DNA of 36,759 bases from contig JAFYNZ010000020.1 in the NCBI GenBank assembly GCA_017547845.1, forward strand, positions 1 to 36,759, given 5' to 3'. The notes beneath the pieces were generated by a model. The model was given only the letters and a program-made list of their open reading frames with translations. It had not been told where the DNA came from and made no database searches. Each line of letters opens with the position of its first letter. The first letter of the stretch is position 1. Of the stretch, positions 1-36,759 are shown piece after piece. Position numbers and translations under genes: made by a program. Source of the DNA: Muribaculaceae bacterium. Lineage in GTDB: Bacteria > Bacteroidota > Bacteroidia > Bacteroidales > Muribaculaceae.

Positions 1-190
1 TCATCCAAGTTGCTCACGCTCGGGATAGTTTATGCGAGCATAACTCTCCACTCGCTCAATCGCAACAGTTTGACTGGCATCTTTTCGCCTTTAACTCAGT
101 CGTATAGCTCGCTATACTCCTTGCGTTAAAAACAAAAATCTACTCAGTAAAAATTCATAAATCACCACAAAGCAATTTATAGAAGTTCCC
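1..190 (+). repeat. Dispersed hairpin element, copy 1 (cut by window edge)
   Basis: This copy ends at 174-190 with AATTTATAGAAGTTCCC, the terminal inverted repeat of the element. It is the reverse complement of 36570-36759 with only two differences (near 142 and 149 here). The core at 90-130 can fold: TTTAAC (90-95) pairs with GTTAAA (125-130) and GTATAGC (102-108) with GCTATAC (111-117). The rest of the element lies beyond the window. Positions 191-295 hold nothing I can recognise. Confidence 0.85.
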
Positions 191-295
191 AAATGATATT
201 CAAGCACAAAGTTACAACAAATTACGCAATGAGCAATGCTATCGAAGCGTTTTTGACCATCTTCAGAGAGTTATTTAACTAATTTTTAAAAACAA

Positions 296-333
296 TCAGC
301 CCCGTCTCACTCGCAATTGCGAGTCAAAACGGG
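296..333 (-). terminator. Probable terminator of the subtilisin gene
   Basis: A long imperfect hairpin contains the perfect 16-bp palindrome ACTCGCAATTGCGAGT (309-324), flanked by CCCGT (301-305) and ACGGG (329-333). Read on the minus strand it follows the subtilisin stop codon by about 40 bases and is followed by a T-rich run (TGTTTTT, near 285-296). Confidence 0.6.
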
Positions 334-374
334 ACTGTAGACCATTGACAGGTGCTAACCTGAGGTCGTCGGTC

Positions 375-2564
375 TTACTTGACAAGGATACGGTTGACCG
401 AATTGCCCTTTTCTGTCTTTATAGATAGGATATAGACGCCTGCTGTGCCTCTGTGCTCCAATTCGACAATATTGCCGGAGAACGACTTTGTCGCCACTAT
501 ATTACCCGACATGTCGCACATCATCACCTCGCCGTCAAGCACGTCGGCATTAAGCACGATTTCCAACTGTTCATCAGAGAGATGGCGAATAATAGGCTTG
601 AGCTCGTCAGGAGCTACAGCCGACTCTACGCCGAGATAGGTCGTATAGATATATTTCAGACCTTCATAGGCGTTAATCTTGCCATAGCCCGAGCGTTCAG
701 GTGAGTCTTCAGTATATTCATCGGTTGTAGATGTCGCAGCGATGATTTCCAGCACTTGATCGCGACTCAAGTCATTTTTCGCTTCAAGCCATAGAGCGAT
801 CACACCCGATGCGAATGGACAAGCCATCGATGTACCGGTCATCGTTCCCCAATAGTTGCCATGATTCTTAGCCACAAGGCTTTCGTAGTACTCATAGTAT
901 TGCCCCAAGACAGCCGCTACGACATTTGTGCCAGGAGCTAATACGTGAGGAAGATTACCACCCTCCTTATTGTAGTTTCTACCGTAGCTCGAATAGCTTG
1001 CCACACCATTGAGAGGACCATGGTAACTTTCGTCAAGTTGGCCGACATTTCCATAAATATCTGTAAAAGTCTTGCGAGCATTCCATGCACCTACTGCGAC
1101 GACGTAAGGCGATGTACAATAGTCCGAAATCGTGTTCTCGCCATTGCCTGAAACAAATGAGTCAACACCATAAGACTTGAAATAGCAACGCTGTGCGCTT
1201 GTCGACATCAACACTTGCGCACCCTCATCCGACTTTATCGACACGCCGAGTGCATAATTGCTATAGTAGCCGACATTGTCAAGCTGAGCCAACAATTCGG
1301 TCACATAGCGTTCGTTTTGCGACAACACGTTGCCGACAACGAAGATCATACCATCAAAATAGTTGTCAAGTTCCAGAAATAAAGAGCCCTCACTGCCGTA
1401 ACTATCAAGCAGATAGAGCGCTTTGTGCATATCTTTGTGAGTTGCGACACTGACATAGTCAGAAGTATAGACTACTTGACGAGTGTCGGTATCGATAACA
1501 TGCACACAGATTTCTGTCTTCTTCGCATCTGCACTCCATGCCTGCATGTATGCGTAAGGGGCGGGTGTGCCATAATAAGTCTGCGCAAAAGCAGTCGACA
1601 CAGGCGTGCTATCAACGCTGAAATCACGCTCCAAAGTGCAGTCAAATTTAGCATCGTTGCCGGCTGCAAAACAGAGTATCTGTCCTTTTCTTCTCATAGT
1701 CTGACTGATTGCACTTGCCATCTGCCCTGTGCCATCATGAGGACCCGAGACAGAGCCAAGACTGAAATTGACCACAATAGGCTTCTTGGCACTCTTACCA
1801 TAATTTAGAGCCGATTTCATGCCATACATAATCTCGTCATCGTAGAGCGACTCACCCATTGTGACAAGCACAAGCTCGGCATCAGGTGCTACACCTCCAT
1901 AGATCGTGCCTGCACCATAACCACCGGCTACAGATGCTGTGTGCGTACCATGACCGCCACACTCAAAGTCGGTCGGAGCCGACGACATATTATCCTTATC
2001 GTAATGATCTGCGACAAACGCGCCCGTCGGACTCTCAAATGCACTCTGAGTCACGATATACTCAGCGACGCGCGACTCTCCATCGGCATTGGTGAACGCT
2101 ATGTGGTGAGGGTCAATACCACCATCGACCACACCTATTAAGACACCCTTGCCTGTGAACGGAATGATATCGTCATTGATTGACACACCCGTATGCACCT
2201 CATCGACACCCGACACACTTCGAGCCACATCCATCGACGGATAGGCTTGATGAGGAATACGCATTGACAAACTACGAGCCTCTTCTGCCACCTCCGAAAG
2301 CAACGCCTTTGGCAATGTGGCATAGACAAGACTGCCGTCACGATAAGTCACCTCCGCACCCTTAGCCACCAAAGACTCAAGGTCGGACTCATCCTCTATG
2401 GTTAAAATTACACCGACATGTGTCGCCGATTTCCCTATTTCCAACCCCGGCTGCTTCATCAGTCGCACAGGATCCATCGAATACTGCATTGACATATTGT
2501 CAGCATAACTGACAAAACTGACACTACAAAGAGCTAATAATAATGATTTGTGAAAACGATTCAT
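375..2564 (-). CDS. Secreted subtilisin-like serine protease (S8) with C-terminal sorting domain
   Basis: Extracytoplasmic peptidase of the subtilase family, 729 residues. A signal peptide is clear (MNRFHKSLLLALCSVSFVSYA). The catalytic triad is visible: Asp147 in VVDGGID, His205 in GGHGTHTA and Ser579 in GTSMACP, with the oxyanion Asn303 in AAGND. About 170 residues are inserted between Asn303 and the serine block, a layout common in Bacteroidetes subtilases. The last ~75 residues resemble a type IX secretion (Por) sorting domain and end in a typical Asn-Arg-Ile-Leu-Val-Lys strand. That points to export across the outer membrane and surface attachment or release; this is inference from the family. 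The reading frame extends upstream to 2612, but only from a TTG; the ATG at 2564 gives the signal peptide and follows a TAAATTTG box at 2586-2593. Confidence 0.9.
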   Translation of the reverse strand: MNRFHKSLLLALCSVSFVSYADNMSMQYSMDPVRLMKQPGLEIGKSATHVGVILTIEDESDLESLVAKGAEVTYRDGSLVYATLPKALLSEVAEEARSLSMRIPHQAYPSMDVARSVSGVDEVHTGVSINDDIIPFTGKGVLIGVVDGGIDPHHIAFTNADGESRVAEYIVTQSAFESPTGAFVADHYDKDNMSSAPTDFECGGHGTHTASVAGGYGAGTIYGGVAPDAELVLVTMGESLYDDEIMYGMKSALNYGKSAKKPIVVNFSLGSVSGPHDGTGQMASAISQTMRRKGQILCFAAGNDAKFDCTLERDFSVDSTPVSTAFAQTYYGTPAPYAYMQAWSADAKKTEICVHVIDTDTRQVVYTSDYVSVATHKDMHKALYLLDSYGSEGSLFLELDNYFDGMIFVVGNVLSQNERYVTELLAQLDNVGYYSNYALGVSIKSDEGAQVLMSTSAQRCYFKSYGVDSFVSGNGENTISDYCTSPYVVAVGAWNARKTFTDIYGNVGQLDESYHGPLNGVASYSSYGRNYNKEGGNLPHVLAPGTNVVAAVLGQYYEYYESLVAKNHGNYWGTMTGTSMACPFASGVIALWLEAKNDLSRDQVLEIIAATSTTDEYTEDSPERSGYGKINAYEGLKYIYTTYLGVESAVAPDELKPIIRHLSDEQLEIVLNADVLDGEVMMCDMSGNIVATKSFSGNIVELEHRGTAGVYILSIKTEKGNSVNRILVK

Positions 2565-2585
2565 AAAACGCGTTAATTTATACTG

Positions 2586-2593
2586 CAAATTTA
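2586..2593 (-). promoter_or_regulatory. Bacteroidetes -7 box of the subtilisin gene
   Basis: The minus strand reads TAAATTTG, a match to the Bacteroidetes -7 consensus TAnnTTTG, 22 bases before the chosen ATG. No convincing -33 TTTG sits at the expected distance. Confidence 0.5.
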
Positions 2594-2682
2594 ATAAGAA
2601 TATCACAAACAAGAGATATGTCTTACAAATAATTTAAACAATAAGGTCACAAATATTGTTCAGCGAGTAGACACGATTTTGT

Positions 2683-2699
2683 TTGGCACAAAATATGCA
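2683..2699 (+). promoter_or_regulatory. Possible sigma-54 (-24/-12) promoter of groESL
   Basis: TTGGCAC (2683-2689) is followed by ATGCA, with GG (2685-2686) and GC (2697-2698) exactly 12 positions apart, as in the sigma-54 consensus TGGCAC-N5-TTGC. It lies 53 bases before the groES ATG. I see neither a TAnnTTTG box nor a CIRCE operator in this intergenic region. Chance matches of this size occur, so this is a candidate only. Confidence 0.4.
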
Positions 2700-2751
2700 A
2701 GCAAGCAAACTCAGAAAAATTAAACAAAAAATCAACTAAAACATATCAGAT

Positions 2752-3024
2752 ATGAACATCAGACCATTAGCAGACCGCGTGCTTATCCGTCCAACAGCGG
2801 CAGAAGAAGTGACTATCGGTGGTATCATTATCCCGGACACAGCTAAAGAAAAACCTTTGAAGGGCGAAATCATCGCTGTCGGCAACGGCACAAAAGATGA
2901 AGAAATGATCCTCAAAGCAGGCGACACTGTGCTCTATGGCAAATATGCAGGCACAGAAATCGAGCTCGAAGGCGAAAAATTCCTCATTATGCGTCAGTCA
3001 GACGTGCTCGCTGTCATCGCGTAA
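2752..3024 (+). CDS. groES: Co-chaperonin GroES
   Basis: 10-kDa co-chaperonin, 90 residues, which caps the GroEL ring during ATP-driven folding in the cytosol. The N-terminal block NIRPLADRVLIRP, the mobile-loop region around GGIIIPDTAKEKP (residues 23-35) and the C-terminal block with DTVLYGKYAGTEI are all typical, and the length is normal. It starts 47 bases before groEL on the same strand, the standard groESL operon. No Shine-Dalgarno sequence is evident, as usual in this phylum. Confidence 0.98.
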   Translation: MNIRPLADRVLIRPTAAEEVTIGGIIIPDTAKEKPLKGEIIAVGNGTKDEEMILKAGDTVLYGKYAGTEIELEGEKFLIMRQSDVLAVIA

Positions 3025-3062
3025 TCTCTCCACTCCTCTTATTATATTATAACACAAGGTAA

Positions 3063-4700
<1,638 letters not shown>

Positions 4701-4750
4701 ACCTACACCATAGCGACAACCCAACGACGCACAACAGCGTCACACTATAA

Positions 4751-4779
4751 AGCCACCCTGCTATCCGCGAGGTGGTTTT
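4751..4779 (+). terminator. groESL terminator
   Basis: CCACC (4753-4757) pairs with GGTGG (4771-4775) across a 13-base loop, followed by TTTTC. It lies about 50 bases after the groEL stop, between convergent groEL and pyrD. Confidence 0.65.
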
Positions 4780-4798
4780 CTTGCTTCATAGCTTCAAT

Positions 4799-4834
4799 AG
4801 TGATTATATTACCTATAGTAATTATAGTATCTAT
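4799..4834 (-). repeat. 9-bp tandem array, 4 units
   Basis: Read on the minus strand: ATAGATACT, ATAATTACT, ATAGGTAAT, ATAATCACT, in exact 9-bp register. It lies between the groEL terminator and the pyrD stop codon (convergent genes), 16 bases from the pyrD stop. Confidence 0.8.
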
Positions 4835-4849
4835 CTTGCAATGGGGTTA

Positions 4850-5758
4850 TCAGATCTTGCCGATGATGGTGTTGATATCGTCAATGCCGTGGCGTTGGCA
4901 ATAGTCATTGATATAGTCGACGATTTCGACTGTCACTGCAGGGTTGATAAAGTTGGCTGTACCGACTTCGACTGCAGTCGCTCCTGCAAGCATGAATTCA
5001 AGTGCATCACGACCATTCATGATGCCTCCGAGTCCGATGACCGGAATCTGCACAGCTTTGGCCACTTGCCACACCATACGCACTGCGATAGGACGAATAC
5101 ATGGTCCTGAGAGACCGCCGGTGATAGTGCTGAGTATAGGTGCTTGCTTTTCGACGTCGATAGCCATACCGAGGAATGTATTGGTGAGCGATACAGCATC
5201 TGCACCCTCTGCTTCGACAGCTTTAGCGATCGATGCGATGTCGGTCACGTTTGGCGACAACTTGACAATCATAGGGTTTGAGTATGCTTTACGTACTGCT
5301 TTGGTCACAGAGGCTGCACCCTCGCAAGTCGTTCCGAATGCCATACCACCTTGCTTGACGTTAGGACAGGAGATGTTGACCTCAATGCCATCGACTCGCT
5401 CGAGTGGCATAAGTTTCTCACATACACCGACATAGTCATCGATTGAGGCACCGCTGACGTTGACGATTATCTTGCATTGATAGTCCTTGATGCGTGGATA
5501 GATGTGCTCTACGAAGTAGTCTACGCCTTTGTTTTGGAGACCGACAGCGTTGAGCATACCGCTTGGAGTCTCTGCCATACGAGGATAAGGGTTGCCTTCG
5601 CGATGGTTAAGCGTTGTGCCTTTGACGATGATTGCGCCGAGACGATTGAGGTCGATGATGTCGGCAAATTCTTCGCCGTAACCGAATGTGCCTGATGCAG
5701 TCATCACGGGGTTGTCAAGCACCAATCCCCCACCTATATTTACTTTCAGATTTCCCAT
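4850..5758 (-). CDS. pyrD: Dihydroorotate dehydrogenase B, catalytic subunit
   Basis: Oxidises dihydroorotate to orotate in pyrimidine synthesis using FMN; 302 residues, the normal length for class 1B. The class 1 active-site cysteine is visible (Cys131 in NISCPNVKQGG), together with the N-terminal TASGTFGYG block, the NxxGLQNKGVD region and the phosphate-binding VIGLGGI...GRDALEFMLAGATAVEVGT near the C terminus. Class 1B enzymes work as a PyrD2-PyrK2 complex, and pyrK lies immediately upstream with a 13-base overlap, which supports the assignment and suggests translational coupling. Confidence 0.97.
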   Translation of the reverse strand: MGNLKVNIGGGLVLDNPVMTASGTFGYGEEFADIIDLNRLGAIIVKGTTLNHREGNPYPRMAETPSGMLNAVGLQNKGVDYFVEHIYPRIKDYQCKIIVNVSGASIDDYVGVCEKLMPLERVDGIEVNISCPNVKQGGMAFGTTCEGAASVTKAVRKAYSNPMIVKLSPNVTDIASIAKAVEAEGADAVSLTNTFLGMAIDVEKQAPILSTITGGLSGPCIRPIAVRMVWQVAKAVQIPVIGLGGIMNGRDALEFMLAGATAVEVGTANFINPAVTVEIVDYINDYCQRHGIDDINTIIGKI

Positions 5759-6525
5759 TTTAGTTCTTTTGTATTAAACACCGGTCCACTTGTACATACA
5801 CACACGTTGCCTTCCTTAGAGTCTTCTACACAACAGAGGCATGCACCGAGTCCACATGCCATCTTATTTTCGAGGCTGACTTCACACTCACATTCTTTCT
5901 GTGCTGCTATTTTTGCGATGGCTTTCATCATCGGAGCCGGTCCGCAACAATACATCTTATCGATTTTGCTTTGCATCACGGAGTGGACTGTGACAAAACC
6001 TTGTTCGCCGGCTGAGCCGTCTTCAGTAGAGACGAAGACTTCGCCTATCTGACGGAATTCATCGAGTTCGAGAAGGTCAGACTCTTTGCGACCACCGAGC
6101 AAGAAACGAGGGTTGTAGCCATTGTCTTTAAGTATCTTACCCCAGTAGAGCATCGGAGCTGTGCCGACACCTCCACCGATGAGCAGAATGCTGTCCGCCT
6201 TCTGTGCAGGTACTGAGAAGCCACGACCTAGTGGAAGGAGAAGATTGAGTGTCTCCCCTACTTCAGCCTGACATAATGCGTGTGTTCCCTCACCGGCATC
6301 TTTGACCAAAAGCCAAAGGAGTTGTTGCTCGTAGTCGACAAAATTGACTGATATCGGACGGCGTAGGAACGTGTTCTTGGATTTATTGACTTGGATATTG
6401 ACAAACTGTCCTCCCATGATAAGAGGCATCTCTTCTCCGATGGGCGACAATTTAAGCAGCGAATAGCCATTGCCAAAGCTATCCACTTCTGCCACCCGGA
6501 AGTCCATCAAGTGCTTTTTTGACAT
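5746..6525 (-). CDS. pyrK: Dihydroorotate dehydrogenase B, electron transfer subunit
   Basis: Iron-sulfur flavoprotein, 259 residues, passing electrons from PyrD's FMN to NAD+. The FAD-binding motif RRPISV is at residues 55-60, the nucleotide-binding glycine run LLIGGGVGTAP at about 114-124, and the [2Fe-2S] cysteines show the PyrK spacing C-x4-C-x2-C-x11-C (Cys224, 229, 232, 244). The stop region overlaps the start of pyrD by 13 bases. It probably belongs to an operon that starts with the M23 peptidase gene at 7893, since gaps in the chain are only about 30 bases. Confidence 0.96.
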   Translation of the reverse strand: MSKKHLMDFRVAEVDSFGNGYSLLKLSPIGEEMPLIMGGQFVNIQVNKSKNTFLRRPISVNFVDYEQQLLWLLVKDAGEGTHALCQAEVGETLNLLLPLGRGFSVPAQKADSILLIGGGVGTAPMLYWGKILKDNGYNPRFLLGGRKESDLLELDEFRQIGEVFVSTEDGSAGEQGFVTVHSVMQSKIDKMYCCGPAPMMKAIAKIAAQKECECEVSLENKMACGLGACLCCVEDSKEGNVCVCTSGPVFNTKELKWEI

Positions 6526-6555
6526 ATCGTTTTATCTATTAGATTAATTGTTTAC

Positions 6556-6894
6556 TTAAAGTTTACGTCCACCCAGAGCAACAAGCAGGTTGGCGAGTTC
6601 ATCGCGCACAGTCTTCAGACGCTCGATTACCTCAACGCGACGCGACACGTTGTGACGATTGGAACGCAGTTGCTCCTTAGCGGCATCTATCTTTAGACCT
6701 TTGTCCTTGATAAGATACTGAATGATGCGCAATTGCTCGATGTCTTGGGGGCGATAGTAGCGAATGTTGTGACTGCTACGAGTCGGCTTTATCTGAGGAA
6801 ATTCTTTTTCCCAGAATCGCAATGTCGACTGTGGCACACCGAGGATTTCTGCCACTTCGCGTATCTTATAGTATTGCTTATTGAGTTCTTCCAT
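6556..6894 (-). CDS. MerR-family transcriptional regulator
   Basis: Small DNA-binding protein of 112 residues. The N-terminal winged helix-turn-helix of the MerR family is clear: YKIREVAEILGVPQSTLRFW (residues 9-28), then the wing with RYYRPQDIEQLRIIQYL. A short helical C terminus follows with no cysteine-rich effector domain, so the signal cannot be guessed. It lies 30 bases upstream of pyrK and 30 bases downstream of the M23 gene on the same strand, so it may be co-transcribed with both. Whether it regulates pyrimidine genes is unknown. Confidence 0.88.
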   Translation of the reverse strand: MEELNKQYYKIREVAEILGVPQSTLRFWEKEFPQIKPTRSSHNIRYYRPQDIEQLRIIQYLIKDKGLKIDAAKEQLRSNRHNVSRRVEVIERLKTVRDELANLLVALGGRKL

Positions 6895-6924
6895 ATCGCT
6901 ACAAGGAATTAATATTGTTGAGTG

Positions 6925-7893
6925 TTAGTCCATCACATGACCGGCATTTTCAGCCGATTCAATGAGGGCTTTGAATTGCTCAGGTGTCACGTCAAGATAA
7001 TAGTAATAAGCAGGGTTTTGAGGCTCATCTTTGAATCTGACTTCGTAGTGAAGGTGTGGACCTGTTGACTTACCGGTGCTACCCATCTCGCCTATCTTCT
7101 GACCACGCTTCACTTGCTCACCCGGACGCACATCTATCTTATTGAGGTGGGCGTAACGAGTCATATAGTTGTAGCCATGATCAAGGTCAATCTTGTTGCC
7201 ATAACCGGAAGCCCATGTGGCTGCCGCAACCACGCCGTCGGCAGTGGCATATATCGGAGTGCCGGTAGGTCCTGAGAAGTCGATGCCTGAGTGAAAACGT
7301 GTGCCACCATAGACAGGGTCACGACGATAGCCGAAACCCGACGAAATCTTGTAGTTGGCCATAGGCACAGGCATAATAGCCGGTATGCGACGCACCTTAT
7401 CCTCCTGCTTACATGCCATGTCGCGCAGCTGCTCAAACGACAACGACTGTGCATACAATCGACGCTCCAAGAGGTTAATCTGCTGAGTGAGCTCCGTCAT
7501 CAGAGCAGCATCGCTGAGACGCTTGAAATTTTGTGACTCAGCCTTGTCGAGCCCCAAGTAACGCTCACTACGACTCATGGGGTCCATCTGCATCATCACA
7601 CGATAGAAATTGTCGTCACGATTCTGAATGATGTCCATTATCTTATGGGCATCATCGAGTCGCTTCTCGAGCACATCGTATTGAGCTTTGAGAGTACGGT
7701 TCTCCTCTGCCAACAACTGCTCGCGTGGAGAGGTGAGATAGAACTTCGACAGTACGAAGAACAACCCCACTCCTATCAGCGAACCGAATACGATATGGCG
7801 CGTCACACTCCACACTCGCTTCTTCAACGAGGGATAGACACGCTCATAGTTGTCGGTCGTCGGATTATATCGATAAAATATCTTCTTGCTCAT
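6925..7893 (-). CDS. M23 family metallopeptidase (membrane-anchored, LytM type)
   Basis: Predicted cell-wall endopeptidase or activator, 322 residues. It has a short cytoplasmic N terminus, one membrane segment at about 33-51, a coiled-coil stretch at about 55-165 and a LytM domain at about 190-310. The zinc-binding residues are intact: His201 and Asp205 in FHSGIDFSG, and the HLH motif (His280, His282 in TGPHLHYEV), so it should be catalytically competent rather than an EnvC-like degenerate form. It is the first gene of the likely M23-merR-pyrK-pyrD unit and has a canonical promoter directly upstream. Confidence 0.93.
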   Translation of the reverse strand: MSKKIFYRYNPTTDNYERVYPSLKKRVWSVTRHIVFGSLIGVGLFFVLSKFYLTSPREQLLAEENRTLKAQYDVLEKRLDDAHKIMDIIQNRDDNFYRVMMQMDPMSRSERYLGLDKAESQNFKRLSDAALMTELTQQINLLERRLYAQSLSFEQLRDMACKQEDKVRRIPAIMPVPMANYKISSGFGYRRDPVYGGTRFHSGIDFSGPTGTPIYATADGVVAAATWASGYGNKIDLDHGYNYMTRYAHLNKIDVRPGEQVKRGQKIGEMGSTGKSTGPHLHYEVRFKDEPQNPAYYYYLDVTPEQFKALIESAENAGHVMD

Positions 7894-7918
7894 ATGGGCT
7901 GACTAGGATAATCGATTG

Positions 7919-7949
7919 CAAAGATAACTAATTTCTGACATTAATCAAA
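7919..7949 (-). promoter_or_regulatory. Canonical Bacteroidetes promoter of the M23-pyrKD unit
   Basis: On the minus strand TTTG (7946-7949) is separated by 19 bp from TATCTTTG (7919-7926). This matches the phylum consensus TTTG-N19-21-TAnnTTTG and lies 26 bases before the ATG. Confidence 0.8.
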
Positions 7950-8084
7950 TTTTAAAGCCCTTGCAACCATATTTCCACCTCATTTTTTAGTCTACAGCAG
8001 TTATCAATGGGCTGAAATTGCTCAAATTCGCCCAAATTGGGCATTTTTTAAGTTAAAACTGCTCTGTCATTCGTAAAAAATTGC

Positions 8085-8092
8085 TAACTTTG
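8085..8092 (+). promoter_or_regulatory. -7 box of the serine palmitoyltransferase gene
   Basis: TAACTTTG matches TAnnTTTG; a weak TCTG (8063-8066) is 18 bp upstream. Transcription would begin near 8099, giving a leader of about 90 bases. I see no further structure in the leader. Confidence 0.65.
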
Positions 8093-8191
8093 CAATCTGC
8101 TAATTGTATAGACATTGAGACACCCACATTTCGAGTCTGAAGCAACGCAGATAGTTTACATAAGAAATTATAAAGCATAAAACCATAAACC

Positions 8192-9379
8192 ATGAAACTT
8201 TTACAAGAAAAGTTATCACGTTATGATGCTCCACAGAGAGCTAAAGCGGCAGGTATCTACCCATACTTCCGTGCAATCAGTAGCGAGCAAGACACTGAAG
8301 TGCTAATCGACGGCAGAAAAGTACTCATGTTCGGCTCTAATAGCTACATGGGCCTCACTACCCACCCTAAAGTCATCGAAGCTGCAGTAGAAGCTACTCG
8401 TAAATATGGCACAGGCCTCGCAGGCTCACCATTCCTAAATGGTACGCTCGATATCCACAAGCAACTCGAAGCTCGCTTGGCTGAATATATCGGCAAGGAA
8501 GATGTGATGCTCTACTCTTCAGGCTTCGGCGTTAACCTCGGCGTCGTTTCGTCATTGACCGGTCGTGAAGACTATGTCATCCTTGATGAGCAAGACCACG
8601 CTTCTATCATCGAAGGTCGCAGACTTTCTTTCTCTTCCTACCTTAAATATAAGCACAACGACATGACTTCGCTCGAAGAGCAACTCAAGAAGTGTAAGGA
8701 AGACAAGGTGAAACTCGTCGTGACCGACAGCGTCTTCTCTATGGAAGGTGACACAGCCGATCTCCCTAAGATTATCGAACTCAAGAAGAAATACAACACT
8801 ACAGTGATGGTCGACGAAGCACATGGTATCGGCGTATTCGGTAACTGCGGACGCGGTCTTTGCGACCACTATGGTGTGACCAAAGATGTCGACTTGATCA
8901 TGGGTACGTTCAGCAAGTCATTCGCATCATTGGGCGGCTTCATCGCTACCGACAAAGAGATTACCAACTATCTCCGCCACCACTCTCGCTCATATATCTT
9001 CACAGCCAGCATCACTCCGGGCTCTACAGCTGCAGTCAACGCAGCTCTTGACATCATGCTCTCTGAGCCTGAACGCCAAGAACACCTCTGGGAAATCACC
9101 AAGTTTGCCCTTGATAGCTTCAAAGCGATGGGTTGCGAAATCGGTCACACATCGACTCCAATCATCCCTCTCTATATTCGTGACGACTACAAGACTTTCA
9201 AAGTCACTCACGACTTGCTCGAAGAAGGCGTATTTGTCAACCCTGTAGTGTCGCCTGCCGTAGCTCCTAACGATACTCTCATCCGCTACTCGCTTATGGC
9301 TACTCACACTAAGGAGCAAGTCACTCGCTCTCTCGAAGCAATTGAGAAGGTATTTAAAGCAAACGGCGTAATTAAGTAA
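8192..9379 (+). CDS. spt: Serine palmitoyltransferase (sphingolipid synthesis)
   Basis: PLP enzyme of the alpha-oxoamine synthase family, 395 residues. It is expected to join serine and a fatty acyl-CoA (or acyl-ACP) to give 3-ketosphinganine, the first step of Bacteroidales sphingolipids. Fold-type I residues are visible: Asp208-Glu-Ala-His211 (VDEAHG) and the PLP lysine Lys242 in GTFSKSFASLGG. The N-terminal blocks around YPYFRAI and MFGSNSYMGL match, from memory, the Bacteroides enzyme more closely than Kbl (glycine C-acetyltransferase) or BioF, but these paralogues share the fold and I cannot run a tree. It has its own promoter and a strong terminator, so it looks monocistronic. Confidence 0.85.
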   Translation: MKLLQEKLSRYDAPQRAKAAGIYPYFRAISSEQDTEVLIDGRKVLMFGSNSYMGLTTHPKVIEAAVEATRKYGTGLAGSPFLNGTLDIHKQLEARLAEYIGKEDVMLYSSGFGVNLGVVSSLTGREDYVILDEQDHASIIEGRRLSFSSYLKYKHNDMTSLEEQLKKCKEDKVKLVVTDSVFSMEGDTADLPKIIELKKKYNTTVMVDEAHGIGVFGNCGRGLCDHYGVTKDVDLIMGTFSKSFASLGGFIATDKEITNYLRHHSRSYIFTASITPGSTAAVNAALDIMLSEPERQEHLWEITKFALDSFKAMGCEIGHTSTPIIPLYIRDDYKTFKVTHDLLEEGVFVNPVVSPAVAPNDTLIRYSLMATHTKEQVTRSLEAIEKVFKANGVIK

Positions 9380-9408
9380 ACTTCTGATAATCAGCACTAT
9401 AAACAAAG

Positions 9409-9445
9409 ATAGGCGTATTTAATCGAAAATATGCCTATTTTTTTT
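9409..9445 (+). terminator. Terminator of the serine palmitoyltransferase gene
   Basis: The arm at 9409-9420 (ATAGGCGTATTT) pairs with 9426-9437 (AAATATGCCTAT, one G-T pair) over a 5-base loop, followed by an eight-T run. Strong intrinsic terminator 30 bases after the stop. Confidence 0.9.
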
Positions 9446-9525
9446 GCCTCAATAATGCGTATATTCCATTATTTTGAACTATATTCGCAGAAAATTTATC
9501 AGACAACAAAATCAACTATTATATT

Positions 9526-10068
9526 ATGGTATATCGTTTTAAAATCGTATCAGACGAAGTTGACAACTTCTGCAGAGAAATCGAAATCGATTCTGACGCT
9601 AATTTTCTTGAGTTACGCAATGCCATTCTTGATAGCGTAGGCTACACCAAAGACGAGATGAGTTCTTTCTTCCTTTGCGACGAAGCTTGGCAGAAATGCG
9701 AAGAAATCACCCTCGAAGACATGGGTAGCAGCAGCGACGAAGATATCTGGATTATGGAAGACACTCACATCAACGAGTTGGTCGAAGAAGAAGGTCAACG
9801 CCTCATATTCGTATTTGACTACCTCACCGAACGCTCTTTCTTCATGGAGTTGAAATCTATAATCACAGGCAAAACTCTCATGGACCCTCTTTGCACTCGC
9901 AAAGAAGGCAAAGCACCAAACCAGCATGTCGACCTTGACGAGTTTGATGCTCGCATGGACAAGAAAGCTGCAGCTGCTTTGGAAGACTTCGACGCCGACT
10001 TCTATGGTGATACAGAATTCAACGAAGAAGAACTTGGCGAAGGTTTTGACGACCTCACATTCAATTAA
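9526..10068 (+). CDS. Plasmid pRiA4b ORF-3-like protein
   Basis: 180 residues, strongly acidic. The N-terminal part (YRFKIVSDEVDNFCREIEID...FLELRNAILDSVGY...SSFFLCDEAW) and the segment LIFVFDYLTERSFFMELKSI fit the pRiA4b ORF-3-like family (PF07929), which has no settled function despite its plasmid/transposon-derived name. The C-terminal ~50 residues are rich in Asp and Glu and probably disordered. There is no sign of a mobile element around it. It is flanked by two strong terminators and therefore has its own transcript. Confidence 0.75.
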   Translation: MVYRFKIVSDEVDNFCREIEIDSDANFLELRNAILDSVGYTKDEMSSFFLCDEAWQKCEEITLEDMGSSSDEDIWIMEDTHINELVEEEGQRLIFVFDYLTERSFFMELKSIITGKTLMDPLCTRKEGKAPNQHVDLDEFDARMDKKAAAALEDFDADFYGDTEFNEEELGEGFDDLTFN

Positions 10069-10110
10069 TCACACCCGACTCATAACACACATCTCCCCTA
10101 TAAAACAAGT

Positions 10111-10147
10111 AACTGAAGAGCCTCTCATGGTCCTTCAGTTATTTTTT
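10111..10147 (+). terminator. Terminator of the pRiA4b-like gene
   Basis: AACTGAAG (10111-10118) pairs perfectly with CTTCAGTT (10133-10140), followed by ATTTTTTT. Confidence 0.9.
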
Positions 10148-10207
10148 TGCCTTATAGGGTATCATTCCCCCTTGACTTTTGACGTATAGGCCTCATACTC
10201 TTTCCGA

Positions 10208-10561
10208 CTATTTACGAAAGAATATCTTCGACAACAATCTCTTCCAAAATGGCTTTTTGCGACTATTACAGAAATGAAGATGTACCCCCTCGCCATGCTT
10301 CTCAAAGAAGAATATATGCTCAGGCATAGCAAAAGCGACATACTTTGTAAACTCCATCACCAACGTCAGACGACGCACAAGTATTCGCCTCAGAGGACTA
10401 TACTCTTCGACATTCTCCACGATAATCACGCCATCGTGAAGCCTCATCGGATGGTAGTCCTTGAGTTTATCTATATAGTATGGCAGATTGAGCTCTGCCG
10501 GGTCCTTGGGTGGATTGTCAAACTTCTCGTATATCTCTTTTATTACATCTTCTGTCACCAT
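10208..10561 (-). CDS. Small protein of unknown function
   Basis: 117 residues starting from the ATG at 10561; the frame also runs to 10576 from a TTG, which I did not choose. I do not recognise the family. The sequence is soluble-looking with no signal peptide or membrane segment. It has a Tyr/Asp/Pro-rich N-terminal half (including NLPYYIDKLKDYHPMRLHDG), a middle EYSPLRRILVRRLTLVMEF and a basic tail (KKPFWKRLLSKIFFRK) that could touch membrane or nucleic acid. Spacing, codon use and the orientation away from neighbouring terminators support a real gene. It is convergent with the pRiA4b-like gene and follows the oxaloacetate/methylmalonyl decarboxylase operon, separated by that operon's terminator. 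Confidence 0.7.
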   Translation of the reverse strand: MVTEDVIKEIYEKFDNPPKDPAELNLPYYIDKLKDYHPMRLHDGVIIVENVEEYSPLRRILVRRLTLVMEFTKYVAFAMPEHIFFFEKHGEGVHLHFCNSRKKPFWKRLLSKIFFRK

Positions 10562-10634
10562 AATATATTCTCTCAATTATTATGTCCGTTTATAGATATA
10601 ACAAGTCAACAGCAAAATTGCTCACCGACCAAGC

Positions 10635-10669
10635 AAAAAAAATGAAGTGACACCCGAAAGCATCACTTC
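10635..10669 (-). terminator. Terminator of the methylmalonyl-CoA decarboxylase operon
   Basis: On the minus strand GAAGTGA (10663-10669) pairs with TCACTTC (10644-10650), followed by ATTTTTTTT. It lies 30 bases after the beta-subunit stop. Confidence 0.9.
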
Positions 10670-10698
10670 ACCTTTATAGGATATCGATCTGAAATCTA

Positions 10699-11871
10699 TT
10701 ATCCGAGGAATGCGAGAAGCACACCGGCAGCCGTAGCCGAACCGATTACACCTGCCACATTTGGACCCATAGCATGCATCAACAAGTAGTTGGTTGGGTC
10801 ATACTCAAGACCAACGTTGTTTGAGATACGAGCAGCCATAGGCACTGCAGATACACCTGCGTTACCGATGAGTGGATTGATCTTGTGATCCTTCTTAAGG
10901 AAGACGTTCATCAACTTCACTGAAAGCACACCTGAAGCAGATGCAATGATGAATGCCATGAAACCGAGTGCGAAGATACCAAGTGTCTTAGGAGTCAAGA
11001 ACTGTGACGCTTGAGTAGAAGCACCCACTGTCATACCGAGAAGGATAGTAACGATATTGGTCAACTCGTTGCTTGCTGTCTTAGCAAGACGTGTTGTCAC
11101 GCCACTTTCGCGAAGCAAGTTACCGAAGAACAACATACCCAACAATGGAAGACCTGATGGCACTACGAAACATGTCAAGATAAGACCCACGATTGGGAAG
11201 ATAATCTTTTCGTTTTGAGTCACCACGCGAGCTGGCTTCATCTTGATGAGGCGTTCCTTCTTAGTAGTGAAGAGACGCATCACAGGTGGTTGGATCACAG
11301 GCACAAGAGCCATGTAAGAGTAAGCCGACACTGCGATTGCACCAAGCATCTCAGGAGCGAGCTTAGATGTCAAGAAGATAGCTGTCGGACCGTCAGCACC
11401 ACCGATGATTGCGATAGCACCGGCTTCAAGAGGTTCGAAACCGATAGCCAATGCCACCATGTAGGCACCGAAGATACCAAACTGTGCACACGCACCGATA
11501 ATCATCAATTTAGGGTTGGCAAGCAATGACGAGAAGTCGGTCATCGCACCGATACCCAAGAAAATCAATGGTGGATACCAGCCGTAGCGAACACCATTAT
11601 AAAGAATATTCAATACCGAACCCTCTTCGTAGATACCGATTTCCATACCTTCTTGGAAAGGAATGTTACCGATAAGCATACCGAAACCGATTGGCACGAG
11701 CAATAATGGTTCGAAATCCTTCTTGATAGCAAGCCAGATGAAGAACATGCCGACAAGAAGCATGACGATGTTACCCCATTCACAGTTGGCGAAACCGGTA
11801 AAGCCCCAGAATGTGTCAATGCTTTGGCTCAAAAAGTCGCTAAAGCTTGAACCTGTCTGATTTAAAATCAT
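10699..11871 (-). CDS. mmdB: Sodium-pumping decarboxylase, beta subunit
   Basis: Integral membrane subunit, 390 residues with about ten hydrophobic segments. It releases CO2 from carboxybiotin and couples this to Na+ export. Family hallmarks are visible: [16 protein letters not shown] (about 158-173), the [13 protein letters not shown] segment and the late [13 protein letters not shown] block. The family serves oxaloacetate, methylmalonyl-CoA and glutaconyl-CoA decarboxylases; neighbouring carboxyltransferase and epimerase genes indicate methylmalonyl-CoA here. Last gene of the operon, 37 bases after the biotin-protein gene. Confidence 0.93.
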
Positions 11872-11908
11872 AAAACAATCTTTTTAATGCCTTAAAATCA
11901 AACTAATA

Positions 11909-12358
11909 TTATTCGATAATCATGATGTCAGCACCTTCGAGCACTGAGTCACCTACACCAACGAGGATTTGCTTCACTGTACCACCCTTTTGAGTGTGTA
12001 CGTCGTTTTCCATCTTCATAGCTTCAAGCACGCATACTGTGTCACCTGCGTTAACAGTGTCACCTACGTTCACACGGAAGCTCATGATTGTGCCTGGAAG
12101 CGGACTCTTAACAGCGCTTGCTGAACCTGCAGCAGCAGCAGGCTTAGCGATAACCTTTTCGCCTGACTCTGTGCGTGGAGCAGCCGCAGGACGCTTAGCT
12201 TGCTCAGCTACGACCTTAGCCACCTTAGGAGCAGCAGCCTTGTCCATTTCGACAGTGTAAGCTGTACCGTTTACTTCAACGTTAACCTTGTCGCCGTTGA
12301 CATCGCCCACAGCAACTGTGTAATTCATACCGTTGATTTTATACTTGTATTCTTTCAT
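11909..12358 (-). CDS. mmdC: Biotin carboxyl carrier subunit of methylmalonyl-CoA decarboxylase
   Basis: 149 residues. The C-terminal biotinyl domain (about 80-149) contains the biotin attachment motif EAMKMEND with Lys115. An Ala/Pro/Lys-rich flexible linker lies at about 40-82, as usual for the swinging arm that shuttles carboxybiotin between carboxyltransferase and membrane beta subunit. The N-terminal ~38 residues form a small beta-rich domain also seen in OadA-type proteins. It is placed between the gamma-like and beta subunits in the operon. Confidence 0.95.
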   Translation of the reverse strand: MKEYKYKINGMNYTVAVGDVNGDKVNVEVNGTAYTVEMDKAAAPKVAKVVAEQAKRPAAAPRTESGEKVIAKPAAAAGSASAVKSPLPGTIMSFRVNVGDTVNAGDTVCVLEAMKMENDVHTQKGGTVKQILVGVGDSVLEGADIMIIE

Positions 12359-12387
12359 CTCTTATTTAATTGAAACTGTGTTTAGAA

Positions 12388-12960
12388 TTATTTTTTATTT
12401 ACTTGAGGGATCTCACGCATGTTGTAGATCTTAGAGTTCCATGGAGAGTAAGCTCTCTTCATGCGCTTGATAGTGAGCACTGTGTCTTCAGCATCGTGAG
12501 CATCGAAGTGCTGAGCGAGAGCCATAGCGATAGCTGCAATCACTTCGCCTGAGTCAGCCTCTTCAGAAGAAGCGTCTGAATTAGAAAGACCCTTAGCTTC
12601 GAGTTTTTTCTTCTTTTGTGAGCGAGAAGACATCTTGCCGAACACCAAGAAAAGGAGGAACAACACCACCAACGCAAGCACTACGATGACCATAGCCATG
12701 ATAGTGATTGTAAATCCGTGAGGGTCGTTTGCCTTGATGTTTTCCACCTTCTGAGCCTGATTCATCACGCCGGTAGCAGCTTCAGCTTCGACAGCCTCTT
12801 CTACTTCAGCGATTTCAGCGACTTCAGCGACTTCAGCAGCTTCGACCACCTTAGTAGCAGCCACAGCTGTATCAGCGTTCGCGTCCAACGATGGGTTGGC
12901 ATAACCCATCGTCACGACTGCGAAACACATCGTCAAAGCAATTATAAATTTTTTCAACAT
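12388..12960 (-). CDS. mmdD: OadG-like gamma/delta subunit of the sodium pump
   Basis: 190 residues. It has an N-terminal signal-like segment (KFIIALTMCFAVVTMGYA), then a low-complexity Ala/Glu/Val stretch (about 30-65; repeated EVAE-type units), one strong membrane helix at about 84-108 (FTITIMAMVIVVLALVVLFLL) and a charged cytoplasmic tail containing IAAIAMALAQHFD. This is the OadG/MmdD arrangement: a membrane helix that holds the complex together. OadG proteins are often near 80 residues, so the extended, apparently exported N terminus is unusual, though long forms are known in Bacteroidetes. Gap to the carboxyltransferase gene is 26 bases. Confidence 0.85.
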   Translation of the reverse strand: MLKKFIIALTMCFAVVTMGYANPSLDANADTAVAATKVVEAAEVAEVAEIAEVEEAVEAEAATGVMNQAQKVENIKANDPHGFTITIMAMVIVVLALVVLFLLFLVFGKMSSRSQKKKKLEAKGLSNSDASSEEADSGEVIAAIAMALAQHFDAHDAEDTVLTIKRMKRAYSPWNSKIYNMREIPQVNKK

Positions 12961-12986
12961 TGTATTTACTTTGTTACGCGTGAATA

Positions 12987-14540
12987 TTACAAAGGAATGT
13001 TACCGTGCTTCTTAGCAGGGTTAGTGAGCTTCTTAGTAGCGAGCATTTGCAATGCACGGATTATACGGAAACGAGTATTGCGTGGTTCGATAACGTCATC
13101 GATGTAGCCATACTTAGCTGCATTGTATGGGTTAGCAAACAAATTGGTGTATTCGTCTTCCTTTTCTTTTCTCACTGCAGCAGGGTCAGTAGCTTCCTTC
13201 ATTTCCTTAGCATAGAGTACGCTTACCGCACCTTCTGCACCCATTACTGCGATTTCAGCAGTTGGCCATGCGTAGTTCATGTCACCACGGAGTTGCTTAC
13301 AGCTCATCACGATGTGGCTACCACCGTAGCTCTTACGCAATGTCACAGTCACTTTAGGCACTGTAGCTTCGCCATAAGCGTAGAGAAGCTTCGCACCGTG
13401 GAGGATAACACCATTGTATTCTTGACCTGTACCAGGGAGGAAGCCAGGAACGTCTACCAATGTCACCAAAGGAATGTTGAATGCGTCGCAGAAACGAACG
13501 AAACGAGCACCCTTACGAGAAGCATTTGAGTCAAGCACACCTGCCAATACCTTAGGCTGGTTGGCAACGATACCTACTGACTGACCATTCATGCGAGCGA
13601 AACCTACGATGATGTTCTTAGCATAGTCCTTTTGAACTTCGAGGAACTCACCATTGTCAACGATAGAAGCGATCACTTCATACATGTCGTAAGAACGCTT
13701 AGCGCTATCAGGAATGATTTCGTTGAGCTTGTCTTCGAGACGGTCGATTGGGTCGTTGCATGGTTGAAGTGGAGTTTCTTCGAGGTTATTTTGTGGGATA
13801 TAGCTCATGAGCTTGCGGATCAAAGCGATAGCTTCTTCACCATCTTCAGCAGCGAAGTGAGTTACGCCTGACTTAGTAGAGTGAACTGTAGCACCACCGA
13901 GTTGCTCTTGAGTCACATCTTCACCTGTCACAGTCTTCACTACAGCAGGACCTGTGAGGAACATGTAAGAGATACCCTTAGTCATGATAGTGAAGTCGGT
14001 CAAAGCAGGGCTATATACAGCACCACCGGCGCAAGGACCGAGGATAGCAGAAATCTGTGGCACAACACCTGAAGCGAGGATATTGCGTTGGAAGATTTCA
14101 GCGTAACCACCGAGTGCGTTGATACCTTCTTGGATACGAGCACCACCTGAGTCGTTAAGACCGATGATAGGAGCACCCATCTTCATTGCGAGGTCCATAA
14201 CCTTGCAAATCTTTTGAGCCACAGTTTCAGAAAGCGAACCGGCGCTCACTGTGAAGTCTTGTGCGAATACATACACCAAACGACCTTCGATTGTACCGTA
14301 ACCTGTCACAACACCATCACCAAGATAGTGCTTCTTGTCCATACCGAAGTTTGTGCAACGGTGAGTCACAAACATATCGAGTTCTTCAAACGAACCTTCG
14401 TCAAGAAGTTGTGCGATTCTTTCGCGAGCAGTGTATTTACCACGTTCGTGTTGCTTCTGGATAGCCTTTTCGCCACCACCGATACGAGCTTCAGCGCGTT
14501 TGTTGATAAGCTCTTGAATTTTATCAAGTTGTTTGCTCAT
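12987..14540 (-). CDS. mmdA: Methylmalonyl-CoA decarboxylase, carboxyltransferase subunit
   Basis: 517 residues, normal for acyl-CoA carboxyltransferases. It moves the carboxyl group from methylmalonyl-CoA to biotin. The two crotonase-like halves are present; the N half has [19 protein letters not shown] and the oxyanion glycines in [18 protein letters not shown], and the C half has [19 protein letters not shown] and the [14 protein letters not shown] block. Propionyl-CoA carboxylase beta subunits look alike, but the absence of a biotin carboxylase gene and the presence of Na+ pump subunits downstream argue for the decarboxylase direction. Starts 36 bases after mce. Confidence 0.94.
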
Positions 14541-14576
14541 TGTGTTTTTATTTCTTTGAGTGTTAGTAATTTCTGA

Positions 14577-14996
14577 TTATTTGTTTGGATCTTCACAGAG
14601 TTCTGTCAACACTGCTTGAGTGCACTTAGGGTGAAGGAATGCGATCTTAAGACCATCAGCACCATTACGTGGAGCCTTGTCGATCACTTGAACACCCTTT
14701 TCTTGTGCTTCAGCCAATGCTTCTGCAACGCCATCTTCTACTGCGAATGCCATGTGGTGCATACCACCCTTGCCACCATTCTTTTCGATGAACTTAGCGA
14801 TTGTGCTGTCTTCTGATGTTGCTTCGAGAAGCTCAATCTTAGTGTCACCTACTTTGAAGAAAGCTGTTGTCACCTTTTGGTCAGCTACCACTTCTGTCTT
14901 GTAGCACTTGAGACCCAATACTTCTTCATAATACTTGATAGCTTCTGCCAAGTTTGGCACTGCTATACCAATGTGTTCTACGTGTGAAATCTTCAT
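14577..14996 (-). CDS. mce: Methylmalonyl-CoA epimerase
   Basis: 139 residues, a vicinal-oxygen-chelate fold enzyme that interconverts (R)- and (S)-methylmalonyl-CoA. The metal ligands are visible: His7-area block HIEH-like (SHVEHIGIAVPNL), Glu in the TKIELLEAT strand, and His in GGMHHMAFAV, with a late Glu in VLTEL. First gene of the operon mce-mmdA-mmdD-mmdC-mmdB, which converts the mutase product to propionyl-CoA plus CO2 and pumps Na+; in Bacteroidales this is the succinate-to-propionate route. Confidence 0.95.
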   Translation of the reverse strand: MKISHVEHIGIAVPNLAEAIKYYEEVLGLKCYKTEVVADQKVTTAFFKVGDTKIELLEATSEDSTIAKFIEKNGGKGGMHHMAFAVEDGVAEALAEAQEKGVQVIDKAPRNGADGLKIAFLHPKCTQAVLTELCEDPNK

Positions 14997-15089
14997 TTCT
15001 ATTACTGTTTTTAAAGTTAATAATATTCTAAAATTTACGAATTAAGACAACACAGATTTACAAAATACCATATTCCCTCTAATTCACTG

Positions 15090-15097
15090 CAAATATA
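15090..15097 (-). promoter_or_regulatory. Possible -7 box of the mce-mmd operon
   Basis: The minus strand reads TATATTTG, a TAnnTTTG match, leaving a leader of about 85 bases before mce. No good -33 element is visible. Confidence 0.45.
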
Positions 15098-15260
15098 CTA
15101 ATTATTCAGCATATGGCGACATCTTTTTTAGAGATTTTTTACAAAACAAATCGCTTTTTGAAACGTTGTATCAATATTGCCACCAAACCCGATGGTTTGA
15201 CAACAGCAAAACATAGTTTTAATACATAATATTTATTAACAAAAGACCGAATATCATAAC

Positions 15261-15584
15261 ATGGAGTTTTTGACCGAATATCGCATCGCAGGACTTGTCA
15301 TCGGAGTCTGCACGTTTCTCATCATCGGAGTGTTTCACCCATTGGTTATCAAGGGCGAGTACTACTTTGGCACTAAGTGCAAATGGTGGTTTCTTGCAGC
15401 CGGAATTATAGGTGTAATCGCCTCAGTATTAGTGGCCGACATCTTCTACTCTTCGCTTATCGGAGTCTTTGCTTTCTCAAGTTTCTGGAGCATCAAGGAG
15501 GTCGAGGATCAGCAAGAGCGCGTTCGCAAAGGATGGTTCCCTCGCAATCCTCGACGCACCTATCCATGGGATAACAAACAATAA
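15261..15584 (+). CDS. DUF4491 family membrane protein
   Basis: 107 residues with three hydrophobic segments (about 10-28, 43-60 and 63-76). The pattern GLVIGVCTFLIIGVFHPLVIKGEYYFG near the N terminus and GWFPRNPRR near the C terminus match what I recall of the DUF4491 family, which is widespread in Bacteroidetes and of unknown role. Inner-membrane location is inferred. It stands alone, divergent from the mce operon and convergent with the DUF3127 gene. Confidence 0.8.
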   Translation: MEFLTEYRIAGLVIGVCTFLIIGVFHPLVIKGEYYFGTKCKWWFLAAGIIGVIASVLVADIFYSSLIGVFAFSSFWSIKEVEDQQERVRKGWFPRNPRRTYPWDNKQ

Positions 15585-15675
15585 GAGTGAACCCCTCTTC
15601 GGCATCCACTCTCTATATTTTTATAAACTTATAGCGTCGTATCTAATCCATACGGCGCTAATTTTTCATCTTAGC

Positions 15676-16074
15676 TTAGAAAGGAAGGTCATCGCTTTCG
15701 TCGCCTGCAGGAGCATCAAACGCAGGTGTTGCCATCGAAGCAGCCGGAGCGACAGATGCATAAGGAGCCTGAGGCTCAGCTGAAGACATAGGAGCAGCAG
15801 TAGCAGCACCTGCCTTATCAGCCTTCCATGCGCGTACGTCAGTATACCAGCGACCATTGAATTCGCGACTTTCGAGATCGAAGCTTACAGTCACTTCGTC
15901 ACCGATAGCGAGCTTGTATTGGTCGACACGGTCGCCAAAGAAGTCAAACTTCACTTTCTTTGGATACATATCTTGAGTTTCAAGTACATATTCCTGTTTC
16001 TTCCAAGCATTGCCGGCTTTAGAAGTGCCTTGTTGCAAATCCAACACTTGGATAATCTTTCCTGAAATTTCCAT
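15676..16074 (-). CDS. DUF3127 protein with SSB-like C-terminal tip
   Basis: 132 residues. The N-terminal domain (1 to about 88; EISGKIIQVLDLQ, GNAWKKQEYVLET, GDEVTVSFDLESREFNGRWYTDVRAW) fits DUF3127, a Bacteroidetes family with beta-barrel-like sequence. It is followed by an Ala/Pro-rich linker (about 89-122) and ends in the acidic tail DESDDLPF. That layout, and the last five residues DDLPF, mirror bacterial single-stranded DNA-binding protein, whose C-terminal tip recruits repair and replication enzymes. A role on single-stranded nucleic acid is inference. It has its own canonical promoter and is not obviously in an operon. Confidence 0.85.
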   Translation of the reverse strand: MEISGKIIQVLDLQQGTSKAGNAWKKQEYVLETQDMYPKKVKFDFFGDRVDQYKLAIGDEVTVSFDLESREFNGRWYTDVRAWKADKAGAATAAPMSSAEPQAPYASVAPAASMATPAFDAPAGDESDDLPF

Positions 16075-16112
16075 ATTCTTATCTTATTTATTTGATTCTA
16101 AAAATCTTGATA

Positions 16113-16144
16113 CAAAGTTACACATTACGGCTCGAATATCCAAA
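16113..16144 (-). promoter_or_regulatory. Canonical promoter of the DUF3127 gene
   Basis: On the minus strand TTTG (16141-16144), 20-bp spacer, TAACTTTG (16113-16120). Perfect match to the Bacteroidetes consensus. Confidence 0.8.
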
Positions 16145-16237
16145 TTTTAGCCGTCTTCAATTTCATCGGGAAGCCTCTATTAATTCGCAAATCGCTATGA
16201 ATCAATCCTTAGAAGCCTCCATCTTCTGTCGCTTCTT

Positions 16238-17350
16238 TTATTCCGACTTGCGATAGTCGCGCCACTTATTCATCAGTTCCACCATGTCAGCCGGTATAGG
16301 CGTATCAAAATCAAGCTGCTGACCAGTGCGTGGATGCACAAATCCGAGTGTCTTCGCATGCAATGCCTGACGAGGGCAGATGGCAAAACAGTTGTCGACA
16401 AACTGTCGATACTTGGCAAACGTTGTACCCTTGAGTATCTGATCGCCTCCATAGCGTGCATCGTTGAACAATGGATGCCCCGTGTGACGCATATGAACAC
16501 GAATCTGGTGAGTACGACCTGTCTCCAATACACATTTCACCACCGATACATAGCCAAACGACTCAAGCACCTCGTAGTGTGTCACAGCATGTTTTCCTAT
16601 CGTAGGGTCGTCAAACACTGCCATCTGCAACTTATTTTTCGGATTGCGAGCAATATTGCCTATGATTGTACCCGATGGCGATTCGAAATCCCCCCACACC
16701 ACCGCGACATATTGTCGCTTGGTAGTTTTGTTGAAGAACTGTAGTCCCAAGTGTGTCTTGGCTTCCGGAGTCTTTGCCACTACAAGCAAGCCCGATGTAT
16801 CCTTATCGATACGGTGCACAAGACCAAGACGAGGGTCGTTGACATCATAATCGGGATTATCCTTGAAATGATAAGCCAAAGCGTTGACGAGCGTGCCGTG
16901 ATAATTGCCATGACCGGGGTGCACGACCAGTCCGGCGGGCTTATTGACTACCAACACATCTGCATCTTCATAGACGATATCGAGCGGAATATCCTCGGGG
17001 ATAATCTCCAATTCGTAGCGAGGTCGGTCCATCACGATGCTAACCACATCGCCGGGCTTCACCTTATAGCTTGACTTGACAGCTACGCCATTGACGATGA
17101 TACAGCCCGCATCGGCAGCCTGTTGGATACGATTGCGCGATGTCTTCTCCATACGAGCGACAAGGAATTTGTCGACACGCAATAGTGCCTGACCCTTATC
17201 GGCCGAGAATCTGAAATGCTCATACATTTCACGACCATCTTCGGTCGTAAACATCGACTCTGACTCGACCTCCTCCCCTACTTGTGGAGCAAAGTCTACC
17301 ATCTCATCGTCACTCATATCCACCGCAAAATTCTCGTTCATATCCATCAT
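16238..17350 (-). CDS. rluD: RluD-type 23S rRNA pseudouridine synthase
   Basis: 370 residues. An S4 RNA-binding domain lies at about 57-118 (RVDKFLVARM...ADAGCIIVNG) and the RluA/RluD catalytic domain after about 125, with the catalytic Asp172 in GLVHRIDKDTSGLLV and the GRTHQIRVHM block. RluD modifies helix 69 of 23S rRNA; the precise target here is inferred from the S4-plus-RluA layout. The N-terminal ~40 acidic residues are an extension. The start is only 5 bases after the PASTA gene stop, so the two are likely co-translated. Other in-frame ATGs lie 3 and 9 bases downstream. Confidence 0.92.
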   Translation of the reverse strand: MMDMNENFAVDMSDDEMVDFAPQVGEEVESESMFTTEDGREMYEHFRFSADKGQALLRVDKFLVARMEKTSRNRIQQAADAGCIIVNGVAVKSSYKVKPGDVVSIVMDRPRYELEIIPEDIPLDIVYEDADVLVVNKPAGLVVHPGHGNYHGTLVNALAYHFKDNPDYDVNDPRLGLVHRIDKDTSGLLVVAKTPEAKTHLGLQFFNKTTKRQYVAVVWGDFESPSGTIIGNIARNPKNKLQMAVFDDPTIGKHAVTHYEVLESFGYVSVVKCVLETGRTHQIRVHMRHTGHPLFNDARYGGDQILKGTTFAKYRQFVDNCFAICPRQALHAKTLGFVHPRTGQQLDFDTPIPADMVELMNKWRDYRKSE

Positions 17351-17355
17351 TGGTG

Positions 17356-18069
17356 TTATTCCATCAAGCTATTGCCTTCTTCTTCCACTACCTCTTCCAC
17401 AGGCTCTTCTGTCGACACCGGCTCTTCTGTCGGCTCGGAATACTCAGTCGGATATTCTCCGGCATAGTCATCGACAGTTTCGACGCCAAACTCTACGTTA
17501 AGCAACGAGTCTGTCAACTGACCCACTCTGCCATCGCTCACTTCAAGCACTATTACAGAGCTGACCGGAACACGCTGACCGGGACGCAATTTCTTGCCAT
17601 CGACTCTGACCGACTGAATCAAATTCTCATGCTTGCCAAGACGATAGACCACCTTGATGTTCTTATCCTTGAAGCCGAGACCTTGAAGCATAGCCTTACC
17701 TTGACGTAGCGAGATGCCCTCAATATTATTGATTGCCACCTGCTTAGCATTGACTGCGTTGATAACCAGATAGACCGTGCGACCCGGCTTCACCTTGGAA
17801 TTAGCCGTAGGATTCTGCTCTAACACATAGCCCGGACGCAAATCGTCTCTGAACACCGAGTCGCTGATTTCAACCTTGAACCCCTCAGCGTGCAACTGAT
17901 CTATCGCACTGCTATAACTCATTTTTTCCACAGAAGGCACAACACTATATTCGCCGTGCTTGGTGAAAATAGCCAGACTGAAATTAGCAATTAAAATACC
18001 TAATATTGCCACCAAAATGATGATGACAAGATTGACCAATATAGGATACTTGCGTAGCAAAGATGACAT
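17356..18069 (-). CDS. Membrane-anchored PASTA-domain protein
   Basis: 237 residues. One N-terminal membrane segment (about 11-35, LVNLVIIILVAILGILIANF) is followed by two clear PASTA repeats (about 41-110 and 111-180: VPSVEKMSYSSAIDQL and NIEGISLRQGKAMLQGLGF) and an acidic Pro/Thr/Glu tail. PASTA domains bind peptidoglycan fragments or act as spacers; in many phyla they are attached to Ser/Thr kinases, but no kinase domain exists here. Extracytoplasmic location is inferred. First gene of a pair with rluD, a neighbourhood I recall in Bacteroidetes. Confidence 0.9.
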   Translation of the reverse strand: MSSLLRKYPILVNLVIIILVAILGILIANFSLAIFTKHGEYSVVPSVEKMSYSSAIDQLHAEGFKVEISDSVFRDDLRPGYVLEQNPTANSKVKPGRTVYLVINAVNAKQVAINNIEGISLRQGKAMLQGLGFKDKNIKVVYRLGKHENLIQSVRVDGKKLRPGQRVPVSSVIVLEVSDGRVGQLTDSLLNVEFGVETVDDYAGEYPTEYSEPTEEPVSTEEPVEEVVEEEGNSLME

Positions 18070-18183
18070 AATTTCTTACTGATTTAATGGTAAATTTTAT
18101 CCTTTAAACTCCATAATTTGTTTTCAGGGTGTAAAGTTAGTTAAAAAAATACTAAATCGGGCAGATTTTAGGAATATTTTTAT

Positions 18184-18191
18184 TAACTTTG
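18184..18191 (+). promoter_or_regulatory. -7 box of bamD
   Basis: TAACTTTG, 22 bases before the bamD ATG. A related minus-strand box TAACTTTA for the divergent PASTA gene is at 18132-18139. Neither has a good -33 TTTG. Confidence 0.6.
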
Positions 18192-18213
18192 CATTCCAAA
18201 AGCAAAATCGAAT

Positions 18214-19014
18214 ATGCGCAAATACTTTCACATATTTTTATTGGCTCTTGCTCTATGCAGTTGCGGCGAATATAATCGTGCTCTCAAGAGCAAAGATGTC
18301 GACTATAAATTCGAATATGCCAAACGCGCATTCGAAGAGGGCAAATATGCGCAAGCATCATCTATCCTCACCGATGTCATCACCCCTTTAAAGGGTGGTC
18401 CGAAGGGTGAAGAAGCTCTCTATCTGCTTGCAATGAGCTATTTCGAAAGCAAAGACTATCTCAACTCGGGCTTGTATTTCAAGACCTACTACAATCGTTA
18501 CCCTAAAGGCCAATACGCTGAGCTTGCTCGTTACTATTGCGGTTATGGCTATTACATCGATTCACCTGATCCTCAGCTCGACCAGACAGAGACTCTCAAG
18601 GCTATCGAAGAGCTTCAGGGATTTCTCGATCACTACCCTAAGAGCGACAAGGTGACCATCGCACAAAATGCCATCTTTGAACTCCAAGACAAGTTGACAC
18701 TCAAAGAGCTTCAGAGTGCACAACTCTACTACAATCTTGGCACCTACATGGGCAACAACTATCAGAGCGCAATCATCGTTGCTCAAAATGCACTCAAGAC
18801 CTACCCCTACACAAAATATCGTGAGCAACTCGAAATGTTGATTCTCAAGTCACGTTTCCAAGAAGCTCAAGAAAGTGTCGAAGAACGCAAAGAAGAACGC
18901 TTCCGCGAAGTGATTGATGAGTACTACTCATTCATCAACAACTATCCCGACACCCACAATCGCAAAGAGGCCGACAATATCCTTAAGATTGCTCGCCGAT
19001 ACGTCAAAGAATAA
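18214..19014 (+). CDS. bamD: Outer-membrane assembly lipoprotein BamD
   Basis: 266 residues. Lipoprotein signal with lipobox Leu-Cys-Ser-Cys17 (LALCSCG), then tetratricopeptide-like helices: YEFAKRAFEEGKYAQA-type repeats (about 30-65, 65-105, 105-160, 165-205, 220-260). BamD anchors in the inner leaflet of the outer membrane and with BamA inserts beta-barrel proteins. The C-terminal half (QSAIIVAQNALKTYPYTKYREQLEML) is typical of Bacteroidetes BamD. rpoZ follows by 32 bases on the same strand, a pairing I recall in this phylum. Confidence 0.92.
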   Translation: MRKYFHIFLLALALCSCGEYNRALKSKDVDYKFEYAKRAFEEGKYAQASSILTDVITPLKGGPKGEEALYLLAMSYFESKDYLNSGLYFKTYYNRYPKGQYAELARYYCGYGYYIDSPDPQLDQTETLKAIEELQGFLDHYPKSDKVTIAQNAIFELQDKLTLKELQSAQLYYNLGTYMGNNYQSAIIVAQNALKTYPYTKYREQLEMLILKSRFQEAQESVEERKEERFREVIDEYYSFINNYPDTHNRKEADNILKIARRYVKE

Positions 19015-19046
19015 TCGTGAAATAAATAAAACTATCATAATATATT

Positions 19047-19382
19047 ATGGATTACAAGAGAACAAATGCTCCGTTAAACACAGTCACTCGTGACATGATG
19101 GCTATGGCTGAACCGACAGGCAACGTCTATGAGACTGTCTGCATCATCGGCAAACGCGCTAACCAAATCGCTGTAGAGATGAAGAAAGACCTCGAAAAGA
19201 AGCTCCAAGAATTCGCATCTTCCGACAACATGGAAGAAGTGAGCGAAAACCGTGAGCAAATCGAGATCTCTCGCTTCTACGAAAAGCTCCCAAAGCCAAC
19301 TTTGATCGCTGCTCAAGAGTACATCGAAGGCAAGCTCTACTTCAGCAATCCTGCTAAAGAACGCGATCGTCTCGCTGACTAA
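19047..19382 (+). CDS. rpoZ: RNA polymerase omega (Rpb6-type) subunit
   Basis: 111 residues. The block TGNVYETVCIIGKRANQIAVEMKKDLEKKLQEF (about 24-57) corresponds to the conserved omega/Rpb6 core that clamps the beta-prime C terminus. The late segment PTLIAAQEYIEGKLYFSNP is characteristic of the Bacteroidetes form. It follows bamD and is closed by a strong terminator. Confidence 0.9.
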   Translation: MDYKRTNAPLNTVTRDMMAMAEPTGNVYETVCIIGKRANQIAVEMKKDLEKKLQEFASSDNMEEVSENREQIEISRFYEKLPKPTLIAAQEYIEGKLYFSNPAKERDRLAD

Positions 19383-19408
19383 TCAACAACGACACAGACA
19401 AAAAGATT

Positions 19409-19440
19409 GAGGGATACCCGATGGGGCATCCCTCTTCTTT
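19409..19440 (+). terminator. bamD-rpoZ terminator
   Basis: GAGGGAT (19409-19415) pairs with ATCCCTC (19428-19434), extended inward by CCC/GGG, followed by TTCTTT. 27 bases after the stop. Confidence 0.85.
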
Positions 19441-19463
19441 ATTATACATTGTCGTCGATGACT

Positions 19464-19499
19464 ATAGATACTATATATATTATAGGTGCTATAGAGTGG
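19464..19499 (+). repeat. 9-bp tandem array, 4 units
   Basis: Units ATAGATACT, ATATATATT, ATAGGTGCT, ATAGAGTGG in exact 9-bp register. It sits between the rpoZ terminator and the nagB-like stop codon (convergent genes), ending 7 bases before that stop. Confidence 0.75.
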
Positions 19500-19506
19500 C
19501 GATGTT

Positions 19507-21819
19507 TTAGCCGCCGATAGACTTCTCGAGTTCGCGAGCTTGAGTCAAGAACTCTTCGACACTCATCTCCTTGAAGAATAGCAAGCCGTGGGTGGTGCGT
19601 AGTCGTGGACTCTCATTCTGATAGAAGAATGGCTTGCCAAGCAGATTGCCTGTATATGCCAATTGACTCACCCATATCTTCTTTGCCAAGTCGCTAAACT
19701 TACCATCAAAATTAGGACTCGGGAACGATGCATCGACTTGCGACAGATAGCAGTTCTCAAATGCGTTGCTGAATACGCCCATTGCGTTCAACGACACCGG
19801 CACAATGTGGGTAGCCTCTGCCGGGTGGAATCGATACCACACGTTGCGATAGCCCCATATCTTGACATGGCTCAAGTCCTCTTCTTCGCCCCACGCTCTG
19901 ACAGCTTCTGCTATGGCTTGGAGCACCTTATAGTGTGTATCCGGACCGCTACCTTCCGGGTCAAACGCCAAAGATATGACAGTCGGTTTAATTTCTTTTA
20001 ACTGATGCAAAATCGGCTCTACATCTCGTTCACGATTAGGACGCTCTGTGAATATGTCGCCTGTGTAGAAACCAAGTCGCAGATGGTGAATGCGTGTGTC
20101 TCTGATACCAAAGAATCCCCACACCAACTCCTCTTCAAACTCACGTATCATGCCCTTCAGCAAGCGTATCTCTGCCGACATCTTTTCGCCGTCGTAACTA
20201 TTGCGAGTAATCTCAATAACTTCTGAGATTTTAGCCGTCAACTGCTCTACGTTTTGTACGCCCCAAATGTCGATAAAGTTGCGGATAAGACGATGTGCAA
20301 ATGCACGCTTACGCTCTTGCTCGTTGCCTGAGGCGACATTTATCAAGTAGTGATATGAGTCCTTATCGCGTTTGAGCGCATGACCCTTCTCAAAGAAATC
20401 GGCGTACCGAAGCATGCCAATCCTACCCTTACGAATCAAATCAAGCGTCTGCTCAAGCATATTGATAAGGAAAGCATTGGTCACGGCGTTGAAGCCTGAT
20501 GTCATGACAGCAAAATGCGACTTATTGGTCTCGTTGCGCGACACACGGTGAATGTGAGGCAGCAAGCCGAGCATGATGTCGTCGTGGTGAGGACCTGTGT
20601 GATAAAACGTCTCGTTGCTCCACACAGCTGTACCCTTGTCTATCTTGCTGCTTATCGACTTGATTACCTCATCGACTACCTCGAGACTCAAGTCAGGAAT
20701 CATACTGCAATACTCATCATTACGCAAGTCGTCGAGCGTCACCTTGTCGCCATATTTGTTGATTCTATTGAGGCAATCGATCACTGCTCGCTCACTCTTC
20801 TCTTGATTCCAAGGCGTAGAAGTGTAGTAGTCATGGACTGACTCCTTCAAAGCCGAAGCAGCGCCGGTCGTAATATAGAATCGCGAGTTGGGCAGACGCG
20901 ACAACACCGATGCCGGATAGAGGTTTGATGGTTTCTTTTCCAACGCATCAGCCACCACTTGTGCTTTAGCTTCACCGGCTGCAAAGATGATAGCCACTGC
21001 GTCTCTGTTGTATGTGATAGTGTCCAGACCGATAGTGATGACCGGTTTGTGACGAGAGATCTCTATGCCACCCAAGTCGCCTGCAGCAGCAGCTTGTGTC
21101 TCGAAATTGGTGTGGGTCAAACGAGTAGTCGAATATGGGTCGCTACCCTTGACATTGAAGGCGATGTGACCATCGGGACCGATACCACCGAGGAAGAATC
21201 CGATGCCGCCCTTTTCGCGAATGCGTTGCTCATAGTCGGCACACCAGTCGTCAATCATAAAGATAGAACGTTGCTTCAGCTCCTCTTCCCTACTCTTTGG
21301 TTCGCGATAGCGCAGACCTAAGTCTATCACACCATCGGAAAACACATCGCTATAGTGTCGGCCATCAGCAAGCACGATTTCATCGCTATTGATAAAGAGA
21401 CCCTTAGATGCATCTAAGCCAAAGCCCTCGACATAATATTTCTGCACATAGGTGTAGAAACTATTGTGCTGCTTGGGCGAAATCGGATAAAACTCATCAA
21501 TCTGCACAAACTGCAACTCGCTAAGCACCGGCTTATCATTGAGCATCAAACCATGACGCTCACGCATTTGACGACATTCCGAATCGTCCCACTGCGTAAG
21601 GATACGACGCACCCACTCGATGAAATACTCCGGAGTTTTGCCTGTAGGAAGGCTGATGACACCGGTAGGATTCTCTGCCACCCACTCAAGAAATCTCATC
21701 GCAGCCAACTTGCCAAGCATAGGAAAGTTGTCGACAGTAATATATGGAATATTAGTCTCAAATCGTTTAGCAACATCACCGGCAAACGATTGCTCAACAC
21801 TGGTAAATATATTCTTCAT
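19507..21819 (-). CDS. nagB: Glucosamine-6-phosphate deaminase fused to PIG-L deacetylase-like domain
   Basis: 770 residues, against about 266 for single-domain NagB. Residues 1 to about 330 form the NagB domain: the active-site region QIDEF with Asp108-Glu109 and the sugar-phosphate loop GGIGPDGHIAFN (211-222). Residues about 400-760 look like a PIG-L/LmbE deacetylase: metal motif HHDD (411-414 in YHTGPHHDDIM) and a later DTHYKVLQAI. Predicted action: conversion of glucosamine-6-phosphate to fructose-6-phosphate, with a possible N-acetyl hydrolysis on the same chain; the second activity is inference. NagB-PIG-L fusions are known in Bacteroidetes as roughly 660-residue proteins, so this one is long. 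It is monocistronic. Confidence 0.88.
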   Translation of the reverse strand: MKNIFTSVEQSFAGDVAKRFETNIPYITVDNFPMLGKLAAMRFLEWVAENPTGVISLPTGKTPEYFIEWVRRILTQWDDSECRQMRERHGLMLNDKPVLSELQFVQIDEFYPISPKQHNSFYTYVQKYYVEGFGLDASKGLFINSDEIVLADGRHYSDVFSDGVIDLGLRYREPKSREEELKQRSIFMIDDWCADYEQRIREKGGIGFFLGGIGPDGHIAFNVKGSDPYSTTRLTHTNFETQAAAAGDLGGIEISRHKPVITIGLDTITYNRDAVAIIFAAGEAKAQVVADALEKKPSNLYPASVLSRLPNSRFYITTGAASALKESVHDYYTSTPWNQEKSERAVIDCLNRINKYGDKVTLDDLRNDEYCSMIPDLSLEVVDEVIKSISSKIDKGTAVWSNETFYHTGPHHDDIMLGLLPHIHRVSRNETNKSHFAVMTSGFNAVTNAFLINMLEQTLDLIRKGRIGMLRYADFFEKGHALKRDKDSYHYLINVASGNEQERKRAFAHRLIRNFIDIWGVQNVEQLTAKISEVIEITRNSYDGEKMSAEIRLLKGMIREFEEELVWGFFGIRDTRIHHLRLGFYTGDIFTERPNRERDVEPILHQLKEIKPTVISLAFDPEGSGPDTHYKVLQAIAEAVRAWGEEEDLSHVKIWGYRNVWYRFHPAEATHIVPVSLNAMGVFSNAFENCYLSQVDASFPSPNFDGKFSDLAKKIWVSQLAYTGNLLGKPFFYQNESPRLRTTHGLLFFKEMSVEEFLTQARELEKSIGG

Positions 21820-21842
21820 TGCATTAAATTATTTCTCTACTA

Positions 21843-21850
21843 CAAAATTA
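21843..21850 (-). promoter_or_regulatory. -7 box of the nagB-like gene
   Basis: The minus strand reads TAATTTTG, a TAnnTTTG match 24 bases before the ATG. The rest of the 325-base gap 21820-22144 holds a 9-bp array, a terminator and, at 22060-22140, several copies of TTAAACnTTA-like words without a recognisable function. Confidence 0.6.
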
Positions 21851-21973
21851 CTACATTTTTCGACACATTGTCACACCTATCTGCATTTATATCCCCAAAT
21901 AGTGACAAATGTCACAAATTTACCAACCTCCACACCAAATTATAATGTCTTTTTGTCTGAGGTCCCTAAAAAT

Positions 21974-22000
21974 ACAGATACTATAAATATAATAGATACT
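21974..22000 (+). repeat. 9-bp tandem array, 3 units
   Basis: ACAGATACT, ATAAATATA, ATAGATACT in 9-bp register, continuing as ATATAAAAA. It lies upstream of the nagB-like gene and downstream of the glycosyltransferase gene. Confidence 0.6.
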
Positions 22001-22021
22001 ATATAAAAAGGCTATGAAGCC

Positions 22022-22057
22022 CAAAAAGACAAACAGGCACTGAAGACAATGCCTGTT
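22022..22057 (-). terminator. Terminator of the glycosyltransferase gene
   Basis: On the minus strand AACAGGCA (22050-22057) pairs perfectly with TGCCTGTT (22032-22039) across a 10-base loop, followed by TGTCTTTTTG. It is about 90 bases after the stop codon. Confidence 0.75.
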
Positions 22058-22144
22058 AAACCTTAAACACTTATCCTTCCCACTAAACTTTAAACACCTC
22101 TACGCCCTACCCCGTTAAACATTAACCTTGAAACATTAAAAGGA

Positions 22145-23089
22145 TTACCAGAGGGTGGATTTGATATTGAAGCGAGGGCGGGCTTTGACTTCAACGAAGA
22201 TTTTTCCGATGTATTCGCCGACGATGCCTATAGCCATGAGTATAAGGCTTCCCAAGAACCATACGCTGAGCATGATTGATGGCCAACCTGCCATGGCTGT
22301 GTCACCAAAGTAGGCTATCAAGACGTAGAGTGCGACAATGATGTCGATTAGAAGCAGTGTCAACCCTACGAAGAATATCATACGCATCGGGCGTGCAGAG
22401 AATGAGGTGATGCCGTCGACTGAGAATGCAAGCATCTTTTTGAGCGGATATTTCGACTCACCTGCCACACGCTCGTGTCGATCGTATTTGACGATAGCAG
22501 TCGGGAGTCCTATCTGCGGTATGATGCCACGCAGGAAGAGGTTGGACTCGCCATATTGACTGAGAATGTCGAGTGCACGACTGCTCATCAGTCGATAGTC
22601 GGCATGGTCGTAGACTGTCTGAAGGCCCATTGAGGCTTGGAACTTATAGAATGCACGTGCAGTTGTGCGCTTAAACCATGTATCCGTAGCACGAGAAGCT
22701 CTGACGCCATAGACTATCTCTTTGCCGTCGAGGAATGCATCGACCATTTCGATGATTGCGTTGGGATCGTCTTGGAGGTCGGCATCGATTGATACTGCTG
22801 CGTCACATCTATCGCGCACTTCCATCAATCCTGCAAGCAAGGCATATTGGTGTCCTCTATTGTGAGCCAAGGTGATGCCTTTGACGCGAGGGTCTTGGTC
22901 ATGCAGACGGCATATTTCGTCCCAAGTCTTGTCTCGGCTGCCATCGTCGACACAAAGCACGAAACTTTCTGAAGAAATTTTACCTTCATCACTCAATCGG
23001 TTGAGGATATTGAGCAGTTGTGGCATTGTATGTTGGAGGGCTGCCTCTTCGTTGTAGCAAGGCACTACGATTGATATAGTCTTTGACAT
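22145..23089 (-). CDS. Glycosyltransferase family 2, polyprenyl-phosphate type (GtrB/DPM1-like)
   Basis: 314 residues from the ATG at 23089; the frame extends to 23128 only from a TTG. The N-terminal GT-A domain has SIVVPCYNEE, the VDDGSRDKTW block and the metal-binding DAD in SIDADLQDDPN. Two membrane helices near the C terminus (about 228-250 and 262-288) fit the GtrB/ArnC/DPM1 group that moves a sugar from a nucleotide donor to polyprenyl phosphate at the inner membrane. Which sugar is unknown. A TATCTTTG box on the minus strand at 23117-23124 supports the start. Confidence 0.88.
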   Translation of the reverse strand: MSKTISIVVPCYNEEAALQHTMPQLLNILNRLSDEGKISSESFVLCVDDGSRDKTWDEICRLHDQDPRVKGITLAHNRGHQYALLAGLMEVRDRCDAAVSIDADLQDDPNAIIEMVDAFLDGKEIVYGVRASRATDTWFKRTTARAFYKFQASMGLQTVYDHADYRLMSSRALDILSQYGESNLFLRGIIPQIGLPTAIVKYDRHERVAGESKYPLKKMLAFSVDGITSFSARPMRMIFFVGLTLLLIDIIVALYVLIAYFGDTAMAGWPSIMLSVWFLGSLILMAIGIVGEYIGKIFVEVKARPRFNIKSTLW

Positions 23090-23116
23090 TGGTATGTGGA
23101 TAATGGTTTGTAGGGG

Positions 23117-23124
23117 CAAAGATA
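23117..23124 (-). promoter_or_regulatory. -7 box of the glycosyltransferase gene
   Basis: TATCTTTG on the minus strand, 27 bases before the ATG at 23089. It decides against the upstream TTG start, which would overlap the promoter. Confidence 0.6.
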
Positions 23125-23332
23125 GCAATATTTCATCAAAGTTTCACCAAATTAGTGAGCAAAATAATCAGATTGGGTGGATATCTGAGCATTGGAGAGT
23201 GGAAAGAATGTCGGAAATATTGCGCAAATGGAGGAATTTGTGCAATTTTTGAGATGTAATGGGCTACAATTCAGAAATATTCGCTAACTTCGCAGTCAGA
23301 AACTTGTCAGACAATATAAAGAGAAAACAAAG

Positions 23333-24154
23333 ATGAAGAAATTTCTTACTCGAGCAGGTTCCGGTCTTATATATGCCGGTGTGATAGTCGGATCTATTTT
23401 GGGAGGACGCTTGTCGTTTTTCTTGCTTGTGATGCTACTTGCAGTGCTTGCATCGATTGAGTTTACAAAGATTACTCAAGGACTTCGCGGAGAGCGTAAG
23501 TGGATGACAACGCTTGACATTGTCACTGCTACAGCGTTGGCTGCGAGTTCGTATGCCGACCTTCTTTATCTGTCGTTGGCTCTTTTCTTGGTGCGCTTCA
23601 TTGCCGAGCTTTACAGTCGCGAGGAGAATCCGTTGCGCAGTCTGGCATATTCGCTTCTGACTATTGTCTACATTGGCGGCTCATTGTCGTTGCTTCTCTA
23701 TTGTGGATTGGAGATTAGCCTGAGCCTCGTTTTGGCAATGTTCATCTTTATATGGATTAACGACACAGGCGCCTACATTGTCGGTTGCCAATTTGGCAAG
23801 CACCGCTTGTTTGAACGCATATCACCTAAGAAATCATGGGAAGGCTTCTTCGGAGGCTTGGGTTTCAACATCTTGTTTGCATGCCTATTCTGCGGACTGA
23901 TGCCTGAATGGTGGGGTCTCGGTAGCAACTATATCTTCTGGGTGGGTCTTGCCATCGTGGTGACAATGTTCTCGACATGGGGTGACTTGGTGGAATCGCT
24001 TATGAAACGCACGCTCAATCTCAAGGATTCGGGCAATATGATTCCCGGTCATGGTGGTATCCTCGACCGCATCGACTCGTTGCTTGCTGTAGCACCTGCT
24101 GTGGCTATCTATATGGCTGTATGGCAGACGATTGCTGAGTGGCTTTCAATATAA
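23333..24154 (+). CDS. cdsA: Phosphatidate cytidylyltransferase CdsA
   Basis: 273 residues, a polytopic inner-membrane enzyme making CDP-diacylglycerol from phosphatidate and CTP. The family signature near the C terminus is intact: LMKRTLNLKDSGNMIPGHGG followed by ILDRID (about 222-247), with the essential Lys-Asp, His-Gly-Gly and Asp-Arg-x-Asp residues. About seven or eight hydrophobic segments precede it. A weak -7 box TAACTTCG is at 23285-23292. Usually near ftsH in Bacteroidetes, but here the gene seems alone. Its stop codon TAA runs directly into a 9-bp repeat array. Confidence 0.95.
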   Translation: MKKFLTRAGSGLIYAGVIVGSILGGRLSFFLLVMLLAVLASIEFTKITQGLRGERKWMTTLDIVTATALAASSYADLLYLSLALFLVRFIAELYSREENPLRSLAYSLLTIVYIGGSLSLLLYCGLEISLSLVLAMFIFIWINDTGAYIVGCQFGKHRLFERISPKKSWEGFFGGLGFNILFACLFCGLMPEWWGLGSNYIFWVGLAIVVTMFSTWGDLVESLMKRTLNLKDSGNMIPGHGGILDRIDSLLAVAPAVAIYMAVWQTIAEWLSI

Positions 24155-24216
24155 TAGATATTATAGATAATATAGATATTATAGGCACTATAGATAATAT
24201 AATTACTATAGATACT
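24154..24216 (+). repeat. 9-bp tandem array, 7 units (longest copy)
   Basis: ATAGATATT, ATAGATAAT, ATAGATATT, ATAGGCACT, ATAGATAAT, ATAATTACT, ATAGATACT in perfect 9-bp register. The first base is the last base of the cdsA stop codon. Array lies between convergent genes. Downstream, 24270-24297 has GGCTCGA...TCGAGTC, a weak hairpin. Confidence 0.95.
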
Positions 24217-24318
24217 ATCCAATTATCCCTCTACCCCTCTACGTAATAGAACGTCGTTGAAAGGCTCGATGAGCTGTCGAGTCTGATGTGGGGATTGTCG
24301 GAAAAGTTTTTCTGAAGC

Positions 24319-25005
24319 TTATTTGACTCTGAACCAATAGCCGAGCGATAGCATTATCGACATTGAGTTTGACGCATTGAATGCTTCTGTACGACCTGAC
24401 TTAAGCTGATTGCCCAAACCATAGTAGAAGCGACCTTCGAATGTCACAAAGTGACGTCGATTGAGCATCAATTCCGCACCTATTCCGGCAGAGATACCAT
24501 AGTCAAGCAGTTGGTCGGCAGGGATTGCATATTGCGTTGTCGTGCGATTGCGAATAGGGAAATCGGGCAGTGATTGGTAGTTGTTGACATCAAAGTTTGC
24601 TGATGTAGATTCACCTAAACGGAGACCTATTTCCGGACCTAAATTCAGAAAGAATTTCGCTTTGTCGCTACCGAAATAGACGTGGGTCAGGATAGGCAGC
24701 TGAAGATAGTTGATGGTACGGCTATAGTTGTAGGGAGCGTCTTCAAAGTTTTCAGTCCAACCACGTTGCTCAAAATTCAGCTCCATAATTAAACCAAAAT
24801 TTTTCTCTTCGATGTATCGAAACGCAGCACCGGCTACAGCACCCACTTTCATACCTTGAGGCACTGTCGGACTGAAGAAAGTCTGCGACAGACTGACTCC
24901 GGCCTTTCCACCGACCGAAATATTGGCTTCGTAGTGAGTCTGAGCCATGCCGGTCATGGCCATCATAGCGAGAGCTGATGCTACGATTGTCTTGCGTATT
25001 CTCAT
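24319..25005 (-). CDS. Outer-membrane beta-barrel protein (PorT-like family)
   Basis: 228 residues. Signal peptide MRIRKTIVASALAMMAMTGMAQ, then alternating hydrophobic strands with aromatic ends (GLIMELNFEQRGW, YLQLPILTHVYFG, KFFLNLGPEIGLRLG, FVTFEGRFYYGLGNQ) finishing in MLSLGYWFRVK with a terminal-strand character. This fits the outer-membrane beta-barrel family PF13568. Function is unknown; many members are small porin-like proteins. It starts 12 bases after the stop of the LysM gene, so the two are probably one transcript and may work together at the envelope. Confidence 0.85.
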   Translation of the reverse strand: MRIRKTIVASALAMMAMTGMAQTHYEANISVGGKAGVSLSQTFFSPTVPQGMKVGAVAGAAFRYIEEKNFGLIMELNFEQRGWTENFEDAPYNYSRTINYLQLPILTHVYFGSDKAKFFLNLGPEIGLRLGESTSANFDVNNYQSLPDFPIRNRTTTQYAIPADQLLDYGISAGIGAELMLNRRHFVTFEGRFYYGLGNQLKSGRTEAFNASNSMSIMLSLGYWFRVK

Positions 25006-25017
25006 GGTCGGCAGTCG

Positions 25018-26991
25018 TTAGTTAAGAATGATTTTCTCCACTATACCCGAAGGAGTGAAGTTGATGAGATAAGAGCATCGATTGAGGAAACCGCTCCAGT
25101 TGCTTGGACGACTGAGATGGAAATCGGTCTGCAATGCGTTGTAGTCGATGAATCCCTTGTTGGTGTCGCCATCGTTGTAGACCTCGCTTTCGATGAAGAA
25201 TCGAGCTACATCGTAGCCAATAGCCGCATAGATAGGATTTGACTTGACAGGTTCTTCGCCAAACATATTCTTGAATGCCTCTGTAAACGAACGCGCATCG
25301 TCAGCATCAGCATCGAAGTAGAAGCGTGACGGGATTAGCGTATTGAAGAGGGCAAACTTATCGGCATATTTTGAAGTATAGACCACCCAGTTAGGGCGAG
25401 TCAAGACGGTAAGGTCAAGCTGTGGTAGCGTCTCCTTGATAGTTGACATCATTGCCACAAACTTATCGACATCAGCCTTCTTTGTCGCTTGCGGACAGAC
25501 GATGTAGCGAGTGCCGTCTTCAGCCCATTCTACGGCTTCCAACTGCTCGATTGCCTCTACCTCTACATAGTCCCTACCCTGCTCTTTGAGGGCATGCTTC
25601 AACATGATGTCGAGAGCATCTGCGTCGGTCGACTTACTGCTACCTACGAAGACAAACTTGTGGTCGACAAAGTGGTGCATCACATAGTCGAAGACTGCAT
25701 CGTTGAAGTGTGATGTCGGTGGGAGAAGTTGTATGAAATTTGAGTGAGTGGCATAGTGGTCTGACTTGACATCAAAAACGTTGATGATGTCGATATCATT
25801 CTGCTGACCATAGTCTACCACATTTTGAGGGAAATTCTTGTCGAATGTAGTGACGAGCATATCGTAGTCTGCCACTTCCGGCAAAGCGAGGACCGAGTCG
25901 ACAGCATTGGTGTGGGCTGTCACATCATAGACATGGAGGTTGATTTTGTAGGGGTTTTGCTTCATCTCGTCGACCGCTACAAGCATACCACGCAAGAACT
26001 CGGATTCACGATTGCGATTGTCACCGACTGTGAGCATGATGCCGACATCGACGCTTTGCTCTTGTTCCACTTCTGTAGTGACATGGTGCACCTCATCGTA
26101 TAGCTCTTGGCGTCCCTCGAGTGTAAATTCGCGAGGATCTTCAGGCACATATCTCTCTTCGATGCTGACAGTCTCGAAGACAGGGATTGAAAGATAACGA
26201 CCCTTCTTGAGCTCAGTGATGCCCTCGTTGGCTTCGCGAAGTTCTTGGATAGTGATACCATGGGCTTCTGCAATTGATGTCCAAGTGTCGTTACGCTCAA
26301 TGCAGTAAGGGGCAAATGAGTCGACTTCACGCTTCTCTATGCTGCGCACTTCTTCCTTCATGCGGTCGGTGTTTGGCTGAATTCTTACAGTCACACCTTC
26401 GCCAAAGTCACTTTCGGAGAGTCCCGGATTTAGTCGCAAAATATCCTCAATGCTTGTCGAGAAAGATTGTGCCACATCGAGCATAGATTCACCTTCATGA
26501 GCTGTGTAATAGACCACTGTAGACTCGTCAGCTTCAGTGAGCATCTTGGAGTCTTGCACCACCAGTCGCTCTCCGGCCTTGATACCGTAGTGTGCAGACG
26601 GATTGACAGCATAAATGTCGTCGGGAGTCAGACCATATAGTTTGGCAATGCTATAGACAGTCTCACCACGCTTCACCTCGTGATAGACGGCATCAAGTTG
26701 CTGTGAAGGCTGAGTGCCGGCGACTTCCGAGGTAGCGGTAGTTGTATCTACAGGATAGTATATGCGTTGACCTTTGCGAAGGTTGTTTTCGCTACCGGGG
26801 TTGGCTTCAACGATGATTGCCACGTCCCACCCCATGCGCTTTGCTATACCATAGAGGCTATCGTTTTTCTGCACCTCATAGTAGTAGTATTGCTTGCCTT
26901 GAATTTCTGTCATAGGGAGGTTTTCGCTTGCACCGATAGTGCTTAGCGACAGCATCATCATGCTCCCAAGAGTTATGCTCTTTAGTTTCAT
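25018..26991 (-). CDS. Four-LysM protein with periplasmic-binding-protein-like domain
   Basis: 657 residues. Signal peptide at 1-21. Four LysM domains follow: about 36-82 (YYYEVQKNDSLYGIAKRMG), 104-147 (YHEVKRGETVYSIAKLYG), 160-205 (HEGESMLDVAQSF) and 228-272 (IERNDTWTSIAEAHG). From about 310 to the end the sequence resembles a type 1 periplasmic binding protein (VDVGIMLTVGDNRNRESEFLRGMLVAVDEMKQ, then IYAAIGYDVARFFIE). LysM binds peptidoglycan; the second half suggests a ligand sensor or scaffold anchored to the wall. No transporter genes are adjacent, so solute uptake is doubtful. A promoter lies at 27018-27049. Confidence 0.88.
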   Translation of the reverse strand: MKLKSITLGSMMMLSLSTIGASENLPMTEIQGKQYYYYEVQKNDSLYGIAKRMGWDVAIIVEANPGSENNLRKGQRIYYPVDTTTATSEVAGTQPSQQLDAVYHEVKRGETVYSIAKLYGLTPDDIYAVNPSAHYGIKAGERLVVQDSKMLTEADESTVVYYTAHEGESMLDVAQSFSTSIEDILRLNPGLSESDFGEGVTVRIQPNTDRMKEEVRSIEKREVDSFAPYCIERNDTWTSIAEAHGITIQELREANEGITELKKGRYLSIPVFETVSIEERYVPEDPREFTLEGRQELYDEVHHVTTEVEQEQSVDVGIMLTVGDNRNRESEFLRGMLVAVDEMKQNPYKINLHVYDVTAHTNAVDSVLALPEVADYDMLVTTFDKNFPQNVVDYGQQNDIDIINVFDVKSDHYATHSNFIQLLPPTSHFNDAVFDYVMHHFVDHKFVFVGSSKSTDADALDIMLKHALKEQGRDYVEVEAIEQLEAVEWAEDGTRYIVCPQATKKADVDKFVAMMSTIKETLPQLDLTVLTRPNWVVYTSKYADKFALFNTLIPSRFYFDADADDARSFTEAFKNMFGEEPVKSNPIYAAIGYDVARFFIESEVYNDGDTNKGFIDYNALQTDFHLSRPSNWSGFLNRCSYLINFTPSGIVEKIILN

Positions 26992-27017
26992 CTGTGGTCT
27001 AAGATTGATTTATCTTG

Positions 27018-27049
27018 CAAATTTAAAGATTTTTCGTCATTTCCGCAAT
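27018..27049 (-). promoter_or_regulatory. Promoter of the LysM-barrel pair
   Basis: The minus strand has TAAATTTG (27018-27025) and, 20 bp upstream, ATTG (27046-27049) in the -33 position. Confidence 0.6.
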
Positions 27050-27085
27050 AGCAGAGGGAAGTTCTGCGCTAAGATGTCCATAAAA

Positions 27086-27138
27086 GTGTCCCTGTCCTGG
27101 TGTCCGTGCTTGTCATCAGTGTCCCATCACAACACTTA
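27086..27138 (+). repeat. GTCC-rich intergenic repeat, copy A
   Basis: Aligns with 30927-30982 and 31401-31444. Shared pattern: TGTCCCTGTCC, then GG, then TGTCCGTGCTTGTC, a short variable part, and TGTCCCA. Copies A and B also share AACACTTA downstream. No coding sense is evident. Confidence 0.75.
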
Positions 27139-27154
27139 GGGTTAATCGGTGATG

Positions 27155-27172
27155 ATAGATATTATAGACATC
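27155..27172 (+). repeat. 9-bp array, 2 units
   Basis: ATAGATATT and ATAGACATC, 17 bases from the stop codon of the WYL gene. Short; listed because of its match to longer arrays in the window. Confidence 0.5.
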
Positions 27173-27188
27173 TAATGGGAAGCAATAC

Positions 27189-28211
27189 CTAAAATGCTTC
27201 GTCGTCGTAAAGAGCTGCTGCTTTACGAATCATGTCGCGCATGTAGCACATCGCACTGCGTGGATAGAGCACTCGCACTCCCGGACCGAAGCTCATCAAC
27301 ATGGAGTACATCTCAAAGTTGATTATGACGTCTATTTCAAGCAGATAGCTACCGTCGTCGTTGCGTGCCACCACTCGTTGCGATGGATGCACAGGCTTGG
27401 TCAGGATATATTTGCTCTGCTCTGCCGATGCCCAGAAGCCCACTCGCTTAGGCTTTGCACGGAGGTTTTTGCTCACTCCTATAACATCGTCGAAGAAATG
27501 CTCGGAGTCAAACTCAGGGTTGTCACGATAAGGCTCATCGATAGGCTCTACCGACACTATTCGGTCTAAAGCGAGGTTGTATAGCACCATATCCGAAGCA
27601 CGACTACCGAAAACAAACCATCGATTGCGAAACTCTTTGAGCAGGTAGGGATAGAGTATGTATTCGTGTGGCTGACGAGCCGAAAACGACTGATACATCA
27701 CTCTAAGTGTCTGGCGTTGAGCAATGTAGTTATAGAGTGGATTGAGCAGTCGCAAGCCTTTGAGGTCGGGCACGCTATCGAAGTGAATGACAGGTTTGCG
27801 ATTGTTTCGGGAGATGGAGAGCTTATCCTGCACCCTATTGACCACGTCGCTGATCTCGGCAAATCGGTCGAAGTCTTGGAGCTGGCGGAGCATGTCGACA
27901 GCCTCTTGCATCACTTCGTAGTCATTCTGCGACAGAGGCATGTTGGTGATACTATAGTCTGAATCGGCATAGCGATAGTACTTGTGGTCGTAAACCTCAA
28001 TCGGGGCATTGTAGCCCAACTTGTCGGAGCGCATCATCTGGATATCCGACTGCACAGTGCGTACGCTGACGCCTTTAGTAATCCCCTCGCAATCGTAGAG
28101 GGCATCGCAACAAGCATCGACAAGATCGTCGAGCGTCCATCGGCGATAGGGGTTGCGCAGACAGTTGTCTATCGTCTTGTAGCGTATCAGAGCATTCTTA
28201 TTTGCCGGCAT
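27189..28211 (-). CDS. WYL-domain transcriptional regulator, divergent from rtcB
   Basis: 340 residues. N-terminal winged helix (about 6-75; RYKTIDNCLRNPYRRWTLDD...VSVRTVQSDIQMM) and a WYL domain at about 155-245 (TLRVMYQSFSARQPHEYIL, PYLLKEFRNRWFVFGSR, where the name-giving Trp-Tyr-Leu reads Trp-Phe-Val), then a C-terminal WCX-like region with the wing LLMSFGPGVRVLYP. WYL proteins are ligand-responsive regulators, often of RNA/DNA damage and defence genes. It is transcribed away from rtcB across a 256-base gap that carries two matching dyads, one at each promoter, so regulation of itself and of rtcB is likely. This would replace RtcR, which controls rtcB in Proteobacteria. Confidence 0.92.
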   Translation of the reverse strand: MPANKNALIRYKTIDNCLRNPYRRWTLDDLVDACCDALYDCEGITKGVSVRTVQSDIQMMRSDKLGYNAPIEVYDHKYYRYADSDYSITNMPLSQNDYEVMQEAVDMLRQLQDFDRFAEISDVVNRVQDKLSISRNNRKPVIHFDSVPDLKGLRLLNPLYNYIAQRQTLRVMYQSFSARQPHEYILYPYLLKEFRNRWFVFGSRASDMVLYNLALDRIVSVEPIDEPYRDNPEFDSEHFFDDVIGVSKNLRAKPKRVGFWASAEQSKYILTKPVHPSQRVVARNDDGSYLLEIDVIINFEMYSMLMSFGPGVRVLYPRSAMCYMRDMIRKAAALYDDEAF

Positions 28212-28260
28212 AACGAAAATGATTTAGGACGGATAGTCGAGTTATTAATGGTTGTCAGGG

Positions 28261-28297
28261 CAAAGTTAATGATTTTCTACGCAATCTATTTGCGCAG
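28261..28297 (-). promoter_or_regulatory. WYL gene promoter with 21-bp dyad operator 1
   Basis: The dyad CTACGCA-N7-TGCGCAG (28277-28297) lies 8 bp upstream (minus strand) of the -7 box TAACTTTG (28261-28268). On the minus strand the site reads CTGCGCA-N7-TGCGTAG. It covers the place of the -33 element; no TTTG is there, which suggests activator dependence or repression by occlusion. Confidence 0.7.
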
Positions 28298-28345
28298 AGG
28301 GATATTTTTTGCTAAAATGAGGGATTTTTTGTTGATTTTTTTGTT

Positions 28346-28382
28346 CTACGCAGAAAGATTGCGCAGTGGCATAGTAACTTCG
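28346..28382 (+). promoter_or_regulatory. rtcB promoter with 21-bp dyad operator 2
   Basis: CTACGCA-N7-TGCGCAG (28346-28366), then exactly 8 bp, then the -7 box TAACTTCG (28375-28382). In the direction of transcription it agrees with operator 1 at 17 of 21 positions, and the same 8-bp spacing is kept. The -33 position is inside the dyad. Confidence 0.7.
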
Positions 28383-28467
28383 CATCGTAATCAAGAATCT
28401 TTCATTTATCCACCCCCGGACCAGTTACCAATAATAGTAATTAACAATTTAACAGACAATCAAAAAG

Positions 28468-29640
28468 ATGTATGTAACAACATTCAACAAGCGCCCTGTA
28501 AAGATATGGGCGGAAAATGTCGAAGAGTCGGCTATGCGCCAGATAGAAAATCTGACCACTTTGCCGTTTCTCTTCCATCACTTGGCAATCATGCCCGATG
28601 TTCACACCGGCATGGGTATGCCTATCGGAGGTGTACTGGCTTGTGTAGACGCTGTGATACCTAACGCTGTAGGGGTCGACATCGGCTGTGGAATGTGTGC
28701 CGTGAAGACCAATCGTAAGGTGACCGAGCTCACTGACGACATCTTGCGTAAGAAGATTATGGGAGGCATACGCGGTCGCATTCCTCTGGGTAAGAACCAC
28801 CACAAGCAGCCACAAGACCGCTGCTACCTACCCGAAGGCCACGACATCGACAAGCTCCACATCGTCGCTCAACGCATCGACTCGATAGCTCACGAAGTCG
28901 GCACGTTGGGAGGTGGCAACCACTTTATCGAACTCCAACGAGATGAGGACGACAACCTCTGGATTATGATTCACTCCGGCTCTCGCAATCTGGGTAAGCG
29001 CGTAGGCGATCACTACAATAAGATAGCAGAATCGCTCAACCGAATGTATCACTCCGTGGTTGACCCAAGCATACGCATGGCGTTTTTGCCAAAGCACTCC
29101 AAGGAGTTTCACAACTACTGGGCAGAGATGCTCTACTGCGTCGACTTCGCTCTCTGCAATCGTCGCTTGATGATGCAACGCATCCAAGAGGTGATAGCCG
29201 ATGCCCTACCCGGCACCGAGTTCGAACCGATGATCAACATTGCCCACAACTATGCCGTCTGGGAAGAGCACTACGGCGAGAATGTCGTCGTTCACCGCAA
29301 GGGGGCTACGCTTGCCGACAAGGGGGTAATCGGTATCATACCCGGCTCTCAAGGCACAGCTTCCTACATCGTCGAAGGCCTTGGCAATCCTGAGTCATTC
29401 CGTTCATGCTCTCACGGAGCCGGTCGTGTACTCTCTCGCACTGCCGCTATCAAGACTCTCAACCTCAAGGAAGAGATAGCAGCTCTCAATGCCAAGGGTA
29501 TTGTCCACGCTATCCGCACTCAGTCAGACATGGAAGAGGCTTCGGGTGCCTACAAGGATATCGACATGGTGATGACACAACAATCCGACCTCGTCGAAAT
29601 CAAGACTCGCCTACTGCCTATAGCCGTCATCAAGGGGTAA
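28468..29640 (+). CDS. rtcB: RNA-splicing ligase RtcB
   Basis: 390 residues. GTP- and Mn-dependent ligase joining 2',3'-cyclic phosphate and 5'-OH RNA ends, as in RNA repair. Active-site residues are visible: Asp71 and Cys74 in GVDIGCGMCAVK, GGGNHFIEL (148-156), HRKGAT (276-281) and the guanylylated His316 in SHGAGR. A little shorter than the E. coli enzyme (408). No rtcA cyclase or archease gene is next to it. Control is probably by the divergent WYL protein. A structured RNA may follow immediately downstream. The stop is followed by AAAAAATTTTTT, which is not a convincing terminator. Confidence 0.97.
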   Translation: MYVTTFNKRPVKIWAENVEESAMRQIENLTTLPFLFHHLAIMPDVHTGMGMPIGGVLACVDAVIPNAVGVDIGCGMCAVKTNRKVTELTDDILRKKIMGGIRGRIPLGKNHHKQPQDRCYLPEGHDIDKLHIVAQRIDSIAHEVGTLGGGNHFIELQRDEDDNLWIMIHSGSRNLGKRVGDHYNKIAESLNRMYHSVVDPSIRMAFLPKHSKEFHNYWAEMLYCVDFALCNRRLMMQRIQEVIADALPGTEFEPMINIAHNYAVWEEHYGENVVVHRKGATLADKGVIGIIPGSQGTASYIVEGLGNPESFRSCSHGAGRVLSRTAAIKTLNLKEEIAALNAKGIVHAIRTQSDMEEASGAYKDIDMVMTQQSDLVEIKTRLLPIAVIKG

Positions 29641-29698
29641 AAAAATTTTTTCGGCATTTAGCAATAGATTCTGACAATTGTTGCACTCTATGAATTTG

Positions 29699-29873
29699 GA
29701 CCCCACAGATGTGGGCACTGACTGACGACCTAAACTGTTATATGGTGGACCGATAAAAAGCGACGGAGTTGCATTGACTTTATTACCTTCTCCAAGCGAT
29801 AAGCATGGTCCACCGGTTATTACATGATAGAGATAGTTGAGACTGCTGACAACGCCTCAACTATCTCTTTTTT
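29699..29873 (+). ncRNA. Probable structured small RNA with strong terminator
   Basis: The 351-base gap between rtcB and the exonuclease III gene has no ORF but ordered structure: a 5' hairpin CCCAC-AGAT-GTGGG (29702-29715), a long-range stem GGTGGACC (29744-29751) with GGTCCACC (29807-29814), an inner GGAG/CTCC pair, and an intrinsic terminator with a perfect 11-bp stem AGATAGTTGAG / CTCAACTATCT (29831-29841, 29856-29866) followed by CTTTTTTC. A near-match to a -7 box, TGAATTTG, is at 29691-29698, predicting an RNA of about 170 bases. I do not recognise the family; size would allow a 6S-type RNA. It could instead be the rtcB 3' untranslated region. No tRNA-like T-loop is seen. Confidence 0.6.
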
Positions 29874-29991
29874 CATACCCCTCCATTAAATCGTAAACAT
29901 TCGACATTCTACAATTGTTATATCATAGAAACGACACCCTCCGGGTGATAACTAATTAACGACAACCATTTTAAATACCGACATCTACGAC

Positions 29992-30750
29992 ATGCTAAAA
30001 TTCATATCATGGAACGTCAACGGTCTTCGCGCCGTAGCCGGCAAAGGCTTTGCCGACATTTTTCGCGACCTTGACGCCGATTTCTTCTGTCTCCAAGAGA
30101 CCAAACTCCAAGAAGGACAACTCGACATCGCTTTCGACGGCTACACCTCCTACTGGAACTACGCCGAAAAGAAAGGCTACTCGGGCACTGCGATTTTCAC
30201 TCGCCACACTCCCCTTTCGGTCAGCTATGGCATCGGCATCGCCGACCACGACCTTGAAGGACGCGTCATCACTCTCGAAATGCAAGATTTCTACCTCGTC
30301 ACTGTCTACACTCCCAACTCACAAGATGGCCTCAAACGTCTGGACTATCGCATGAACTGGGAAGACGACTTCCGTGACTACCTCCTACGCCTCGACCAAG
30401 CGAAACCGGTGATCATCTGTGGCGACCTCAACGTGGCACACCAAGAGATAGACCTTCGCAACCCTAAGACCAATCGCAAGAATCCCGGATTCACCGACCA
30501 AGAACGCGAGAAATTCACCGCTCTGCTCGACTCGGGATTTATCGACACATTCCGTCACCTTCACCCCGATACCACCGATGCATACTCATGGTGGAGCTAT
30601 CGCTTTCAGGCACGCGCCAAGAATGCCGGTTGGCGTATCGACTACTTTGTCACCTCACAACGCCTTGCCCAAAGCATCAACGATGCCTCTATCCTGAGCG
30701 ATGTCATGGGTAGCGACCACTGCCCTGTGCAGCTCATCATCGAAGGGTAA
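29992..30750 (+). CDS. xth: Exodeoxyribonuclease III (AP endonuclease)
   Basis: 252 residues, normal for ExoIII/ExoA. It cuts DNA at abasic sites and removes 3' blocks in base-excision repair. Motifs: [11 protein letters not shown] (4-14), LQETKLQ with the metal Glu (about 35-41), the Tyr in [18 protein letters not shown] with Asp and Asn, and the C-terminal GSDHCPVQL with Asp-His. The start ATG follows the probable RNA terminator by about 120 bases. No partner gene is evident; its place beside rtcB could be chance. Confidence 0.97.
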
Positions 30751-30926
30751 GGGGTAATGAGTAATGTTTAGGATTTAGAGGAGTGTCCCTTCCCGGGGGT
30801 ACGGACAGAGAGTACAGCAAGAGACAACGAGGGGACAGCAAGGGGTTGAATGTCGAATGGAAAGGCCCAAAAGGGCGAAAAGGCATTGATAAACATTAAA
30901 CAATCAACATTACCTCTCACCTCTGT
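30751..30926 (+). other. Intergenic stretch without a gene
   Basis: Part of the 343-base gap between the exonuclease gene and the tRNA. It contains GGACA-rich words (the GTCC words on the other strand) at 30800-30836, a small palindrome GCCCAAAAGGGC at 30869-30880 and TAAACATTAAAC. Similar words recur at 31480-31520 (with CCCTTTTGGG) and 22020-22130. I see no coding sense. Confidence 0.4.
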
Positions 30927-30982
30927 CCTGTCCCTATCCCGGCATCCGTGCTTGTCCTCAATGTCCCACGCGTGAACACTTA
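30927..30982 (+). repeat. GTCC-rich intergenic repeat, copy B
   Basis: Aligns with copies A and C; CATCCGTGCTTGTC and ATGTCCCA are the best-kept parts, and AACACTTA follows as in copy A. Confidence 0.75.
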
Positions 30983-31051
30983 ATGCCCAAAATTTAAGAG
31001 GATAATAATAGCAATCGATAGTCTGCTATCCGGAATACATACAGTATAGAC

Positions 31052-31081
31052 GAAAAAAAGAGACACCATTTGGTATCTCTT
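31052..31081 (-). terminator. tRNA-Ser terminator
   Basis: On the minus strand AGAGATACC (31072-31080) pairs with GGTGTCTCT (31059-31067), followed by TTTTTTT. It begins 14 bases after the tRNA. Confidence 0.9.
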
Positions 31082-31093
31082 TCTTCTTCTGTC

Positions 31094-31181
<88 letters not shown>

Positions 31182-31244
31182 AGAACTTGTTTTGTTGACT
31201 CGCTTGTCAACCGCTCAACAGTTGTTGTTTCCGTTTTGCGAGTG

Positions 31245-31276
31245 CAAAGTTAGGCACTTTTTCTGATACCACCAAA
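31245..31276 (-). promoter_or_regulatory. Canonical promoter of tRNA-Ser
   Basis: Minus strand TTTG (31273-31276), 20-bp spacer, TAACTTTG (31245-31252). The leader would be about 55 bases and contains GTTGAC...GTCAAC, a possible processing hairpin. Confidence 0.8.
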
Positions 31277-31400
31277 TTTTTCGGCAACTTTTTTACAACT
31301 TTTTTTGACACTTTTTCATACCATGCTGATTATCAACCGATAACACCAATAAAAAAATCTCACTTTTTTACCACTAACTCAGCAATCGAAGCTAAAGCGT

Positions 31401-31444
31401 CCTGTCCCTGTCCGGGTATCTGCGTTTGTCTACGATGTCCCACC
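31401..31444 (+). repeat. GTCC-rich intergenic repeat, copy C
   Basis: CCTGTCCCTGTCC, GGGTATC, GTTTGTC and ATGTCCCA align with copies A and B; the downstream AACACTTA is missing. Confidence 0.7.
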
Positions 31445-31644
31445 TCCTTCCCCGAGACAATGAATACATCTGTGGACAGAGAGGGGACAACAGTGATGGA
31501 TGGGCGACCCTTTTGGGCCTTTAAAGAGCTTAAAGGCTGTCAAAGTCTAATCAGACAATGCCTGTCGGGTGTTCTGACCACTATCCACCTTATGAAGACC
31601 CTATAATTACTCTGAATGCTATCGATAGTATAAATTATTAGTTG

Positions 31645-31652
31645 TAACTTTG
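31645..31652 (+). promoter_or_regulatory. -7 box of the long RluA-type gene
   Basis: TAACTTTG, 21 bases before the ATG at 31674. It overlaps the TTG at 31650 that would otherwise extend the frame, so the ATG is the likely start. Confidence 0.65.
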
Positions 31653-31673
31653 CGGCAAATTACGCAGACAGAT

Positions 31674-33290
31674 ATGCAAGCCGATAGCAGATTTCATACG
31701 TTCACCCCCGAGGATTTGGCAGAAACATCGTTGCCAAAGCAATTCACCTACCCTTTCCATTACACTCCCCACCCGCTCTGCAAGTTGGCCTCCGACCGCT
31801 TGATGAGCTACATCGACTCTCGCACAGAATGGCGCGAGGAACTTCAGTCGGGCAAGATGATGGGTGTGCTGGTGGTGGCCAAGGGTGACGATGTGGGATA
31901 TCTGGCTGCCTATTCGGGCAATCTAGGTCACACCTACTGCCACGACTACTTTGTGCCCGCCGTCTGCGACTTGCTCTCCGACGACAGCTTTTTCGCTACA
32001 GAGGAACGCATTATCTCCAACCTTAACCAACTCATTGACCAAGCCCTTACGAGCGACCTTCGCATCCGTGCCATCGAGGAAATCGACAAGTGCAGAACTG
32101 AAGCTCAAGCAGAAATAGAGGCCTACCGTCGCTTTATGGCTGAGTCTAAGGCCATGCGCGACAAGAAGCGTAGCGAGGGCGTGAACGAGGCTGAATTGGT
32201 GGCTGAGAGCCAACATCAGAAAGCACAGTTGCGTCGCATCAAGAAGGGTTGGGAGCAACGCATCGAAGCACTCCGCACCCCCCTTGTCGAGATTGACGAG
32301 CAGGTAGAGAGATGGAAGACGGAGCGTCAACAACGCAGTGTGGCTCTGCAACGCTTGGTCTTCGAACGATTTGAAATGCTTAATGCCAACGGCCTACGCC
32401 GCAATCTCAACGAGATATTCTCCTCCACTCCTCTTGGCTATCCACCTTCGGGTGCCGGCGAATGTGCCGCTCCCAAGCTGCTGCAATATGCCTATGCCAA
32501 TGGCTATCGACCGCTGGCTATGGCTGAATTCTGGGTCGGTCGCTCACCACGCGAGGAGGTGCGCCACCACAGCCATTTCTACCCCTCTTGCAAGGCCAAA
32601 TGCGAGCCTATATTAGGCTGGATGCTCCAAGGTCTCGATGTTGAGCCCAATCCCCTACTCGGTTCTATCGACACCCCTCTGGATGTTATATACGAAGACC
32701 AATGGATAGTCGCTGTCGACAAGCCTGAAGGGCTGCTCTCTGTGCCGGGCAAACTGACTGCCGACTCGCTGCTTCAACGCGTGCAACGCCTCTATGAGGG
32801 TGAGGAAATCTACATTGCCCATCGCCTCGACATGGCGACATCGGGCATCGTGCTTTTTGCTCGCTCGATGGAGGTCTACCATCATCTGCAAGCAGCGTTT
32901 ACGTCTCACGACATCAGCAAGTGCTACATGGCGATTCTCGACGGTGAGGTCAACGATGACTCAGGCACTATCGACCTTCCGCTGATACTCAATCCAGACG
33001 ATCGTCCGCGACAGATGGTCAGCCACGCCTATGGCAAACCGGCTCTGACCAAATACGAGGTCGTCAAGCGTCATGATGGCCACACATGGGTGAAATTCCA
33101 CCCTATCACCGGACGCACTCATCAGTTACGCGTACATGCCGCCCACTGCGACGGATTGAACGCTCCGATCCTTGGCGACACACTCTACGGCACTGCCGAC
33201 AAACGCCTTTACCTACACGCCCACAGCATCACCTTCCGTCACCCCGTCACCGACCAAGCGATTACCCTCACCAGCCCCTCACCTTTCTAA
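31674..33290 (+). CDS. RluA-family pseudouridine synthase with long N-terminal extension
   Basis: 538 residues; ordinary RluA is about 220. The C-terminal 220 or so residues carry the catalytic domain: IYEDQWIVAVDKPEGLLSVPG, the catalytic Asp in HRLDMATSGIVLFAR and GRTHQLRVHAAH. The first ~100 residues form an unassigned domain (YPFHYTPHPLCKLASDRLMSYI, GKMMGVLVV) and about 115-230 is a charged coiled coil rich in Glu, Arg and Gln. A CGEAA-like segment SGAGECAAPKLLQYAYANGYRPLAMAEFWVG joins the two. Long forms of this kind occur in Bacteroidetes and some Proteobacteria; the RNA target is unknown. A hairpin element starts one base after the stop. Confidence 0.9.
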   Translation: MQADSRFHTFTPEDLAETSLPKQFTYPFHYTPHPLCKLASDRLMSYIDSRTEWREELQSGKMMGVLVVAKGDDVGYLAAYSGNLGHTYCHDYFVPAVCDLLSDDSFFATEERIISNLNQLIDQALTSDLRIRAIEEIDKCRTEAQAEIEAYRRFMAESKAMRDKKRSEGVNEAELVAESQHQKAQLRRIKKGWEQRIEALRTPLVEIDEQVERWKTERQQRSVALQRLVFERFEMLNANGLRRNLNEIFSSTPLGYPPSGAGECAAPKLLQYAYANGYRPLAMAEFWVGRSPREEVRHHSHFYPSCKAKCEPILGWMLQGLDVEPNPLLGSIDTPLDVIYEDQWIVAVDKPEGLLSVPGKLTADSLLQRVQRLYEGEEIYIAHRLDMATSGIVLFARSMEVYHHLQAAFTSHDISKCYMAILDGEVNDDSGTIDLPLILNPDDRPRQMVSHAYGKPALTKYEVVKRHDGHTWVKFHPITGRTHQLRVHAAHCDGLNAPILGDTLYGTADKRLYLHAHSITFRHPVTDQAITLTSPSPF

Positions 33291-33291
33291 A

Positions 33292-33486
33292 GGGAACTTC
33301 TATAAATTCCCGGATTTAGTTATTTCTTTAGTTTGAGGGTTCTTCCTTTTGTGTGCTCTATGTTTTTAATCTGCATCTTTTCGCCTTTAACTCAGTCGTA
33401 TAGCTCGCTATACTCCTTGCGTTAAAAACAAAAATCTGCTCGCCTAAAAATCATAAATCATCACAAAGCAATTTATAGAAGCTCCC
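33292..33486 (+). repeat. Dispersed hairpin element, copy 2 (complete, 195 bp)
   Basis: Bounded by imperfect terminal inverted repeats GGGAACTTCTATAAATT (33292-33308) and AATTTATAGAAGCTCCC (33470-33486). From about 33374 rightward it matches copies 1 and 3, including the hairpin core GTATAGC-TC-GCTATAC inside TTTAAC...GTTAAA. The left ~80 bp differ from the other copies. It has no ORF, so it is MITE-like if mobile. It begins one base after the stop of the RluA-type gene. It fills most of the 301-base gap 33291-33591. Confidence 0.85.
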
Positions 33487-33550
33487 TAAAAAGATAGCGA
33501 CCGCAAATCAATGCAGCCGCCATTATGAGAATTAGACGTTATCAATTGTC

Positions 33551-33595
33551 GCCTTCTATTACATCTATTATATCTATTGCATCTATCGTATCTAT
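33551..33595 (-). repeat. 9-bp tandem array, 4-5 units
   Basis: Minus strand: ATAGATACG, ATAGATGCA, ATAGATATA, ATAGATGTA, ATAGAAGGC in exact register. The TAG stop codon of the HPPK-like gene (33592-33594) is the TAG of the first unit. The array lies between convergent genes. Confidence 0.9.
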
Positions 33596-33975
33596 CCTTG
33601 CGGATTGAGTTGCTGGTAGCCACGTTGGAAGAAATCGTAGGAGAAATCCTTCTCACGCACGACTGTCCCGTCCCACACGACTATATCCAAGTCGATGGGC
33701 ACTTGTCCCGATAGTTTAGACTGCGGAGTGCGTCCCGCTTGTCCTTCGTAATCCTTGAGAAGCAGATTGAGTTGGTCACAGCTCATCGAAGTCAACCCGG
33801 TAGCCACGGCATTGAGGTAGTCGGCACCTATGCCGCTAAGGGGAGGTGTACTATAGACATCAGAGCTCACCACCTCATCAAGTTGAGTCATCAGCCAGTC
33901 GATAGCGTCACTCATCTGCTTTGTGGCGTCAGGCGTATTGCTACCCATTCCGATATATACGCGATGCATCATCAT
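33592..33975 (-). CDS. folK: HPPK (FolK)-like protein, short and lacking the signature arginine
   Basis: 127 residues against about 158 in E. coli FolK, which transfers pyrophosphate from ATP to hydroxymethyl-dihydropterin in folate synthesis. The N-terminal YIGMGSN and YSTPPLSGIGADYLNAV blocks and the metal-binding Asp95 and Asp97 (IDLDIV) are present, and Arg82 (GRTPQ) is kept. The usual WGPRxLDLD reads SGQVPIDLD, so catalytic Arg92 is a valine, and the C-terminal ~30 residues are absent. It may be a slow enzyme, a non-enzymatic paralogue or a lineage variant. The start overlaps the stop of the metallophosphoesterase gene (ATG/TGA). Two more in-frame ATGs follow the first. Confidence 0.75.
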   Translation of the reverse strand: MMMHRVYIGMGSNTPDATKQMSDAIDWLMTQLDEVVSSDVYSTPPLSGIGADYLNAVATGLTSMSCDQLNLLLKDYEGQAGRTPQSKLSGQVPIDLDIVVWDGTVVREKDFSYDFFQRGYQQLNPQG

Positions 33976-35165
33976 TTGGTCTTAAGAGTTAACAGTGTCA
34001 CTTCGGGAGTCGCTCCGAGTCGGAACGGCAAAGCCACTTCGCCAAGCCCAATGTTGACATAGAGCTGCAACGGCTTGCCTTCTGCATTAGGTTTCGAGTA
34101 AAGCCCACCCCACTCCTTGTATTTCCACACCGACGGCGACCATTGCCAATCGCCTATGCTCAACACCATCTGCATGGCATGCGTGTGACCTGAGAGTGAG
34201 AGGTCGATATTGCTGACAGCCAACACCTCACGATTCCAGTGCTCAGGATTGTGAGTGAGCAGCACCTTATAGTTGCTATCCATCAGGTCGGGATAAGACT
34301 TACGGAGGTCGCCATAGACAGAAAACGGTGGTTCACCCCAATTCTCGACACCGATAATAGCGATACTATCCGAGCCACAGCGCAGCCAACGATGCTCGTT
34401 GAGAAGCATCTGCCAACCCATAGATTGCTGCATGTCGACCAATGCCCTGACATCTTGACGCTTAGCCTGCTCATCGGGCCAATCCATGTAATCGCCATAG
34501 TCGTGGTTGCCAAGCACCGAGAAGACGCCATAGCGAGCCTTCAGACGCCCCAACACATCGACAAACGGTTTCAACTCCGCAGAGTGGCGATTGACGATAT
34601 CACCCGTGAAGACCACGACATCGGGTTGCAACGCATTGACAGTGTCGACCATACGCGACATAAACGCCGTATCCGTGCCCCAAGTGCCACAGTGGATATC
34701 GCTTATCTGCACCATCTTAAATCCATCGAATGCCTTAAGCAATCGCTCGCTGACCACATCTTGACGCGTCACCTCAATACTTGTGCGACCGACCAATGCA
34801 CCCCACCACATGGCTACGAAGCACACCAATGCCAGCACACCGCCACCGATGCGTACACCCCTTGCCACGCTTTGCACTCGATTCAGAGCCAAGCCGACAA
34901 GCGACATCAACGCATAGACAGTCTTAGGGATAAACAGCGACAGATAAGTGTAAAGCAGCCACATCACAGGCTGAAGGTCGGCTCCCGCATCACGACGAGG
35001 AAGCAGAAGTGTGACCGCAAGCAGTGCCCACATAGCCAAAGCCGTCGCCACCCATGCCCAACGAGCCCAACGATGACCTACTCGCTTGACATCGCGATAT
35101 ATCAACCAGTCGACACAAAAACTGAGCACAAAAAGCGTGCTCAGCATTATAAAGGGAAGTCTCAT
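33972..35165 (-). CDS. Membrane-anchored metallophosphoesterase
   Basis: 397 residues from the ATG at 35165 (a TTG at 35171 also opens the frame). Four or so hydrophobic segments fill the first ~130 residues, followed by a calcineurin-like phosphoesterase domain with DIHCG, GDIVNRHS, GNHDYGDY and GHTHAM, the full metal-binding set. It resembles the YkuE/LpxH-like group of membrane-bound phosphoesterases; the substrate is unknown, though lipid or wall precursors fit the location. It lies 17 bases after the acyltransferase stop and overlaps the HPPK-like gene by four bases: a three-gene unit. Confidence 0.9.
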   Translation of the reverse strand: MRLPFIMLSTLFVLSFCVDWLIYRDVKRVGHRWARWAWVATALAMWALLAVTLLLPRRDAGADLQPVMWLLYTYLSLFIPKTVYALMSLVGLALNRVQSVARGVRIGGGVLALVCFVAMWWGALVGRTSIEVTRQDVVSERLLKAFDGFKMVQISDIHCGTWGTDTAFMSRMVDTVNALQPDVVVFTGDIVNRHSAELKPFVDVLGRLKARYGVFSVLGNHDYGDYMDWPDEQAKRQDVRALVDMQQSMGWQMLLNEHRWLRCGSDSIAIIGVENWGEPPFSVYGDLRKSYPDLMDSNYKVLLTHNPEHWNREVLAVSNIDLSLSGHTHAMQMVLSIGDWQWSPSVWKYKEWGGLYSKPNAEGKPLQLYVNIGLGEVALPFRLGATPEVTLLTLKTK

Positions 35166-35182
35166 GTACAATCAAAATATTT

Positions 35183-36352
35183 TTACTCGCCCAAAATGGT
35201 GTGAAGTTTATTCTTCAGAGGATTGGAGTACATCGTTAGCATCAGCGTCATCATATACTCGCGCTCTTCGGCTGTGACATCAGCCACATCGACCTTGTCG
35301 AGTTGCGCATTGAGATAGTCGATAAACTGCTCCTTCTGCTCAGCCGTATACTTACGCGCAAAGCGTTGAGTCTTATTGATAAGGTCGAAAGCGATATAGT
35401 TGACCTCAAATATCTCATAACTGCGGTGGATAGCTTGGTCGATAATGCGACTGACATGGCGTGCTGCCTCATTGGTGTCCTTAAAGTCGCCTATCTGATC
35501 GAGCTTCTGATTGATGCGCGGAGTCATCTGGAAATGCACCTTGCCCTTGAACTGCAACAAGCCTGTCTCCATCGAGAACAAGTCGTCTCGCTGCGACTTC
35601 TTGAAGCCAGGATCACGACGCTTGAGCAAGAACTCACGAGCCTTCAGATAGTCGTTAGGGTCATATTCGTAAGAGATAGAGACCGGAAGGAGGTTGACCT
35701 CCTTGAGATTATCCATAAACGCACCCGTCTGACCTCCCAACGACAACATCTTAATCAATGCGTCTTGAGTGTGGTCGCTACTATCCTTGGCTCTACCCTC
35801 ACGCTGCGCAATCCACACCGACTGCTTCTTATCCAAAATAGCATGATGGATATAGCCCGACAACTGCTTAGCTGCAAGCAACGCTTCACGGATACCCGTA
35901 TTGCGCTTGACAATAAAACTCTTGTTCAGACGCACAAGGTCGGCAATCCAGTCAAACACAAGCAGATTATTGCCGATAGCAATCTCAGTGGTCGGCATGC
36001 CTCGACGCAAAAACGCCAGATTCATAAACGACGCATCGAGCACAATGTCGCGGTGATTGGTAATAAACACATAATTCAAAGCCGAATTATAATACTTCGT
36101 ACCCCCTATCGTAATGCCCGAAGTAGTCTTCTTGGCAAGCATCTCAAGGAAAGGATACATTATAAGGTGCTGAAAATCATACTTATTATCAATCTTCAAC
36201 AGGTCGTCGATTAAGCCCGGGATAGCCTCCTTAGGCATCACATAACTGATGGCATGCTGAAACATCGGCTCCTTCACCAAGGCCGACATCTTCTCATGAA
36301 ACACCGAGTCGTCATACGGACATATGTCACTGAAATCATGAACGTCTGTCAT
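35183..36352 (-). CDS. Acyltransferase of the PlsC/PlsB type
   Basis: 389 residues, no membrane segment evident. It has the acyltransferase motifs: FITNHRDIVLDASFM with His100 and downstream Asp (motif I, HxxxxD-like but with Asp at 102 and 106) and IAQREGRAKDS (182-191), which matches the EGT/R block of glycerol-phosphate acyltransferases. The long helical C terminus is Bacteroidetes-like. Likely acylates glycerol phosphate or lysophospholipid at the inner membrane; the exact substrate is unknown. First gene of the unit with the metallophosphoesterase and HPPK-like genes. Confidence 0.8.
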   Translation of the reverse strand: MTDVHDFSDICPYDDSVFHEKMSALVKEPMFQHAISYVMPKEAIPGLIDDLLKIDNKYDFQHLIMYPFLEMLAKKTTSGITIGGTKYYNSALNYVFITNHRDIVLDASFMNLAFLRRGMPTTEIAIGNNLLVFDWIADLVRLNKSFIVKRNTGIREALLAAKQLSGYIHHAILDKKQSVWIAQREGRAKDSSDHTQDALIKMLSLGGQTGAFMDNLKEVNLLPVSISYEYDPNDYLKAREFLLKRRDPGFKKSQRDDLFSMETGLLQFKGKVHFQMTPRINQKLDQIGDFKDTNEAARHVSRIIDQAIHRSYEIFEVNYIAFDLINKTQRFARKYTAEQKEQFIDYLNAQLDKVDVADVTAEEREYMMTLMLTMYSNPLKNKLHTILGE

Positions 36353-36427
36353 AATATATACGGCAGCTAAATTTTAAACAATCGTCTTCTTCTACTGCGC
36401 CACAATACGCTGTGACGCAATTTATCG

Positions 36428-36435
36428 CAAAGATA
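36428..36435 (-). promoter_or_regulatory. -7 box of the acyltransferase unit
   Basis: Minus strand TATCTTTG, 75 bases before the ATG. A -33 TTG is not at the ideal distance. In the 407-base gap 36353-36759 I otherwise see only the 9-bp units and the terminal repeat. Confidence 0.55.
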
Positions 36436-36544
36436 ACACAAATATTTGACAATCTATCAATTCTTACGCGTTTTTTGCAAAAGAAGCTCTTTCGTTGCCG
36501 AAAAAGCCTCTTTTATCATTCAATAAAGCGTTAAATTCTGAAGG

Positions 36545-36562
36545 ATAGATAATATAGACATT
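36545..36562 (+). repeat. 9-bp array, 2 units
   Basis: ATAGATAAT and ATAGACATT, followed after 7 bases by copy 3 of the hairpin element. Short; supported by the longer arrays. Confidence 0.5.
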
Positions 36563-36569
36563 ATCTTAA

Positions 36570-36759
36570 GGGAACTTCTATAAATTGCTTTGTGGTGATT
36601 TATGAATTTTGACTGAGGAGATTTTTGTTTTTAACGCAAGGAGTATAGCGAGCTATACGACTGAGTTAAAGGCGAAAAGATGCCAGTCAAACTGTTGCGA
36701 TTGAGCGAGTGGAGAGTTATGCTCGCATAAACTATCCCGAGCGTGAGCAACTTGGATGA
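36570..36759 (-). repeat. Dispersed hairpin element, copy 3 (cut by window edge)
   Basis: Starts with GGGAACTTCTATAAATT and continues to the last base as the reverse complement of 1-190 (2 differences). The outermost ~80 bases read on the plus strand as an open tail VESYARINYPEREQLG-stop, so the element may run into a coding end outside the window. The frame closes at a TAA inside the hairpin core, so I do not call a gene. Confidence 0.85.

Follow-up and report, generated by a model that had tools for sequence, protein, structure and literature searches.

The window, by which we mean the whole 36,759-nt stretch analysed, comes from a Muribaculaceae bacterium and carries two divergent genes. 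One encodes a WYL regulator of 340 aa (27189..28211, minus strand) and the other the RNA ligase RtcB of 390 aa (28468..29640, plus strand), the only RtcB found in the genome, which is 89.8% complete. The regulator has an N-terminal part with an R-T-x-Q-x-D-I-Q motif, followed by a WYL domain (Pfam, 6.8e-10) and a WCX domain (8.1e-10), and WYL followed by WCX was present in all 18 members of alignment A1. The conserved motif is presumed to be an HTH; no Pfam HTH family matched the N-terminal part, and residues 1-140 gave no meaningful PDB match. The best PDB match of the WYL family profile was DriD, with entries 8tp8 and 9pfq among the best five, and the best matches spanned the C-terminal third only. 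The regulator matched no AAA+ or CARF family, and homology to RtcR was rejected for this reason.

Two inverted repeats (dyads) lie between the genes. The dyad facing rtcB, CTACGCA-GAAAGAT-TGCGCAG (28346..28366, plus strand), ends 8 bp before the -7 box of rtcB, TAACTTCG (28375..28382, plus strand). The dyad facing the WYL gene, CTGCGCA-AATAGAT-TGCGTAG as read on the minus strand, is located at 28277..28297, and the -7 box of the WYL gene, TAACTTTG (28268-28261, minus strand), likewise starts 8 bp 3' of it. The former is proposed to be an activator site, the same geometry being found in relatives, and the latter a site of positive autoregulation. The coordinates of both dyads and the 8-bp distances in the first-pass annotation were exact, and its count of 17 identical positions out of 21, with each dyad read towards its gene, was reproduced. 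Its term mirror-image suits the N7 and the boxes and does not suit the dyads themselves, which both have the same plus-strand form (CTACGCA..TGCGCAG). With the box set at -12 to -5, as given for the sigma-A box of Flavobacterium psychrophilum (PMC9723704), each dyad covers -41 to -21. By eye, neither promoter has a TTTG at the -33 place, as had also been claimed; as a main argument the missing -33 was dropped as weak. The rtcB box ends in TTCG and differs from TAnnTTTG by this one letter.

The motif CGCA-N7-TGCG occurs in the window only twice, in these two dyads. A perfect match to the long pattern (12 fixed and 2 half-fixed letters) is expected by arithmetic about 0.0005 times per 36.8 kb. 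Looser patterns were not commoner than in shuffles, with 4 matches against 4.8 for the long pattern at up to 3 mismatches and 9 against 17.9 for the short pattern at up to 1 mismatch, so only the two perfect dyads are meaningful. On the perfect pair alone, a chance origin of the window dyads was rejected. An exonuclease/endonuclease/phosphatase family gene (29992-30750), located 3' of rtcB on the same strand, has no dyad of its own.

The genome of the window contains four perfect dyads, each 8 bp from a box: the window pair and one each on contigs C54 and C48. The C54 dyad precedes the only RlaP gene found in this genome, and the C48 dyad precedes a gene for a 488-aa protein without known family (L076 184-1650, G000:C48). 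With up to one mismatch, 18 sites were found compared with 16 for the pattern read backwards, so in this genome only the four perfect sites were used. A TROVE gene was not found there. The 488-aa gene adjoins a gene for the type I restriction methyltransferase HsdM on the other strand.

The WYL protein was searched in 150 related genomes, with matches in 120, and 30 loci were fetched. In the 23 closest loci (L001-L023), rtcB was located by tblastn within 20 and at least one CGCA-N7-TGCG within 19; the seven more distant loci (L024-L030) had neither. A -7-like box starts 8 bp from the dyads before rtcB in L001-L023; it carries TTTG, or TTCG in two cases, and its first two letters vary. An alignment scan of a public genome collection gave at least 585 relatives, the best 80 being retained. 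These best 80 come from Prevotella, Bacteroides, Dysgonomonas, Flavobacterium, Chitinophagales, Rufibacter, Spirosoma, one Balneola and others, and dyads recur among them. The first-pass annotation had suggested aligning the intergenic regions of WYL-rtcB pairs and had named conserved promoters with lost dyads as the outcome against it. The alignment shows the dyad at a fixed distance from the box in Bacteroidales and other Bacteroidota; promoters kept with the dyads lost are not the general picture, and some WYL loci have no dyad.

Spacing was counted in 116 protein-fetched WYL loci (L001-L023, L096-L175 and 13 of 20 further protein-search stretches), in which 144 dyads had at least 3 of 4 flank letters matching after duplicates and near-end dyads were dropped. 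On one side or both, a TTTG was found at offset 12 or 13 in 121 of the 144, whereas about 3 would be expected from the TTTG frequency at offsets 22-39. The distance from dyad to box was 8 bp in 84 and 9 bp in 37 of the 121. The remaining 23 include the window's rtcB dyad, whose TTCG box does not pass this strict test. None of 6 weak-flank dyads in the same loci had a fitting TTTG.

Such a site could also serve a WYL repressor, which would block polymerase from the -33 and be released by a ligand, as in the BrxR/CapW-type WYL regulators of defence systems. The dyad covers the -33, a place that suits repression as well. No constant distance is required of a repressor's site, whereas the 121 dyads keep 8-9 bp to the box before several gene families. 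In only 4 of the 121 target promoters does the arm nearest the box, in the -33 place that the dyad occupies, read TTTG, and the box often does not begin with TA, which fits promoters that need help. The best PDB matches, moreover, are to DriD, an activator. We regard repression as unlikely. Fixed spacing alone is not proof of activation; the near-invariant 8 or 9 bp together with the DriD match strengthens the activator reading. The spacing in relatives and this structural match both support the earlier proposal that a WYL regulator would control both window promoters, probably as an activator.

Locus layout varies among relatives. A strong dyad lies within 400 bp upstream of the WYL gene in 67 of 115 distinct WYL loci, and 48 have none there. 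In the commonest layout among these 67 (25 of the 115), one shared dyad faces away from the WYL gene at 8-9 bp and a WYL-facing TTTG box is 13-16 bp off. The shared dyad would then overlap the WYL gene's own -33, which suggests autorepression in those loci; repression is the natural reading there. In the window autorepression was ruled out, the shared-dyad layout being inapplicable with a WYL-facing dyad 8 bp from its own box. Boxes at 7-9 bp on both sides were found in 14 of the 115 loci, 8 of them with two dyads as in the window. A WYL-facing box alone was found in 4, the window being counted here owing to its TTCG. The dyad faces away only in 12, and another 12 have no box by the strict test. 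The paired dyads of the window, with an apparently self-activated WYL gene, are one layout among several.

Two regularities of layout were considered and set aside. The first was a TTTG arm as proof of a -33 for the WYL gene. Such an arm is present in 42 of 44 target dyads where TTTG stands at 18/19 in the opposite orientation but also in 58 of 77 where it does not, and is suggestive only. Helical phasing of paired dyads, which are 57, 67-71 or 79 bp apart in 15 loci, 88-89 bp in three and 113 bp in one, offered too few independent cases.

No strong dyad was found within 1.5 kb upstream in 26 of 102 WYL loci. In L008, L015, L018 and L021-L023 the dyad is on the other side of the WYL gene, before a tandem rtcB, and in L097-L099, L105 and L161 it is further off than 1.5 kb. 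L005, L019 and L160 have one-mismatch variants and L136 a two-mismatch variant. No trusted dyad was seen in L009, L103, L120, L127, L129-L131, L151, L162 and L168, of which L103, L131 and L162 are cut short upstream. In the WYL-rtcB intergenic region of L003 the half-sites are changed symmetrically, to TTACGCC-N7-GGCGTAA, 8 bp from TAATTTCG, and its WYL helix reads DIE where most relatives have DIQ. This single case is possibly a natural change of specificity. In L016 and L020 different rtcB genes flank the WYL gene on its two sides, and a separate dyad promoter precedes each of them.

To name the targets, 143 dyad promoters in protein- or pattern-fetched loci were collected, with the box at 8 bp in 98, 9 bp in 36 and 7 bp in 9. 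The first gene encodes RtcB in 47, WYL in 20, TROVE in 14, RlaP in 11, a 746-aa family in 11, Band7 in 4, a polynucleotide-kinase-like (PNK-like) protein in 2, Thg1 in 1 and other proteins in 17; 16 promoters had no callable gene. Families were named by Pfam and NCBIfam searches on representatives. RlaP matched the RNA repair pathway polymerase-beta family, and the others matched TROVE with a Ro60 vWA domain, Thg1, Band_7, AAA_33 with PNK similarity and, in one case, PolyA_pol with HD. The 746-aa family resembles RING_SCO0854, with a score far below the cut-off of that model. Proteins of this RING_SCO0854-like family (725-754 aa; L150 133-2370, L192 1729-3906 and others) are a frequent target with a tRNA-like leader, and the family is a candidate RNA-repair protein. 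A gene with an RF-1 (release-factor-like) domain, L238 5935-6645, lies near a dyad promoter and Band7 and RtcB genes. Short ORFs 3' of rtcB in L012 and L016 cluster with it and may be fragments of similar genes.

In 20 named genomes, chosen for carrying the WYL regulator gene, the strict dyad and box pattern gave 35 sites in 18 genomes compared with 2 for the backwards control. A regulon family was found within 1.7 kb downstream of 31 of the 35 sites (RtcB 12, 746-aa family 10, Band7 4, WYL 2, TROVE 2, RlaP 1); as the families were defined from dyad targets themselves, this fraction is a check of consistency, not of what the families do.

Inverted repeats could form hairpins, and the dyads might accordingly be RNA elements, or chance palindromes kept by descent. 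The dyads, however, are upstream of the expected start sites and recur before unrelated gene families in many genera. Apart from the core, which the selection used fixes, N7 and spacer vary in sequence at a constant distance to the box. This explanation is hardly credible.

The leaders downstream of the dyad promoters fell into short and long ones. Leaders of up to 180 nt precede RtcB in 52 of 57 cases, a label that may include mislabelled genes such as those with the RF-1 domain, and RlaP in 11 of 12. Leaders longer than 180 nt, reaching 1075 nt, precede the 746-aa gene in 14 of 15 cases, Band7 in 11 of 11 and TROVE in 7 of 19. A tRNA T-arm was found in 30 of 32 long leaders, compared with a mean of 5.4 and a maximum of 11 of 32 in 200 mononucleotide shuffles. 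These 32 do not form an independent sample, since four enter twice via tandem promoters, and L111 is doubtful. Only one of the 52 short RtcB leaders had a T-arm. The Rfam tRNA gathering score was reached in or beside the leaders of L190, L228, L233, L234, L235, L238 and L242, at places where ARAGORN called no tRNA; the L242 match sits behind rtcB. It was also reached in L079, L144 and L150, and inside the examined leaders tRNA was the only Rfam match.

Two types of tRNA-like module were recognised in the stretch from the dyad promoter to the 746-aa, Band7 or TROVE gene. The first is circularly permuted, in the order T-arm, acceptor, short loop, acceptor, D-arm. Of 23 such modules 16 were aligned, and 13 of the 16 predicted pairs had double-sided changes, including all 7 acceptor pairs, the acceptor not having been used in the selection. 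The second is unpermuted with a long insert in the anticodon arm. It was found 14 times and aligned for 7, with double changes in 10 of 27 pairs; here the acceptor was part of the selection. Modules are seen in L228 2565-2686, L233 7608-7724, L098, L144, L230 and other leaders, several per leader. In the window none was seen, and the rtcB leader there is short. Bacterial Y RNA is described as a circularly permuted tRNA mimic (PMC11472068), and YrlA has a tRNA-like domain (PMC7790460). As with the YrlA-type Y RNAs, TROVE genes adjoin the permuted module, here in some of the loci. Unlike them, it also occurs in Band7 leaders, a second, unpermuted type precedes the 746-aa gene, and a leader often holds several modules.

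The site and the regulator were compared across 393 genomes of the order, in which the WYL profile separates 22 genomes, scoring at least 430 bits, from others with at most 337. A close WYL ortholog was present in 11 of 15 genomes with a strong site, classified by hand, and in 11 of the 378 others (Fisher p 1e-12). Of the 22 ortholog genomes, 11 had no strong site by the pattern used, and 8 of these nonetheless carry a dyad 8 or 9 bp from a box, in a form that escapes this pattern. The outer base of the site is C in 178 of 252 arms with DIQ-type (non-DLA) helices compared with 2 of 34 with DLA. It thus appears to follow the putative recognition helix of the WYL protein, essentially within one clade and with few independent events. 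Dyads with different flanks (TCCGCA..TGCGGA, AACGCA..TGCGTT) accompany WYL paralogs, likewise 8 bp from the box and again in few independent events. These paralogs (L176, L177 (G394:C32), L178, L179 and L180) have nearby genes that match type I methyltransferase or resemble IetA. The dyad with its fixed spacing is perhaps a general promoter class for WYL activators in the phylum.

As binding of the WYL protein to the dyads is something that we infer, another regulator could bind them and merely happen to be encoded near these genes. In four of the 15 strong-site genomes no close ortholog was found, and three of the four (G157, G416 and G430) are 94-100% complete, which counts against a strict link between site and regulator; the fourth, G107, is 70% complete. 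The G416 site has a poor left arm, precedes an unrelated gene and may be chance. Against another regulator stand the dyads close upstream of the WYL gene in those 67 of 115 loci, the co-occurrence of site and ortholog across genomes, the outer base that follows the WYL helix type, and the paralogs with dyads of their own at unchanged spacing. Another regulator is very improbable.

Like DriD of Caulobacter, the regulator has a WYL-WCX match and would use a palindromic site over the -35/-33 at the same distance from the -10/-7. The DriD site is a 20-bp pseudo-palindrome that overlaps the -35 at a constant distance from the -10 in the promoters compared, promoters with poor -35 matches; sigma-4 sits between its two DNA-binding domains (PMC12340889). 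DriD answers DNA damage through ssDNA and is described as driving didA, bapE, recJ and dnaG and not its own gene (PMC12340889), whereas here the targets are in RNA repair and the WYL gene itself often has the site. The mycobacterial activator PafBC, a case of sigma adaptation, inserts between promoter and sigma-4 (PMC11804915). It is likewise a WYL-WCX activator placed where sigma would contact the -35, and its ligand is a nucleic acid (PMC11804915); unlike the present regulator, PafBC is a heterodimer with a -26 motif and a DNA-damage regulon. BrxR and CapW are also WYL regulators adjoining the genes that they control, in their case defence systems, and BrxR was a weaker profile match.

For the RtcR of Salmonella, it has been established how RtcB, Ro60 and Y RNAs are switched on (PMC7790460). 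RtcR, the activator of rsr-yrlBA-rtcBA, belongs to the sigma-54 AAA+ proteins, has a divergent CARF domain (PMC4012209) and binds tRNA halves that carry a cyclic phosphate (PMC7790460). Like RtcR, the WYL regulator would bring RtcB, Ro60/Rsr and a Y RNA under one activator, as judged here from site, spacing and linkage; it has WYL and WCX instead of the sigma-54 AAA+ and CARF domains, and no sequence relation to RtcR was seen. The first-pass annotation had called it a counterpart of RtcR, which holds for an analog with the same kind of gene set and not for a homolog.

From sequence comparison and database searches, we consider it quite probable that a DriD-like WYL activator controls an RNA-repair regulon in the window and in relatives across Bacteroidota; its binding to the dyads, the activation and the signal are what we infer. 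In this model a WYL dimer would bind TRCGCA-N7-TGCGYA 8-9 bp upstream of the -7 box, and the bound site, at about -41 to -21, would cover the -33, so that the protein would hold RNA polymerase in place of the -33 contact. Polymerase contact of the DriD/PafBC type would account for the fixed spacing between dyad and box. The regulator would turn on rtcB and its own gene in the window, and RlaP and the 488-aa gene elsewhere in the genome. Positive autoregulation would thus accompany rtcB activation in the window, whereas at shared-dyad loci the target would be activated and WYL repressed. In relatives the targets would be RtcB, RlaP, TROVE/Ro60, Thg1, the polynucleotide-kinase-like protein, Band7 and the 746-aa RING_SCO0854-like protein, the leader often holding tRNA mimics that resemble Y RNA. 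Judging from these targets and from RtcR, whose ligand is tRNA halves carrying a cyclic phosphate, the probable signal for the WYL domain is a nucleic acid that arises when RNA is damaged.

A broader proposal, which is possible and which we put forward only tentatively, is a Bacteroidota-wide RNA-damage response. The Sm-like WYL fold of the protein would sense broken RNA, either tRNA halves or their 2',3'-cyclic phosphate ends, and the protein would activate RNA-repair enzymes, Ro60 and permuted tRNA-mimic arrays from one promoter class of fixed geometry. The mimics may be decoys for the anticodon nuclease or may regulate the sensor by feedback.

RtcB, Ro60 and Y RNAs have long been puzzling in bacteria, and Ro60 is discussed in lupus work. 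In a limited literature search, no report of a WYL-linked RNA-repair regulon in Bacteroidota was found. The finding is larger than the first-pass annotation stated and is likely an RNA-repair regulon of Bacteroidota with tRNA-mimic RNAs. If this is true, Bacteroidota have a regulator unrelated to RtcR with the same kind of gene set, and its easily recognised promoter would allow the regulon to be read from the genome. Uncharacterised genes (the 746-aa RING_SCO0854-like family and the 488-aa gene) and structured RNAs would be tied to RNA repair, and there would be a handle on Ro60 expression in gut Bacteroidales.
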